Shown here piece after piece: positions 1-64,000 of a stretch of 64,000 nucleotides of DNA. The stretch is from Cylindrotheca closterium (taxonomy: Eukaryota; Bacillariophyta; Bacillariophyceae; Bacillariales; Bacillariaceae): positions 429,889 to 493,888 of the forward strand of contig CAKOGP040002091.1 of assembly GCA_933822405.4 (NCBI GenBank). The letters are read 5' to 3'. The notes below the pieces were generated by a model, which saw only the letters and a list, made by a program, of their open reading frames with translations, ran no database searches and was not told where the DNA came from. Within the stretch, counting starts at the first letter, position 1, and every line of letters begins with the position of its first letter. The translations under genes were made by a program, and so were the position numbers.

Positions 1-1
1 G

Positions 2-648
2 GTGGCGGAAGTTAAATTGAGCAAGATGGACAGTAAGTTCCGTTGGCAAATTCTTCATGATACACACTGTTCAAGCACTCACGGTCATCTCCTTTCCCAC
101 TCATTATGATTGCTATTATTATTATAGCATTCAGAACGATTCACAATAGATTGCGAAAGGATGTCAATGTCTTTGCCGGGGAAAACGTGAAGCTCACAAA
201 AGCCAACGATGCGCTGAATTTGCAAGTATTCATGTTGAAGGAGAACGAACAGCGTTTCCAAGCACTAGCCGCAGAACAGAATTCAAATGTCCAAGATCTT
301 GTAAAGCTTGTCAACGAAAATCAAAAGGTTATTGACGAAAAGAAAAAGTGCATCCGTGACGATATTATAGAGTCACTGATCAGCACCGCGTTTGAAGGAG
401 AAAGAAGTCAGGATGGAGAGTTTTCTGACAGGGAAGTCAAGAGACTGGTTACTCGCCTGAAGAATATGCCCGCCGTGAAAATCAATGAAGAGATTCTCTC
501 GCAAGTTTTGGACACAGATCGATCAGTCCTCGCGCTCATTGCGATTATTAGAGATCTGGATGTTGCAGGCGAACAAATTGGCGACACAATCTTTCTCATC
601 GATGAGAACGATCCTGCATTGCTTGAAGACTTGACAGCTCATATGTAG
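2..648 (+). CDS. Coiled-coil hypothetical protein, 3' part (5' end outside window)
   Basis: The gene enters from the left edge. I read two exons, <2..32 and 128..648, joined over a 95 bp intron with donor gtaagt at 33 and acceptor ttatag ending at 127. The phases agree and give a 183-residue C-terminal part. The first half is Lys/Glu/Gln-rich with heptad-like spacing (residues about 15-85), which suggests a coiled coil. The second half has short helices and ends in an acidic segment. The ATG at 106 lies inside the intron, so the isoleucine-rich start it would give is not a membrane segment. I recognise no family. The partner, compartment and function are unknown. A 272 bp run of N starts 72 bases after the stop. 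Confidence 0.6.
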
Positions 649-1030
649 AATGATTCGCTAATACATTTCGTATAGTATTATTATTAGCTACTATGCTGCC
701 GTGCACATGTGCATGCTTTCNNNNNNNNNNNNNNNNNNNNNNNNNNNNNNNNNNNNNNNNNNNNNNNNNNNNNNNNNNNNNNNNNNNNNNNNNNNNNNNN
801 NNNNNNNNNNNNNNNNNNNNNNNNNNNNNNNNNNNNNNNNNNNNNNNNNNNNNNNNNNNNNNNNNNNNNNNNNNNNNNNNNNNNNNNNNNNNNNNNNNNN
901 NNNNNNNNNNNNNNNNNNNNNNNNNNNNNNNNNNNNNNNNNNNNNNNNNNNNNNNNNNNNNNNNNNNNNNNNNNNNNNNNNNNNNNNNNNNNCGAACCAT
1001 CGTATCATTGCGCCATTTCATTTATCTCCC
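649..1030. other. Assembly gap with short flanks
   Basis: Positions 721-992 are N. The 72 bases before and 38 bases after the run contain no gene signal I can support. The gap separates the plus-strand coiled-coil gene from the minus-strand unknown that ends at 1031. The end of that minus-strand gene could lie in the gap if its last exon is spliced. Confidence 0.9.
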
Positions 1031-1804
1031 TCATGCAGCTGCTGCAGGTCGGTGGCATCCAAACGAAGTCACTCGATTTTGGGCGCAATCCTTGCTTCTC
1101 CTCCTACTGCAAATGGTACCAAAACAAAATCTCTCCAGAACGGACCGTCCGCTTGCTTTGCATTCCAAGCTATTGCTATTGGATGCTGATGCTAGTCCAT
1201 TCATCAAGTACGTGACAATTCTTTGGTGAACTTCCCGTGGGGGACACCTCTTCTTATAACATCCCATGTATTGACAGAAAGCCTGGTAGAGATCCATGGA
1301 ACCAGGATGCTCTTCGAGACCTTCCAGAATCAAATCAAAGAACCAGATAGATCGAATTACATGGGATGCCTTGAAATGGAAGATACCATGTTCTGCCAGC
1401 TTGGTCATTAGGAACAGGATTTTACTCAGAATGGTTGAATTCAGTCGATAAAATTCCAGAAACTCAAAAATACCCTTGACTCTTCCCATTCCATTGAATA
1501 CGCTGATCCAATGGCATCTGGATTCTTCGGCAATGGCAAAGAGTATTCGAAGTCCTTGGGCAATGTGTTCGGAGGAACATGTTCGGTCTAGAATTGCTTG
1601 GGCCATCATTTCAATACCATCATCCATGATAAAATCAAATTTGGATTCTTCCTTTTCGATTTCCTTGTTCACAATGAGAGATTGGAACATTGTCTCGATG
1701 ACCGAAGAACGAGAATAATCCTCCTGTCGCCGCAGTTTTCGAAGCAAGGTTGTGATATCTTCGGACTCGACACCGTTGGGGTGCATCGTATCGAATGTGT
1801 ACAT
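1031..1804 (-). CDS. Hypothetical helical protein, 257 residues
   Basis: This is an uninterrupted minus-strand frame beginning at the ATG at 1804. Residues 1-210 look like a soluble all-helical protein: regular Leu/Ile spacing, an acidic stretch near residues 50-65 and no membrane segment, perhaps ARM/HEAT-like. The last 45 residues change character (Ser/Arg/Cys-rich, ending in Pro-Ala-Ala-Ala-Ala). This may be read-through into an unspliced intron, with the true 3' exon in the adjacent gap. I recognise no family. It is divergent from the coiled-coil gene at 2188, with a 383 bp region between them. Confidence 0.5.
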   Translation of the reverse strand: MYTFDTMHPNGVESEDITTLLRKLRRQEDYSRSSVIETMFQSLIVNKEIEKEESKFDFIMDDGIEMMAQAILDRTCSSEHIAQGLRILFAIAEESRCHWISVFNGMGRVKGIFEFLEFYRLNSTILSKILFLMTKLAEHGIFHFKASHVIRSIWFFDLILEGLEEHPGSMDLYQAFCQYMGCYKKRCPPREVHQRIVTYLMNGLASASNSNSLECKASGRSVLERFCFGTICSRRRSKDCAQNRVTSFGCHRPAAAA

Positions 1805-2187
1805 TATCAGACTCTACCAGTTGAGGAATAGAATGCTTTTGGAAGCAAAACCGTCAATGGGATGACCGTATGGAAGGGTGGCGGAGGAGTGTTGGGAAAA
1901 TGTGAGGAAGAAGCAGTGGTGCACGTTGGCGATGATTGATGCGATATTTTTGGCAACGGTCAAATGTGTTGACCGACATCAGTCGATCGAGTCGATTAGA
2001 CTCTTTCGACCAAATATTTTAAAAGTCTGGTTTAGTCAAACATCAAATTCGAATGCAGCCAAAGCGATCCATCCAAGATATTGAATATTACTGCCTAGCA
2101 TTGCTTGTCTATCTCTTGGCACACAGCAGCAAGATTTCAGAAGCCAATTCGCAATACCCTTTTACATCTAAAGGGGTATTGTAAGCC
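1805..2187. promoter_or_regulatory. Divergent intergenic region, 383 bp
   Basis: This lies between two genes that start away from each other (1804 minus, 2188 plus), so it should hold both promoters. A cluster of GTCGA/TCGA-type words lies around 1972-2012. I see no convincing TATA box, RNA gene or repeat. Confidence 0.4.
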
Positions 2188-5100
2188 ATGTCTTTCTTGT
2201 TGCGCAACAACAGGAGAAACAAGAATTCGAATCCCGTCGGCACTGTTCCTCGTCGACCAGCATTTGGCTCGGACCGACGAATCATTCCGGAGCCACGGAA
2301 TCCATCCTCGCTTCGCAACAAGAACCAGCACAATACAAATGCACAATCAAGCTTCGATTATGGGAATCAAGTTCAGGTGCAGCGCACCGTCCAGGTGCAG
2401 CGGCCTTCTGTTTCTACCAAACATGCCACCGCCACTGTTCAACAACAACAACAAGATCCTGGAGTCATTACCATGTCCGAAGGTACGTCCAACTTTTATA
2501 GAATCATCTTTTGCTTCTAAAGAATTCATTACAATGCTAACACTATTGCTTTTAGTCCTCGAGGATCTCCGAGTCTTGGAAATGCAGCAGCGAGATTCGC
2601 AACGCAAGCTCACCAATGCGCAAATCACCAAGCAGAATCGTGTGCAGCAGCAGGCCACTCTGGAGGTGCAACTGGAACAAACCAAGTACGCCAATGGGGA
2701 ACTGCGAGCCCAGATTCGCCAGTTCCGGGAATTTCTTTCCTGCGGAACAAGAGAATTGGGCACTCGTCGACTTGCTGGAAGTCGATCGGGGGATGATATC
2801 AAGGCCTTTGAGCAGCAACTCAAGCGAGGCCTCCAAGCGCAACGGACCAATACAACTCTAGTTCGAAAGATTAGCTCACTGATTATCGGTCTGCAAAACA
2901 AGGAAGCAATTCTCCAACGACTCAATGCCGAGTCGAAGGAAAAGTTTGCTCTGTTGGAAAAGGACTGCCTGGATGCCAAGCTCGCTGAAGAGAAGTTGCG
3001 CAAGTCAGTTCAGAATGAAGTCTCCAGGGCGCACAAGATTGCGGATGAGGTGACACAAATTCGCAGCAAGAGCTCGGCTTTGGAAGAAGAGCTCCTCTCA
3101 GCCCAAAGCTCGGAAGAATCTACTCGACTTCGTGTCCAAGCCATTGATGGCGAGTTGGAATCGGAAGCCAAACGCCACACGGACGCCATGAATGAAATGC
3201 AAAGCCAAATCCAAAAGTACGAACAAGAGACACTCACTTCCGAGGCGGAAAATAAGGAATTTGCTTCTCAAATGGAAAAGCTATCTAAAGAACTCCTCGA
3301 ACACAAGAAAGGAGTTGTCGCCATCCAAGAAAAGGAAGGCCATGCTCTCAGCTCCTACTCGAATGATTTCCAAGAAGCGATTCCATCTCTTGAAAAGAAG
3401 AAGTTCTCTGCCATCCTAGAAAAGGTGCAATCCAGTGCCAGTACCAAGAAATCCGAAAATGAAGAACTTCGTGCCAAACTCGATTCCATTCGTGCGAGCA
3501 TCCAACAAAGCAAGGAAGACGCTCAGAAGAGTCACGATCAAGCCAAGTCTTTGACTGATTCTGCTCGATGCGAAGAAGTCACACAAAAGACTCGGAGCGA
3601 CGCGGTCTCCACATTTCAACAGGAATTGGAGAAGGAGCGCTCTGAAGTCGTGGAGTTGCGCAAGTCGTCATTGGAACTTCAAGAAGAACAGAGCAAGGAA
3701 TCCACTGAGAATTCCGGTCGTCTCGTCAAGATTGATGGAGACATCAAGAAGGACAAGGACACAGTCGAGTCTCTGTCCAATCAAATCACCGCAATCGCTG
3801 ATAGCGAGAAGATACTTGAGGAAGCTTTTGAGTCCGAGTCGAGTGATCTCAATTGCCGCTTGAAGGCAAAGAAAGAAGCGATCCAATCGTTGGATATTGA
3901 ATTTGCTCGGACCGAAACCGAAGAAAAAACAACAAACAAAGAATTCGAGAAAAACCACGAAGCGGAGTTGCAGCGGACCGAGGAGAAGCGACTGGCTCAT
4001 TTGGAGCAGGTAGTCGCCGAAAGGACTAAGCTATTCAAGCGTAAGTCTGCATTTCGATTAAAGCATCTTGTCCCGTCTTGTCCAAGCTCACATTTTTATA
4101 TTGCAGAGTATCCATCATTGAAAGATATCGTCGTCCAGTATGACCATTCCAGAACAATGGAGGATCAAGCCCAGGAAGCACTGCACTCTTTGACGGAAGC
4201 ATTGGAAGCGAAGATCGATGCTACTGCACGCGCCCGAGAGGGCAGAGAGAAAGAGAAGCGAGACGCAATTCGCAAAGCAGCAGAAGCCGAAGCTGCCGTC
4301 CGTAGGAAGGAGGAACGTAGAAGAGAGAATCGCGAGAAGCGATTGGCCGAAATCCAACGCGAAGAGGAGGCGGAACGACCTCGAACCGAAAGCAGCATTG
4401 ATGCCCTGTTCGCCGAAGTCGAAGAGCAGGGCGATGACGAAACCATCGATTCAAAGCGAGGTAGTGAATCAAGTCTTGTTGGCCGAAGCAAAACACGAAG
4501 CAAGAAGAAGAAGAAGAGAAAAGATGCCGATTTCTACGACCCATTTGAAGAGAGTGCTTTATCGGATACAGAGACATCTCCAGCGGAACCGAAGCTGCTT
4601 TTTCCACAGTATGAAGCCGAAGACTATTCACTATCGACGTACAATTCTACAATGCAAACACAGGATAGTGAGAAGAGAGTTCGTTGGAAAGATCAAGATA
4701 GACTATCCCAGGACGCGTCCGCGAAGAGTCGCAGCAAGCCGAGTGTACGCCAAAGCCGAAGGTATGGCTCATCTACTCAGAGTATGAGCTCGGCCTCGAC
4801 CAAGGCCTCCAATAGTCGCACTTCTCGATCTAGCAAGTCAAGCGCAACTCGTGCATCTCCAAAACTGGATCATTATGATGATTTGCTGAATTCTGAGTCT
4901 GTTGAAGACACAGCGAGCAAGCGCTCGAGCTCCACCAAGTCTTCTACCAGCCGCACTTCTCGATCTAGCAAGTCAAACGCAAGTCGCACATCTCCCAAAC
5001 TGGATCACTATGATGATTTGCTCAATTCGGAATCCATTGACGACGCTACAAGCAAGCGTTCGACCAAGCCTTCCACCAGTCACACTTTTCGTTTCAACAA

Positions 5101-6346
5101 ACCCAGTACGAGTCATACATCTCCTAAACTTGATCACTATGATGATTTGCTCAATTCTGAGTCCATTGACGATGAAGTAAGCAAGCGTTCAACCAAGCCG
5201 TCCACCAGTCGCAGTTCTCGTTCTAGCAAGTCAAGCAAAACTCGTACATCTTCGAAACAGAAAAACTATGTCAATCTACTCAATTCTGGATCTTTCGAAG
5301 ATACAGCAACGTCAGTCGTCGAAGATGGCCCGAACTCCACCGAAAGCAAGGACGAACTTGATAAATATTTGCCATCGAAGGAAAAGAGTTTGGACATGCC
5401 TCAAGACTATACATTAGATGGATCCAGTGAAGGTGATAGCTGGAAAGCGCAAATAAAATCTGCAGAGAAGACCTTTCGACGACGTTCAATTTCATCAAAG
5501 CGAGAAGAGAAATCTCATTTCGATTCTCTCATGGCTGTTCCTGATGTCTCTGATCGCCGCAGCCATTCATCTGCTACAAAGCGACGAAAGAGAAAGAAAT
5601 CGAGTACCGAACCAAGATCCCGAGACGACTTTGCATCTATTGAATTGGGCGTTGACGATGAGCCAAAGAAAATACACCGGGACGATCGATCACCGTACCG
5701 CAATGAAATTGATGTCGGCGCCAGTCTTGAAAGTGGATCGACGAAATCTCGAACCAAGACGAAGAAACATGGTTCCGACAAGTCAAACGATGAGATTTCC
5801 AAGAAGAGTCCAAAAGATCGCAAGATCGAGCGCGACCCCCAAAGTAGGTCTAGTACTCATGATTTCGGAGACGGAGATGCCTACAAGTCTCGGTGGAAGG
5901 AAGTGAAGGAAGACGGCGGGGAGAAGGTATCTCATCGACGAAAGTCTTCGGAAAAGCCTCATTCCACATCAAGCTCCTCGCAACCTATTGACACCGAGAC
6001 AGGCAAGTCCCATTCTTCCAGACTATCAAAAGGAAGAATCAAGTCCAAAGTGTCTACTTCGAGCATCGGTCGCTCGATTTCTTCGGATTCCAAGTCAAAA
6101 AGATCCAAAGACGCCACGACTGTGTCTCGCGCTTCGAGTAGTAGATCTCGGAAGGCACCAACAGGTTCCAAGACGACCGACGGATCGAAGAAGCGCAAAC
6201 TATCCTCGATTAGTACTTCCCAAGTTTCTGATGCCACTGGGCGAAGCCAAAAAGCAAGACGCCGAAAGAAGGAGACTGCTGCGTCCAGCAAGACTGCATC
6301 GAAATCCTCGGCGGTCGTTGGGGGCTCGTATGACTTCCACTTCTAA
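2188..6346 (+). CDS. Large coiled-coil protein with Ser/Arg-rich repeat tail, 1339 residues
   Basis: I read three exons: 2188..2482, 2556..4040 and 4107..6346. The introns are 73 and 66 bp (donors gtacgt and gtaagt; acceptors ttttag and ttgcag). The second intron is a multiple of three and also open, so a naive frame runs through it. Residues 1-98 are basic and Gln-rich. About 100-610 is a long continuous coiled coil (Glu/Lys/Gln/Leu heptads). The rest is charged, low-complexity and rich in Ser, Arg and Lys, with four copies of a 43-45-residue repeat built on a PKLDHYDDLLNS core. The layout suggests a structural or scaffold protein, perhaps of the cytoskeleton, centrosome or nucleus. That is inference, and no specific family is recognised. 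Confidence 0.75.
4817..5290 (+). repeat. Coding tandem repeat, about 4 units of 129-135 bp
   Basis: Four in-frame units begin near 4817, 4952, 5081 and 5210, spaced 135, 129 and 129 bp. Each encodes a Ser/Thr/Arg-rich stretch followed by a PKLDHYDDLLNS-like core. The last unit has drifted most in the core (KQKNYVNLLNS). The phase is kept in all units, so they expand the protein without a frameshift. Confidence 0.85.
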
Positions 6347-6627
6347 TCGCTTCATGGTCTCCCAAAGTCAGTCAGCATTGGGATATCATACGGTAGATTT
6401 CGATTGAACTGTAGAGCAGTACCCTACAGTACCTGCCCTGAACCAGGTAGTGTAATCAAGAGAACAAATAGACTGAAGAGTTTCTTCCCTGTCCAAATTG
6501 AAGTCGGTTGAATCAATCAATCGATCGTTTTTTGTTCTGAATTCTTCGAACTTCAAAAACATGTCATCGTCATCATAATTTCATCGATAACCAGTAACTT
6601 CCAGCTCTGCAACTCTACACATCTACA

Positions 6628-7995
6628 ATGGACAATATATCCAACGATGTTTTCAATCTCATCCTGGATTACCTTGTGAATGATGGGATTGCAGTTGGCC
6701 GTCTGGCGTTGTGTTCATCTACATTGTACAAGAGGATTCACGACAATGAAACCATCTGGGAGAAGCTGTACAAGACGCGATGGACTTGGAGCTCAAGAAG
6801 CCAAGTCCCAGAATCGTATCGAGAGGATTATTTTCAGCGTCACTCATTAGATACTTCAATGTCCAAGACACTACACGAAATAACCGAAGAGTTGCAACGA
6901 ATTCTCGACCTTGAAGATGGACGAAAGACTACAGTCGCCGATGATCCGCACATTGGAAAGTCTTGGGACGGCCATGCCTCTCGGAGCGCAACTCTAATGC
7001 ATCGAAACTATACCGATATGCTGAGGCAAGAGGCTCGAGAGAATCACCCAGAATCACCGACTGTATTTCGTCGGCTCTTGGGATTTCTGGCATGCCGGTG
7101 TTTGCAAAATATTGAATTTGGAGAGTGCCTGCTGGATTGGAAAGATCTCACATTTGAGGACTTGTCGCAAACAACTGAAGCCAACTTGATTCTGATGGAG
7201 AAGTATTCAATTTTAATCTGCCAAATTCAACAAAGTCCAGAGCAGCAGTTGGTCTCGGACAGATATGGAATTGCTGACAGCGTCTCTAAAGGTCTCGACG
7301 AAATCGCAGATGATTGCAGGAATCGAATAGAAGAAGCTGAAATATTAGCGGGAAAGCCGATGCCTATTGCAGATAAACTTCTTATTGTCAAGGATGTCAT
7401 AGTCAAAGAGCACGAGTTTGCAGGAAATACAGAGAACTACTATGACTACCGCAACTCTCTTTTGGACCACGTTCTGGAGACCAAAAAGGGCATCCCAATC
7501 ACACTATGTATCCTGTTTGCCTGTGTTTGCAGACGAGTGAATCTATTCACTTATTTAGTGGGTCTTCCTGGGCATGTGGTTCTTGGTTTCCAAGCCGATG
7601 ATGGAGAAAGAGGAACAGGAGAAACACTCTATCTCGATGTTTTCCGAACTGGCCGAGTGCTTTCCGAACGCGATTGCCAAGCAATTTGTGCTTCGTATGG
7701 TGTCCCATGGAATGTTCAGTTCTTGAGACCACTGACAGCACACCAAGTTCTAGACAGAACTTTCAACAATCTATCCAACTGCCACCTACAAGGGATGGCA
7801 AATCAATCCACATCACCATTTCGATCCGAGTTGTTCTTCCGACAACGGGCACTCTCGTCGATTCACCGCCAGCCAAAGAGTATTGCTGGTCCTCTGGTAG
7901 AAAGAATTACACATGATTTGCCATTAACCTTATCTCCGGAGCTTTTGCGGCATTATGGTCTACTCTCCGATGATCCAGTACCAATTTACAACTAA
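6628..7995 (+). CDS. F-box protein with SirB1/transglutaminase-like domain (FBXO21-like), 455 residues
   Basis: Single-exon gene. Residues 1-50 look like an F-box (NDVFNLILDYL, then LALCSSTLYKRI and WEKLYKTRW), which in known proteins binds Skp1 in SCF ubiquitin ligases. Residues about 240-365 match the SirB1/DUF1197 transglutaminase-like fold seen in FBXO21: NSLLDHVLETKKGIPITLC, then LVGLPGHVVLG and LYLDVFRTG. The order F-box then SirB1 is the FBXO21 architecture, although the YccV-like end of animal FBXO21 is not evident. The likely role is substrate recognition for ubiquitination in cytosol or nucleus (family knowledge). Whether the transglutaminase-like core is catalytic is unknown. It starts 281 bp after the preceding gene on the same strand. 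Confidence 0.75.
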   Translation: MDNISNDVFNLILDYLVNDGIAVGRLALCSSTLYKRIHDNETIWEKLYKTRWTWSSRSQVPESYREDYFQRHSLDTSMSKTLHEITEELQRILDLEDGRKTTVADDPHIGKSWDGHASRSATLMHRNYTDMLRQEARENHPESPTVFRRLLGFLACRCLQNIEFGECLLDWKDLTFEDLSQTTEANLILMEKYSILICQIQQSPEQQLVSDRYGIADSVSKGLDEIADDCRNRIEEAEILAGKPMPIADKLLIVKDVIVKEHEFAGNTENYYDYRNSLLDHVLETKKGIPITLCILFACVCRRVNLFTYLVGLPGHVVLGFQADDGERGTGETLYLDVFRTGRVLSERDCQAICASYGVPWNVQFLRPLTAHQVLDRTFNNLSNCHLQGMANQSTSPFRSELFFRQRALSSIHRQPKSIAGPLVERITHDLPLTLSPELLRHYGLLSDDPVPIYN

Positions 7996-8201
7996 CCGAA
8001 CTAAATTAGTCGTTTACCGCGCCCATTTTTTCTCTCCTATGGAAGAGAGCGTAGCCTGCCATACTACCGGTACGTGTACTGTATGATGGCACGTATTGTG
8101 GCTACTCACGATGATGACCTCCCGTAACCCTACTTTCGGTGGCAAAAAAATAATTTTCAGAACCCTACCTGCGTTTACTTCCGTAATCGAAAGCAACAAT
8201 A

Positions 8202-9885
8202 ATGGTGTTCGATATGTTTCATGAGTCCATTCAGGACAATCTGGACCTCTTCGGACACCTTGCAATGGAGTCTGAAGGCCAAGAACAGCTGAAGTATTTT
8301 CAGAACTTTCAGGTGCGAGGCCCCTCTGACATTGTGTATGGATTGATGCTCATCTGTCATTGTTCTAATCATTCGTTCATCGTTCCTTCATCGTTTCACC
8401 AAATCAGCAATTCTATGAGATTCTTCCCGACGATGGGCGTTTGGAATATGGACGAATCCATACTCGTACCAAAATGTTGTTAGAGACTGTTGATTTGACC
8501 GTTGGTCTTCTTCTTATGAATTCCGACGTAGACGCGGACGCCTTTGCAGATTACAATGTCAGTCCTCTCGACGAGTGGTCCAGAAAAGACTGGAAGGAAT
8601 GCAAGCAAGGCTTGAGCGAGGTCCTCGAGAAGGTCCTTGAGAAAGGAGCCACCGCCGGTATCAATGAAGAGAACGACGAGACTATTGCGGACGACAGGGC
8701 CGCATCTAAGAAATACAACATTGAGAAACTTTGCAGAGGGCTTGACGTCTGTGCACTCCTTGCTCCTTTACGATCTGCTCTCAAGGATCATTTGGTCGGC
8801 AGCGCAAAGAAGGCTAGTCCAACAAGTCCAACGAGAAGCACCCCAAGGAGAGGTACTCCCAAAGTTAGCAGTACAATTATGAACAACTTTCAGTAAGGTT
8901 TTTGTTTTGGTTCGAATGGGAGTATTGGAACAATAATCAAACACCCACACCTTTTCTCACCCTTCAATTCAATATTTACAGCAAAGAAATTGAAAAACTG
9001 GAAGACCCAATTCTCATGAGTGTCTTGAAAGAGTTGGTAATAGAAGATGAAAATTCTGGCGACTTGAAGATGAAGGACATCAAAACTGTCCGCCAAGTAC
9101 TGGACAATGATCAATTAAAAGTGGAACGAATAGCCACCAAGACTATCGAGAAGCTCAAGAGTTGGAATAAAGATATGTTTCCAGACCCTCGGCTATATTC
9201 ATTGCATTTTGGCGAAGATGATGACGAAGATGGCAATGAAGCCGAGGATAGTGACGATGGCGAGGAGGAGGAAGAAGAGACGGAAGATCAGGCTGCCGCA
9301 GTACAAAATCTACGAAGTTCAAGAGCTAGACTCATGGATAGTGTTGACGACCCGCTCGAAGAAGCCGTAGCAGCGGCTTCAAAGGCTTCAACCCCAAGAG
9401 GCGGAAGAAGGGCGGCAACCAAGATTCCAGCTGAACCTGAAGAAGAAGAGGACGTAAAACCCGAAGCAAAAAATTCTTCCTCCAAGAAACGAAAGCGTAA
9501 AGGTGGTGAAGAACTCTTGAAGAAGAAAAAAAGTGCAACACAGATGAGCTTTGATGATGATGATGACGAAGATATTCCCGACCCTTCGGAAGATACTTTG
9601 CTCAGCGACTTGCCCGAGAGGGCAGCTGCTTCCACTCCCAAGAAATCACCCAAGACAAGTCCCAAAAGAACTCAAATCAAGCAATACGCTGGACGTCGTG
9701 CTTGGAACGACCAGGAAAAGAATGCTATTAAGCAAGGCATTCGCGAGTTGGGAACTGGAAAGTGGGCCCAGATCAAGGAAAGGTGGAAGGTTACCTTGCA
9801 GTACCGCACCAGTGGACAAATAAAGGATTGCTATCGAACCATGTTGCGACGAAATGAATTGGGTGATGTCTTCGATACTGTCTAG
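8202..9885 (+). CDS. TRF-like telobox (Myb/SANT) protein, 499 residues
   Basis: Three exons: 8202..8312, 8408..8892 and 8982..9885. The introns are 95 and 89 bp, and the splice phases join cleanly. Residues about 437-489 form a C-terminal single Myb/SANT repeat: RRAWNDQEKNAIKQGIRELG, GKWAQIKERW, then RTSGQIKDCYRTMLRR. The last segment has the shape of the telobox helix 3 (VDLKDKWRT in plant and animal telomere binders). The middle (about 215-435) is acidic and Lys-rich, with a basic patch (SSKKRKRKGG) that could be a nuclear signal. The N-terminal 190 residues are helical and could be a dimerisation region like TRFH, but I cannot show this. The likely role is binding of double-stranded telomeric repeats. 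An ordinary SANT transcription factor is the alternative. Confidence 0.7.
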
Positions 9886-10133
9886 GGAAAAGATTTAGTC
9901 ATTTGACCTGATTGAATGGACCAATCAATCAACAGTTGTCATGTGTCCAAGAAAAAACAAGAGTAAAATAGAGCTGAGTCGATATTTTGATGCTGCTTCT
10001 AATTTGTATAACTGCTTATGAATAATGCATGAAATTTTATTCATCACCCTTGTCGACGAATGATGGATTGTGCAATGATTAAAATAACAACCAGAAATGC
10101 CCCAAAAATAAGGTACAGCTAGCTAGTATTCTC

Positions 10134-10865
10134 TCATCTTATTGCATACTTCCCCGGCTTTTGTTTGCTAACCCACTTACAGAACTTGGCAATGTTTTCA
10201 TCTTGCAGGAGCAAATCAACAGTGCTGTACGACCAGGCCAGTGTCAGGTTGTCATGAGTTTTATGAACATGAGAGTGGCAAGGCCGACAGATATCAGCAG
10301 TTCCGCACATGATTGCTTTGATGGATGATTTCTTCGCGTCTCCCAGCTGATCCAAGAGGTGAATCAAGCCGTCGCCTAGAATCATGGTTGCTTTTTCGAG
10401 GTCCCCCCTTTTCTTGGCTTCTGCAGCATTCCGCAGTTTGACTCCGACTCGCGGCCAAGTCTCCTTGGGGATTAGATGGTGTTTAGTCAGCTTGATGTAC
10501 CTTTCACACATCGGACAATGCCCATCAAACAATGGGAACGAGTCTTCGTCATCAGAGTCTTCGTCGGCAACGTCATTCTCGGAAGCATCTTCTTCTTCCT
10601 CCTCCTCCTCCTCGTCCACTAGAAGCAACTGCTTCAAGAGCAAGTTGGACTCGTCTTCTTCCACACCCAAAACATCTTGCAAAAGACTTTGCCACTCTAA
10701 TATTTCTTCCTCTGCAGGCCGGATAGTTTCGTCGTCCTCAGTTGTCTCCATGAGAATGGGGATTTCTTGATAGACAAGGTCTGCAAGCACTGTGGCTTCG
10801 TCCAAGTCACCACAGTGACCATGTTGCACCAATATACCTGCAAAGTCCTCTCGCCGTAAACTCAT
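10134..10865 (-). CDS. HNH-like zinc-binding protein, 243 residues
   Basis: Single-exon minus-strand gene. Residues about 1-110 are acidic with a run of Asp/Glu encoded by a GAA/GAG microsatellite. The C-terminal half carries an HNH-type metal-binding pattern: CPMCERYI, then TKHHLIPK, and further on ICRPCHSHVHKTHDN. The paired CxxC motifs would hold a structural zinc and the histidines a catalytic metal, as in the HNH superfamily. Similar small HNH proteins occur in fungi and plants with poorly known function. Nuclease activity is therefore inference, and a purely structural zinc role is possible. It is convergent with the telobox gene and divergent from TRAPPC6. Confidence 0.65.
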   Translation of the reverse strand: MSLRREDFAGILVQHGHCGDLDEATVLADLVYQEIPILMETTEDDETIRPAEEEILEWQSLLQDVLGVEEDESNLLLKQLLLVDEEEEEEEEDASENDVADEDSDDEDSFPLFDGHCPMCERYIKLTKHHLIPKETWPRVGVKLRNAAEAKKRGDLEKATMILGDGLIHLLDQLGDAKKSSIKAIMCGTADICRPCHSHVHKTHDNLTLAWSYSTVDLLLQDENIAKFCKWVSKQKPGKYAIR

Positions 10866-11265
10866 AATCCTCGTGCTTTCGTGTCTTCTTTCAAGATACC
10901 TTTTTCAAAATTATGGTGTGTTTGGTTTGTGAGCCATGACATTGGTCACTTCTGAAACGTGCTTATATTCTTTTATATTACTGTTATTGTCTTACCGGTA
11001 TATATTTGGTTGACAGAAATTTGGGTGCGGAATGGATCCGGGTTTCATACAAGGTACTTCGAAAGGCTTTCCAACGATTCAACTTTTGAAACTCGCTGCA
11101 ATGAAACCAAAACCCAAATCCACAAGACTGTCATTGTAGTTCTTATCCCAGTACACGTCTACAGACCCAACAAAACTCACGCAAGTAACACAATCAGAAT
11201 CAACTGACGTGACCAAGAGAGCAGCAGAAATAGACAGGAGGCAGAACAGCCAGAATAAATAACAA
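10866..11265. promoter_or_regulatory. Divergent intergenic region, 400 bp
   Basis: Between the minus-strand HNH-like gene and the plus-strand TRAPPC6 gene. It should contain both promoters. It is AT-rich around 10955-11010. No repeat or RNA gene is recognised. Confidence 0.4.
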
Positions 11266-11820
11266 ATGTCCTATCCAACATCTGTATCCGATGCGGCCAT
11301 GGAATTCCTCATGACTGAGGTTCTACGATACGTGGAAGAATCTACTCCTAAAGAAGGTGAGACTGAAGAGCAAGCAATTTTTGCCAAGGAAATGGCCGCT
11401 GCCAAGATGGAACGCATGGGGTTTTCCGTAGGGTATCGGTTGTGCGAGCGCATGGCTCAAAATCGAACCTTCTCGGCAGGTGGCAAAGATCCAAGCATGG
11501 CCGTGGCTGCAGCTCAATTGGAAGCTGTCAAGTTTTTGTGTAAAGAAATCTGGATGGAAGTTTTCAGAAAGCAAATAGACAAATTGCAAACCAATCACCG
11601 GGGTGTTTTTGTATTGAAGGACATGGAATTAAGGTGGCTGACTCGACTACCACCAAACACCGAGACTGCCCGTGTTACAGCAATCCAGTTATTAGCGTTT
11701 CCCTGTGGAATTATTCGAGGGTGCTTGTCCAACCTTGGCATTCCAGCTGTAGTCAGCTGTGATTTCTTGGCTGATGGTCAAAACATGTCCGCGTGTTCCT
11801 TCAACATTAAGATAAAATAA
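11266..11820 (+). CDS. TRAPPC6: TRAPP complex subunit 6 (Trs33/BET3 family), 184 residues
   Basis: Single-exon gene of the size expected for TRAPPC6/Trs33. Family features are visible: MGFSVGYRLCERMAQNR near residue 50, a central VKFLCKEIWMEVFRKQIDKL, NHRGVFVLKD, and near the end LAFPCGIIRGCLSNLGI. These match the alpha-beta plait of BET3-family proteins. In characterised eukaryotes this subunit heterodimerises with Bet3/TRAPPC3 in the core of TRAPP, the exchange factor for Rab1/Ypt1 in ER-Golgi and Golgi traffic. The product would be cytosolic and peripheral to Golgi membranes. No signal peptide or membrane segment is present. Confidence 0.9.
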   Translation: MSYPTSVSDAAMEFLMTEVLRYVEESTPKEGETEEQAIFAKEMAAAKMERMGFSVGYRLCERMAQNRTFSAGGKDPSMAVAAAQLEAVKFLCKEIWMEVFRKQIDKLQTNHRGVFVLKDMELRWLTRLPPNTETARVTAIQLLAFPCGIIRGCLSNLGIPAVVSCDFLADGQNMSACSFNIKIK

Positions 11821-12295
11821 ACAACATTGATGAGTATTCTCAATTGCAATATGTAAAATAATAATCATGGTACATGCAACACTTTTTCGAAGCTTTATAC
11901 TTATTCTTCAAATCTAAGCAAACAGCATATATCTCACAAGCTGAAATGGACTTGATGTATACTTGCATACAATTTTGCTACCATTTCACAGACAACAGCG
12001 AAAGAGCGGACTATGCTTCAAACACAAAAGTTGCCAATCAAAGAAAAGAGCAGTTCTCCTACGTTTCAAAACTTGCGGTTGATTAGCCATAGCGTTACTT
12101 TTTCGCCTAGATTCCTTCAAGATTGTTCAGCTTGGTCCACCCGAACTCCTTCATCTTGTTCCGAAAAAGCATATTTGAGTTCAAAGCAAGTCTACCTCTT
12201 GCTACCCTCTTACAATGAGAGTCGAAAGCTTGAATCGCTTTGAAAGATCAATGAACACCTCCATTATTCTTTGCTTCTTTTGCCAAAATCATATC
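11821..12295. other. Convergent intergenic region, 475 bp
   Basis: Lies between the 3' ends of TRAPPC6 (plus) and the UBA gene (minus). Only short frames without family features are present. I see no repeat or RNA gene; it is probably 3' untranslated sequence. Confidence 0.5.
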
Positions 12296-13120
12296 CTAGT
12301 TCATTTGAAGAGGATACATGTCAAAACTATTGTACATCATTGCCATCATTTCAGGAATGTCTGGGCCCAACTCGGTTGGTGGAAATATTGCTTGGAGGCT
12401 TAAAAGTAACGAAGCAAGATTGGGATGTGGCTTGGCGTATGACCCATCGGCTCCAAGATGAGCCGCCCGTGGATGCGAATCAATCAACCAGTGTGCGCTA
12501 TTGCTACCGGACACTGGTAGGCACACCAAGACTGTTTCAGGAGTTTTGGTGATCAAAACGGCAATATATGCATTAGATTGACCCTGTTGCTCTTGTTGAA
12601 TCCCTTCCAGCAACGCTTGCATGCCCATTGGATGAAAGGAGTCACTACTCAAGATTCCTTGTCGAATACCTCCACGCACTGACAGTGGAAAGCATTTCCC
12701 TTGGTCCTTCTGCAAAACTTCTTCGGCTGACAAATGCTCCACAGGAGATGCAGAAGAAAGCGTTTGGTAATTCTGAACCCCATTCATGATCATGTTTTGC
12801 AAAAATTCAGCATTCAGAGCCACACTACCACCACCAGAGAGTTTAAGAAAGTCTGTCGCCGCCGTCAAGGCGATGCAAGTGCAAGCTGAACGCCCATTGT
12901 CCACACTGTATTGGCTCGTAGGACATACAATCATATCTCCAACATCCGCTGCCGAGGGCGAAGCGGCACTGCTTGAAGACGGAGCTGCTGGAGCTGGAAT
13001 CACACCCAACAAAATGTTGACTGCAGTTTCCACATTTCCATTGGCACTAGCAAGAGCCTGTCGTGAGCTCGGCTCGTCGAAGCCCATTGCAGTGAGTTGC
13101 GAGATATCGCCGCTAGACAT
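12296..13120 (-). CDS. UBA-domain protein with putative papain-like peptidase region, 274 residues
   Basis: Single-exon minus-strand gene. Residues about 5-40 are a UBA domain (ISQLTAMGFDEPSSRQALA, then GNVETAVNILL), a ubiquitin-binding fold. A Ser/Ala/Pro linker follows, then a globular domain (about 65-270). This has a candidate nucleophile in NGRSACTCIAL (near residue 80) and a candidate base in HWLIDSHPR (near residue 215). A Cys followed about 130 residues later by an Asp-Ser-His motif fits a papain-like fold, so a deubiquitinase is a reasonable guess with the UBA recruiting substrate. I do not recognise the exact family. It shares a divergent promoter region with the LYRM7-like gene. 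Confidence 0.6.
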   Translation of the reverse strand: MSSGDISQLTAMGFDEPSSRQALASANGNVETAVNILLGVIPAPAAPSSSSAASPSAADVGDMIVCPTSQYSVDNGRSACTCIALTAATDFLKLSGGGSVALNAEFLQNMIMNGVQNYQTLSSASPVEHLSAEEVLQKDQGKCFPLSVRGGIRQGILSSDSFHPMGMQALLEGIQQEQQGQSNAYIAVLITKTPETVLVCLPVSGSNSAHWLIDSHPRAAHLGADGSYAKPHPNLASLLLSLQAIFPPTELGPDIPEMMAMMYNSFDMYPLQMN

Positions 13121-13418
13121 TATTGACAGAGAGTGAAGATGCGATAGCTGTATTGACTGTCTTGGAGAGTATATGTACGTCTCCAGAGATTTGCGGTCTT
13201 CTATATAGTGGTGAAGATTTTCGAAACGAAATGAAATGAATGAATCATTCGATTCATTCGAATGCTCTTTTCACGGGGAGACGCGATAGACGACAGACGT
13301 TGTTGACCTCATTCTTCATGTCCATTGCACCTACTAGTACGACTGCACTATCAGCTTCCATTTTACTGCTGATAAAGTACCGTTTCACCAAGTAACAAAT
13401 TGATACTTCACTACAACA
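13121..13418. promoter_or_regulatory. Divergent promoter region with a 9 bp palindrome
   Basis: Lies between the UBA gene (minus) and the LYRM7-like gene (plus). The 9 bp arms at 13238-13246 and 13251-13259 (GAATGAATC / GATTCATTC) form a perfect inverted repeat with an ATTC loop. A TATATA-like word is at 13202. A role as a protein-binding site is inference. Confidence 0.4.
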
Positions 13419-13943
13419 ATGTCTGTCGCTAGATCACGAGTATTATCTGGATTCCGTCGGTTGAACAGAGCCCGGATTCAACTGTTCACAGGAGACGATC
13501 ACGCCATTCAAGTTTCCCGCATGCAAATGCGTGCTGAATTTGAACGAAACAAGGCAGTGGCCACATCTGGACCCGAATTTGAAGCAATGGTGGCAGGAAT
13601 TGATGAAGCTGCTGATATGCTCCGTCACGAGATCGTTCGTGGAGACCTCAACGCAGATACTGGACGATATGGTACGTGAAAGAGGTTGCACAGTTTGAAA
13701 AATTTCAATGAATTTTCAGAGAAGGATGTTATAGGTTCATTGTCATGGATTCATTACATCTCAACCTCTCTTTATTCTCTTACACTTCGATTCAAAACAG
13801 ACGTCAAGATCAAGAGAGAGCATGTCAAGGGATCTGACACTGGAGAAACCAAGCCGCAAGTCGAGCCTATCACAGAAGAAACCGTCCGAAGGATGGAGAA
13901 TCCTGGTGCCGTTGAGGTATGCAAATCATCTGGAAAGTCATAA
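13419..13943 (+). CDS. LYRM7/Mzm1-like complex III assembly factor, 131 residues
   Basis: Two exons, 13419..13671 and 13801..13943, with a 129 bp intron (donor gtacgt, acceptor aaacag). The N-terminus has the LYR-type layout: VLSGFRRLNRARIQLFTGDD, then MRAEFERNKAV, then a helix ending LRHEIVRGDLN. This is close in shape to LYRM7/Mzm1, where the motif is also degenerate. In yeast and animals that protein is a mitochondrial-matrix chaperone for the Rieske Fe-S subunit before its insertion into complex III. The C-terminal 45 residues are hydrophilic and not typical of the family. A gtatgc word near 13917 could be an alternative donor, but reading on reaches a stop in frame. Confidence 0.75.
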
Positions 13944-14241
13944 AGTGTTAAGATTGTAGATATGAATACACCTTTGTGCATCCCAGTTTTCTAGTCCGTC
14001 TATTCGTTTGAATCATTATCTTTCTGAGATGAGCTACCATATGGCTTAGCCCTCGAGCTTACGTTCGATCATGAAAGCGCGGGATGTTACAGTGCTCTTC
14101 GCATTTTGGATGCTGAAACATGCAGGAAGCACTAAAAGTCCCAATAGCCCTAGCGCCACTGTCATGTTGCTGTATTGGCATCTGGCATCCATTAGGAAAG
14201 TCTTCTGAGCAGAAGAAAGTCAGAATGGCGNNNNNNNNNNT
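13944..14241. other. Intergenic stretch containing a 10 bp gap
   Basis: 298 bases from the LYRM7-like stop to the first readable codon of the recombinase. The run of N at 14231-14240 interrupts the recombinase upstream part. Between 13944 and 14230 I see no open frame that joins convincingly to the recombinase, so sequence may be missing or rearranged at the gap. Confidence 0.5.
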
Positions 14242-14998
14242 GGTGAACCAGATCCAACCGTAACCTTCCTTGGAAAGACACATTCTGTCTATGATTGGAC
14301 CCGTCTCGGTATCTTCACTGGCTTTCGGGCTAGCGAATATTCTCAAGGCGACTTGGGTCGTGGAAAATTATTCAACAAGATTCCAGACCAACATGACGTT
14401 CCCAAACAGTTCCGAGGCATGCCTCTTGCAATGATGGCTCAGGACTTTCGCTTCTTTGACAAGCACTATGTGTTAATCCCACACAAACATTTGATCACAC
14501 GGTATAAACGTGGTGATGTTGTGTGGCTTGAACTTCGATGGAAATATGATAAGAGCTCTTTCAACTTTGTGAAGAAACGCTTCAAAATCACAGGCCATCC
14601 TATCTACTGTCCCGTGGATGCCGCTGTCTGCATCATTCATCGGTCGACTCTTCTTGGTGTTCCCACCGCCTATCCTGTTGGCGTTTGGGGTTCCAACACC
14701 TCATCTTATCGCTTCTTGAAATCTAGGGAGGTTTCTGAGGTGATGCGCGGTTCGGTTGATATGGCATATCCCGACCCAAACCACTATTTGCGGATTAACC
14801 GCCATCTTATTGTTCCTCATTCCAACCGTGTCACCGCCGCAGTGTGCTTACAAAAAGGTGGAGCCAATAATGACGAAATCGCGTTCCGATTACGCTGGCT
14901 TCCGAGCTCTGTGCCCACCTACCTTCGCGACTGCTTCCAATCTATTGGTGACACGCTTGAGCGAACAATTCAAGGAGCGCTGAAGTTGACATTTTCTT

Positions 14999-15029
<31 letters not shown>

Positions 15030-15030
15030 G
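14242..15030 (+). CDS. Tyrosine recombinase catalytic domain, 5'-truncated at an assembly gap (mobile-element remnant)
   Basis: The frame is open from the first base after the gap to the stop at 15030 (262 residues). The catalytic pattern of tyrosine recombinases is visible. Box I Arg is in LGIFTGFRASEYS (R29, codon at 14326). Box II is HSNR at residues 193-196, followed by GGANNDEIAFRLRW with Trp 219 and SVPTYLRD with Tyr 227. The R-to-W and W-to-Y spacings (23 and 8) resemble lambda integrase (22 and 9). In this superfamily the Tyr attacks DNA and the Arg/His activate it. Eukaryotic carriers include Cryptons and DIRS-like elements; which applies cannot be told without the 5' part. The protein ends in a Ser run from a (TCT)n tract. 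The core-binding domain is missing, so activity is uncertain. Confidence 0.75.
14997..15027 (+). repeat. (TCT)n microsatellite
   Basis: About ten TCT/TCC units encode the polyserine end of the recombinase frame, immediately before its stop. Trinucleotide length variation here would not shift the frame. Confidence 0.9.
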
Positions 15031-15164
15031 ATCCTCCTTTTCCTTCCGACCTTTCTTCCTTTTCCTGCTTTCTTCCTGTTTCTTCTTTGTTTCTTCTATG
15101 GTGCTTCGTGTGTTGTGGTGGTTGGTTGATTACACCATGATCATCAACTTTTGGTAGGCAAGCA

Positions 15165-15201
15165 AGTCTTTGATATTCCGCGAAGCGGAATATCAAAGAC
15201 T
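15165..15201. repeat. Perfect hairpin, 17 bp arms, GAA loop
   Basis: Arms 15165-15181 and 15185-15201 are exact reverse complements around a GAA triloop. The tip reads GCGAAGC, a DNA mini-hairpin known for unusual thermal stability. It lies 135 bp downstream of the recombinase stop. Confidence 0.9.
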
Positions 15202-15204
15202 GGC

Positions 15205-15240
15205 CTTTTGGAACCGCACGCTTCGCGCGCAATCCAAAAG
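15205..15240. repeat. Second hairpin with TTC loop
   Basis: Outer arms CTTTTGGA (15205-15212) and TCCAAAAG (15233-15240) enclose an inner stem CGC-TTC-GCG at 15219-15227. The inner tip is the complement of the GCGAAGC tip of the hairpin three bases to the left, so the two tips are mirror-related. Confidence 0.75.
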
Positions 15241-15335
15241 ACCAGCTTCACACCACAACCCACCAGAGTCACACCAAGAAAGAATCCCTCACGGAAGAAA
15301 CCAGGCGGCAGGCGCCAGTTGGCTATCTTCGATAG

Positions 15336-15448
15336 TGGATGACACTCCAAAATCATTATCCAAATCATTCACGACCATACAGTAGCTACTTGTTTTCACA
15401 AGCTTCCTCATAGCGAACGACAAATGAAACTGAGGACGGGAGACAAAG
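15336..15448. repeat. Direct repeat A, copy 1 (113 bp)
   Basis: Matches 16623-16735 with about four substitutions and no length change. Non-coding as far as I can see. Confidence 0.9.
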
Positions 15449-16046
15449 AATAGATTGATGATGACAGCTGCCGGAGGCAGTTGGCAATTTTGATGTGTTT
15501 TTCTTGTAATCCAACGAGGTGAAACCACAGTGCTGGCGAGCCTTGTTACCCAAAACCGAGCCATCAAATGAAGAAGAAGACAAGATATGAACTGAAGCAG
15601 AGGAAGATACATACGTTTCGCCAACAATCTACCGCTGTGGGGGCTGAAACGAACAAGGTGGATACTACTGGAGTCGGTGTTGCGCGCAAGGGGAATAATA
15701 TTGTCTTGCTATCTCCTTGCTCATTGGCTTCGAAGATCGGCATGAGCGCTGCCGTCCACTGTGCAGACTAAAAGAAATGAGAATATCTGAGATTTCCAGA
15801 CGACGAAGCGGATGGAGGCAAACTCTTGCCAGCAAATGGAATGCGGTTGTTTTGTGAATCTTCTATTTGGCTTGCAAATCAGCATGGGCACTGCCTGTCA
15901 TCAACTGAGCAGAGTGAAAGAAATCAGAACTGGGGAGCTTTCAGGCGAATTATGTGAGATACCAAGAATGCACAACATATGAAGGAACTTGCGACTGTAG
16001 CTGATGCAATACAAGGTTTCAGTGGTAGCAGCAGCAATTGCTTGGC

Positions 16047-16507
16047 GACAATTCTCCAATGATTGATACCTACAAGCCAGCATGCTTCCTCAAAATGGCG
16101 CTCGAAGATGATACATGGAAGAGTACTGTGGAATGTGACAACCCGCCTGGCAAATCAAATATGACGAAAACCTACAGATCATGGCTGAATGTTTGGTGTG
16201 CATTGTTGCTTGTTGCACCGTCACCAGGAATAAGAATGACCAGGTTTCCAGTTGTATCTAGGCAACAACCTCCTCCCATGACATCCACAACAAGGGAGAA
16301 TACAATATATTAACATTCGACTACAAAATTCGATCTAATTCTAAGCCAGTGTAGAGTTGAATTGTCATTGTGGTGAGGTTTGGCTATTTGAATATCGTCG
16401 TCTGCACTTCGATCGTCCAATTCATGTTTAGCGTGAAAGTACTTTGATAGGTCCAAATCCACGCTAAACATTCACGCTAAACAAGGTCACAGCACCGCAC
16501 CGTTGCC
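16047..16507. repeat. Direct repeat B, copy 1 (461 bp)
   Basis: The same length as 16738-17198, with about three visible substitutions (one creates a stop in the short frame inside copy 2). The short frame in it (from 16038 in copy 1) shows no family signal. The right part holds the motif TGTTTAGCGTGAA at 16425-16437 and its reverse complement TTCACGCTAAACA at 16471-16483, plus CACGCTAAACA at 16460-16470. Confidence 0.9.
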
Positions 16508-16575
16508 GTAATGGGCATAAATTCGGTGCTATGACCTTGCACGTAAAACTATTTGGCGGAGCGACCGAAGGTCGC
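16482..16575. repeat. Palindromic cluster at the right end of B copy 1
   Basis: A 16 bp imperfect inverted repeat (one mismatch) pairs 16482-16497 with 16524-16539. A perfect 6 bp stem GCGACC-GAA-GGTCGC follows at 16561-16575, again with a GAA loop. The right arm and the small hairpin lie outside repeat B and are absent after copy 2. Confidence 0.75.
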
Positions 16576-16622
16576 GAGGCCCATGATCAGATGCCCCAAA
16601 GTAACCCGGATATACAAGATGA

Positions 16623-16735
16623 TGGATGACACTACAAAATCGTTAACCAAATCATTCACGACCATACAGTAGCTACTTGTTTTCACAAGCTTCCTCATAG
16701 CGAACGACAAATGAAACTGAGGATGGGAGACAAAG
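16623..16735. repeat. Direct repeat A, copy 2 (113 bp)
   Basis: Second copy of the 113 bp unit at 15336-15448. Here it is followed almost directly (2 bp) by repeat B copy 2, whereas copy 1 is separated from B by 598 bp. Confidence 0.9.
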
Positions 16736-16737
16736 GG

Positions 16738-17198
16738 GACAATTCTCCAATGATTGATACCTACAAGCCAGCATGCTTCCTCAAAATGGCGCTCAAAGAT
16801 GATACATGGAAGAGTACTGTGGAATGTGACAACCCGCCTGGCAAATCAAATATGACGAAAACCTACAGATCATGGCTGAATGTTTGGTGTGCATTGTTGC
16901 TTGTTGCACCGTGACCAGGAATAAGAATGACCAGGTTTCCAGTTGTATCTAGGCAACAACCTCCTCCCATGACATCCACAACAAGGTAGAATACAATATA
17001 TTAACATTCGACTACAAAATTCGATCTAATTCTAAGCCAGTGTAGAGTTGAATTGTCATTGTGGTGAGGTTTGGCTATTTGAATATCGTCGTCTGCACTT
17101 CGATCGTCCAATTCATGTTTAGCGTGAAAGTACTTTGATAGGTCCAAATCCACGCTAAACATTCACGCTAAACAAGGTCACAGCACCGCACCGTTGCC
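16738..17198. repeat. Direct repeat B, copy 2 (461 bp)
   Basis: Nearly identical second copy of 16047-16507. Homology stops abruptly after CCGTTGCC at both 16507 and 17198. Confidence 0.9.
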
Positions 17199-17741
17199 AG
17201 AATGGCGCAAAGATTCTGAATGAACACGAAAGTTCAGCCATTAAACAAATCAGAAACTACTGTACAATTGATTTGAAAAGGACTGCCTCGCACTTTGGTC
17301 ATGACTATCTTACTTGACCAATCCCATTTTGCCAAGTAAAATACATGTATGGTTTAGTAAGGCCCGTCCGACATATCACTGACATCTGTTCTAACTTCAA
17401 CGGAAGGTGTAAGAGCATCATTGAAATTCGATAGTGAGTTTCTTTGTTGTTCAACAGCACATGATTTCTGCTTTCATTCATTGTAATTGCCATGTTGCAG
17501 TTTGTGTTGTTTCTACGACCAGGTTTCCAATGATCAAACCCGTATCAAAATCAAGAATCATGATGCAAATTTAGGTTCTAAGATCTTGTAGTTTCAGACG
17601 ATGTATCTTGTGTTCAATATGAAAGTTGTATTTTACAGTTTAACAGTAGATACTGCATTATTGATTTCTTTCTATTCCCATATGTAAGTGTAGTAGTGTG
17701 CAGTTTGATGTGTAGTGAGTGTAGTGTAGTCCATCCCTCGA

Positions 17742-18662
17742 TCATATGCTGACAGATCTTGGAGAAGTACCGACTTCGTGGTTAGTTTCCGAGAATTTGG
17801 CAGTGTCATTGACAGTATCGTCTTCGACATCATCCGCAGTGAAATGCATGTCCATTGGTTCCACACCATTGATGGATTCATACAAATTGATGCGGACAGC
17901 CCGAAGTTCTGTCGCGTCGACATTGGCCAATCGGCAGACCGATTGATCAAAGTCCTTGACAAAGGCCGCGTTGGTAGACACGGATTCCACTGCATTGAGG
18001 AGAGACGCAATACCAATCGAAGAGGCTGATAGAATGGAGAATTGATAAGTTTCCATGGCCAGTTCGAGCTGAAACTTGGTCAAGTCCATGATGGCTTGAC
18101 GCTCGTCTCCGTCCATAAGGTGAACTGGAACAAGATCGAGAATCTTGGAAACAAAGGACATGGGAGTGGGTGGGTTCATTCTCCATTCGAGGGCACGGAG
18201 CATTCGCACTTCCATTGCTTCGACAGCTTGTGGACTATGTGCGCCTTGGCTGAGGTTTGCAATCAGCTGAGGATCCATGGCTTCGTGTTCGTGAATTTTG
18301 ACAGTCGTGTAAAGCGCTGTCATGACAGCCAGCTGATATTGGCTGCGGTCAAAGAGGACGGAGAAGCCATCTGTGGTGCACATGAAACGATCCAAGCAGT
18401 TCATGGCAATATCTACAGTCTCAGTGTTGTAGCCACAGTAGGAAGCGATCTCTTTACCCCACTTTTGCATGATCACTCGGCACTGCGCGTCTACGGGGGG
18501 ATCTTCCACGGTGACACTCGCAGGCAATCGAGAAAGATAATCAGATACAGTGTAGGCATTCTCTTCTTGGCGACGCATCACCTCAATGGTGGCAAGGGTC
18601 TCATCAATGGATACAGTATTGTTGTTCATGCTTTCGCTGTTGTCTACGGAACTCATGCTCAT
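17742..18662 (-). CDS. Cyclin (diatom-type), 306 residues
   Basis: Single-exon minus-strand gene. Residues about 35-160 form an N-terminal cyclin box: CRVIMQKWGKEIASYCGYN, VDIAMNCLDRFM, YQLAVMTALYTTVKIHE, ending MLRALEWRMNPPTPMSFVSK. A second helical region (about 165-250) resembles the C-terminal cyclin fold. The MQKWGKEIASYC variant in place of the usual MR.ILVDW helix, and the short size, fit the expanded diatom-specific cyclins (dsCYC). Family knowledge: those link nutrient or light status to the cell cycle through CDKs. The C-terminal tail is acidic and Ser/Thr-rich. No destruction box is obvious. The upstream region contains a 10 bp palindrome. Confidence 0.8.
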   Translation of the reverse strand: MSMSSVDNSESMNNNTVSIDETLATIEVMRRQEENAYTVSDYLSRLPASVTVEDPPVDAQCRVIMQKWGKEIASYCGYNTETVDIAMNCLDRFMCTTDGFSVLFDRSQYQLAVMTALYTTVKIHEHEAMDPQLIANLSQGAHSPQAVEAMEVRMLRALEWRMNPPTPMSFVSKILDLVPVHLMDGDERQAIMDLTKFQLELAMETYQFSILSASSIGIASLLNAVESVSTNAAFVKDFDQSVCRLANVDATELRAVRINLYESINGVEPMDMHFTADDVEDDTVNDTAKFSETNHEVGTSPRSVSI

Positions 18663-19514
18663 GGTGGAAGCTTTTTGGTTTCGGAGTCTCTATGGATATT
18701 TTGATAGTTTTTGTGGAACACTGCATGCTTCGCTAGAAAGACTGCTTCCGACTTCTCGAACGTGTTCCTTTCGTGATTCGCCCACGCACGTCGGTTTTCC
18801 ACGTACTTTCGTCGTACTGGTGCTCTGGCGATGATCGGAACCGAGCCCAACGCGTTGCGAATGGAAATCACGAACCACTTTACGTGTGCGAACCAATAGT
18901 GAGGGCAAGTGAAGGTAGGGTATGGTACTTTCTTGTACGTACCATACCAGTGCGACTGCCGAAGTTTTATTTCGTGTTTGCCCCGAGCGAGAGAGACATT
19001 GTGCGACGTCACGCCATGTGGAAATCGTCAGCAGAATATGTTCTTTCAACGGTCCCATAGGACTTTGCGTGCCGGCAGTTTACAACGGTGGATCAACACT
19101 CCGCACATCGCCCTTGCAAAAGTCATTGAGACAAATTGCGCAAAGCTTCGTTGGACGCGAGAGATTATGTAAAGTCATTCTAACGACAAATTGAGCAGGA
19201 TGCATTTTTGATTTTTCAATACCGACTAGTGCGGGAATGACTCCTGCCACGTGAATCCTGCGTGAGTTTCGGTCTTTCAGCAAACACGATTGAATATTGT
19301 CGCAGCCGAAAACTTCACCGGAAAAGTGATCACGACTGATTGTCCAATGCAAATGCAGGATATATATGAGGTTCACGAGCTTGAATAGCCCCTTTATTGT
19401 CACCCGATTACTAGTAACCAGCTACTATCTAGATATAGCAGCTTAATACAATACCCTAATCAGGGCTGTAGCCAGTACATGCAATAATTACTGGATTTTC
19501 AATGGATGACAGGA
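18663..19514. promoter_or_regulatory. Upstream region of the cyclin with inverted repeat
   Basis: 852 bp between the cyclin start and the 3' end of the first TPR repeat unit. GGTATGGTAC at 18919-18928 and GTACCATACC at 18939-18948 are perfect inverted arms with a 10 bp spacer. The part from about 19100 to 19514 is a diverged relative of 21857-22218, for example an identical ATGCAAATGCAGGATA at 19347-19362 and 22072-22087. I see no gene here. Confidence 0.6.
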
Positions 19515-21856
19515 AACCGACTGGTGCTCTGTAACGGAAAAACCATTGCAAAATAGGCTACTACTACCACTAGATAGTCAATGTATGTTCTATAATTGCT
19601 CTTGTGTTGTTATTAATAGTTGTACATTATTTGAATATTAGTTTACAATATGTCCCCATATGATACACAATGTCTCCCTATTATATAGTCGTTTATGCGA
19701 CCGGGGAGCATGGTGGGTTGGTCTTGCTCAAGGCGTAAAAGTTGTAGCCTGCAATCACCAAGGTTTCATTGGGAGTTCTGTTCGCGTTGGCTTCGTAGAG
19801 CCGAGAAGCTTCAATATAGCATTCCATCATTTCCTCAGTGGCCCCAATTTGCAAGTAGGCGTTTCCGATAAGATTCAGGATTCTTCCCAAAGTGCTGGTC
19901 TTGGACTGCTTTCTCTTCCGTTCAATGGCCAAAGCGTCCTTGAAGTATTCCAAGGCTTCTTCAATCTTGCCAAGTTGTTGGTGGACTTGTCCCAAGTGCT
20001 GCATGGTCAATGCGACATCGGGGTGGTCGGCTCCAAGTGCAGCAACTTCGACTCGCAAGGTTTCTTTGTACATTCGAACAGCAAGATCGTCTTCGCCAGT
20101 CTCAAAGTGGATGGTGGCAATGTTGTACCACAAAATGGCAACATCGCGGTGATCTTTTCCCAAGATCTTTGTGCGGATTCGCAAGCTTTCGTGAAAGCAC
20201 TTCTTGGCAAGTTCGTACATCTCTTGCTTGAAAAGGACCAATCCAATAGAGTTCAAGGTGGAAGCAATGTCTTGGTGATCATCCTTCCCAAGGTTTTCCC
20301 GGCGGATGCGAAGAGCAACTTGATACGATTCAAAGGCGGACCCATAGTCGTGCATGTGGTATTGCATCAATCCAATGCTGGAGTATGTCTCGGCCAATTG
20401 CATAGCATCCTCACCAACGTTCTTCTTTTGCATCTTCAAGACCTTCTTGTACGCTTCCAAGGCTTGGGCGTGTTGTCCCATTTGCTTGTGGATGTGGGCA
20501 ATGTTGGTAAGAGTGATGATGACATGGGGGTGGTTGGGAGCCAAGACACTGGATTCGATCTGCAATCCTTGTTGATAGTGCTTCATGGCGGTTTGGAATT
20601 GCTTCATTTCATAACTCAAGTTTCCCATTTTGTTCAAAGTGGTGGCAACATCGGCAGAGAAGTCACCACAGGACGCAGATTGTGCTTCGTAGGCTCGATT
20701 GTAGTAGTCCAATGCCATCTCCAAGTCGCCGCGTTCGTGGTGAATCTCGGCGATTCCTTTGAAGGCAAGAGCAACATCCTTGGAATCCTCACCAAAGACT
20801 TCCTTGGCGATCTCCACATATTGGTTATAATGTTTGATAGATTCGTTCAACTTTCCAAGCTGATGACAAGTTTGACCAATGTTGTACAAGGTAGCAGCCA
20901 CATCAATGTCATCCTTGCCCAATAGAACCTTGCGAATGTTCAAAGACTCTTGGTAAATCTGAAGGGCATCGGAGAAGTCCTTTTGCAAGTAATAGACGCG
21001 TCCGATGTTATTGAGGACAGTTCCAATGGAGCAAAGATCAAGAGTCGACCAAGCACGGTAGGCTTCCAAGCTCTGGCAGAAGAGTTCCATAGCCTTGTTC
21101 GCGTTGCAAACTTCCATGTTGAAGTAAACGACTCCACAGCAGTTCAAGGCTGGTGCCAGGTACATGTTTCCCAGGTTGTTTGAAACAACAATTGAAAGAG
21201 CTTGAGTGTAGAGAACCAAACATTTTTCATCGTTGCCGACCTTGTAATAGCAGTATCCAAGGCAGTTCAAGATCTTAACAGTCAAACTGGCAATGGAACT
21301 GTCGCCACTTTGGATATTGACAAGTGCTCGCTGCAACCACGACTTTGCGATGCGACTTTGGCCTCGGTGGATATAAGTTTGGGCGATATTGTAGGCCAGG
21401 GTAGGGGCAGCTTTGTCTTGGCTGAAGTTGTCTTGAAGTTGTAGTGGACCGTTGTAGACTCTCATGCCTTCGTCGTAGTCAGTTCGTGATTCTGAGCCGG
21501 TGATGTCTTCGTCTTCAGAATCGCCATTTGGCAACATCAAGTTGAGAAAATCGTTGGAAACCTTCTTGGAGACCTTAGATTCCATATGACCGACAAGTTG
21601 GTCGACATCCATTCGGCAAAGTGCTTGAGAGAAACACAGTTCTGATTTCTCGTAATCACCATTTTGAAAGCTAGAGATACCGATTTCATTAAGAACAGAC
21701 ACTGTGTCCATCTTTGACGCAGCGCGAAGCTTCTTTCGTGGCATCTCATCGGTATCCATCGCTCGCACATTGGAGTATGATTGCATTGGGCTCATGGGGC
21801 CGTGGTTGGGGTAGCTGATGTTCATGATGTTTTTATGAGATTTTGTTTTTATGAAC
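19515..21856. repeat. Tandem duplication core, copy A (about 2.34 kb)
   Basis: Matches 22219-24560 at a constant offset of 2704 bp, with only one substitution that I can see (position 21757, a synonymous Asp codon change). It includes the whole TPR coding frame and its 3' flank. Identity stops sharply at both ends. Confidence 0.9.
19693..21825 (-). CDS. Kinesin-light-chain-like TPR protein, copy A, 710 residues
   Basis: Single-exon minus-strand gene. I chose the start at 21825 because copy B has exactly the same 710-residue frame from the equivalent Met. A 19-codon upstream extension exists only in this copy. After about 140 polar residues the protein is almost entirely tetratricopeptide repeats of about 42 residues, of the kinesin-light-chain type: units such as VATTLNKMGNLSYEMKQFQT and HPHVIITLTNIAHIHKQMGQ. 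About a dozen repeats can be counted, the last near residue 660. TPR arrays bind peptides or scaffold complexes; no motor or other catalytic domain is present. Such stand-alone KLC-like TPR proteins are abundant in diatoms. The partner is unknown. Confidence 0.85.
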   Translation of the reverse strand: MNISYPNHGPMSPMQSYSNVRAMDTDEMPRKKLRAASKMDTVSVLNEIGISSFQNGDYEKSELCFSQALCRMDVDQLVGHMESKVSKKVSNDFLNLMLPNGDSEDEDITGSESRTDYDEGMRVYNGPLQLQDNFSQDKAAPTLAYNIAQTYIHRGQSRIAKSWLQRALVNIQSGDSSIASLTVKILNCLGYCYYKVGNDEKCLVLYTQALSIVVSNNLGNMYLAPALNCCGVVYFNMEVCNANKAMELFCQSLEAYRAWSTLDLCSIGTVLNNIGRVYYLQKDFSDALQIYQESLNIRKVLLGKDDIDVAATLYNIGQTCHQLGKLNESIKHYNQYVEIAKEVFGEDSKDVALAFKGIAEIHHERGDLEMALDYYNRAYEAQSASCGDFSADVATTLNKMGNLSYEMKQFQTAMKHYQQGLQIESSVLAPNHPHVIITLTNIAHIHKQMGQHAQALEAYKKVLKMQKKNVGEDAMQLAETYSSIGLMQYHMHDYGSAFESYQVALRIRRENLGKDDHQDIASTLNSIGLVLFKQEMYELAKKCFHESLRIRTKILGKDHRDVAILWYNIATIHFETGEDDLAVRMYKETLRVEVAALGADHPDVALTMQHLGQVHQQLGKIEEALEYFKDALAIERKRKQSKTSTLGRILNLIGNAYLQIGATEEMMECYIEASRLYEANANRTPNETLVIAGYNFYALSKTNPPCSPVA

Positions 21857-22218
21857 CCGTCCCTTTTCCTTTTCCTATTCACTAGTAAAAGTCATTGCTG
21901 ACGAAGGCACAAAGCTTCTCTAGACGCGGAGTCATTCCAACTAGAGACTGAGGCCGATTTTACAATACTGTACACGTGGCCTGCATTTATGACTGCTATT
22001 GTACCAAGTGAATTTCGGTCTATCTCCCACCCACGATTGGTAATGCACGTTTTCCGGAGTCATCACCCATAATGCAAATGCAGGATACAGGATTGATTCA
22101 CGAACTCCCCTTTTGCGAATGCCGAAGTAACTACATTCGAAACAGCAGTTCGATACACTACGCTGTAGCCAGTATATGCAACATGTGTGTTACTTTCGTT
22201 CTTCACCGGATAGCACGC
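21857..22218. promoter_or_regulatory. Intergenic spacer between the TPR copies, 362 bp
   Basis: This is the upstream region of copy A and the downstream flank of copy B. It is a diverged relative of 19100-19514, with shared words at steadily changing offset (2769, 2746, 2725) that show small indels. The sharp contrast with the near-identical cores on either side is the main feature. Confidence 0.65.
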
Positions 22219-24560
22219 AACCGACTGGTGCTCTGTAACGGAAAAACCATTGCAAAATAGGCTACTACTACCACTAGATAGTCAATGTATGTTCTATAAT
22301 TGCTCTTGTGTTGTTATTAATAGTTGTACATTATTTGAATATTAGTTTACAATATGTCCCCATATGATACACAATGTCTCCCTATTATATAGTCGTTTAT
22401 GCGACCGGGGAGCATGGTGGGTTGGTCTTGCTCAAGGCGTAAAAGTTGTAGCCTGCAATCACCAAGGTTTCATTGGGAGTTCTGTTCGCGTTGGCTTCGT
22501 AGAGCCGAGAAGCTTCAATATAGCATTCCATCATTTCCTCAGTGGCCCCAATTTGCAAGTAGGCGTTTCCGATAAGATTCAGGATTCTTCCCAAAGTGCT
22601 GGTCTTGGACTGCTTTCTCTTCCGTTCAATGGCCAAAGCGTCCTTGAAGTATTCCAAGGCTTCTTCAATCTTGCCAAGTTGTTGGTGGACTTGTCCCAAG
22701 TGCTGCATGGTCAATGCGACATCGGGGTGGTCGGCTCCAAGTGCAGCAACTTCGACTCGCAAGGTTTCTTTGTACATTCGAACAGCAAGATCGTCTTCGC
22801 CAGTCTCAAAGTGGATGGTGGCAATGTTGTACCACAAAATGGCAACATCGCGGTGATCTTTTCCCAAGATCTTTGTGCGGATTCGCAAGCTTTCGTGAAA
22901 GCACTTCTTGGCAAGTTCGTACATCTCTTGCTTGAAAAGGACCAATCCAATAGAGTTCAAGGTGGAAGCAATGTCTTGGTGATCATCCTTCCCAAGGTTT
23001 TCCCGGCGGATGCGAAGAGCAACTTGATACGATTCAAAGGCGGACCCATAGTCGTGCATGTGGTATTGCATCAATCCAATGCTGGAGTATGTCTCGGCCA
23101 ATTGCATAGCATCCTCACCAACGTTCTTCTTTTGCATCTTCAAGACCTTCTTGTACGCTTCCAAGGCTTGGGCGTGTTGTCCCATTTGCTTGTGGATGTG
23201 GGCAATGTTGGTAAGAGTGATGATGACATGGGGGTGGTTGGGAGCCAAGACACTGGATTCGATCTGCAATCCTTGTTGATAGTGCTTCATGGCGGTTTGG
23301 AATTGCTTCATTTCATAACTCAAGTTTCCCATTTTGTTCAAAGTGGTGGCAACATCGGCAGAGAAGTCACCACAGGACGCAGATTGTGCTTCGTAGGCTC
23401 GATTGTAGTAGTCCAATGCCATCTCCAAGTCGCCGCGTTCGTGGTGAATCTCGGCGATTCCTTTGAAGGCAAGAGCAACATCCTTGGAATCCTCACCAAA
23501 GACTTCCTTGGCGATCTCCACATATTGGTTATAATGTTTGATAGATTCGTTCAACTTTCCAAGCTGATGACAAGTTTGACCAATGTTGTACAAGGTAGCA
23601 GCCACATCAATGTCATCCTTGCCCAATAGAACCTTGCGAATGTTCAAAGACTCTTGGTAAATCTGAAGGGCATCGGAGAAGTCCTTTTGCAAGTAATAGA
23701 CGCGTCCGATGTTATTGAGGACAGTTCCAATGGAGCAAAGATCAAGAGTCGACCAAGCACGGTAGGCTTCCAAGCTCTGGCAGAAGAGTTCCATAGCCTT
23801 GTTCGCGTTGCAAACTTCCATGTTGAAGTAAACGACTCCACAGCAGTTCAAGGCTGGTGCCAGGTACATGTTTCCCAGGTTGTTTGAAACAACAATTGAA
23901 AGAGCTTGAGTGTAGAGAACCAAACATTTTTCATCGTTGCCGACCTTGTAATAGCAGTATCCAAGGCAGTTCAAGATCTTAACAGTCAAACTGGCAATGG
24001 AACTGTCGCCACTTTGGATATTGACAAGTGCTCGCTGCAACCACGACTTTGCGATGCGACTTTGGCCTCGGTGGATATAAGTTTGGGCGATATTGTAGGC
24101 CAGGGTAGGGGCAGCTTTGTCTTGGCTGAAGTTGTCTTGAAGTTGTAGTGGACCGTTGTAGACTCTCATGCCTTCGTCGTAGTCAGTTCGTGATTCTGAG
24201 CCGGTGATGTCTTCGTCTTCAGAATCGCCATTTGGCAACATCAAGTTGAGAAAATCGTTGGAAACCTTCTTGGAGACCTTAGATTCCATATGACCGACAA
24301 GTTGGTCGACATCCATTCGGCAAAGTGCTTGAGAGAAACACAGTTCTGATTTCTCGTAATCACCATTTTGAAAGCTAGAGATACCGATTTCATTAAGAAC
24401 AGACACTGTGTCCATCTTTGACGCAGCGCGAAGCTTCTTTCGTGGCATCTCATCGGTGTCCATCGCTCGCACATTGGAGTATGATTGCATTGGGCTCATG
24501 GGGCCGTGGTTGGGGTAGCTGATGTTCATGATGTTTTTATGAGATTTTGTTTTTATGAGC
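22219..24560. repeat. Tandem duplication core, copy B (about 2.34 kb)
   Basis: Second copy of 19515-21856. Right of 24560 the similarity to the copy A upstream region drops to scattered matches (a pyrimidine-rich tract followed by ATTCACT). Confidence 0.9.
22397..24529 (-). CDS. Kinesin-light-chain-like TPR protein, copy B, 710 residues
   Basis: Identical in predicted protein sequence to the copy at 19693-21825. The single nucleotide difference I see is a synonymous Asp codon. It has the same start, the same TPR array and no intron. Its upstream region (from 24561 rightwards) differs from that of copy A, so the two copies may be expressed differently even though the products are the same. 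An assembly duplication cannot be excluded, but the distinct flanks argue against it. Confidence 0.85.
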   Translation of the reverse strand: MNISYPNHGPMSPMQSYSNVRAMDTDEMPRKKLRAASKMDTVSVLNEIGISSFQNGDYEKSELCFSQALCRMDVDQLVGHMESKVSKKVSNDFLNLMLPNGDSEDEDITGSESRTDYDEGMRVYNGPLQLQDNFSQDKAAPTLAYNIAQTYIHRGQSRIAKSWLQRALVNIQSGDSSIASLTVKILNCLGYCYYKVGNDEKCLVLYTQALSIVVSNNLGNMYLAPALNCCGVVYFNMEVCNANKAMELFCQSLEAYRAWSTLDLCSIGTVLNNIGRVYYLQKDFSDALQIYQESLNIRKVLLGKDDIDVAATLYNIGQTCHQLGKLNESIKHYNQYVEIAKEVFGEDSKDVALAFKGIAEIHHERGDLEMALDYYNRAYEAQSASCGDFSADVATTLNKMGNLSYEMKQFQTAMKHYQQGLQIESSVLAPNHPHVIITLTNIAHIHKQMGQHAQALEAYKKVLKMQKKNVGEDAMQLAETYSSIGLMQYHMHDYGSAFESYQVALRIRRENLGKDDHQDIASTLNSIGLVLFKQEMYELAKKCFHESLRIRTKILGKDHRDVAILWYNIATIHFETGEDDLAVRMYKETLRVEVAALGADHPDVALTMQHLGQVHQQLGKIEEALEYFKDALAIERKRKQSKTSTLGRILNLIGNAYLQIGATEEMMECYIEASRLYEANANRTPNETLVIAGYNFYALSKTNPPCSPVA

Positions 24561-25258
24561 CTGTTCTTTTTGCTTGCCCTGAATTCACTTTAGTGGAATG
24601 GGACCGGGGGAATTTCGAACACGTAATTGGAGCGGCAAATGGAACACATAAATAATGACCTATTTGCCGACACTTACAGTGATGTGAGAAAGGACCTACC
24701 CAAGACTATATAGAAGTTGAAGCTGTAATGGGACTTCACACGCAAATGTTGGTAGGACATTTTGGCATGAGTCAGAAAGAACAATGTTCAGGTGGCGGTC
24801 ATCAAAATGGCTTTTCGGTACTTACGGGAGATTGCTCCAAGTGAAGGGATGCATATTTCTCCGTTCTGTATCATCGGTCTGTTTCGGCGTCCCATTTGAC
24901 CAATCATATTGACATGTTTCCCCAGACTTTGCCCGATTCTCGCTCACTCCCGAAAAGATTCCCTAGCGAAACAATCTAATTTTCCGGAACAAAGAGTGAC
25001 GACTCAAAAGCCATTCATGAGCAGAATTTTCATTCTGGTCGATTGTGTCAAAAATAGGCCATTTATTTTCCAAACAGAACTCCGTTGTCTGTCTTCCCAC
25101 GAAGCGAAGGCGGAGGTCAGGCTATTGACCAATTCGAACAATTCGAACTTCAAGTCAACAACTAGTCCACTACATGTTTGTCCCGTTTCGCACCTTCGTT
25201 CATTCAACTGTCGACTGCTAAACGTCGAGAATTTTGTACCGGCATTTTCAAACAAAGA
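24561..25258. promoter_or_regulatory. Divergent intergenic region, about 0.7 kb
   Basis: Lies between TPR copy B (minus) and the CpeT-like gene (plus, if started at 25259). It should contain both promoters. An open frame at 24909-25382 overlaps the real gene in another frame and shows no family signal. No RNA gene or repeat is recognised. Confidence 0.4.
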
Positions 25259-26341
25259 ATGGTTGCTAAAACAGCGTTATTATGGGCAACGCTTGCAAGT
25301 TGGTCATTTGGAAAAAGCCTCAGTTTCACATCACCACAAGGAACAACGGCTCAGTATCAAACAAACTTTAAGACAACATTAAAATGTCGGTTCAGCACAT
25401 CACTTAATGCGGTTGCCAATCGAAACAAGAAAGAGGACGACGACCAAAATTCTCAGCCTTCGCAAAGGCATACCGTGTACAAGCATTTATTGCATCACTT
25501 TCAGGGCGACTTTGACAACTATCGACAAGTACTCGATGACCGAAAGGAAAAGTTGACCCCGAGGGAAGGTGGCGGTCACGAGAACTTCCACTGCACTTTG
25601 GTTCCTCTTTCCGAGACATCTAGACTAGCCGCTTTCTATTTTGACGGAAATCCACAACGCATATTCCGGTTCCGCTATTATGAACTTTTAATGACAGCCG
25701 AAGATGACACGAATGATATAAGCTGTGGTGACATCGAAATGAAGTTATATACACTGAATCCAGAGTTGGAGCGGGAGCTACGATCTTGCTCAGATGAACC
25801 ATTGAAATGGCCAGCCATGTTTCATTCCTTTGAAATAAATGAGGCTGACAAGATCAAGTACCTACCGAATTGTGAAATTCGATGGTCAGTGGACATGGAT
25901 CCAGTGGAACATGCCTACACCTTGGACCATGACAACATGTCCAAGCTGGACAATAAAAAGCAGGATTCTATTCATGCAATCATGGTTCATGGGGAAGCCA
26001 TTGTGGATTCCACCATGATACCAGGAGTCAAGATTCGAATTTTGGATCAGCTGTCTCTTTATGAAGACACCTTTTACATTAATGATCGAGGTCTGGATCC
26101 GGAATCTGGTGCTTTTATTTATGGCAACCAACGTGGTGTTCCTTATCGATTAGATCGTGTCACACGACTAGTTCAAATTGAAGAAGAGGACGCACAATTG
26201 GAGCGACAGATATTCGACGAGGATCTAGCATGGACCATGGGAGAATCATGGAGATCATCTGATGAGTACAATGCCAAAATCGAAGCCATTGGGGGGTTAT
26301 CGGCGGTAATGAGTGGCAAGAAACCTCCCTCCTCCAAATGA
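25259..26341 (+). CDS. CpeT/CpcT-like (DUF1001) protein, probably plastid-targeted, 360 residues
   Basis: Single exon. I prefer the Met at 25259 because MVAKTALLWATLASWSFGKS looks like a signal peptide followed by Ser/Thr-rich transit-like sequence ending near LSFTSPQG. An in-frame upstream Met at 25178 would add 27 residues. The body resembles the CpcT/CpeT fold: HHFQGDFDNYRQ near the start, then FRFRYYELL, MVHGEAIVDSTMIPGVKIRI, and FYINDRGLDPESGAFIYGN, close to the family's D.GRDPE...WG motif. In cyanobacteria these proteins attach bilins to phycobiliproteins or chaperone that step. Diatoms lack phycobilisomes, so the function here must differ. Assignment is by motif only. Confidence 0.6.
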   Translation: MVAKTALLWATLASWSFGKSLSFTSPQGTTAQYQTNFKTTLKCRFSTSLNAVANRNKKEDDDQNSQPSQRHTVYKHLLHHFQGDFDNYRQVLDDRKEKLTPREGGGHENFHCTLVPLSETSRLAAFYFDGNPQRIFRFRYYELLMTAEDDTNDISCGDIEMKLYTLNPELERELRSCSDEPLKWPAMFHSFEINEADKIKYLPNCEIRWSVDMDPVEHAYTLDHDNMSKLDNKKQDSIHAIMVHGEAIVDSTMIPGVKIRILDQLSLYEDTFYINDRGLDPESGAFIYGNQRGVPYRLDRVTRLVQIEEEDAQLERQIFDEDLAWTMGESWRSSDEYNAKIEAIGGLSAVMSGKKPPSSK

Positions 26342-26685
26342 TCCTGGAATGGATCATCGCTGTACTGTAGACACGAGCAAATACACAATCCGCTGAAAGT
26401 CATGAGCTAAGCTAAATACTACTAATAACACCAAAATAGAACTATTTGAAACAAATGATAGGGTCACTTATTCCTAACTACCTGGTAATTACAACTATGA
26501 GTTGCAAAGAAATGAATCTAGTGTATGTACCATGTACCTACATGTTTTTGCTATGATTCGTTTGGATCGAATGACCGACTGGCTCACAGTCCACGCATAA
26601 AACGCTACAAGGAGTTATGATGAATTGATACATTGTTTACCTAGTACATACATGACTGCATATGCAATGATATTTATTAGCTTTC
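26342..26685. other. Convergent intergenic region, 344 bp
   Basis: Between the 3' ends of the CpeT-like gene and the minus-strand membrane protein. AT-rich; I see nothing in it beyond likely 3' untranslated sequence. Confidence 0.5.
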
Positions 26686-27711
26686 TTACTTGATTCCTAG
26701 CCGCCTTCTCCATTTGAGCTTTCTCAATTCCGATCTTGCCTTGCTGCGATCCTCATCCATCGTATCCCGATCCTTGGTACAATTAGGATCTTTCATATCT
26801 CTTTCCACTTCACCAATGGTGTACTCTAATCGGGCAATATCCACATCCAAGTCCGACATGCTTTGACTCTGTGCTTGAGCCTTTTTCTCTTCCGCTGATA
26901 GGGTTGGAATATAGTGCCAACTGGAAAAGGTGTGATGCTCTTGTCTGAGTCTCAAAGTGGGATCTTCCTCGACAAAGTCAGTGGATAGTTGATCCGACAG
27001 CGAAAGCTCGCCACCGCTGGTGCTTTCAGCAGATCCACCATCATCCTCATCATCACTTGGAAATTCCAAAGCCACCTTGGCTTCCGAGTAGTCGTTCGCA
27101 ACCCCAAAGGCTTGCTTGAGACATTCTGGATTGGCCAAAGTGGAGGCGGCCACTTTCTTGGTTTCCACACTGCTCGTTTCATCAGATTGCAGATACAAAT
27201 TTGCCTCTACTTGTGCCTTGTTGCGCTCTTGAACGGTAGCCTCTTTTTGTCGTTCTCTGTAACCGCTTTCTCCAGGATAATGGTAGAACGCTGGAATGAT
27301 CCCTTCGTCTTTGTCACCATAGGCTTGAACATCCCACTCCAATTCTCCAAAATGTTTTCGCATTCGCGGGCTGTCCACCAAACCAGGAGCAATTTCCTCC
27401 ATTTGCTCTCTTGCCGTTGGATTCGACAAGGCAAACCAAAGTAGACTGTACGGAATGAAAATGGCAGCCGCAGCATACCCAGCCAGCTGATATTCGCGGG
27501 GCCATGGTTTTTCGTCGGCCTTTTTTTTCGTTGCTTTGGGTCTTGATGGTAGTGTCTTGGTATGGGCTTGCCAGGCACGGCGGGAGACAACTAGCCGAGA
27601 CGATGATGATGTGGTTGACGATGATCTATGCTGTGCATTCATTTCAACCCTGCTTCCTCTGGTGATGGATCGAGAGGCCTGCAATCCTCCCCGTCTAGAG
27701 GATGCAAGCAT
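26686..27711 (-). CDS. Single-pass membrane protein, probably mitochondrial, 341 residues
   Basis: Single-exon minus-strand gene. I chose the Met at 27711 because the following 50 residues (MLASSRRGGLQASRSITRGS onward) are Ser/Arg-rich without acids, as expected of a mitochondrial presequence. An upstream in-frame Met at 27804 is possible. One membrane segment (LAGYAAAAIFIPYSLLWFAL) lies near residues 75-95. The rest is hydrophilic: an acidic Ser-rich stretch about 215-250, and a C-terminal coiled coil of about 60 residues ending in a Lys/Arg-rich tail. I do not recognise the family. The start is divergent from the type I membrane protein to the right. Confidence 0.6.
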   Translation of the reverse strand: MLASSRRGGLQASRSITRGSRVEMNAQHRSSSTTSSSSRLVVSRRAWQAHTKTLPSRPKATKKKADEKPWPREYQLAGYAAAAIFIPYSLLWFALSNPTAREQMEEIAPGLVDSPRMRKHFGELEWDVQAYGDKDEGIIPAFYHYPGESGYRERQKEATVQERNKAQVEANLYLQSDETSSVETKKVAASTLANPECLKQAFGVANDYSEAKVALEFPSDDEDDGGSAESTSGGELSLSDQLSTDFVEEDPTLRLRQEHHTFSSWHYIPTLSAEEKKAQAQSQSMSDLDVDIARLEYTIGEVERDMKDPNCTKDRDTMDEDRSKARSELRKLKWRRRLGIK

Positions 27712-28121
27712 ATTTTTTCCTCTGTCTCTTCTTGCGACGATTTGAATTGAGTCTAAATGAAGTATGCTTTTTTGAATCGGTACCTTTCGAGACTTGTTTT
27801 TCACTGAAAGGGGCTGTATCGATTACTGAAGGTTACGATGATGTTGTCTACGTCTCATCTCTGATGGCCTGTCGGAGTGACGGGCGAACGCTGTTTCAGA
27901 TCGACTACTCGGACCAACATTTTGGCGGGAAGTCCAATAGGATCCGACGAAATTTTGGGGGAGTCTTGTGAACGTTACTCCGCAAGCCGACCATGGCGAA
28001 ACAGCACCAGCTAGCATCTAACGAATTACACTGTCAACGGTCCTTGCCTCCGATCAAAGACCTATCTAGCAATCCTCGTTGGCGACGAAGCCAGAGACAA
28101 AGCATTCAGAGCATTCATACC
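27712..28121. promoter_or_regulatory. Divergent intergenic region, about 410 bp
   Basis: Between two genes starting in opposite directions (27711 minus, 28122 plus). A plus-strand frame upstream of 28122 could extend the next gene to 27993, but the extension is polar and lacks family features. No repeat or RNA gene is seen. Confidence 0.4.
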
Positions 28122-29915
28122 ATGACGGTGTCAACCTCAACAATAAAAAAGAAAAAGAAAATGATGTCATCGCTATCAACCTTTCTTTGTTTGGCAGCAG
28201 CAGCTAGTCTTCCGAATGCTAGCGCTTCCGTTGATTTAGAGCTAAACCAACAAATGAATTCACAAGAACAACGCCGAATGCAGCAAAAAGTCAATTCAGA
28301 GTTTGTCGGTGGGCAAGTTCCTAGTCGGGTTGATTTTGGAGATGATCTTGGAGAGACTTCCTCCAACAGTCTGGCCGCGAATAATGCCGATGATGCCTTT
28401 AATTACCGATCCTGTGGGAGTGGAATAACACAAGCGGGGTTTGCAACCTTGCAATTTTTGTATGACATTGAGACGAACGTTACCATGACGCCTTCGTCCT
28501 ATCTGACTGTCCGACAGCAAACATTGCAAGAACAACAATTGAAATTTCTAAAATCGACGGTGTTTCCCGAAACCATGTCCACGGCTCTTTTGGAGAGACT
28601 ACAAGAAAAGGCTTGTGGAGTTACCTTTTACCAACCTGTGCTCGAAGTAATCTCGATTTCCTCCGGCAAGGACGATGAAGTTTGGGGTTCTTGCAACCAA
28701 ACAATGGTGGAGTCACGATCGTGTACACGATATCTAGGATCCCTTTTGATTGGTGTCAACAATACCGCGATTTTGGGATCCGTGGACACCAAAGTGGGTA
28801 AACATATCTTGCCAGCCCTTGCGGCCGACATGTTTGAAGGATGGTATGCTCAATGGATGAGTGACTCGTTGGCCTCTATCATGCTGGACGATGGGACTGG
28901 AGTTACTGACTTTGTGGGCGGCATCCAAGTGACAAAGGTGGGTTACGTGGGAGAGCCCATTTTTGGAGACACATCTACCCAGACATCGGCGTCCGGTATT
29001 GGCTTAGGAGCCATTACCGTTTGGGGCTACGTCTTGATCTTTTTGGGATTGTGGTTGCTCCTTTCTATATGTTTCTTTTTCTATTATGTTTACAGCAACA
29101 TTCTCAAGGAAAACGAAGGGGAAACCTTTGTTGAGAAGAAGTCCACCAGGAATGAAGATGGACACAATAACATCAATAACAACACTTTCACCATGGAGTC
29201 GGAGGAAGATGAAGAAGAGGCTCATAATAAAAATAAGCATCTGCCTACTGCTCGAGAGGTTCGATCCAATTCTTATGACGAATCCTACGCTCGGCAAATG
29301 CCCTACGAGTATTCGGACGGAGCAGCACCTTTAGCACTTCCGCCAATATCTTCGCCTCCACCACAAGAATCATCCTTTTCGAGAATGGGCATTCTTCCCA
29401 TTGATATTGAAAAGGCAGTCATGCCACTGCAGACACCGCAAAACGCCCGCGAACCCATGGCGCATCGCCGGGTCCAATCCACTGGAAATGACTATTATCA
29501 ATTTACTCCAGGAGGTGCTGCTGCTGCCAATGATCCACGTTTCATGAGCGTCACACCGCAGGAACCACCACGCAGAACCTACGAGACTCCAACTTCTCCA
29601 CCCCGGCTTTCGTATCGAGATTATCAGCCAACGGACGCGCATGCACCGTATGGCGCAAGCAGCATTACGGAAAGCTACACTGGTGGGGGTGGCTACAACA
29701 ACTATTCGCTGGATCACGCCCACGTGACGCACCGATTGCCATCCTATTCTCCTCAAGACATTTTACATCAATCCTTGCCAGACTGGGCCACCCCGCGAGG
29801 ACAGACTAGGCAGGAGTTTGACGATCAATATCACCACAGTCATAGTCGGCGACCGGGAACTACCACGACAGTCGTCGATTCGAGGGGGCGAGTTCGCAAA
29901 GAGATTGCGTTGTAA
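28122..29915 (+). CDS. Type I single-pass membrane protein, 597 residues
   Basis: Single exon. I start at 28122 because a polylysine then a hydrophobic stretch (MMSSLSTFLCLAAAASLPNA) and ASA form a signal peptide. In-frame Mets lie upstream at 27993 and downstream at 28161. The luminal or extracellular part (to about residue 305) has scattered Cys and N-glycosylation sequons (NVT, NQT, NNT). It is followed by Gly-rich sequence and one strong membrane segment (YVLIFLGLWLLLSICFFFYY). The cytoplasmic tail of about 260 residues is low-complexity, Pro/Ser/Tyr-rich with many TP and SP sites. The family is not recognised. The layout is that of a receptor or adhesion protein, but this is inference. 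Confidence 0.65.
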   Translation: MTVSTSTIKKKKKMMSSLSTFLCLAAAASLPNASASVDLELNQQMNSQEQRRMQQKVNSEFVGGQVPSRVDFGDDLGETSSNSLAANNADDAFNYRSCGSGITQAGFATLQFLYDIETNVTMTPSSYLTVRQQTLQEQQLKFLKSTVFPETMSTALLERLQEKACGVTFYQPVLEVISISSGKDDEVWGSCNQTMVESRSCTRYLGSLLIGVNNTAILGSVDTKVGKHILPALAADMFEGWYAQWMSDSLASIMLDDGTGVTDFVGGIQVTKVGYVGEPIFGDTSTQTSASGIGLGAITVWGYVLIFLGLWLLLSICFFFYYVYSNILKENEGETFVEKKSTRNEDGHNNINNNTFTMESEEDEEEAHNKNKHLPTAREVRSNSYDESYARQMPYEYSDGAAPLALPPISSPPPQESSFSRMGILPIDIEKAVMPLQTPQNAREPMAHRRVQSTGNDYYQFTPGGAAAANDPRFMSVTPQEPPRRTYETPTSPPRLSYRDYQPTDAHAPYGASSITESYTGGGGYNNYSLDHAHVTHRLPSYSPQDILHQSLPDWATPRGQTRQEFDDQYHHSHSRRPGTTTTVVDSRGRVRKEIAL

Positions 29916-30164
29916 TACTACTGGGAATTGGGAATTATTTTTTTGGGATGACTAGAGAAGTTCATATGAATTCTACATACTAGTTAAAAGATAGTTGTAA
30001 TACAAGAAAAAGAAAACAATAGTAGTACTAGTATTGAGAAGAACAAGACCAGAATATGATATGAAAAATGAAAAATGTTCTTTGGTCGAAAGCAGTCTAT
30101 GTTGCTCACATATTAGTTCAAATCAGGTACGTGTTGGTGGAGACTAATTCTCAAAACTTTTCTG

Positions 30165-30987
30165 TTAGAGCTCTTGCCAATCTGCCAAACGCAAGACAGA
30201 TTTCCGAAGTTCCATGAAATCTTCATTGCCATTCAAATCAGAATGGGCTGTGACGCCTCCTTCCTTGTCTACTACAAAATAGGTAGCAAAGTTCCAGCCA
30301 ATATTTCCAATGTTTGCCTGCGATTTGAGGTACTTGAAGACCATACTGGCATTGGGACCATTCACATCGACCTTGTCCATCATCGTAAACTTGACTCCAT
30401 AGTTAGAGGTCACAAAGTCTTGAATCTCTTCGTTTGAATCGGGTTCTTGGCCACCGAATTGGTTACAGGGAAACGCTAGCAGATGAACTTGGTCGGTAAT
30501 CGAAAGATACTTCCACATTTGGACCAACTGTTTTTTTAAGTAAATCGAAAAGAGACGAATGAAATTGAGTTGACGGAACGTTCTGATAGTCAACATACAG
30601 GAGATGTACTCGAATACTTACAGCCTTGTAATGCGAATCGGTATATCCACAATATGACGCAACATTGACGACAATCGTAACATCACCTTGAAATTGTTTG
30701 AAATCAATGACATCTCCCTTGATATCCTTGGCAGTCAAATCGAAAAAGGATCCAATCTTGGCCAAAGCTTGTGCGTCTTCGAGCTTTTGGGCGGCAACGG
30801 TCTCACAGCTCGTCCCGCAGTTCTCCAACATAAATTTTGGGTTGCTTTCGCATTCACCACTGTTGGCCCAGAATTCACAATTCTCATGCTGATCCGGATT
30901 GGCAGCCGAAACGAGGTGCTGGGAACAATAGAATAAAGCAATGAACAGAATTTGAAGAAGCATTCCTCCCTGTGTCAACCCCATCAT
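30165..30987 (-). CDS. Secreted ShKT-glutathione peroxidase fusion, 242 residues
   Basis: Two exons on the minus strand, 30987..30622 and 30527..30165, with a 94 bp intron (gtaagt...aacag). A signal peptide (MLLQILFIALFYCSQHLVSA) is followed by a four-Cys ShKT-like module (Cys 37, 46, 57, 61; CEFWANSGECESNPKFM). Next is a glutathione peroxidase domain. It has the peroxidatic Cys 113 in NVASYCGYT, the Gln of FPCNQFGGQEP and the Trp-Asn of WNFATYFVVD, so the usual Cys/Gln/Trp/Asn tetrad is complete. The codon at 113 is TGT, so this is a Cys enzyme, not a selenoenzyme. The family reduces hydroperoxides with thiols or thioredoxin. The secretory route suggests action in ER, secretory plastid-related membranes or outside the cell. 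The ABCG gene follows upstream on the same strand. Confidence 0.85.
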
Positions 30988-31277
30988 GGTGTCGGATTCA
31001 CAGTGTTGTAAAATGACTGTTGGTGTTTGGGTTGCGAACCCAAAGGGTCCGTGGAAACGTTCGACTAAAACACGGACACTTTGTCAGCTTTTTCACATGA
31101 AAGCAAAAGTGCGAAACACAATGCCATATGAATGAACCATCGTAGAGGGAAAGGACAGAAGCATGACACCTGCTGCTGTGAAATATTTGATTCAATACAA
31201 GTAATATGTTTTAGAGCTGTTACATTCTAGAGATCCTGAGCCAAATATGTGGACACTTCTGGCTGCAGAATGTTGAT

Positions 31278-33474
31278 TTAGAGAAACTTGGTTGCCTTGC
31301 GTCGTAGAATGAAGAGGGCAAGCAAGCGAAAGACAACAAAGAGCACCGCGAGGGTCAACCAATACCACCATGACTCATCGGAATCTGCTTCGATGGAATT
31401 AATCAGACCATCGCAAGCCATGGAAGCTTTCTCTCCTTGGCAGTCACTGAATTCTTCGAGGACACCAAGGCGCATCACGTAGGTTAGGCTGAACGCCCAT
31501 CGTAACCAGCGGAGCCATGCAGGAATCAAAGTAGGACTGATAAAGAAGCCAGCAAGCAAGAGTTGGGGAATAAAGACAAGGGGCATCATTTGTGTAGCAA
31601 GCTTGGGATCCTCGACAGAACATCCAAGCATGACAGCGAGGGCCGTGCTGACCATTGCAAGGGCGTAGGTGTTGATAAAGAAGAACATGAAATTCGACTG
31701 CAATCCAACCATCAAGAATGAAACCAAAACCAGGAGGAAACATTGTAGAGCAGTAACCAAAACTTCAATGGTCAGGCGAGACAAAAAGTAGGAGACAACC
31801 GAGTAATGGTTGGTCGAGTACTCTCGAAGGAAGACCGGGCGTTCTTGAGGAAAGGTAAGAAGGGCCGGTTGGGCCGTTCCCATCATTCCTGCCATGAGTA
31901 CCATTGTCAGTGCACCAAACTGACTGTTGAGATTCTTTGGGATTAGAGGAGGAGCATGAGACGATTGTGAGTTTCGGATTTGGGCAAGGTGTGAGGCTGT
32001 AACCTTGAGCGTTGTATGCAACTTACCATTGGAACATCACGTGGAAGTTCACCGACCTTCCAGAAGACAACGCCAATGAGAGTCGCGATAGCCGTTGTGA
32101 ATCCAAGGCGCCCGACAAGAGCGCCCTTGTCTCGCTTCAAGTTCTTGAACTCACGAACGAACATCATTCGCGTTTGTGTCATCACCGAAACCCTTTCAAA
32201 GCTGCCGTTGTTGGAAAGAATACCTTGTTCTACAACTGCGGCATCAAAACTGATGGTTTTACTGCTATCATCGCCGTGTCCACTAGAGATTGTGCGGCGT
32301 GTCATTGAAAGACCAAAGTTTTTCTTTTTGTCGATGCCTGATCTTAGTGGTTCTCCCAACACACGAGTGTCCTTGGGGAAAAAGCCGTCAGCATCCAATT
32401 GATCCAAATCAACAGCCTGAGCAACGTGCATGATCCAATCGGCTGGATTGTAGTTCTTGGGGATCTTTTGTCCACGTTCCTTGAAGAACTCAGGCACAAC
32501 GTCAACTGATCCTTGGTACATGACGCGGCCCTTGTTCATCAAGATGATGTTGTCAAACGCGTTAAAGATCTCCGATGCTGGTTGATGGATGGTAAACAAG
32601 ACGCTGGCGCCGGCGTTGGCAACCTTTCGGAGGACATTGCAAAGCTGGACGGCACTGTAGCTATCGAGTCCAGATGTTGGCTCGTCTAAGAAAACCATGC
32701 TCGGCTTGGTAACCAATTCCACACCAACAGAAGTTCTCTTGCGCTCGCCACCAGAGATTCCCTTTAGTAAAGGTCCGCCAACAATGGTATCCGCGCAGTG
32801 TGACAACCCAAGCTCTTCTAGCATGCTGTCAACAAGGTTGAGGATCTCTTCCTCTTTGGTCGATTTGGGCAAACGAAGCTTGGCGGAGAAGTAAATGGCT
32901 TCACGTGGAGTTTGAGTCACCATGAGAGAATCATCCTGAGCGACAAAGGCGATATTCTTTCGCACCGAAATGTCGGTGGGATCGACTTGGTAGTTGTTCA
33001 AGCGGATGTCAGACTCGACGGAAAGGGCTCCACGAGACTTGGCTCGACCGGCAAGGATGTTCAACAAACTTGTCTTTCCAGCACCAGAAGGGCCCATGAT
33101 GGCAGTTGTTTGCTTCTGAGGTACTCCTCCCCAGACATCCTTAAGGAGGTGCCTGTCCTCGACACCGTCCTTTCCTTTCTGTTTTGCATTGGAAATGATG
33201 ATGAATCAGACGGAATTCTCTGCAAGGCAATGCAAACAAGGCGATACTGCAAACTTACCAAGGTCATGTTGATGTTCTGCCAGAGAAGAGCTTTGCCACC
33301 TCTTGGAGCGAAAGGATCATTTTCCCTTGGAACTGACGTTTCATGGTTCATTTCAATGTCGTCAACGAATCCTGGTGGATCTTTGTGACTTTTCTGATGG
33401 AACTTGCTGTGCTTCTTTTCGTGGCCCTTGGTGTGGCTCTTGTTCTTGTAAGCCGTCTTTTCTTCAGATGTCAT
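31278..33474 (-). CDS. ABCG-type half-transporter, 674 residues
   Basis: Three exons on the minus strand: 33474..33259, 33178..32027 and 31934..31278, with introns of 80 and 92 bp. The acceptor of exon 3 could instead be 15 bases downstream in the same phase. After a basic His/Lys-rich N-terminus comes the ATPase: Walker A GPSGAGKTS, signature ISGGERKRTSVG, Walker B MVFLDEPTSGLDS and H-loop TIHQPASE. The membrane domain then has about six helices with a Cys-containing loop (CQGEKASMAC) before the last. ATPase first and membrane domain second, in one half-size chain, is the ABCG/White layout, so it should dimerise. The family exports lipids, sterols or hydrophobic compounds; the substrate cannot be read from sequence. 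Confidence 0.9.
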
Positions 33475-34304
33475 GTCTCAATGCTTGGTTTAATTGCTGG
33501 TGAAGATGTTACAGTTTGTTCGAAAATAGATTTGTGAGCAAAAGATGTGATTTTTGAAAGTCTTCATTCTCGTGCAGATCGAGCCTCAAATTCAAGCCTC
33601 AAATATGAATTTGAGGCTCAATCTTAGTCTTGCCACGTGAGAAATCGCTAAGTAATATATTACTAACAAAATCACTACTAGAATGTTTGTCGATTTGAAG
33701 CTGTCTGCAGGTTCCAACAACGACTGAAATCTATTCACATGTTATCTTTTCTCTTGATAATATGTAGCAGTGATCGCTCTTTAGAGCAGTCTCATTGGAA
33801 CCCTTCGTGCAATCACAAGTACAGTAGTCCATACTCGTTGCTCGTGTTGAACAAATTGATTATTGTTGATTCCTTTGTTCTTACTGTTGCTGAGAACACT
33901 CAAGGGCCAGAAGTGTCAGCTGGTTTGGTGTAGCATTATCATTTCATCCTTCCTACGAGCATTAGGTTTGGAATAATGTATACCGATACCAACTTGCAAC
34001 ACATCAAATGTTTGTGGTCGATTTGGTCAAGAATTTTCAGAATTTCACAGGCCGGACAAAAAGCGAAAGAGTAGAACGAAAGACCGCACGGAATAAATAG
34101 TGCTACTGCACCAGATGTTTTCGTAACGAAAATACGACGCTTGCTTTCCACAATAATAATAATCTAAAGTTTCAACCGCAACTTGTTGATTATCAGATCA
34201 TTACAATCCACATCTTTTCTCAATCTTTCCTGCACGCTAGAATCTGGTGCTGATATACATATTTAATCTGAACGATTGAAGGATACGGTAATGAATCTAT
34301 CAGT
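33475..34304. promoter_or_regulatory. Divergent promoter region, 830 bp, with 14 bp inverted repeat
   Basis: Lies between the ABCG gene (minus) and the ATPase gene (plus). GAGCCTCAAATTCA at 33581-33594 and its exact reverse complement at 33606-33619 flank an 11 bp spacer, and a third partial copy (AGCCTCAAAT) lies in the spacer region. The site is about 110 bp upstream of the ABCG start, a plausible operator-like position. I see no RNA gene. Confidence 0.6.
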
Positions 34305-37300
34305 ATGATCGAGTCAGTGCATCATGAGGTGGCTCCTCCACCATCTTCCATTACGGATGAAAACGAGGATTTGCCTTCTACCTTTGGAGATGAGGATGCA
34401 CTACTTTCGTTAGATCCTGAATCAACAGAAACCCTTTCCATTTCTCGCAATGGAACTGTCAACACGACGTCCTCTCGTTCTTCTGAGTTGCAGTCTCTTT
34501 CAAGTTCCATGAAGACTTCTGAATTGAGAAAGCCAAAGACCACTGCTGCAATTGCAATGCGTTATCAGCAGGGTAGCTCTAGTAGCGGCAATTTGGACTT
34601 TGCTTCCATGGGATTGATTGGCCGCGAAACCGAAGAATCAACTCTCCGTTCTTGTTTGGCAAACCTCATGGTGACAGATTCTCCAGATAGCAATGGCAGC
34701 AAGGAAAGTGGACCATTCAAGGAGCTGGTGTTTATCAAAGGTGAGCAATCTCTTTTTAATTGCTATCAACTCTCGACTTTTCTATTTCTCACTGTGATGA
34801 ATACTTGAAGGGCCAAGTGGAGTTGGCAAGTCTTCAGTCGCCAGGATAGTCGAGCATGATGTCAATCAAGAACAACGTGATAATAGCAACTACAATGGAA
34901 TCTTTATCGACGGCAAGTTTGAAATGAATACCATGGACGAGCCGTACTCAGGTGTATCCAAGGCATTTGACAAAATCTGCCGCAATATCAAGAAAGGCAA
35001 GCAGGAATCCATTGCTGAGATTCAACAAGAATTGAAAGATGGACTGGGGAAGGAAGTGCAACTCCTGATGCACCTGCTCCCGGAGCTGGAGGGCCTTATG
35101 AATGATGACCAAAACCAATCCACCAAATCATCATCTTTTGATATGGATGCTTTTGAAAATGGCATGGATCAGCTACGTTATGCATTTCGAGTGCTGGCTA
35201 GGGTCTTTGGTGCTGTCTTTTCTCCTATGATCATCTTATTAGATGACTTGCAATGGGCGGACATCTCATCACTTCAAGTATTGGACTATTTGATCTCAGA
35301 TACCCAAAACTCAAATGCTATGATGATCATCGGAAGCTACAGGTCTGAAGAAGCCAATGAGAACAGCTTGCTCTTCAACAAGATAGTTGCTTTCAGAGAG
35401 AAGGCAACCAAGTTCAGTTTCCGCGTTACAGAAATGGAAATCAAAGCATTCGATGCTGCCACCGTCGAGAAGATTATTGCCACTACCTTGGCGCCTGAGA
35501 CTGCGGAACAGGGTTTAAGACTGGCATTGATCTGTATCAAGAGAACCCTGGGGAATCCCTTCTTCGTCTTTGAATTCCTCAAAATGCTTCACCACGAAGG
35601 ACTCGTTTCGTACAACTCGTCCTCGAAACACTGGACTTGGGATATGGACAAGATCGAAGACGCAACCATGTCCACTGCCAATGTTGTTGTCCTGCTACAC
35701 GATCGCATGAGGAAGCTGTCCAACCAAGTTCAAGTTCTCCTTCAGATTGCCGCGTACTGTGGGTCCTCTTTCTCCGAGCCAACACTCGATACGGTTTGGG
35801 ATCACCACGGTCGAAGACTGGTCGGATCAAAGATTGAAAAAATTTCGGAGCTACTTCCAAGGCTTGTTCAAGACGACTTTTTGGAACCATTCGGCGAGAA
35901 ACACTACCGATGGGTACACGACAAAGTGCAAGAGGCAGCACTATGCTTGACAGGGAAGCATCGCGAGTCACTTCAGTTGGACATTGGTACAACTTTGTAC
36001 TATTGCTTGGAAGATGAGTACTTGGAAGAGGACTTGTTTAACGTGGTGGATCTCATTAATCGAGGGAACATTAACAAGAGATCCCAGTTTGCGCTTGCGA
36101 ACATTAGAGCTGCAAAGAAGGCACGAAGCATTTCGGCCTTCGAATCCGCAGCAAAGTACGCGGCCCACGGGATCGAGCTTTTGGATGACTCCACTAAGTG
36201 GACGGAAAACCGTCTACTGGCTTTGCAGTTGTACACCATAGGGGCCGAGATGAACCTTCTGGCGGGAAGCATCACTGTAGCAGATCAATACTGTGATGTG
36301 GTACTGGGTCGGTCAGAGCTATCAACAATGGAAACTCTCCCGCTGAAGATGGTACGAGCGAAGTGCCTCTCGATGATGGAACTTAAGTTCAACGAATCTG
36401 TCGAATACTGCTTGAAGCTGTTGAGAGAAATGGGTTGCAAATTGACCTGGCCAAGATTCCTGTTACCGGTCCAAGGTCTGACGATGGTCCTACGAACCAT
36501 TCGGAAGATGGAGAAGGTACCAGAAGGCTCCTTCGAGTCTATGGTCGTCATCAAAGACAAACGCCAAAAGGCTATTGCTAGTCTCTTGTCGATGATCGTG
36601 TATATGTCCTATCATTCTGGTAATATTCCCCTGCTCTTCGTTGGCATTTGCAAGCTGGTAGAAATGACTTTAGAGCAAGGCATCAACGAATTCTCCGCTA
36701 AGAGCATTGCTTCAATGGGAAATGTTATGCTTCTTTTGAACAAGGACCCTGCCAAAGCCGTTGAATACATCAAGATCGCACTTTCCATGCTCGCAAAGTT
36801 TGGGCGAATGCGAAGTGGCGAGACGACCTACCTGGCATACGCTCATGGCCTGGCTTGGTTTCAACCATTGGAATCTTGTTCTGCGCCACTGATCGATGGA
36901 TACAAGAAAGCTCTGCGAGCAGGAGAAACAGAGTTTGCCTGTTGGAATCTTCTATCGTATGTGGCGATGGTACCGTATGTTCTTGGTAAGCCACTGGCGC
37001 AGATTCTCCAAGAGTGCCCCAAGGCCATGATCCAATTTGAAGAGGCTGCTTCTGAAATCCATGTCTTGGACATGCGCGTCCTGATGCAAATGCTATCGAA
37101 CTTGAGTGATCCTTCCTGTCCTGATCCTTCCAAGCTGGAAGGCGATATCTTCAGCAAAGCAAATGACGAGGAGGAGGCAAAGGTCCATCTCGCCATTTCA
37201 CATTATGCCGAAGGCGAGCTTGTGTTGTTTCACGGCGACTATGTTGCTGCCGCCGACAGAGCGATTGTGCTGGGAGAAGTTCACACCGAATTGGTACCTG

Positions 37301-37731
37301 GAACCTACACTATTATGATCGAGACTTTTCACCGAGCTGTGGCTTTGTACGCCGCAGCCCTGAAGACTAAGAAGGAGAAGTACAAAGTTCATGCGAAAAA
37401 GGTACGAACGAAGATTTCAAGCTGGGCGAAAGCAGGCAATCCGAACGTCGAGTATTTCGATTTGTTCTTGACAGCCGAGCAGTTGGCATTGGACAAGAAG
37501 TTGGACGAGGCTCAGCTCAAGTACGAAGCTGCGATCAATGCGGCGACTGGTGCTGGTCACTTGCATCATGCAGGTTTGTTGAATGAACGCTATGCTGATT
37601 TCCTTCTGGATCTTTGTTCCAATGTAGAAGAGTCAAAGAAGACGTTGACGACTGCAATCAAATGGTACAAGGACTGGGGAGCCGCGGGGAAAGTGAAAGC
37701 ACTGGAGTCGAAGTTAGGTGAAGTGAAGTGA
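34305..37731 (+). CDS. AAA_16/STAND-like ATPase with helical repeat region, 1118 residues
   Basis: Two exons, 34305..34740 and 34811..37731, with a 70 bp intron (gtgagc...ttgaag) that splits the codon just before the P-loop. Residues 1-100 are Ser/Thr-rich and disordered. A conserved LIGRETEESTLRSCL begins the ATPase, followed by Walker A GPSGVGKSS and Walker B IILLDDLQWAD. The LDDLQWAD form is typical of the large signalling ATPases attached to hybrid histidine kinases and bacterial regulators. About 600 further residues are helical and TPR-like (ending LNERYADFLLDL...AIKWYKDWGAAGKV). There is no kinase, GAF or receiver domain, so it would be a stand-alone version. A role as a nucleotide-controlled signalling scaffold is inference. 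Confidence 0.8.
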
Positions 37732-38384
37732 AGTGAAGAAAGAGGTGTTTGGGTATCATCTTGAAAAGGAGTGTGTCCTGGGTTGTTAATTGCGTGTTAT
37801 ACAAGCAAAGCGCACCCCTCCCCCCACGCGCGTCTGAGCGATTCATCTTTCTCATCCTGACATGAAGAGAAGTAGAAGGCGAGCGCATCTGGCTTTGGTA
37901 CTGTAACGGGATTATGGTGCATTGCATGTCGAAGTTTCTACTGGGTTTCAAGTGACAAGAGGCCATATACTGTGCATTGGAATTGTCCAACAGCAAGCTA
38001 CGTGTTAAGAGACTAGACTAAACCTGGAATAAACTTTGCCCAACACCTACAACCTACAGGACAGTGTAAAAATATGAAACATACAGTACTCTCTGTAGTA
38101 TCATGGTCGCCCATACCTGGTAGTCGTTTTGGTCAAGCTTATTCCGATTAACGGGTCTGACATCGTACTTTCAAACTTGGTGGTGAAGCATTACGGTACA
38201 AAATCAACATACGAAAATTTCAGAAATGCCGACGAGTTTCTCCTTTCTTGCACCTTTTATTCTGTCCTCAAGAAATTGGAGGTTGCCACTATTTTGCCAC
38301 AGCCACTTTCTACTTTCTACGTTGGCCGCGAATAGCGAAATCTGAAGTCATTAGTTCAATCTGAAGTTAGGTAGATACATACAG
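37732..38384. other. Intergenic region, 653 bp
   Basis: Between two plus-strand genes. It begins with a short GAAGT repeat continuing past the ATPase stop (37716-37740). A C-rich tract is at 37815-37824. Only short frames; no RNA gene recognised. The right part should contain the promoter of the LRR gene. Confidence 0.4.
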
Positions 38385-40280
38385 ATGCATCTTCGGGTAG
38401 ATGGCATCCAAGAGAGTCCAAGCCTTGCATGGTCAAGCAACGAACCAGTTTCAGTTGAGAATGAGAGCAATGCCAAGCGGGTGTCAGAGGCATCATTGCC
38501 AAGCAACTGCCGCAACCACAAGTCAATAAAGTGGTGGTTGAGAATCAAAGGTATCTTCCAACGACGTTTCGGATCTGATTCTCATCAAGAGTCCCCATCT
38601 TCTTCTTCGAACAATGCCGCCCATTCTCACATGTCATCCGGGAATTCACGACGACGACGTTCCAGGTCAACACGGATTGGTCGAAGAAAAAGTGAATTCC
38701 ATGACAAGAATGGGGAACTGACAGATCAAGCTGAAGGGCGCCCTTCTAACAACGAATCGAATAGTAACCGAACAGGGCCACTACAGTCAACAGGCACGAA
38801 AAATCAGAGGAAAGCAATGTCTGTCCGAAGCAAAAGCCAGTCGAGTGACGACAGCGATTCAATTACCAAGGATTGCGAATATGGACATCCCATGAACCCA
38901 CATATCGTGATTCATAGCTTACCATTGACAAAGAAAGTTGTAAGGGCAGTAAATCGACACTGGTCGAGAATCAACATGGCCAATGAAATATCCAATGGCA
39001 TTTGCAGCAATGATTCGGCGTCATCAATATCATCTGAAGAATCATCGCCCCCATTGTCTCCAAGATCCCTCTCATTGCACCACAATCAATGCAACCGAGA
39101 TCCAAAAGCACTGCAAACTTTGCTCCAATCTTTTTCAAAAGATGCCAAACCTGCTGCTCGGAAGCTACTGCGACCAAGAACTACTAGTTCAACGACGCAA
39201 TCAACTAACTCAGAGTCTTCCTTGAAATCCTTAAGTTTATGTTGGAATGGAATCGGAACAAGTGCTTCAGTTTTGGAAATGCTGGCTCAACAACTTGCCC
39301 CACTGTCGCCACAACTGGAAGAGCTCAAGCTCTGCGGAAACCCACTCGGAATTGGCAGTGGCGGGTTTGAATCGTTGTTTCGTACAGGTCGGCTTCACAC
39401 CATCCAAGATGTACATTTGTCCGACTGTGACCTTGGTAGCAACAGTAGCAAGAATGGATACTCGTCGATGAAAATTCTGGCAAAGTATCTTTCGCAGCCG
39501 TCCTGTGAAATCCAAACGCTGAATCTTAAAATGAATGGAATTGATTCTCGTGGGGCTCAAATTCTCGCACAAGGAATTGCTCAGAACGAGTCCCTTCAAG
39601 TTTTGCAATTGGACTGTAACTCCATTCAACGAGATGGTGTAAATGCCATTCTTGATGCCATGATCAGCAATCCCAAGTCCGCTCTCGTTGAACTATCCAT
39701 TTGTGCCAATCTTGTTAGCTCCGAGTGCGTCCGTGTGATTGGACAGAAACTGCACCAAACCCAACTGAAGACACTCCGTCTAAACCATAACGATTTGGGC
39801 GATGAAGGCGTCGAACTACTGCTTCCAGCATTGCGAAGTAATGATGGGATCAATACAGTTGGTAGTTCATGCTTGGAGGAACTACATTTGTGTTCCAACA
39901 ATCTCTCCAACAAGAGCATCCTGGCGCTTGCACACACGCTCCAATCCAATGCTTGTCTCAAGAAACTCTATTTGACGGGGAATACAGCCATTACAAGACG
40001 CAGCGTCTCCACCTTTGTAGACATGCTGCGTGGTCGCAATTCCACTTTAATGAAGGTGGACATTTTGGAAGATACCTATGACAATCATTTGATTCATAGC
40101 AAGTTGGACTATTTCTGCCAAACCAATCACTACGCTTCGGTCATGGTTGGTGGGAAAATTCACGAATCCCTTTGGCCTGCCTTGTTGGGCAACACCAAAC
40201 GTCCCGACATTGTGTTCTTTCTGCTCCAACGCAAGCCTGATCTCATTGGTCCCTTTCATTGTCATGTACAAAATGATTAG
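38385..40280 (+). CDS. Leucine-rich repeat protein (ribonuclease-inhibitor type), 631 residues
   Basis: Single exon. Residues 1-280 are Ser/Arg/Asn-rich and low-complexity, with no signal peptide. From about 280 to 560 there are LRRs of 28-30 residues of the ribonuclease-inhibitor/LRR_6 type, for example LQVLQLDCNSIQRDGVNAIL, LKTLRLNHNDLGDEGVELLL and LEELHLCSNNLSNKSILALA. The C-terminal 70 residues have no repeats. No NACHT, kinase or transmembrane segment is present, so this is a cytosolic or nuclear LRR scaffold. The function is not known. It is convergent with the ankyrin gene, 103 bp away. Confidence 0.8.
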   Translation: MHLRVDGIQESPSLAWSSNEPVSVENESNAKRVSEASLPSNCRNHKSIKWWLRIKGIFQRRFGSDSHQESPSSSSNNAAHSHMSSGNSRRRRSRSTRIGRRKSEFHDKNGELTDQAEGRPSNNESNSNRTGPLQSTGTKNQRKAMSVRSKSQSSDDSDSITKDCEYGHPMNPHIVIHSLPLTKKVVRAVNRHWSRINMANEISNGICSNDSASSISSEESSPPLSPRSLSLHHNQCNRDPKALQTLLQSFSKDAKPAARKLLRPRTTSSTTQSTNSESSLKSLSLCWNGIGTSASVLEMLAQQLAPLSPQLEELKLCGNPLGIGSGGFESLFRTGRLHTIQDVHLSDCDLGSNSSKNGYSSMKILAKYLSQPSCEIQTLNLKMNGIDSRGAQILAQGIAQNESLQVLQLDCNSIQRDGVNAILDAMISNPKSALVELSICANLVSSECVRVIGQKLHQTQLKTLRLNHNDLGDEGVELLLPALRSNDGINTVGSSCLEELHLCSNNLSNKSILALAHTLQSNACLKKLYLTGNTAITRRSVSTFVDMLRGRNSTLMKVDILEDTYDNHLIHSKLDYFCQTNHYASVMVGGKIHESLWPALLGNTKRPDIVFFLLQRKPDLIGPFHCHVQND

Positions 40281-40383
40281 AATACTAATACAATTTTGAT
40301 TACACATATTATTATAAACGCTCGTGTTAGTATTTTAACAAGGCAAGAATGTATAATTAGTCATATTTTTGTCTGACCCCATC

Positions 40384-41322
40384 TCATGATCGCCGACGCT
40401 TCCGTTTTGTCAACTTGGTAATCTGAGCACTGCCCCCTACAAAGCCCAAAATCCTCCACAACAAGGGTTCCATTTCCCGTTGCAGACAGTATCCCATGAC
40501 GGACAAATAGAACCAATGTTTGGGTGTGATTCCAGTCTCCTTGCGACCCTTTTTGTCAAATGGCGAGTATGATTTGTGACGAAACCAATACAGTACCGCC
40601 TTGTAAACCGCCAATCGCAAACGATGTTGGGTCCACAATTGAGTGGTAGTTTCTAGAAAGGACAATTTTTTCATGGCCCATTCGTGCCACACATTGCCCG
40701 GTTTTGGCAGATGGTACCTCTTGAAAATTTCCAACGGCGTCCGCGAGCCATGAGTCTTGCCATCCCGCAGTATCAAAGCCTCTGGATTGGCCATGGCCAA
40801 GGGGCGCAGGATGTCAAAAGACGCATTCCCCCAGGCGGCCCAATGCAAGGCAGTTCGTCCATGACTGGGAGGCTGCGCATTCAACATGACGAGAAAGGGG
40901 CCCTTGCATTGTTTTCCAATCTCCAGCAATTCGGGAATTATGTTCTTGGAGCTATCTTCCAAGGTCCCGCCCATGATAACTTCGTGCAACGGGTAGTTCT
41001 TGTCAGGCCCCATTTGGAACACTTCTTTTTGCAATTTATCAAACTCGTTTTCCTTTTGCAACAGTTGTAGCCGTCGTCGCGCCAACCGAATCTGGCCTTC
41101 TTGGCACAAAAAGAGCAAGGTCTTCTTTTGAATCAGGTTGGATTCTTCCTCATCGTCGTCGGTTTCATACGCTTCAGAGGAGTCTTCTTGCTCATCGTCA
41201 TCGTCATCGTCATCATCATTATCGTTTTCAGAGTCTTCATGGCTGGCCTCATCCGAAAGATCGTCGCTATCATCATCATCATCATCATCATCATCATTCA
41301 CGGTACCCCTCCTGGTCCTCAT
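40384..41322 (-). CDS. Acidic ankyrin-repeat-like protein, 312 residues
   Basis: Single-exon minus-strand gene. Residues about 9-65 are almost continuous Asp/Glu, encoded by GAT/GAC microsatellites. Residues about 65-200 contain ankyrin-like units: LLFLCQEGQIRLARRRLQLL, NYPLHEVIMGG, and GRTALHWAAWGNASFDILRP. The C-terminal third is aromatic and basic, ending KLTKRKRRRS, which could be a nuclear signal. This layout recurs in diatoms in proteins of unknown role. The acidic run and basic tail suggest binding to basic proteins or nucleic acid, but that is inference. It is divergent from the TM9 gene, 356 bp away. Confidence 0.7.
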   Translation of the reverse strand: MRTRRGTVNDDDDDDDDDSDDLSDEASHEDSENDNDDDDDDDDEQEDSSEAYETDDDEEESNLIQKKTLLFLCQEGQIRLARRRLQLLQKENEFDKLQKEVFQMGPDKNYPLHEVIMGGTLEDSSKNIIPELLEIGKQCKGPFLVMLNAQPPSHGRTALHWAAWGNASFDILRPLAMANPEALILRDGKTHGSRTPLEIFKRYHLPKPGNVWHEWAMKKLSFLETTTQLWTQHRLRLAVYKAVLYWFRHKSYSPFDKKGRKETGITPKHWFYLSVMGYCLQREMEPLLWRILGFVGGSAQITKLTKRKRRRS

Positions 41323-41678
41323 CTTGAGACTACATCTACTGTAGGTCTATATCTTGAAGCAGCCGTGTTTCTTTGATAGAAGCTTGATGTTTGACCCCCA
41401 CATCTTCCACTTCTCCAATCAGCAGCTTTGAAGTCGGCTGAATCAATCCAGTCCATATTCCAACGAACAGATTTGAATCCTTTGATTCCAACTTTTGGAA
41501 ATCTCTGTAGGAAAGTACCAACTGTTCGTAGGCCAGGTCACTGCAGCTTTGTGATGTTGGTTCATGAGCAACGAAACAATGCCTCTGGAACGGCCGGGAA
41601 ATAGAAATTTAGCATACAATTCTTGGGAGTAAATATTGATTTTCCCGGCCGTCCCTGTTGTTGTCATCGTCATTCAGC
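41323..41678. promoter_or_regulatory. Divergent promoter region with 12 bp inverted repeat
   Basis: Lies between the ankyrin gene (minus) and the TM9 gene (plus). ACGGCCGGGAAA at 41590-41601 and TTTCCCGGCCGT at 41641-41652 are exact inverted arms 39 bp apart. The right arm ends 26 bp before the TM9 ATG, so the pair probably lies in its core promoter or 5' untranslated region, where a transcript could fold into a hairpin. Confidence 0.6.
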
Positions 41679-43794
41679 ATGAGGTTGCCTTTGGTTGTGG
41701 CAGCTGCGGCTGCATTGATTTTCCCCTCTGTAGAAGCAGATAACGTAGATCACCGATACAAGAAGGATGAGCACGTAGAACTTTGGGTCAATAAGGTACG
41801 ATTCAAATCACATGATGCAACATGGTCATTGTTTGAGACCACATTGCATTTGTTGGCGACCTATCATATGAGAATACGCTTCCATTTCCAGTCACTCATT
41901 TTCGCTTGTCCTCTCCTTCTTCCATTCAATTAATCATTCATTCATTCATTCATTCAATCAATCATTGTAGGTTGGTCCTTACGCCAATCCCCAAGAAGCT
42001 TACGAGTACTACGCACTTCCTTTCTGTGCGCCCGATACCAAACACCATCCCGATGCTCCTGGCGGCGGTGGTCGCTTTAACGAATGGAAAGGTCTTAGCA
42101 TTGGTGAAAGCTTGGGTGGACACGCCCTTCGTCACTCGGGTCACGATATTGCTTTCCTCAAAGATGGAGATCCGGAAACCTGTACCACAAAAGCCTTGAC
42201 TCAAGACGAAGCGGATCATTTTGCTAAGGCCATTCAACATCGCTGGTTCTATCAAATGTATTTGGATGATTTGCCCGTATGGGGAATGGTTGGTGAGATG
42301 CTTCCAAAGGCGGATCAACTCAAATCAAAGGAAAAGGATGATTTGGCTCGATTGGATCACATGGAAGACTTGTCTGACAATGAAATCAAGGATCTTCACC
42401 CATATGTCTACACGAAACGCAACTTGGTCATTTCCTACAACAAGGATCAAATTGTCAAGGTTGACTTGGAGTCCGATACATCCTCTCTTCAAGAAGTCAA
42501 AGCTGGAGCTCAGTTGGAGTTTGCGCTTCACGTCCAATATGTGGAGACTGTGGAAGAATTCCACTCGCGATTTGATCGATACTTGGATCACGAATTCTTC
42601 AAGCATCCCATTCACTGGTTTTCTCTCTTTAATGCCTTCATGATGGTTCTCTTCTTGATGGGACTAGTTGCCCTCATTCTTCTTCGAACGCTCAAGAAGG
42701 ATTATGCACGTTATGGAATCATGCACGATCTTGAAGAGGGAGATGATATGGACGAGAAGGAAGCTCTTCAGGATAAGGTGGAAGACTCTGGTTGGAAGCA
42801 AGTGCACGGAGATGTCTTTCGATCTCCCTCGTTGCTCGCTCTTTTTTCAGCATTGATAGGAACTGGTTGGCAACTTGTGGTCTTGACGTTGGGTGTCATT
42901 GTCTTTGCAGTCTTGGGACCCTTGCATGGAGAAGTCCATGAGGGACGTGGTGAGGTTATGCAGGCCATTATCGTCTGTTACGCATTTTCCTCTATTGTCT
43001 CTGGATACACTTCTGGAAATTACTTCAAGAGCTATGCCGGAACTGTCCAACGAAAGGGCAAGGAAACCAGTGTTCAGTGGCAACAGACCATGGCTTTGAC
43101 TGTTATCTTGCTTCCAACTGTTACAGTTGGTGTGTTTGCTACCTTGAACAGTGTCGCCTTGGCCTATGGCACGATCAACTCCATCCCATTCATGGTCATG
43201 ATCAAGCTATTCTTCCTGTGGACGTTGGTTTCCATTCCACTCTGCGTAGTCGGAACTTTGCTTGGACGCCACGCACACAAAGGGACTGCTAATCCTTTCC
43301 CTTGTCGCGTCAATGCCATTCCTAGACCCATTCCGGAGGATGTGCCGTGGTACGGAAAACCATCTGGTTTGATTCCATTGGCTGGATTGTTGAGTTTTGG
43401 ATCCATCTTTATTGAATTATACTACATTTTGACATCACTCTGGAACTACAAGTTCTACCACGTATACGGATTCCTCTTGGGTGTATATGGCATTTTGACC
43501 ATTGTTGTTGGTATGACATCCATCATTGTGGTGTACTTTTGCCTCAACGCCGAGAATTACCTCTGGCAATGGACCGCCTTTGGATCGGGTGCTTCCACTT
43601 CTGGATACGTCTTTTTGTACGGAGTCTACTACTACATTTTCAAGACTCATATGCATGGTCTCTTGCAAATGACCTTTTACTTTGGATATATGACACTGAT
43701 TGCGCTGAATTTAGGACTCTTGTGCGGTACCCTTGGTCATTGGGCCGCAAGCAAGTTTGTGAAGGCCATTTTCCAGAACGTCAAGGTAGATTAG
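41679..43794 (+). CDS. TM9/nonaspanin (EMP70 family), 646 residues
   Basis: Two exons, 41679..41795 and 41971..43794. The 175 bp intron ends in an ATTC microsatellite followed by the acceptor. A signal peptide (MRLPLVVAAAAALIFPSVEA) is followed by a luminal domain typical of TM9SF: VGPYANPQEAYEYYALPFC, then SIGESLGGHAL and YMDDLPVWG-like YLDDLPVWG. About nine membrane helices follow from residue 280. The last residues are KVD, which matches the C-terminal K-x-D/E signal that retains TM9 proteins in the Golgi through COPI. The family helps sort membrane proteins with Gly-rich helices and supports adhesion and phagocytosis in other eukaryotes. Confidence 0.93.
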
Positions 43795-44019
43795 GGTACC
43801 TATCCATGTGAAGAATATAAATAAAGTAAGCTTCGAAATAATTGATACATTATATTTTATCATTGGAGTAGGAACTTGAGATGTCTAAGACAGTACCGAC
43901 TGCCAATGAGATGGATTGAAATTGGAAATCCGATCCTCCCCCAGCCCGCCCGCCCACGACCAACGATAATGTTATGACTACTTCGACTAAAACGTACTAT
44001 TTTAGCTTCAATCGACGAA

Positions 44020-46098
44020 TTGTTCATGTCCACCTTGTCTTTTAGCGATGGCATCAAATTCGCATGTCGTTCCAAGTGGTACAGCATCAACAACAGCAAC
44101 AAATGCAACATGTCCTCTCATCATCGCCGTCTTCTTTGGAGAAAAAAGGATCAACGCAACAATGTCGAAGATGATGAAATGCCATTGATTCAAGGAAATA
44201 ATTCGGGGCTCGAGTCAAAGTTTGCAGAATTCGAACAGATTCTCAATTCCAACGATCAATGGTCCATTATGGCAGGTGCCTCTCGTGACAATGGTGAATA
44301 CCCAAACGATTCTGATGTGGACGATCGGGATGAATCGCATTTATTGGATTTGCAGCGGGAATTGGAAGCTGCCGAGTTGGGGACGGCTGCCTCCTGCTGT
44401 CACCGGGAAGAACACCAGGATGACGACGAAGAAGAACGCGAGGATTCATTGTTAGGAAATCCAGCCAAAATAACCGACTACCAATCTTTGGCTTCCGCTG
44501 GTACTGTGGACAGCTTTGATGTAGAAATGGCAATTGAAAAGATCAAAATGCAAGAGAAAGCCATGGAACAAGCCAAAAATGGATCACAAGGCGATTTGGT
44601 TGCGACTCGTGAGGAAAGGATTCGGTTCGAGCAGTTCGTGGCTCAAATGGAACACGATTTTGATGGAGCCATACTCGCAATGATGGAGGCCCATTCTGAA
44701 TCTAACTCGGCCGAAAGGGCCGGCGGCCGAATAGTCAAGGAGGAGGTGGAAAGAAGTCAGGAACCAGATCGTGGTGAAGGTGTCGAAATGATACAGCTTC
44801 CTCAGTTCTCTCCGCTTGATACAGTGAAGGAAGAAGAACCTGCTGGAGAAAGCCGTATCGAAAGCTATGACGACAATACCAGCAACGAAGACGATGATGA
44901 TACTGACTTTACCCCATTTTCCGTCCCGGACTTTCCATCGGATGAATCGCGAGACTACAACACCACCAGTAGTCTATCAGGCAGTGTTGATCAACAAAGA
45001 ATCCTACACCATTATAATTCTTCCGACGTTGCAGATCTTGTTAGCCCACTAACCGACTACGGCTCTCGTCCTCCTCTCAGTCCTGTGACTGCTGACTACG
45101 ACTACAGCAATCCCCATCAAGAGAAGGAAGGGGAACCACCGTCCGAGCCGTGCATTGATTTGGATCAATTGGATGCGGCAACGGTTCAAGTAGAAGAATA
45201 TCGCGAGTCGGCAGATGCATTAGAAAAGCAACGCACCAAAGAAGGCACAGCAGAGCATCTAGTCCAACATCGGGTAGCAGTCCAACACGGAGCTGAAGAT
45301 GGATATTGCGATGCTGATGACGATGAATATAGAGGCGAAGCTTATGATGATGATGATGATGATGGCAACCAATTGTGGGGATACTTTCGAAAATCCAAGT
45401 ACCCTGTCACAGGAGCATCCTTCCTTTGCCTTTGCCATGTTATCATTCAGATTCTAGTCTTTCGCGCGTTATTGGGCCTGCTAATGGATTATCATCAATC
45501 CACGAGCACCAATCTACTAATGGATCCATCGTCAGGAGATCGTCTTCCCCTGTGTCAAACCGATTCTGGGTGCATTCGAGCCATTCCTGTAGCCTTGAAC
45601 GAAAATGGAAAGCATGAGGTGCTCGCAGCCACCAAAAGTATGAACCATATGAATGAAATAATACACAATGAAGCGTGTGAGGGATCTTGGTTCCAGTCAC
45701 CAACACTCTGGTACTCAATTGTCGGAGATGGAAGCAAACATACCGCGATCGCTGCTCCAACGTCAGAGGACTTTGACGTCAGCATCATGGTGTTTGAAGG
45801 ACAATGTGATCGGCCAGAGTTTTATTATGGTCCTGCGCAGTCTTACGGTAAGGCTGCTGGAGAGCACCCCTCATTGCTATGGGATACCGTGGCAGGCAAG
45901 GAGTACTTTATCGCTGTGTTTGGTGTGCGACCGGACAGTACTGGATCTTTTCAGATGACAATGTGGAATACACAGCATGCCAAAGACGCTCTTTCAGATC
46001 ATATAGAAGAGAAGGGTGCTGATTCGTTTCAACATTTGGCAGTTGGTGGAGCTGTTAGTATCTCGATGGCCTTTCTTGCTGCAGCAGCATTCTCATGA
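44020..46098 (+). CDS. Acidic single-pass membrane protein, 692 residues
   Basis: Single exon. The start may be 44020 or the Met at 44110, which begins a more typical basic stretch (MSSHHRRLLWRKKDQRNN). Residues 40-460 are acidic and low-complexity, with an Asp run from a GAT microsatellite at 45340-45365. One membrane segment (FLCLCHVIIQILVFRALLGL) lies near residue 470. The region after it (about 540-670) is globular and resembles the beta-sandwich of prepeptidase-type domains: SPTLWYSIVGDGS, FDVSIMVFEGQC, then AGKEYFIAVFGV. The protein ends with a hydrophobic stretch of about 17 residues that could anchor it or be a GPI signal. Function unknown. Confidence 0.6.
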   Translation: MFMSTLSFSDGIKFACRSKWYSINNSNKCNMSSHHRRLLWRKKDQRNNVEDDEMPLIQGNNSGLESKFAEFEQILNSNDQWSIMAGASRDNGEYPNDSDVDDRDESHLLDLQRELEAAELGTAASCCHREEHQDDDEEEREDSLLGNPAKITDYQSLASAGTVDSFDVEMAIEKIKMQEKAMEQAKNGSQGDLVATREERIRFEQFVAQMEHDFDGAILAMMEAHSESNSAERAGGRIVKEEVERSQEPDRGEGVEMIQLPQFSPLDTVKEEEPAGESRIESYDDNTSNEDDDDTDFTPFSVPDFPSDESRDYNTTSSLSGSVDQQRILHHYNSSDVADLVSPLTDYGSRPPLSPVTADYDYSNPHQEKEGEPPSEPCIDLDQLDAATVQVEEYRESADALEKQRTKEGTAEHLVQHRVAVQHGAEDGYCDADDDEYRGEAYDDDDDDGNQLWGYFRKSKYPVTGASFLCLCHVIIQILVFRALLGLLMDYHQSTSTNLLMDPSSGDRLPLCQTDSGCIRAIPVALNENGKHEVLAATKSMNHMNEIIHNEACEGSWFQSPTLWYSIVGDGSKHTAIAAPTSEDFDVSIMVFEGQCDRPEFYYGPAQSYGKAAGEHPSLLWDTVAGKEYFIAVFGVRPDSTGSFQMTMWNTQHAKDALSDHIEEKGADSFQHLAVGGAVSISMAFLAAAAFS

Positions 46099-46685
46099 TG
46101 TCATTTCATTTAGTAGACGTGTCGAATCCAACCTTGCGCCAGCTCCAGGTCGGCAAAATGAACCATTGGGGCACGAACATAGATTCAAAGTTCTGGACGA
46201 GGCGAAAGCGTACCAGAGACAGTCTACAAGAACAACTTTTGAAAGAGGCCGGCGGCCTAGTGCTGGAGAACCTCCCACCACCGCATCACGAGCTGGTGGA
46301 AGACCGTTTTAAAATATTTGGAAAGCGACGATTCTATAGAGTAGTCAGCTTATGGTCTTGCTAGAGTAGATTGCTGGTGTTCTATGATACCTTAGATGGA
46401 TTGTACAGTAGGCAACAGTTGTGTACCCTTTTTGTCAAAAGTTTTCCTTACAACATCATTACGGGGAGGGAAAGGGGGAATATGGCAGAAATGGGGGCTG
46501 TTGAATGACGTACTAGTCTGGCCTCCGCTCGTCCTGTCTATCCTTGCGATTGATTTTGCCGTAGGTCCCAGTACCTTTCTAACGGAGTCTTCAACTTGAA
46601 AGATACACCCTCAACTCTACGACGTTTTCTGCGATCGAGAAATCACAGCTCGTCAACGCCATATTCAATAGTCCATTACATCACC
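46099..46685. other. Intergenic region, 587 bp
   Basis: Between the acidic membrane protein and PsbU, both plus strand. It has short frames only. A GC-rich palindrome-like GGCCGGCGGCC lies at 46248-46258. The part from about 46560 should contain the PsbU promoter and 5' untranslated region. Confidence 0.4.
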
Positions 46686-47342
46686 ATGAAGATCGCCGTT
46701 CTTGCCCTCCTTTTCTCGTAAGTGAAGAAGATATCCCAATCCGCAAAGGGATGCATATCAACATTCCAAAAGCCCGTCAAACAAAGATGTGATTTTGGAA
46801 AAAGTAGTCTTGGTCCACGACAAATTGCGTTTCCGCAATGAGAAGTTGACAATGGACAGTCATCGGTCTTTTCATGCCATATTCAAGAACAAATCACTCA
46901 TTATTTCCCCTTTTCGTTCTTTTAAAGCACTGTTGCCGCCTTCACCAGCGGTCCTCAAGCCACCAGACAAGCCACTGAGCTTGCCGCCGACCGTCGCGAC
47001 TTCCTTTCTCAAGCCGCTGCTGTTGCCGGACTTGCTGCTTTCGCCCCAGCTGCCAACGCCGTTCGTGATTACGAAGGTCTTGGATACTTGGGAGGAGGCA
47101 ATGTTGTCGATATCAACAACGCCAACGTCCGTGTCTACTTGAAGATGCCTGGTATGTACCCCGCTGTTGCCGGAAAGATTGTCACCAACGGACCATACAA
47201 GAGTGTTGGTGAGGTTTACAGCATCCCAGGACTTACCTCAGCCGAGAAGGACGTCATCAAGAAGTACGAGAGCCGATTCACCGCCCTTCCCCCCCAGGCT
47301 GATTACGTCATTGATATCTACAACAACGGACTTTACCGTTAA
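46686..47342 (+). CDS. psbU: Photosystem II extrinsic protein PsbU, nucleus-encoded, 148 residues
   Basis: Two exons, 46686..46717 and 46928..47342, with a 210 bp intron (gtaagt...ttaaag) that splits a Ser codon inside the signal peptide. The precursor is tripartite. The ER signal peptide MKIAVLALLFSTVAA is followed by F (the diatom +1 aromatic for plastid import) and a short transit region. A lumen signal then starts with a twin Arg (DRRDFLSQAAAVAGLAAFAP) and ends ANA. The mature part (about 95 residues) has the PsbU double HhH-type fold with DINNANVRVYLKMPGMYP and YKSVGEVYSIPGLTSAEKD. PsbU stabilises the oxygen-evolving Mn cluster in red-lineage PSII and sits on the lumen side. Expression is probably light-dependent. 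Confidence 0.92.
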
Positions 47343-48120
47343 ATTTCAGATTTAGATTGAATTGATCTAAGTCTTTCGAGCTTTGCAAGAGATTAATGTC
47401 CAACGGCTGATACTGATCTGGGAGTCCGGTACAATTTGGGGACGATAGATTTCAGCTATGCTAAATTGAATTGAATAGAACTCCATTAGACTCCTCAGGC
47501 AGGGCATGTTGTAGTAGTTGAGAATTTTTGTTCAAGTGGCACTCCTGTAGTACATAATTTTGTAATCTCATTAGGTAGGAGTATTTGGTGTATAAAGCGA
47601 ACGACTTCTTCCTGGAGCTACTGAGTGCCTGTGGTAAGATTGAAATATAATACCAGATTCGTATTCAATGCTCCTTGAATACAACCAACTCTTGCAACAT
47701 CATGGAACTGTGCCTGTACCTTGAACCTACACTATCGCACTGGCTGTACGTCAACGGAAGCAACGAAAAGAGTTCCATGGAGAATTGACATTGACGTCAT
47801 CACAGGAATTTGGAATTTGTTTTCGACATATCGTCGACCAAGATTGGCCTATTGATTGTTCCGTCAGATTCCTCTTCCATCAAATCTACCGGAAGAGGGA
47901 TTTGTTCTGTTTTCTCATCTTCCTCGTGTGTGTTCAAACTGACACCTCAGTTATCCAATAGATCTGATTGCAAATACCGGTAGTAACGAGCACATAAAGT
48001 TCCAGTAATCTGAGCTGCCTCTTCTCCTGCTTTTATCCGAGGCTTGGTGGGACACGGTCGCATTCTACCATTCGCATTCACAGTATCAATCGTACTACTA
48101 CTACAGTATCTAAACTCAAG
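47343..48120. promoter_or_regulatory. Intergenic region between PsbU and MoaA, 778 bp
   Basis: It should contain the PsbU 3' end and the MoaA promoter. No open frame with family features, repeat or RNA gene is recognised. Confidence 0.4.
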
Positions 48121-49416
48121 ATGCGTCGAGTTGTTTCCCTTGGCAGGAATCGTGTATTCAGTCAACTGCAAGCTTCCAGACCGCTTTCTTCTAATGCAGC
48201 ACTGCGGGAGGAAGAGCCAGAAGTCGTTCATCATCGACCAAGATTGGAATCCTTACGCAGGCGACTGAATCAAGACAAAGATTCACCAATTTCATTGAAA
48301 CAAAGCACTCCAAGACCGCAGGACACTTCCAGTTCCAGTATGACAAATGAAATGACGGAAGCTGAAGTAAACCAAAGCTTGGAATCACTCATGAAGCAGT
48401 TAGAAGCCCTTCCAATGCCCGAGGAACCATTGACGGACCGGTTTGGGCGACAACATTCGTATCTAAGAATTTCGTTGGCAGAACGGTGCAACTTGAGATG
48501 TCAATACTGCATGCCTGAAAATGGTGTTCCTTTGCAGCCCCAGTCTCACTTGTTGTCCAATGATGAAGTTGTGCGCCTCGCTAGTTGGTTTGTTCAGAAT
48601 GGTGTCGACAAGATACGACTGACTGGTGGTGAACCACTGCTGCGGAAGAATCTGGTAGATCTGGTTGGCAATCTAAATGAGCTGGGACTGGAACAAATTG
48701 GAATGACAACCAATGGAGTGACGCTGTCGAGAAATCTACCAGATCTAGTGGAAGCTGGCTTGACACACGTCAATGTCAGTTTGGATTCCTTGCTCCCAGA
48801 CAAATTTGCCAAACTGACACGGCGACCCGAATCCTATCACACAAAAGTGATGAAGGCGATTGAAGATTGTGCGACCCTCTTGCCAAATCGGACCAAAATC
48901 AATTGTGTCGTTTTGCCGGACAATGTTGACGAAATGCAAGAATTTTGCGAATTGACGCGTTCCATGCCGATTGACGTTAGATTCATTGAATACATGCCCT
49001 TTAATGAAAATAACTGGGGAACAGGTGAATTTGTGAGTTACCAGCAAATGAGAGATAGCATTGAAGGTTTGAGTAGATTGGAAGATGGACCCAACGACAC
49101 GACAAAGTGGTGGACTCTTCCTGGTGATACTATGGGACGAATTGGATTCATTACCAGTATGACCGAGCATTTCTGTGGGACTTGCAATCGATTGAGAATT
49201 ACTGCAGATGGACAATTAAAGGTGTGCCTGTTTGGATCCACTGAAGTTAGTTTGCGAGATTTGATGCGGCACGAAGAGTCCTCCGACGAAATGCTACAAA
49301 AACTCATTCACTATTCTGTACAGAGAAAGCATTTCAAGCTCGGCGGCCACAAGGATATGGAGGACTTGCAAGACCATTCCAAAGAAAACAGACCCATGAC
49401 ATTGATCGGTGGGTGA
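48121..49416 (+). CDS. MoaA: GTP 3',8-cyclase (MoaA/CNX2), molybdenum cofactor biosynthesis, 431 residues
   Basis: Single-exon radical-SAM enzyme for the first step of Moco synthesis: GTP to 3',8-cyclo-GTP, then (with MoaC) cyclic pyranopterin. The radical-SAM cluster motif CNLRCQYC gives Cys 123, 127 and 130. The second, substrate-side cluster is formed by CGTC (Cys 352, 355) and Cys 369 in QLKVC. The GTGEF-like NWGTGEFVSY, LTGGEPLL and the C-terminal Gly-Gly are all conserved. About 100 extra N-terminal residues begin MRRVVSLGRNRVFSQLQASR, a likely mitochondrial presequence, as for plant CNX2. The gene lies directly upstream of nitrate reductase, which uses the cofactor, on the same strand. 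Confidence 0.95.
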   Translation: MRRVVSLGRNRVFSQLQASRPLSSNAALREEEPEVVHHRPRLESLRRRLNQDKDSPISLKQSTPRPQDTSSSSMTNEMTEAEVNQSLESLMKQLEALPMPEEPLTDRFGRQHSYLRISLAERCNLRCQYCMPENGVPLQPQSHLLSNDEVVRLASWFVQNGVDKIRLTGGEPLLRKNLVDLVGNLNELGLEQIGMTTNGVTLSRNLPDLVEAGLTHVNVSLDSLLPDKFAKLTRRPESYHTKVMKAIEDCATLLPNRTKINCVVLPDNVDEMQEFCELTRSMPIDVRFIEYMPFNENNWGTGEFVSYQQMRDSIEGLSRLEDGPNDTTKWWTLPGDTMGRIGFITSMTEHFCGTCNRLRITADGQLKVCLFGSTEVSLRDLMRHEESSDEMLQKLIHYSVQRKHFKLGGHKDMEDLQDHSKENRPMTLIGG

Positions 49417-50373
49417 TTTCGTCATGGAGATGCATTTGGATGATTTTGCTCTTTCGCTTTGTCTTGGTCGTGCTATTGTTCATCATCAAGGATTAGATCA
49501 TGTAAACTACTATTTTAGAAAACAAACAAAGACAGAATTTCAATCTCTGAGGACTCGAGGCTTTAGGAGACCCGCACCACTGCATTGATTGATTGTTGAT
49601 ATTGAATGAATGGATCCGATTAAAGAACGATTGTTCGATGGATAAAGTGTCGGTTGTAAGCAAAGACATCCTGCGAGTTTGACACCAATCTGAACTTGCC
49701 CATCACATACTGTTTTAGATCATGCAAGCAAGCCGCTTTAGAGATCAGACAAAGACAGCATTTCAATTTCTAAGCTTTTGAGGCTGCAGCAGACTCGCAC
49801 TGTCCATTGCTTCGATGAAAACACATGAATCCGATGAAAGAAGGATTTGTTCGATGGATACACATGTCAGCTGTCCAGAAAGATACTCCAAGTTGTAGCC
49901 CTCTGAACTCCGGCAGTCAAAAAAGTTTGAAAAACGTAACGATTCTCAGCGCGACCTTAGCAACCAATCAAATGTGTAACAGTTTGGTTCCTCTGGCAAT
50001 TTCGGAGAGTGCTGCTGCCGAACCTCTCATCCTCAAGCAGGAGTTTCACTAGATAGAAAAGTTGCTATACGTGGACTTTTGTCGTATCGAAGTCATACTT
50101 CCCGAAGTTTTATCAAAACCGGAAATAAAACGAACACTGTAGTCTGCTACGGCCGAGAAAGTACGAGAACACAGCAGACAGCAGGAGATAACGCGTTCTT
50201 TTGTCACAGTTCGCACAGTGACGATCGCGACAGAATGTTATTCAAGTTATTTCCGGCACCAAAATCGACTTTTTGTGCCACATCATTTTTCTTCTGCTTC
50301 TGGATCATCTGATCATAACGGGGTATCCACATTTTGGTTTCATATTTTCTTTGAACTCGACTATTTCACAATC
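49417..50373. promoter_or_regulatory. Nitrate reductase upstream region, 957 bp
   Basis: It holds the MoaA 3' flank and the nitrate reductase promoter. It contains the two diverged repeat units described separately (49495-49644 and 49717-49860). An open frame leads into nitrate reductase from 50218 without a clear ATG and with no family similarity. I treat it as 5' untranslated sequence. Confidence 0.55.
49495..49860. repeat. Diverged direct duplication in the nitrate reductase promoter
   Basis: Unit 1 is about 49495-49644 and unit 2 about 49717-49860. Shared words occur in the same order: AGATCATG (49495, 49717), ACAAAGACAG (49526, 49749), then ATTTCAAT, GAGGCT and TTGTTCGATGGATA (49631, 49847). 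Offsets of 222, 223 and 216 bp show small indels. It is probably an old tandem duplication of a promoter segment. Confidence 0.7.
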
Positions 50374-53001
50374 ATGTGCCAAACAACTGAATCTGGAGCC
50401 GAGGCTCTCTATGGCCCATTCCCCTCTGCCATTCCTGTACCACACATCGACAAGGATGGCAAGACCCCTCCTGAAGAAGCCATCAAAAATGCCAAGTCTT
50501 ACACTGATCTCGGAAAGTACCCCGATCACCGTGATGTGAAGACCCCTGATGAATGGCTTCCACGTGATGGACGTCTTGTTCGTCTTACTGGACGTCATCC
50601 TTTCAACGTTGAACCTCCAATGAGCGAGTTGAGAAAGACTAGATTTCTCACTCCGTCATCTCTTCACTACGTTCGAAACCATGGTGCTTGCCCTCGTTTG
50701 ACTTGGGAAGACCACACTGTGCTTGTTGGCGGAAACGTGAAGCACAAGATGGAACTCACCATGGACCAACTTGTTGCATCTGCGCCACACAGAGAAATAC
50801 CTGTCACATTGGTCTGTGCCGGAAACAGAAGAAAAGAACAGAACATGATCCGACAAACTATCGGCTTTAACTGGGGACCTTGTGGTGTCTCTACCAATGT
50901 TTACAAGGGTGTCCTCCTTCGTGACTTGCTTATCAAAGCCGGTGTCAGTGACAAGAACACTCGCGGCAAGCACGTCGAATTCATTGGTGTTGAAGACCTT
51001 CCCAACAAGGTCGGACCTGGTCCATTTGCAGATGAACCATGGGGCAAGCTCGTCAAGTACGGAACTTCTGTTCCTCTTGCCAGAGCCATGAACCCTGCCT
51101 ATGATATCATGGTCGCTTGGGAAGCAAATGGTGAGAAGCTGATGCCTGATCACGGTTTTCCCCTTCGTTTGGTCATTCCAGGCTACATTGGTGGCCGCAT
51201 GATCAAATGGTTGAAGGAAATCAACGTCATTGATCACGAGACCAAGAACCACTACCATTACCACGACAATAGAATTTTGCCTCCACACATCACAGCTGAA
51301 GAATCTCTCAAGGGACAATGGTGGTACAAGCCCGAATACATCTTTAACGAGTTGAACATCAACTCTGCTATTGCTTCTCCACTTCATGATGAAGAGCTTC
51401 CTATTGCCCAGAACATTGACAAGACATACACTGTTTCTGGATACGCCTACACTGGTGGTGGTCGTTTGGTTACCCGTGTTGAGGTCAGTACTGATGGTGG
51501 AGTCCACTGGGAACTCGCCACTCTCGATCGCAAGGAACGACCAACTGAGCATGGCATGTACTGGTGCTGGACTTGGTGGGACTACGAATTGAAGGTGTCC
51601 GACCTTGTTGGCTGCAAGGAAATCATGTGCCGTGCCTGGGATGAGTCCAACAATGTCCAACCTGACCACCCGACATGGAACTTGATGGGGATGGGAAACA
51701 ACCAAGTCTTCCGCCTCAAGGTCAACATGAACAAGAATGCCAGCGGACAACATGTCTTCAAATTTGAGCAGCCCACCCAACCAGGGCAGCTCACTGGTGG
51801 ATGGATGACCAAGCTTGCTGGAAAGCCCACATCTGCTGGATTCGGAAAGCTCCTTGAACTCGTTGATAGTGCAACTGTCGAAGCCCCAGAGCCTGTTGCC
51901 GAGACCAAGGACACTGGTGCCAAGAAACTCTTCTCCATGGACGAGATTCGCAAGCACAACACTGAACACGACTGCTGGATCGTTGTCAAAGATCGTGTCT
52001 ACAACGCTACCGAGTACCTCGAGCTACACCCTGGAGGTGCCGATTCCATCATCATCAATGCTGGTGAGGATGCAACTGAAGATTTTGTGGCCATCCACTC
52101 TATGAAGGCCACTAAGATGCTTGAGAAGTACTACATTGGTGATTTGGACAAGTCTGCAGTTGTTGCCGAAGAAAAGAAGGAGGAATCTGATCAACTCACT
52201 GACGATAAGGGCAACTTGTTGGCCCTTAACCCAAGAAAGAAGACATCCTTCCACCTACAAAACAAGGTTGTCCTTTCCAGAGATTCTTTCATGTTGGATT
52301 TCGCCCTTCCGACCCCACAGCATGTTCTTGGTCTTCCAACGGGGAAGCACATGTTCATGTCTGCTGTCATCAATGGCGAGACTGTTATGAGACGCTATAC
52401 TCCTATCTCGTCCAACTATGATGTCGGATGCGTAAAATTCGTCATCAAGGCCTACAGACCGTGCGAACGATTCCCCAATGGAGGAAAGATGAGTCAACAT
52501 GTCGACAACTTGAAGATTGGAGACACGATGGACTTCAGAGGGCCAGTTGGAGAGTTTGAATACCATGCCAACGGAAAGTTCTTGTTGGATGGAGAGGAAT
52601 GCACTGCAACCAAGTTCAACATGGTTGCCGGAGGAACTGGTATCACACCCTGCATGCAAGTGGCTGCTGAGATCCTTCGTCACCCAGCTGACAAGACTCA
52701 AATATCACTGATCTTCGCTGCTCGTGAGGAGGGAGATTTGCTGATGCGCTCCACTCTTGATGAATGGGAAAAGCGCTTCCCTGGCAAGTTCAAGGCCCAC
52801 TACATTTTGAGTGATTCTTCGCCACCAGACTGGAAGTACTCAAAGGGATTCGTAAGCCGTGAACTCTTCCAACAAGAATTTTACCCTGCCGGTTCCGACA
52901 CTTACACCTTGATGTGCGGTCCACCGATCATGTTGGATCGTGGCTGCACTCCCAACTTGGAGGCTTTGGGACACGAAAGGTCAAAAATCTTTTCCTTTTA
53001 A
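50374..53001 (+). CDS. NR: Assimilatory nitrate reductase [NAD(P)H], 875 residues
   Basis: Single-exon gene for the cytosolic enzyme that reduces nitrate to nitrite. I chose ATG 50374 because the N-terminus then matches the usual family length. All domains are present in order. The Moco domain has Cys 148 in VCAGNRRKEQN as molybdenum ligand. The dimerisation domain follows (about 300-450). Cytochrome b5 (about 525-605) has haem ligand His 552 in HPGG and a second His in FVAIHSMKA. The FAD domain has RRYTPIS at 673-679. The NAD domain has GGTGITP at 753-759 and CGPP at 848-851. I see no broken residue. Hinge 1 (about 490-525) is Thr/Lys-rich, without an obvious plant-type 14-3-3 site. MoaA lies 957 bp upstream. 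Nitrate-induced and ammonium-repressed expression is expected from family knowledge. Confidence 0.97.
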   Translation: MCQTTESGAEALYGPFPSAIPVPHIDKDGKTPPEEAIKNAKSYTDLGKYPDHRDVKTPDEWLPRDGRLVRLTGRHPFNVEPPMSELRKTRFLTPSSLHYVRNHGACPRLTWEDHTVLVGGNVKHKMELTMDQLVASAPHREIPVTLVCAGNRRKEQNMIRQTIGFNWGPCGVSTNVYKGVLLRDLLIKAGVSDKNTRGKHVEFIGVEDLPNKVGPGPFADEPWGKLVKYGTSVPLARAMNPAYDIMVAWEANGEKLMPDHGFPLRLVIPGYIGGRMIKWLKEINVIDHETKNHYHYHDNRILPPHITAEESLKGQWWYKPEYIFNELNINSAIASPLHDEELPIAQNIDKTYTVSGYAYTGGGRLVTRVEVSTDGGVHWELATLDRKERPTEHGMYWCWTWWDYELKVSDLVGCKEIMCRAWDESNNVQPDHPTWNLMGMGNNQVFRLKVNMNKNASGQHVFKFEQPTQPGQLTGGWMTKLAGKPTSAGFGKLLELVDSATVEAPEPVAETKDTGAKKLFSMDEIRKHNTEHDCWIVVKDRVYNATEYLELHPGGADSIIINAGEDATEDFVAIHSMKATKMLEKYYIGDLDKSAVVAEEKKEESDQLTDDKGNLLALNPRKKTSFHLQNKVVLSRDSFMLDFALPTPQHVLGLPTGKHMFMSAVINGETVMRRYTPISSNYDVGCVKFVIKAYRPCERFPNGGKMSQHVDNLKIGDTMDFRGPVGEFEYHANGKFLLDGEECTATKFNMVAGGTGITPCMQVAAEILRHPADKTQISLIFAAREEGDLLMRSTLDEWEKRFPGKFKAHYILSDSSPPDWKYSKGFVSRELFQQEFYPAGSDTYTLMCGPPIMLDRGCTPNLEALGHERSKIFSF

Positions 53002-53296
53002 AAAACAAGGAATGAATTCATTCGGGATCATCAGTAAATTTTGTAACATTATATTTAGAATTGACTTCAACTTTATAGAAAAAACGAGATTGTATCAAAT
53101 AGTTTGAGTAGATATATTATAATATCTTTAGGCCTGTTTCCTGGAAAGATTGACGACGATTGCTTTGGAATGATTTCTCATTTTCAATTTCTTTTTTCCA
53201 TTTTCAAAAGTGAAGTGTGACGTCAGCTGGATTTTGATTTTGCAAAACCATCTACAACCACAGCATTCCACTTCAAACACTGAAGATCAATCCATC

Positions 53297-53632
53297 ATGT
53301 CCCGCTCTCTACAAGTCTCTATTTTCCTTCTAGCAGCACTGTGCTTGGTGCTCCCTGTTGATGCATTCACAACAATCGCTCCTGTCGCAAATGTTCAACC
53401 ACTGACGCATTTCACGTCGACTGCTATGCCAGCCTTCGAACCATCGTCATCCATGGATATCGCAGCTGGAACCTTGGACCCTACCACTATGCTTTCCGAC
53501 TTCTTGGGTGGGCTAATTGGAAGTCCTGCTATTTTGCTTGTTCCAATTGGTGTGGGTCTCGGTGTTGCAACATTAATCGCATATCTCATTGTCGCATACG
53601 CAAACCCAGTAGTGGAGGACGACGAGATGTAA
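53297..53632 (+). CDS. Small plastid-targeted single-pass membrane protein, 111 residues
   Basis: Single exon. I start at 53297, where MSRSLQVSIFLLAALCLVLP begins a signal peptide that ends VDAFTTIAP. The Phe directly after the Ala fits the ASAFAP rule for import into complex plastids. A Ser/Thr-rich transit-like stretch follows. The mature part has a hydrophobic segment (AILLVPIGVGLGVATLIAYL) of about 27 residues and a short acidic tail (ANPVVEDDEM). Size and layout resemble small thylakoid photosystem subunits, but I do not recognise which. It follows nitrate reductase by 295 bp on the same strand. Confidence 0.7.
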   Translation: MSRSLQVSIFLLAALCLVLPVDAFTTIAPVANVQPLTHFTSTAMPAFEPSSSMDIAAGTLDPTTMLSDFLGGLIGSPAILLVPIGVGLGVATLIAYLIVAYANPVVEDDEM

Positions 53633-53921
53633 AAGTGATGAGATCAAAAATAGAAAAGAAGAACAGACCTACCGCAATAAGACGCCCATGCAAAACTTGA
53701 GAGGGAAAGTGGGATCGGTTGATACAGGATAATCGCAGACTAATAGAGTTCATCTGATTTTGTTTATTTTGCTATGCTATACCTGAAAATGCGGTCCATT
53801 GTTGAAATCAAGCTTAGATTGTAATCATCACTGCTATAGCATAAATAGCAATACAGATCAAGGAAAGAGTGCTTGTACGGTGACTTCGAAAACATCGGTG
53901 TAGCTTGAACGAATTCGGAAA

Positions 53922-56320
53922 TCAAAATGTGAATTTGGGAGTGCTCGATGGTGCGCCGAAAGTGAATGGATTCTCCTTGGCGTCTTTGGTAGCCAAAGAG
54001 CCAAATGATGGTTGGCCACCGCCCACTGTGCCAAATGCTGTTTTTGACCCCGAGCCAAGAGAGGATGATGTGTCAAAGCTGAACCCGGACGACTTGGACG
54101 ATGATGTGGCTGTTCCAAGTGTCGAAGTTGCACTAAAACTGAATCCTGATGCCTTGGAAGAGTCCCCTCCTCCTAAACTTGTGCCTCCCGGTGTCGATGT
54201 TGCTCCAAAACTGAATGGCGAGGCCCCTGTTGATCCTGAACCGAAAGTAGAAGTCGAGCCAAATGCACTTGGGGCTTTGGCGGGTCCAAATGCACTAGGA
54301 ACTCCAAAAGGAGTGGATTTTGTTTCTTCCTTTGCTGGGCACGCGACATCTTTGCCATCTACAATTTCTCCACAGGCAGCAATGGTTACACGAGAAATTG
54401 GCACTTGGGTCTTCGAGTTTGTTTCAATCTTGCCAAGGGTTTCGACTACGCCAAAGCCCTTTGTCACTTCTCCAAAGACAACATGTTTTCCGTCCAAGTA
54501 TGGCACAGCTTTCAGGGTGAAGAATACTTGAGATGAATTTGTGTTCTTTCCAGAATTGGCCATGCTGAGTAGACCCGGTTTGGAATGTTGCATAAATGGC
54601 TCATCCTTGAACTTTCCCCATGCGTCTCCACTGACAAGATTTTGTGAAAAGATCGGGCAATTTGATTAGAAAAAGGAAACAATACATGTCGGCTTTTGCG
54701 TGGCACGTTGCATGGTACTTACTGTTCACTATTGGGAGGATATATACTTTTTCCGCCTCTACCATCCCCTCGAGTAATGTCGCCCATTTGAATGCAAAAG
54801 TTTGGAACAATGCGATGAACCTTGGAATCCAAGTACGTCAAACGTTTGTCGCCGGTAATCTCCCCAGTACAGAGACACCGAAAATTTTCAGCTGCCAGTG
54901 GTGCCTTATCCTTGTAGAGCTTGACAACCACCCTTCCGATATTCTTCCCATCGACTGCAAATTCAACAAAGCATGTTGGACCCTCTCCCGAAGGAAGGGG
55001 AAATGGACTCGCACTGCTTCCTCCAGCCTTGTTGTATTTTGCCTCCAGCTTTTGGAACATTTCATCTTCTTTCCCCTTGTACTTTAACAATGTTGCGTCC
55101 ACCGTATCCAACTTGGACGGATTGTGCTTCTTGTAAAACTCAAAAAGTCTCTCTTTGTGCGAGGTGGAGGAACCGCTAGATGTTGAGGATGTTGAAACTC
55201 CTCCGAATGGCGTTGGAGCTTTGCTAGCCATGGGAGGATAGGATCCAGCTGAAGACGACAAGGAAGACGCAGCGCCGAATGGAGTTGGTGCTTTTGCTGA
55301 CATGGGTGGGAATGCTGCTGATGATGTCGAACTCTTTGCACTTGTCGTCTTGGTTTGTGTCGCACCAAATGGAGTTGGCGCCTTGATCGACATTGGTGGG
55401 AATGCTGCGGCTGGTGACGACGTAGAACTCTTTGCATTTGTCGTCTTGGTTTGCATTGCACCAAATGGAGTTGGTGCTTTGGCTGATATTGGTGGGAATG
55501 CTGCTGATGACATAGAACCCTTTGTGGTGGTGGTGGTTGCCTTGGTTTGTGTCGCGCCAAAGGGTGTCGGTGCTGAGGCCGACATGGGTGGAAATGCCGC
55601 TGATGATGCCGACGATGACTTTGCTGTCGAAGTCCTTGGTTTTGACTGTGTTGCGTTAAAAGGAGTTGGTGCTTTGGCTGACATTGGTGGGAACGCTGCT
55701 GAAGAAGAAGAGGAACTCTTCAAAGTCGTACCACTCGGAGCTTTGGATTGAGTTGCGCCAAAGGGTGTCGGTGCTGTGTTCGACATAGGTGGAAATGCGG
55801 CCGAGGAAGTAGAAGTAGACCCAAAGGAGGGGGCTGATGTCTTTGCTTTTGGCGTCACAAAGGACGACGACGCTTGTGTACTACTAGCTGTTCCAAAAAG
55901 TGGTTTTGGTGGCTTCCCCGACATTAGAGGAGAACCAGATGGCAACGCTGATGACAAGCCCGATGGCATTGATATCAGTGAAGACGATGGTGATTGTATG
56001 GCTCGTGTTGCTGTTTCTGTTGTTGTTTTGCCCTTCTCCGAGAAGCTAAAACTGCTAGACGTAGCTGGAGGTGCATCTGCTGTGGAAGGCGATGCAAAGG
56101 ATATTTCTTGAAGACCTTGCCTTGCTTTTGATGCGACCTCAGCAGCTGACGGTGAAGGTGGTAGTGGTAATTTATTGACTGATTGCATCGTGACTTCTGG
56201 TAAAGGAGAAGTTGGCATTGCTAATAGCTTTCCACGAGGAGCATTCTTCCATCGATTGCGTCTGACTTGGAAGGATGTCAACGAGTTTTTTGTGGGAGTT
56301 GTGGTCTCAGTCGTTGCCAT
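53922..56320 (-). CDS. FG-repeat nucleoporin-like protein with cyclophilin domain, 768 residues
   Basis: Two exons on the minus strand, 56320..54723 and 54630..53922, with a 92 bp intron (gtaagt...gtcag) inside the cyclophilin domain. Residues 70-390 hold about ten repeats of the type [17 protein letters not shown], giving FG and PFG motifs typical of nuclear-pore FG domains. A linker motif ([20 protein letters not shown]) follows. Then comes a cyclophilin-type peptidyl-prolyl isomerase domain (about 449-612): [14 protein letters not shown] with the catalytic Arg 503, [20 protein letters not shown], and [12 protein letters not shown]. The Trp of human CypA is absent. The final 155 residues again have FG motifs (SPFSFG, SAFG, PFTFG). 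An FG-Nup with a cyclophilin recalls vertebrate RanBP2. Isomerase activity and pore location are inference. Confidence 0.8.
55180..55800 (-). repeat. Coding tandem repeat of the FG region
   Basis: About nine degenerate units (roughly 54-81 bp) encode [12 protein letters not shown] peptides in the FG-cyclophilin gene. The nucleotide repeats also open long antisense frames, which are not genes. Confidence 0.8.
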
Positions 56321-56844
56321 TTTCAGAACGTTCTTCTCGTTTGGAACTTCAGCCTGGACTTGGTAAGAGTCTGTCACGAATAGAGAGTCTAGAAAATGTA
56401 CAGTCGGGTATGTAAGGATAACTAGACTATCGGCACGTATCGTTGACCTGCATGGATGGTTTCGATGGTTTGATTTCGATATATAGAGTTTGGGGAAGGC
56501 AGCGGTCAATCCCCTCCCTTTTTATTTTGTTTGGTGGGAATCTGATCGACTAATTTCATACCAGGATACTTATGGCATAGTGTGGGGGGCGCGCACCCAA
56601 GATGACCAACAGTGATGATGTCCAAATTGAGGACACGTTTTCAGTTTCTGCAGTTGGCTTCCAGCACACCAAAGAGCAACAGGAGTGATAAAGTCATCAC
56701 CTCCCAAGCAATAAAAGCTAAGAAGATAAAAGACTGAAGATTATCGAGATTGAGGATAAAACAATTACTAGCGGCCCGGTTGAGATTTTGGGCACAAAAC
56801 AGTCTCAGAAGATTTTTACAATCTGAATCCGAATTGGACTAACA
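56321..56844. promoter_or_regulatory. Divergent promoter region, 524 bp
   Basis: Between the FG-cyclophilin gene (minus) and the armadillo gene (plus). It should hold both promoters. The open frame to 56509 on the minus strand is an upstream extension that I do not include. No repeat or RNA gene is seen. Confidence 0.4.
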
Positions 56845-59800
56845 ATGGGAGAAAATCCAGAAAATCCAACGTTGACAATTGTGGCAAGCACCCGTACGTA
56901 TTCGGGACCACATGCTATTGAATATGCTAGACGCCAAGGCTTGTGTACCTTCTGCGGTGTCAATCAAACACACAAAAGAGTCAAAAAGTTGTTTCGATCT
57001 GTGAAATCGGTGCCGATGACTTTAAAAAACGAAAAAGGTTCCTACACTGTTTACAAAGGACATTGCATCAGTGCCACCTGCTATCAATCAGTAGAACAAG
57101 TTAAGATTTTATTGGGAGAAATGGAAGACGACCGCATGCCCAATAATGCTCCGCAGTCTCGACAGGACGCTCAGAACCGAATGAATTCCAGCAAAAATAG
57201 AGGGAGTGTCAGTTCCTTTGCGGTGCAGCCTTCCTTTTCAGCATCTCGACAAGCCAGTCGTGTGGGTCCTGGAAAACTGAACGATGCATTTCAAAGTGGA
57301 AAACTTAGGGTCAGTAGCGTTGGTCTGAATCAAAGCACCCACAATATTCCCAACCCCAACAAAGCTGGCACTGGCACTCCACCAAGACAGCCAGGAAATG
57401 ATCTGAAAAAACCACCACCAAACAGTCTAAAGAAACCACCACCTCCTCTAGTGGGAGATTCTGGACCTTCCTCGACATCTGCCAAACCAGCTCCCAAACA
57501 AGCTCCCAATGCAATCATGGAAACTCCAGCTCCTCCAAATGTTGGTTCCCAACACAGCCGAACGGGAGCGGGGTCACAGCACAGTCGAACAGGGGCAGGG
57601 TCGCACCATAGTCGTGGATCCGCCGGCTATGATTCCAAACCAGCCCCCATGGCCGCGGGCGTCTCGTTGAAGAAGCCACCGCCCGGATCAGTGGCAGCGG
57701 CTGGACCTGTCGACGAGCACCCCGTAGTGGCCAAATTTCGGACGGCACTATCAGAGGGCAATTACATCAAGTTTTTGAATGATATCGATCAGAAAGGAAA
57801 TAAAGCTGAAATTGTGGTTGATGGATTTGGAGTCTTCCGGCACTTCTTGTCGCAAGATCAAATGGCGCGACCGAATGGAGTGGTACTGGCCGGTCCCAAT
57901 TGGATCAAGGCGGCGACGATACCCTTTGAACGCTTCAAGAAGCAACCCGAAGTCATCATTGCTGGTCTCACGACGATGACAACGATAGCCTGCTTACCGG
58001 GACCATACAGAGCCACCTTGGCCAAGCGATCAGCAGTAGATATTGTGCTGAAAACACTGGATGAATATGCCATGGAAGAAAATGTCGTCTCGGCAGCATG
58101 TGCTTTGATCAATGCACTGTCGACGGACGAAAACGAAGGATTGAATGGAAAACACGACAAGGTGACCATTATCATTAATAGAATGATTGCTCTTTTGCAT
58201 GCTCCGCATCAAGTTGGAAGTAAATATGCCCTGCAGCCGCTTCGAAATTTTGCGAGACAACGGAAAAAGTTGATGGAAACGGGGCGGTCCTCTTGGATGG
58301 ATGTCCAGGATGGTTTGGCCAACGAACATGGAACCAACGCTGTTTGTCGGATCCTCCAGTCGCACGACCTGAAACCTACTGTTGCAGAAGCTGGACTGGA
58401 ACTAATGTGGAAGCTGAGCGTACCATCTGATGAATTGGATTCCATTGATATGTTCCCAGCTACCGATGACGTAATCCGTACCATCACAAAGTGTATGGAG
58501 CTATTCAATGCCTACGGAGTCGTCTTGCAGGGGAGTCGAACTCTGGCCAATCTAGCGCTGCGAATCAGTTTTCCTTCCAAACATGCTGCAGCTGCCATTG
58601 CCCCTGTCAAAAAGTTTTGCCGGGAGAATCCAAGACAAGTGGACGAAGAAATGGCAACCTGTGCGGTCCATTCGTTTTGCAACTTTTCGGCCAACACGGC
58701 ATCGCGGATAGCTATAACCACCAACGCTGAAGCCATGAAGTTGACGCTTTCATTGATATCAAAGTTTCCAGACATTCCAGCCATTGTGGACGTTGGGTGC
58801 CTAGCTGTTGCGTATGCGTGCGCCCATGATCTACGAACCAAACACTCTGTTCTTGAGCTCGGTGGATTGGAAATTGTCAGTGATGCCTTTGTCGAGCATC
58901 TGGAATCAGGAGAGCACGAATTAAATTTTGAAGTGAAGGACTCCATATTTTGTGCCATTGCGTCCCTGTCCGGTTGTGCTAGAGGGGCTCTGCATATCAA
59001 GCAAGCTCCTCTTTTGAACTCCATTCAACGTGCCTTGTCGGTCGAAATGGACCCAGACTTTCGAATGGCACTTGAGGTCATTATCGCAAACACAAATGCA
59101 GTATCATCCGAGGACAAGAATGCCGAAGTCAATTCGGCCCCAAAAACTCAGTTGCACCAACAGACGAATATGTTTGCTAATATGTTGCAAAATGCCAACC
59201 GTGAGCCATCCGTGGTGGCACTGTTGAAAGATCTGTGTCTGCTGGGAGAGACAGGTCTGGAATGCTACAACAACGAGGGATTCGATGAACTAATCTCAAT
59301 GATGAGTCAGATGTCAAACTCTCGAGAGGTTCAAGAATATGGTTGCAAGGCTCTGGGCATTGCATTTTACTACCTTCCATTTACCCATATTGATTCTCCC
59401 AGCCAATTGCCACAAGGGGGTTGGGCTGTCATCTACCAACGACAGACTATGGATTGTATACAAAACGCCATTCGGATTCACCAGAACAGCGTTGCTGTGC
59501 AACGTTATGCATTCCGCGCACTGATAAATTTTGTGGCTCCTGTCTGCGAGCTCGATGAGCAAGCTGTAGAGCGGGTAGGAGTAGGGCAGTGGCTTGAATC
59601 GTGCTTGAATGATGTTTTGGATTCCTTGAATGAAAACCTAGCTGACGTTTCATTACAAAAACTGGGGATGGAGCTGTTTTGGATAATATTTTCTACCTTG
59701 TCACCTGAAGTTTTGCAAAGATTCAAGATGCGAGCCTTGCAGCAAATTTTTGACACAACAAGGCAGGTGAGGGAGGATAGCGACCAGGTTCTGAAGCTTG

Positions 59801-61011
59801 CCTGCGATTCTTTGATGGCCTTGCAGAATGATCCAGAAAGCTTGGACTTCATGGGTGAGTCGATCATTGTCCAACTCCTAGACACTTTGATGTCACCCGA
59901 TTACGATCTTGTTGAAAAAACTTCATCTGTCTTGGCCATTCTGCTGAAGAATGTGTTCATCGCTAGTGGTCATGCGATGCAGTACCCAAACGTAACAGAT
60001 CATCTTGTATCTTGCATGAACTCGAATCGAAGCAACTGCAAGATTCAAATCAATATGTCATCGTCTCTGGAATCATTGATCAATTTCGAAGATGCGAGTT
60101 TGCGTGCCAAGATTGCGCTAGACGGAGGGGTTGAAGCCCTTTGTGACGCGCTTCGAGTGCATGGAAGCGACCCAAGGCTGGCTGAATTTGCTTGCCGCGT
60201 TCTATTCTTGGTGGTTCCGAGCAGTGGCAACCATGTCACATCGATGAGAAACATGATCGGTGTTTCTTTGATCCAAGTCCTACACACGCATATGAATAGC
60301 GCTGATGCCGAAGCAGCTGCAATGGACGCGCTTTGGACGTGTTGCGGTCAAGACGACTACTTCAAGAACGAGCTAATGCGACAAGAACCTTTGACTGCAA
60401 CCATAAAAGTGATGGAACAGCAATTAGGTTCGGCAGAAGTTCAACGAGCAGGATGCAGCCTTCTAGGAGTATTGAGCAGTCATGGGAACCGGGGAAAGGA
60501 AATAATTGGTGGTTTTGGGGGAGCCACAGCTGTAGTCAACGCTCTGCTTGCCCACACCCAATCGTCTTCTGTCCAAAAGGAGGGCCTTTGCGCTTTAAGG
60601 AACTTGGCCACCACACCAGAAAATAAGCGAGCGATCGAGCAAGCTGGAGGCGAGGCGGCAGTCCTCTACGCACTCTGGGTCCACTACAAGAATCCTCAAG
60701 TTGTCAGCAATGCATACTCTGCCCTGAATAACATTGCAGTTGATTCCGCAACCAAGTCAGTGAAGCTGATGAACGAGAAGACCTTTGAAAATTGCTCTCC
60801 CGCTATGAGAAGATTCCCAAAAGACGAGGGCGTGCAGAAGAATGTCTGCTTTTATTTGAAAAGCTGTTCCCACCTGCCTGGAAATGTCGAGACGATGAGT
60901 CGGTATGCAGGTAAACTGGTGTTTTCACTACAGATTGCTGCGAAGAACTTTCCATTGCAATGTGGAGACCGAGCAAATAGTGTCATCGGCAAGCTGCAGC
61001 AAAAGGGTTAA
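56845..61011 (+). CDS. Large armadillo-repeat protein with N-terminal Cys motif, 1388 residues
   Basis: Single-exon 4.2 kb gene. Residues 25-90 contain a Cys pattern that may bind zinc: GLCTFCGVNQTHKR, then GSYTVYKGHCISATCYQSVE. A Pro/Ser/Gly-rich linker (about 95-290) includes three copies of a GSQHSRTGA-like repeat. The rest (about 300-1388) is alpha-helical and divides into armadillo-like repeats, clearest at the end: AGCSLLGVLSSHGNRGKEII, VQKEGLCALRNLATTPENKR and NPQVVSNAYSALNNIAVDSA. ARM arrays bind other proteins, as in Vac8 or importin; no enzyme motif is present. The N-terminal Cys motif seems typical of large diatom repeat proteins. Function unknown. Confidence 0.8.
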   Translation: MGENPENPTLTIVASTRTYSGPHAIEYARRQGLCTFCGVNQTHKRVKKLFRSVKSVPMTLKNEKGSYTVYKGHCISATCYQSVEQVKILLGEMEDDRMPNNAPQSRQDAQNRMNSSKNRGSVSSFAVQPSFSASRQASRVGPGKLNDAFQSGKLRVSSVGLNQSTHNIPNPNKAGTGTPPRQPGNDLKKPPPNSLKKPPPPLVGDSGPSSTSAKPAPKQAPNAIMETPAPPNVGSQHSRTGAGSQHSRTGAGSHHSRGSAGYDSKPAPMAAGVSLKKPPPGSVAAAGPVDEHPVVAKFRTALSEGNYIKFLNDIDQKGNKAEIVVDGFGVFRHFLSQDQMARPNGVVLAGPNWIKAATIPFERFKKQPEVIIAGLTTMTTIACLPGPYRATLAKRSAVDIVLKTLDEYAMEENVVSAACALINALSTDENEGLNGKHDKVTIIINRMIALLHAPHQVGSKYALQPLRNFARQRKKLMETGRSSWMDVQDGLANEHGTNAVCRILQSHDLKPTVAEAGLELMWKLSVPSDELDSIDMFPATDDVIRTITKCMELFNAYGVVLQGSRTLANLALRISFPSKHAAAAIAPVKKFCRENPRQVDEEMATCAVHSFCNFSANTASRIAITTNAEAMKLTLSLISKFPDIPAIVDVGCLAVAYACAHDLRTKHSVLELGGLEIVSDAFVEHLESGEHELNFEVKDSIFCAIASLSGCARGALHIKQAPLLNSIQRALSVEMDPDFRMALEVIIANTNAVSSEDKNAEVNSAPKTQLHQQTNMFANMLQNANREPSVVALLKDLCLLGETGLECYNNEGFDELISMMSQMSNSREVQEYGCKALGIAFYYLPFTHIDSPSQLPQGGWAVIYQRQTMDCIQNAIRIHQNSVAVQRYAFRALINFVAPVCELDEQAVERVGVGQWLESCLNDVLDSLNENLADVSLQKLGMELFWIIFSTLSPEVLQRFKMRALQQIFDTTRQVREDSDQVLKLACDSLMALQNDPESLDFMGESIIVQLLDTLMSPDYDLVEKTSSVLAILLKNVFIASGHAMQYPNVTDHLVSCMNSNRSNCKIQINMSSSLESLINFEDASLRAKIALDGGVEALCDALRVHGSDPRLAEFACRVLFLVVPSSGNHVTSMRNMIGVSLIQVLHTHMNSADAEAAAMDALWTCCGQDDYFKNELMRQEPLTATIKVMEQQLGSAEVQRAGCSLLGVLSSHGNRGKEIIGGFGGATAVVNALLAHTQSSSVQKEGLCALRNLATTPENKRAIEQAGGEAAVLYALWVHYKNPQVVSNAYSALNNIAVDSATKSVKLMNEKTFENCSPAMRRFPKDEGVQKNVCFYLKSCSHLPGNVETMSRYAGKLVFSLQIAAKNFPLQCGDRANSVIGKLQQKG

Positions 61012-61269
61012 AATTAGAACATTTTTTAGTCAGATTTGTCGGCTCCCTCGCTCGCTCACGGCATGCAGTCAAATTTGTCGACTCATTTTCGGAAGCTAAT
61101 GAACCATGTGCGACAAAATTTTGTCGCAGGACCTACGAAGACTAATGAGGTGTACTGCAGATGATTGAATAGTTCACTCAACTAGCTAGCACAAGAAGAC
61201 AACTCTTATGATAGAATTCACATCAGAATTCTTCATCAATTAATCCAGCAAAAAGGGAAGGGGAACGAT

Positions 61270-64000
61270 ATGGGGCGAAACGTTAGCTTTAGGGAGCCCC
61301 TATCGCAAGATTTGTCGACAGCAAACACCGATAGCATCAACACAATACCACCAATACCACTTGATCTGGGCGAAGAAGACACAGACGGAACTCCAAAAGC
61401 GTCTTCCAAGTCGAACATAGAAACAGTGCTATTCAAAACGATAGAAAATGCAGAGAACGAGTTTCACCGAGCGATTGGAACTAAGAATTGGATAGAACTA
61501 GATCGATTATTAGGTGAAGTTGAATTGAAAAGGGCACAGTCTGCAACCAAATCGACAGAACCAAATGGAGGCGAAGAAGATGCTCCTGAAAACGATTTAT
61601 ATGGACTCGACGATACAGGGAGAGCTCCTCTTCATTTATGCTGTATGAATCCAACTCCAGAAGATTTGCTCTTCCGAACTCTGTCTGCTGCACCTCATAT
61701 CGCAATGGTTCCAGATAAGACTGGATGTTTGCCTCTTCATTTGGCTATGAGCAGTGGCCGCGACACAAGATTCGTTGAAAAGATAATAGAATTTCACAAT
61801 GAAGCTTTGTGGACAAGAGATGCCTCAGGGAACACTCCGATAACGTTGGGAATCGAGAAAGCGCGGAAAAGACAACAAGACTTGAAGATGAAAGTTGACG
61901 AGGGCCCCCTCTGGTGTTTTGCAATAGAGCCAACAAAAGAACAACTGCAGGTAGAATTAGAAAAAACGTGGCATCAAGTGGAAGTCCTCTTGGGAAATCG
62001 TCAGAAAGCAAAAGCTCCCTTGTGTGATCATGAGCAGTTGTTTGTGAAGGCACTGTTTGAATCAGCCGCACCGCCAACGACTGTGGAATTAGCTATACTC
62101 ATGGGAGAGGAAGCACTAAAGAAAGAAGAGAATGTGCAATCTTCAATAATTTCCTGCATTTGCGAACAATATCCTTCGACTGTTCTTCAAAAGCTGATCG
62201 AAGCATGTCCACAGGGACTTCCGAAAGTTCAGAAGGATGTTTCAGGGAGAGGAATTGTGGCACTCCACTACTCTATGGGCTCCAAATTGTACGATGCATC
62301 TTGGCCAGACCGATTATCTTTTCGAGCGAGACTGGATCGGTCATCTAAATCGGAACTTGACGACGTTCCACCCCCTTCGTATTTGGAATGGTGGTCAAAG
62401 TTGAAATATTTGATTAGGTTGTGGGGCTCTATTGCTGACGGATCTGCATTTGACGGGAGTGATGAGAAAGAAGAAGGGGAGAGAGATGACGACATGTTGC
62501 TACTACATCGGGCACTTTGTAATCCAGATTGCCCGCCTTCCTTGATAAAAATTCTTGCGAGAATGAACCCCAAAGCGGCTGCAATTATCCAGCCCGTTTC
62601 CAACGCACTGCCCATTCATCTTGCTTGCAAAACATGGCGCTATCGTCAATTCCCACGTCATTTCGATGAGAAGGAGTCGCCGATGGGGGGCGTGGTGCAG
62701 CAGCTTATGATTGGGTCTCCAAAGTCAACCAGACGGCGCTACCAAGATAGACTGCCTCTACATCATGCGATTGTCGCTGGGAAGAATTCGTCATTTGTAT
62801 CGACTCTTACAGCTGAAGACAAGGAATCACTACTCATTCGAGATCCCATAACAAGGTTATATCCTTATCAGCTTGCGGCAGTGGACAATTTCTCCATGGA
62901 CATGAAACATCTGGTGCGACGGCAGTTTACGACTGCAACGTGGGGTACCTTGAATGAGAGCCAGAAAGAACGCCACTTGCAGCGCATAAATGACTTCTAC
63001 GAAATGGAACAGCTGACACTGATCTTTGAAGTACTGAGAGACGCGCCGAATGCTATACGTCATGAAATTGCTGTCAACGATAAGGCTCAAATACAGAAAG
63101 TGGTTCTAGAGAATGTTCTTGCAATAACACAAATGAAAATGGTTCGTTCTATGTATGGGTTGGGCAATGTGGCCGGTCATTTCATTGCCTGGAGTTACGT
63201 GAACACAGAGAATGGATGGAAAACACACCCAAGGAACTTTGCTGCTATAAAAATGTCGATAATGGATGCGTTCATCTCGACCTCTATGGATAAATGGTGG
63301 CGAAAGTTGAAATTCTGGATTTGGCACGATTGTCCATGGGACAGCATTCCTCGAAGAGATGTATACTTGCTTCACGGTGCTGTGTGCAACTCGGACACCT
63401 CTCCCTGGATCATTGCAATGATTGTTGAGTGCTTTCCAAAGTCGGCATCACTTTCACTTCCAGGGACAGACTGCTACCCTCTACATATTGCCTGCATGAC
63501 GGACCGGTACATTGCGATGCCATGGGAATTCCCTAACAAGCGAACTTCTATTGAACTCATTGCTCGTGCCTATCCTGAGGCGATATGCAAGAAATGGAAA
63601 GGGCAGTATCCAATACATCTTGCTCTGGTAAATTCAAAGGAATTTGACGAGATAAAGCACATGGTTGATAAAGAAAAGAGACTGATGTCAACCAAGGATC
63701 CTTCTACTGGTCTCTTTCCATTTCAACTCATGGCTGTTGATCGCGCATACACAAACCGGCAAAAGCAAAGATTTGAGAGAACAGTAGTAAAAACGATTGG
63801 GTCTGATGCGTGGAAATCCTTATCAGTCGAAGAAAAAGTGCTTCAAATGGCCTCGATTCTACAAAATCACGAAGCCAGGGTCATCGAGGGTGTATGGGAA
63901 CTATTGAAGCGCAATACTGGAGTTTTGACCGAAGTGGAGGGTGACGACTCTATAAGATCTTTCGTGAATAGTGTGCGTCTTTCTCCTCCTCCTCCACTTC
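61270..64000 (+). CDS. Large ankyrin-like repeat protein, runs off the right edge (at least 910 residues)
   Basis: I translated this frame by hand from ATG 61270 and found no stop to the window end, so the gene is 3'-incomplete. Residues 1-60 are polar. Ankyrin-like units then recur at wide spacing: TGRAPLHLCC, TGCLPLHLAM, NALPIHLACK, DRLPLHHAIV, DCYPLHIACM and GQYPIHLALV. Each is a TPLHxA-type helix start. Between them are longer inserts, some aromatic (WWRKLKFWIWHD). The pattern is that of the degenerate ankyrin proteins common in diatoms. No kinase or membrane segment is seen in the visible part. It starts 258 bp after the armadillo gene on the same strand. Function unknown. Confidence 0.75.
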   Translation, partial: MGRNVSFREPLSQDLSTANTDSINTIPPIPLDLGEEDTDGTPKASSKSNIETVLFKTIENAENEFHRAIGTKNWIELDRLLGEVELKRAQSATKSTEPNGGEEDAPENDLYGLDDTGRAPLHLCCMNPTPEDLLFRTLSAAPHIAMVPDKTGCLPLHLAMSSGRDTRFVEKIIEFHNEALWTRDASGNTPITLGIEKARKRQQDLKMKVDEGPLWCFAIEPTKEQLQVELEKTWHQVEVLLGNRQKAKAPLCDHEQLFVKALFESAAPPTTVELAILMGEEALKKEENVQSSIISCICEQYPSTVLQKLIEACPQGLPKVQKDVSGRGIVALHYSMGSKLYDASWPDRLSFRARLDRSSKSELDDVPPPSYLEWWSKLKYLIRLWGSIADGSAFDGSDEKEEGERDDDMLLLHRALCNPDCPPSLIKILARMNPKAAAIIQPVSNALPIHLACKTWRYRQFPRHFDEKESPMGGVVQQLMIGSPKSTRRRYQDRLPLHHAIVAGKNSSFVSTLTAEDKESLLIRDPITRLYPYQLAAVDNFSMDMKHLVRRQFTTATWGTLNESQKERHLQRINDFYEMEQLTLIFEVLRDAPNAIRHEIAVNDKAQIQKVVLENVLAITQMKMVRSMYGLGNVAGHFIAWSYVNTENGWKTHPRNFAAIKMSIMDAFISTSMDKWWRKLKFWIWHDCPWDSIPRRDVYLLHGAVCNSDTSPWIIAMIVECFPKSASLSLPGTDCYPLHIACMTDRYIAMPWEFPNKRTSIELIARAYPEAICKKWKGQYPIHLALVNSKEFDEIKHMVDKEKRLMSTKDPSTGLFPFQLMAVDRAYTNRQKQRFERTVVKTIGSDAWKSLSVEEKVLQMASILQNHEARVIEGVWELLKRNTGVLTEVEGDDSIRSFVNSVRLSPPPPL

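What the first reader, a model, noticed from the sequence alone, without database searches (positions are those of the whole stretch)
14242..15030. Tyrosine recombinase remnant in a diatom nuclear genome
The frame keeps the whole catalytic set of the tyrosine recombinase superfamily: Arg in TGFRASE, HSNR, Trp and Tyr, with spacing like lambda integrase. Eukaryotic nuclear versions are found mainly in Cryptons and DIRS-like elements, or come from viruses or bacteria. Here the 5' part is lost in a gap. A (TCT)n tail, stable hairpins and fresh duplications lie next to it, so this may be an undescribed element or domesticated recombinase.
Basis: partly seen in the sequence, partly recalled or inferred. 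Interest (0 to 1): 0.75.

Follow-up and report, generated by a model that had tools for sequence, protein, structure and literature searches.

The report
Fragment of a diatom Ngaro-type retrotransposon
The recombinase gene is real, but it is the tail end of a repeated copy-and-paste element of a known kind (a tyrosine-recombinase retrotransposon) in a diatom genome, not a lone or domesticated recombinase.

Summary

The interpretation changes. The frame is the 3' part of a YR gene of a retrotransposon. The same genome holds six near-identical longer copies, 8.5 kb when complete. They carry a reverse transcriptase/RNase H frame overlapping the YR frame, repeats A1-[ORFs]-B1-A2-B2, fixed ends and no visible target-site duplication. 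Solitary A-B remnants also occur. That is the Ngaro layout of the DIRS order.

The window copy shows only the YR 3' part and one B repeat (15154-15335), inside another repeat of 1.28 kb that explains the "duplications". The "(TCT)n tail" codes serines; the hairpin is part of B. dN/dS is 0.13 against the recent copies but 0.79 against its nearest distinguishable sister, so domestication is unlikely.

DIRS-order elements are already listed for diatoms, Ngaro for brown algae. New member of a known kind; Ngaro versus a sister lineage was not tested by phylogeny.

The parts
14242..15030 (+). 3' part of the YR gene of the element (262 codons and the stop; catalytic R29, K104, H193, R196, W219, Y227 counted from 14242)
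   Evidence: open frame; 86% amino-acid identity to the 472-aa YR frame of the C1 copy; fold match to Cre/XerA/lambda Int
14231..14240 (.). assembly gap (10 N) that hides the 5' part of this copy, whatever its real size
   Evidence: the left flank 13930-14230 matches only itself in the genome and lacks the first 109 bp of the interrupted repeat R, so more than 10 bases are probably missing
14994..15026 (+). TTC/TCT run, in-frame serine codons of the YR C-terminus
   Evidence: the only difference from C321 over 1096 aligned columns is one 12-base gap, placed here by inference
15031..15153 (+). spacer between the YR stop and repeat B, about as long as in the C1 copy
   Evidence: alignment of the C1 copy with the window
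15154..15335 (+). one B repeat (182 bp) of the split direct repeats; its last base is the right end of the element (...CTTCGATAG)
   Evidence: 95% identical to B of the full copies; all six full copies end with the same bases
15162..15204 (+). self-complementary stretch (hairpin) inside B
   Evidence: inverted match; also in B of other copies
15336..16507 (+). right part of repeat R, a 1281-bp repeat (at L024) with imperfect terminal inverted repeats, interrupted here by the element
   Evidence: more than 20 places in the genome, complete or partial, six of them 99-100% identical over 1166-1179 bp; the exact 17-base junction site is uninterrupted in 7 of 11 fetched loci and not found as written in the other 4, which are partial or divergent; R ends and 8-bp flanking duplication at L024
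   Evidence: 98% and 96% matches to 16044-16524 and 15336-15448; its first 109 bp match the left part of other R copies

Best explanation
The frame is the 3' end of the tyrosine-recombinase gene of a DIRS-order retrotransposon with the Ngaro layout. Working model for the family: the element is transcribed; its RT/RNase H copies the RNA; the B1-A2 junction provides the sequence that lets both ends be completed and a double-stranded circle be formed; the YR cuts and rejoins that circle into the genome through a covalent tyrosine link without making a target-site duplication. Shown here by computation: coding frames, folds, repeat layout, fixed ends, no visible target-site duplication, near-identical copies, solo A-B remnants. 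Inferred from the published model of such elements (recalled): RNA intermediate, circle, strand exchange. The window copy itself is a relic as far as it can be seen: it lies inside a different repeat (R), has one B instead of B1-A2-B2, and its 5' part is hidden by the gap.
Against: Pfam recognises neither YR nor RT, whereas the Cafeteria Ngaro had PF00589 and PF00078. No gag-like frame was recognised: between A1 and the RT frame, about 3.7 kb in C562a, the longest frame on the element strand is 142 aa. No tree with reference Ngaro, PAT, DIRS1 or VIPER sequences could be made. In the window itself no RT, A1 or A2 can be seen; membership rests on sister copies.
Confidence: 0.92

Rival explanations
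1. A domesticated recombinase: the YR frame has been kept by the host for a function of its own.
For: The window frame is open with all catalytic residues.
Against: C321 carries the same bases over the shared 1096 columns apart from one 12-base gap, followed there by A2 and part of a second B, so it is a separate insertion or another state of the locus. dN/dS to the C374 copy is 0.79, near neutral on few changes. The frame runs into a transposon end inside another repeat. Low dN/dS against C1 (0.133) is what selection on the active element leaves.
Confidence: 0.03
2. A Crypton (DNA transposon with YR only), known from the diatom Phaeodactylum as CryptonS.
For: PMC3212892 (passages) reports CryptonS in one diatom; YR alone is visible in the window.
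Against: Sister copies carry RT/RNase H and long split direct repeats; PMC3212892 says CryptonS has 5-6 bp terminal direct repeats.
Confidence: 0.02
3. A gene of viral or bacterial origin (phage-like integrase transferred into the nucleus).
For: The fold resembles phage and bacterial integrases.
Against: viral-contig scan: 23 stretches matched a pattern, none encodes a relative. Genome-contig scan: 46 stretches, 1 relative, 32% identical, on an 8.5-kb contig of a metagenome bin that could be a eukaryotic contaminant. The only organisms named among the homologues listed are diatoms.
Confidence: 0.02
4. PAT-like or another DIRS-order subgroup rather than Ngaro. This concerns only the label within the order and does not exclude the core of the best explanation.
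For: Split direct repeats also define PAT elements (PMC4157794 passages); both Ngaro and PAT-like elements occur in Ectocarpus (PMC12477816 passages).
Against: Ngaro differs from the DIRS/PAT group by lacking the methyltransferase domain (PMC4157794 passages); no Dam match in 37 RT proteins, and only about 80 residues follow the RNase H motif ADALSR. The Pfam result is weak because the same scan missed RT too.
Confidence: 0.2

Closest known systems
Ngaro retrotransposons of the stramenopile Cafeteria burkhardae (PMC8547959; passages seen)
   Same: A1-[ORFs]-B1A2B2 split direct repeats, RT-RNase H frame and YR frame, solo AB repeats, stramenopile host
   Different: 8.5 kb against about 6 kb; Pfam does not recognise RT or YR here; no putative gag found; sequences not compared
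Ngaro and PAT-like DIRS elements of the brown alga Ectocarpus (PMC12477816; passages seen)
   Same: same order of elements, same supergroup of hosts
   Different: sequences not compared (not at hand)
DIRS elements listed for the diatoms Phaeodactylum tricornutum (PMC5859163, table passage: 14 copies) and Chaetoceros tenuissimus (PMC8613185, passage: pooled as Gypsy/DIRS1)
   Same: DIRS-order elements already annotated in diatoms
   Different: only counts or pooled percentages were seen; repeat type and relation to this family unknown
CryptonS of Phaeodactylum (PMC3212892; passages seen)
   Same: encodes a YR; diatom host
   Different: DNA transposon without RT; 5-6 bp terminal direct repeats instead of long split repeats

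Membership tests
Tyrosine recombinase superfamily | R-K-H-x-x-R-W/H-Y catalytic set | tested here: met
Tyrosine recombinase superfamily | catalytic-domain fold | tested here: met
Tyrosine recombinase superfamily | match to Pfam Phage_integrase PF00589 (a detection aid, not a property of the superfamily) | tested here: not met
   0 families for the window frame and for the 472-aa frame; 1 of 57 members at E 0.012
DIRS-order YR retrotransposon | RT and RNase H next to YR in one element | tested here: met
   full copies; RT fold; RNase H motifs. Not visible in the window copy because of the gap.
DIRS-order YR retrotransposon | no target-site duplication | tested here: met
   flanks of the five copies with complete ends, read by eye
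DIRS-order YR retrotransposon | no DDE integrase | tested here: inconclusive
   no rve match in the Pfam scans, but those scans missed RT as well
Ngaro | A1-[ORFs]-B1-A2-B2 split direct repeats | tested here: met
   six copies, C201 with trimmed units; the window copy has one B only
Ngaro | no methyltransferase domain | tested here: inconclusive
   no Dam match in 37 RT proteins, but the same scan missed RT
Ngaro | clusters with Ngaro RT/YR in a tree | not tested
   no reference Ngaro, PAT, DIRS1 or VIPER sequences at hand
Ngaro | gag-like first frame | tested here: inconclusive
   longest frame on the element strand between A1 and RT in the C562a copy is 142 aa
Crypton | YR without RT, short terminal direct repeats | tested here: not met
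   RT/RNase H and long split repeats in sister copies

The most novel reading that the evidence does not exclude
The element belongs to a large, undescribed lineage of split-repeat YR retrotransposons of diatoms and of the unnamed organisms behind many metagenome contigs. Its RT and YR are too diverged for Pfam, and it may deserve rank beside Ngaro, PAT, DIRS1 and VIPER.
Probability: 0.25. Interest if true: 0.45.

Novelty: new member of a known kind. Interest (0 to 1): 0.22.

Why it matters
It turns a 'lone recombinase' into a defined mobile-element family: near-identical full copies with intact RT and YR frames suggest recent and perhaps current activity in a diatom. Pfam misses both proteins, so such elements may be under-annotated in diatom and metagenome data. 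It does not open a new mechanism.

Tried and rejected
Pfam on the window YR, the full YR and the RT/RH frame, and every member of both alignments: no usable family; among 37 RT proteins only scattered weak matches, best F-box-like in 1 of 37 at E 0.0014. Sequence search of solved structures with the single YR sequence and with both alignments: nothing relevant. Only the comparison of folds worked.

Domestication, Crypton and viral/bacterial origin were considered and rejected (see rivals). A special relation between the element end at 15335 and repeat R was considered, because many R matches begin at 15336; it was dropped when other R loci proved uninterrupted at that point, so the shared break is just this insertion.

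That the Ns stand for only a 10-base hole was judged unlikely: the first 109 bases of R should stand left of the insertion and are not in 13930-14230, unless they were lost. The real gap size is unknown.

Host: the window's TPR protein has Nitzschia inconspicua (57%) and a Bacillariaceae bin (56%) as its nearest named hits. A Cylindrotheca closterium protein is 98% identical over 537 residues to the RT of the C223 copy in this genome. So a Bacillariaceae diatom, perhaps Cylindrotheca; against the latter, no Cylindrotheca name is shown among the 120 listed TPR hits. The species is not established.

Literature: seven searches listed no paper whose title or abstract start describes this family in Cylindrotheca; I saw listings and, for the papers cited, passages only. 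Subscription journals are mostly not held. PMC3266345 was opened with a term search that found no diatom term. PMC3155517 and PMC13149256, passages seen, gave nothing on DIRS elements of diatoms.

The report check changed these: nine, not ten, A-B loci outside the full copies; 109, not about 120, bases of R; 3.7 kb, not 2.6 kb, between A1 and RT; five, not six, copies fit for the duplication test; 'marine' dropped as habitat of the homologues, which no call shows.

Full report

Repeats. Self-comparison of the C1 copy shows A1 - ORFs - B1 - A2 - B2, and the same holds in all six copies once the flanks with A1 were fetched. A is about 165 bp, B 182 bp. B1 abuts A2 directly (CTTCGATAG|TCTAACG) in five of six; C201 has a deletion across this junction and a truncated A1. 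C562c has shortened A units at both places. C1 lacks 758 bp next to A1 that the other five have. Two copies are 8516 bp (C562a, C392); the others range from 7.8 to 8.5 kb. The flanks of the five copies with complete ends show no target-site duplication, read by eye. Searching A2-B2 finds 68 matches. Of 14 loci fetched, five are full copies; of the other nine, six show only A-B, complete or slightly trimmed (L045, L047, L048, L050, L052, L053), L051 has A and part of B, L046 extra partial B, L054 extra A-B material. This agrees with the description of Ngaro elements in Cafeteria: A1-[ORFs]-B1A2B2 and solo AB repeats (PMC8547959, passages). Two papers separate Ngaro from DIRS/PAT by the lack of a methyltransferase domain (PMC3783388, PMC4157794, passages); here no Dam match was found, but the scan is insensitive. 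No gag-like frame was recognised in the 3.7 kb between A1 and RT of the C562a copy.

The window copy. Aligned with the full copies it spans the YR 3' part and one B repeat, 14247-15335. The (TCT)n run is coding; the C1 copy ends in a similar serine run. The hairpin at 15162-15204 lies in B. To the right follows repeat R (15336-16507), then a second R with an internal deletion (16514-17216). R at locus L024 is 1281 bp, with imperfect inverted ends (read by eye) and an 8-bp flanking duplication. The exact 17-base site where the element sits in R is uninterrupted in 7 of 11 fetched R loci; in the other four, partial or divergent, it was not found as written. The left 109 bases of R are missing from the left flank, and 13930-14230 matches only itself in the genome. 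So the 10-N gap probably hides host-side sequence and presumably the 5' part of the element. Contig C321 carries the same 1096 columns with no mismatch and one 12-base gap, followed by A2 and part of a second B: a separate insertion or another state of the locus. C374 (97.6% identical over 1099 columns) also shows a single B. A single B may come from recombination between B1 and B2 that removed A2; this is inference.

Age and selection. dN/dS is 0.133 between the window and C1 lineages (250 codons) and 0.79 between the window and C374, on few changes (dN 0.014, dS 0.018). So the YR was under constraint while the family was active, and there is no sign of constraint on the window copy since. 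That speaks against domestication.

Relatives elsewhere. The YR search gave 204 proteins and the RT search 127, mostly from metagenome and transcriptome sources without an organism name; the only organisms named in the rows listed are Cylindrotheca closterium and C. fusiformis. Two MMETSP entries with consecutive numbers (Transcript_4851, m.11525 RT and m.11526 YR) suggest that RT and YR can be on one transcript. None of the 120 RT or 120 YR rows listed carries a precomputed Pfam domain. Scans of viral contigs found no relative, and of prokaryote genomes one, perhaps a contaminant.

Verdict. A relic of a tyrosine-recombinase retrotransposon of Ngaro layout in a diatom. DIRS-order elements are already listed for diatoms (PMC5859163, PMC8613185) and Ngaro for brown algae (PMC12477816, PMC3145265), all seen as passages. 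The most that is new is the family itself, its anatomy in this genome and its invisibility to Pfam. Whether it forms a lineage of its own needs a tree with reference elements, which could not be made here.

Noticed in passing
window 15336-16507 and 16514-17216: Repeat R, 1281 bp with imperfect inverted ends and an 8-bp flanking duplication at L024; more than 20 places in the genome, six of them 99-100% identical over 1166-1179 bp, so by its look a recently active non-autonomous DNA transposon.
   Followed up: partly
G000 contigs C2, C371, C568, C396, C324, C75 (L019, L020): A second YR family at about 29-31% identity in the same genome, with an RT (about 26% identical) on C2, C371, C568 and C75; it keeps H, R, W and Y in the C396 frame by my reading. 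Its repeats were not examined.
   Followed up: no
C321 8048-13859 (L015, L016): About 5.8 kb of other sequence interrupts the RT/RH region of the copy whose YR part is identical to the window's.
   Followed up: no
L055 (contig CAMYLW010000055.1): A contig binned as a Desulfobacterota genome encodes a relative of this YR (32%); possibly eukaryotic contamination of the bin.
   Followed up: no
L010 6806-10000 and L036: About 3.7 kb between A1 and the RT frame has no frame over 142 aa on the element strand; a gag gene is missing, spliced or unrecognised.
   Followed up: partly
L054 (C24:204005-204578): A-B unit followed directly by further A-B sequence, a possible tandem of terminal repeats.
   Followed up: no
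window 721-992: A second, longer gap of 272 N.
   Followed up: no
window 13404-13943: Two-exon gene just left of the insertion that looks like a small LYR-motif protein (my reading of the translation; no search was run).
   Followed up: no
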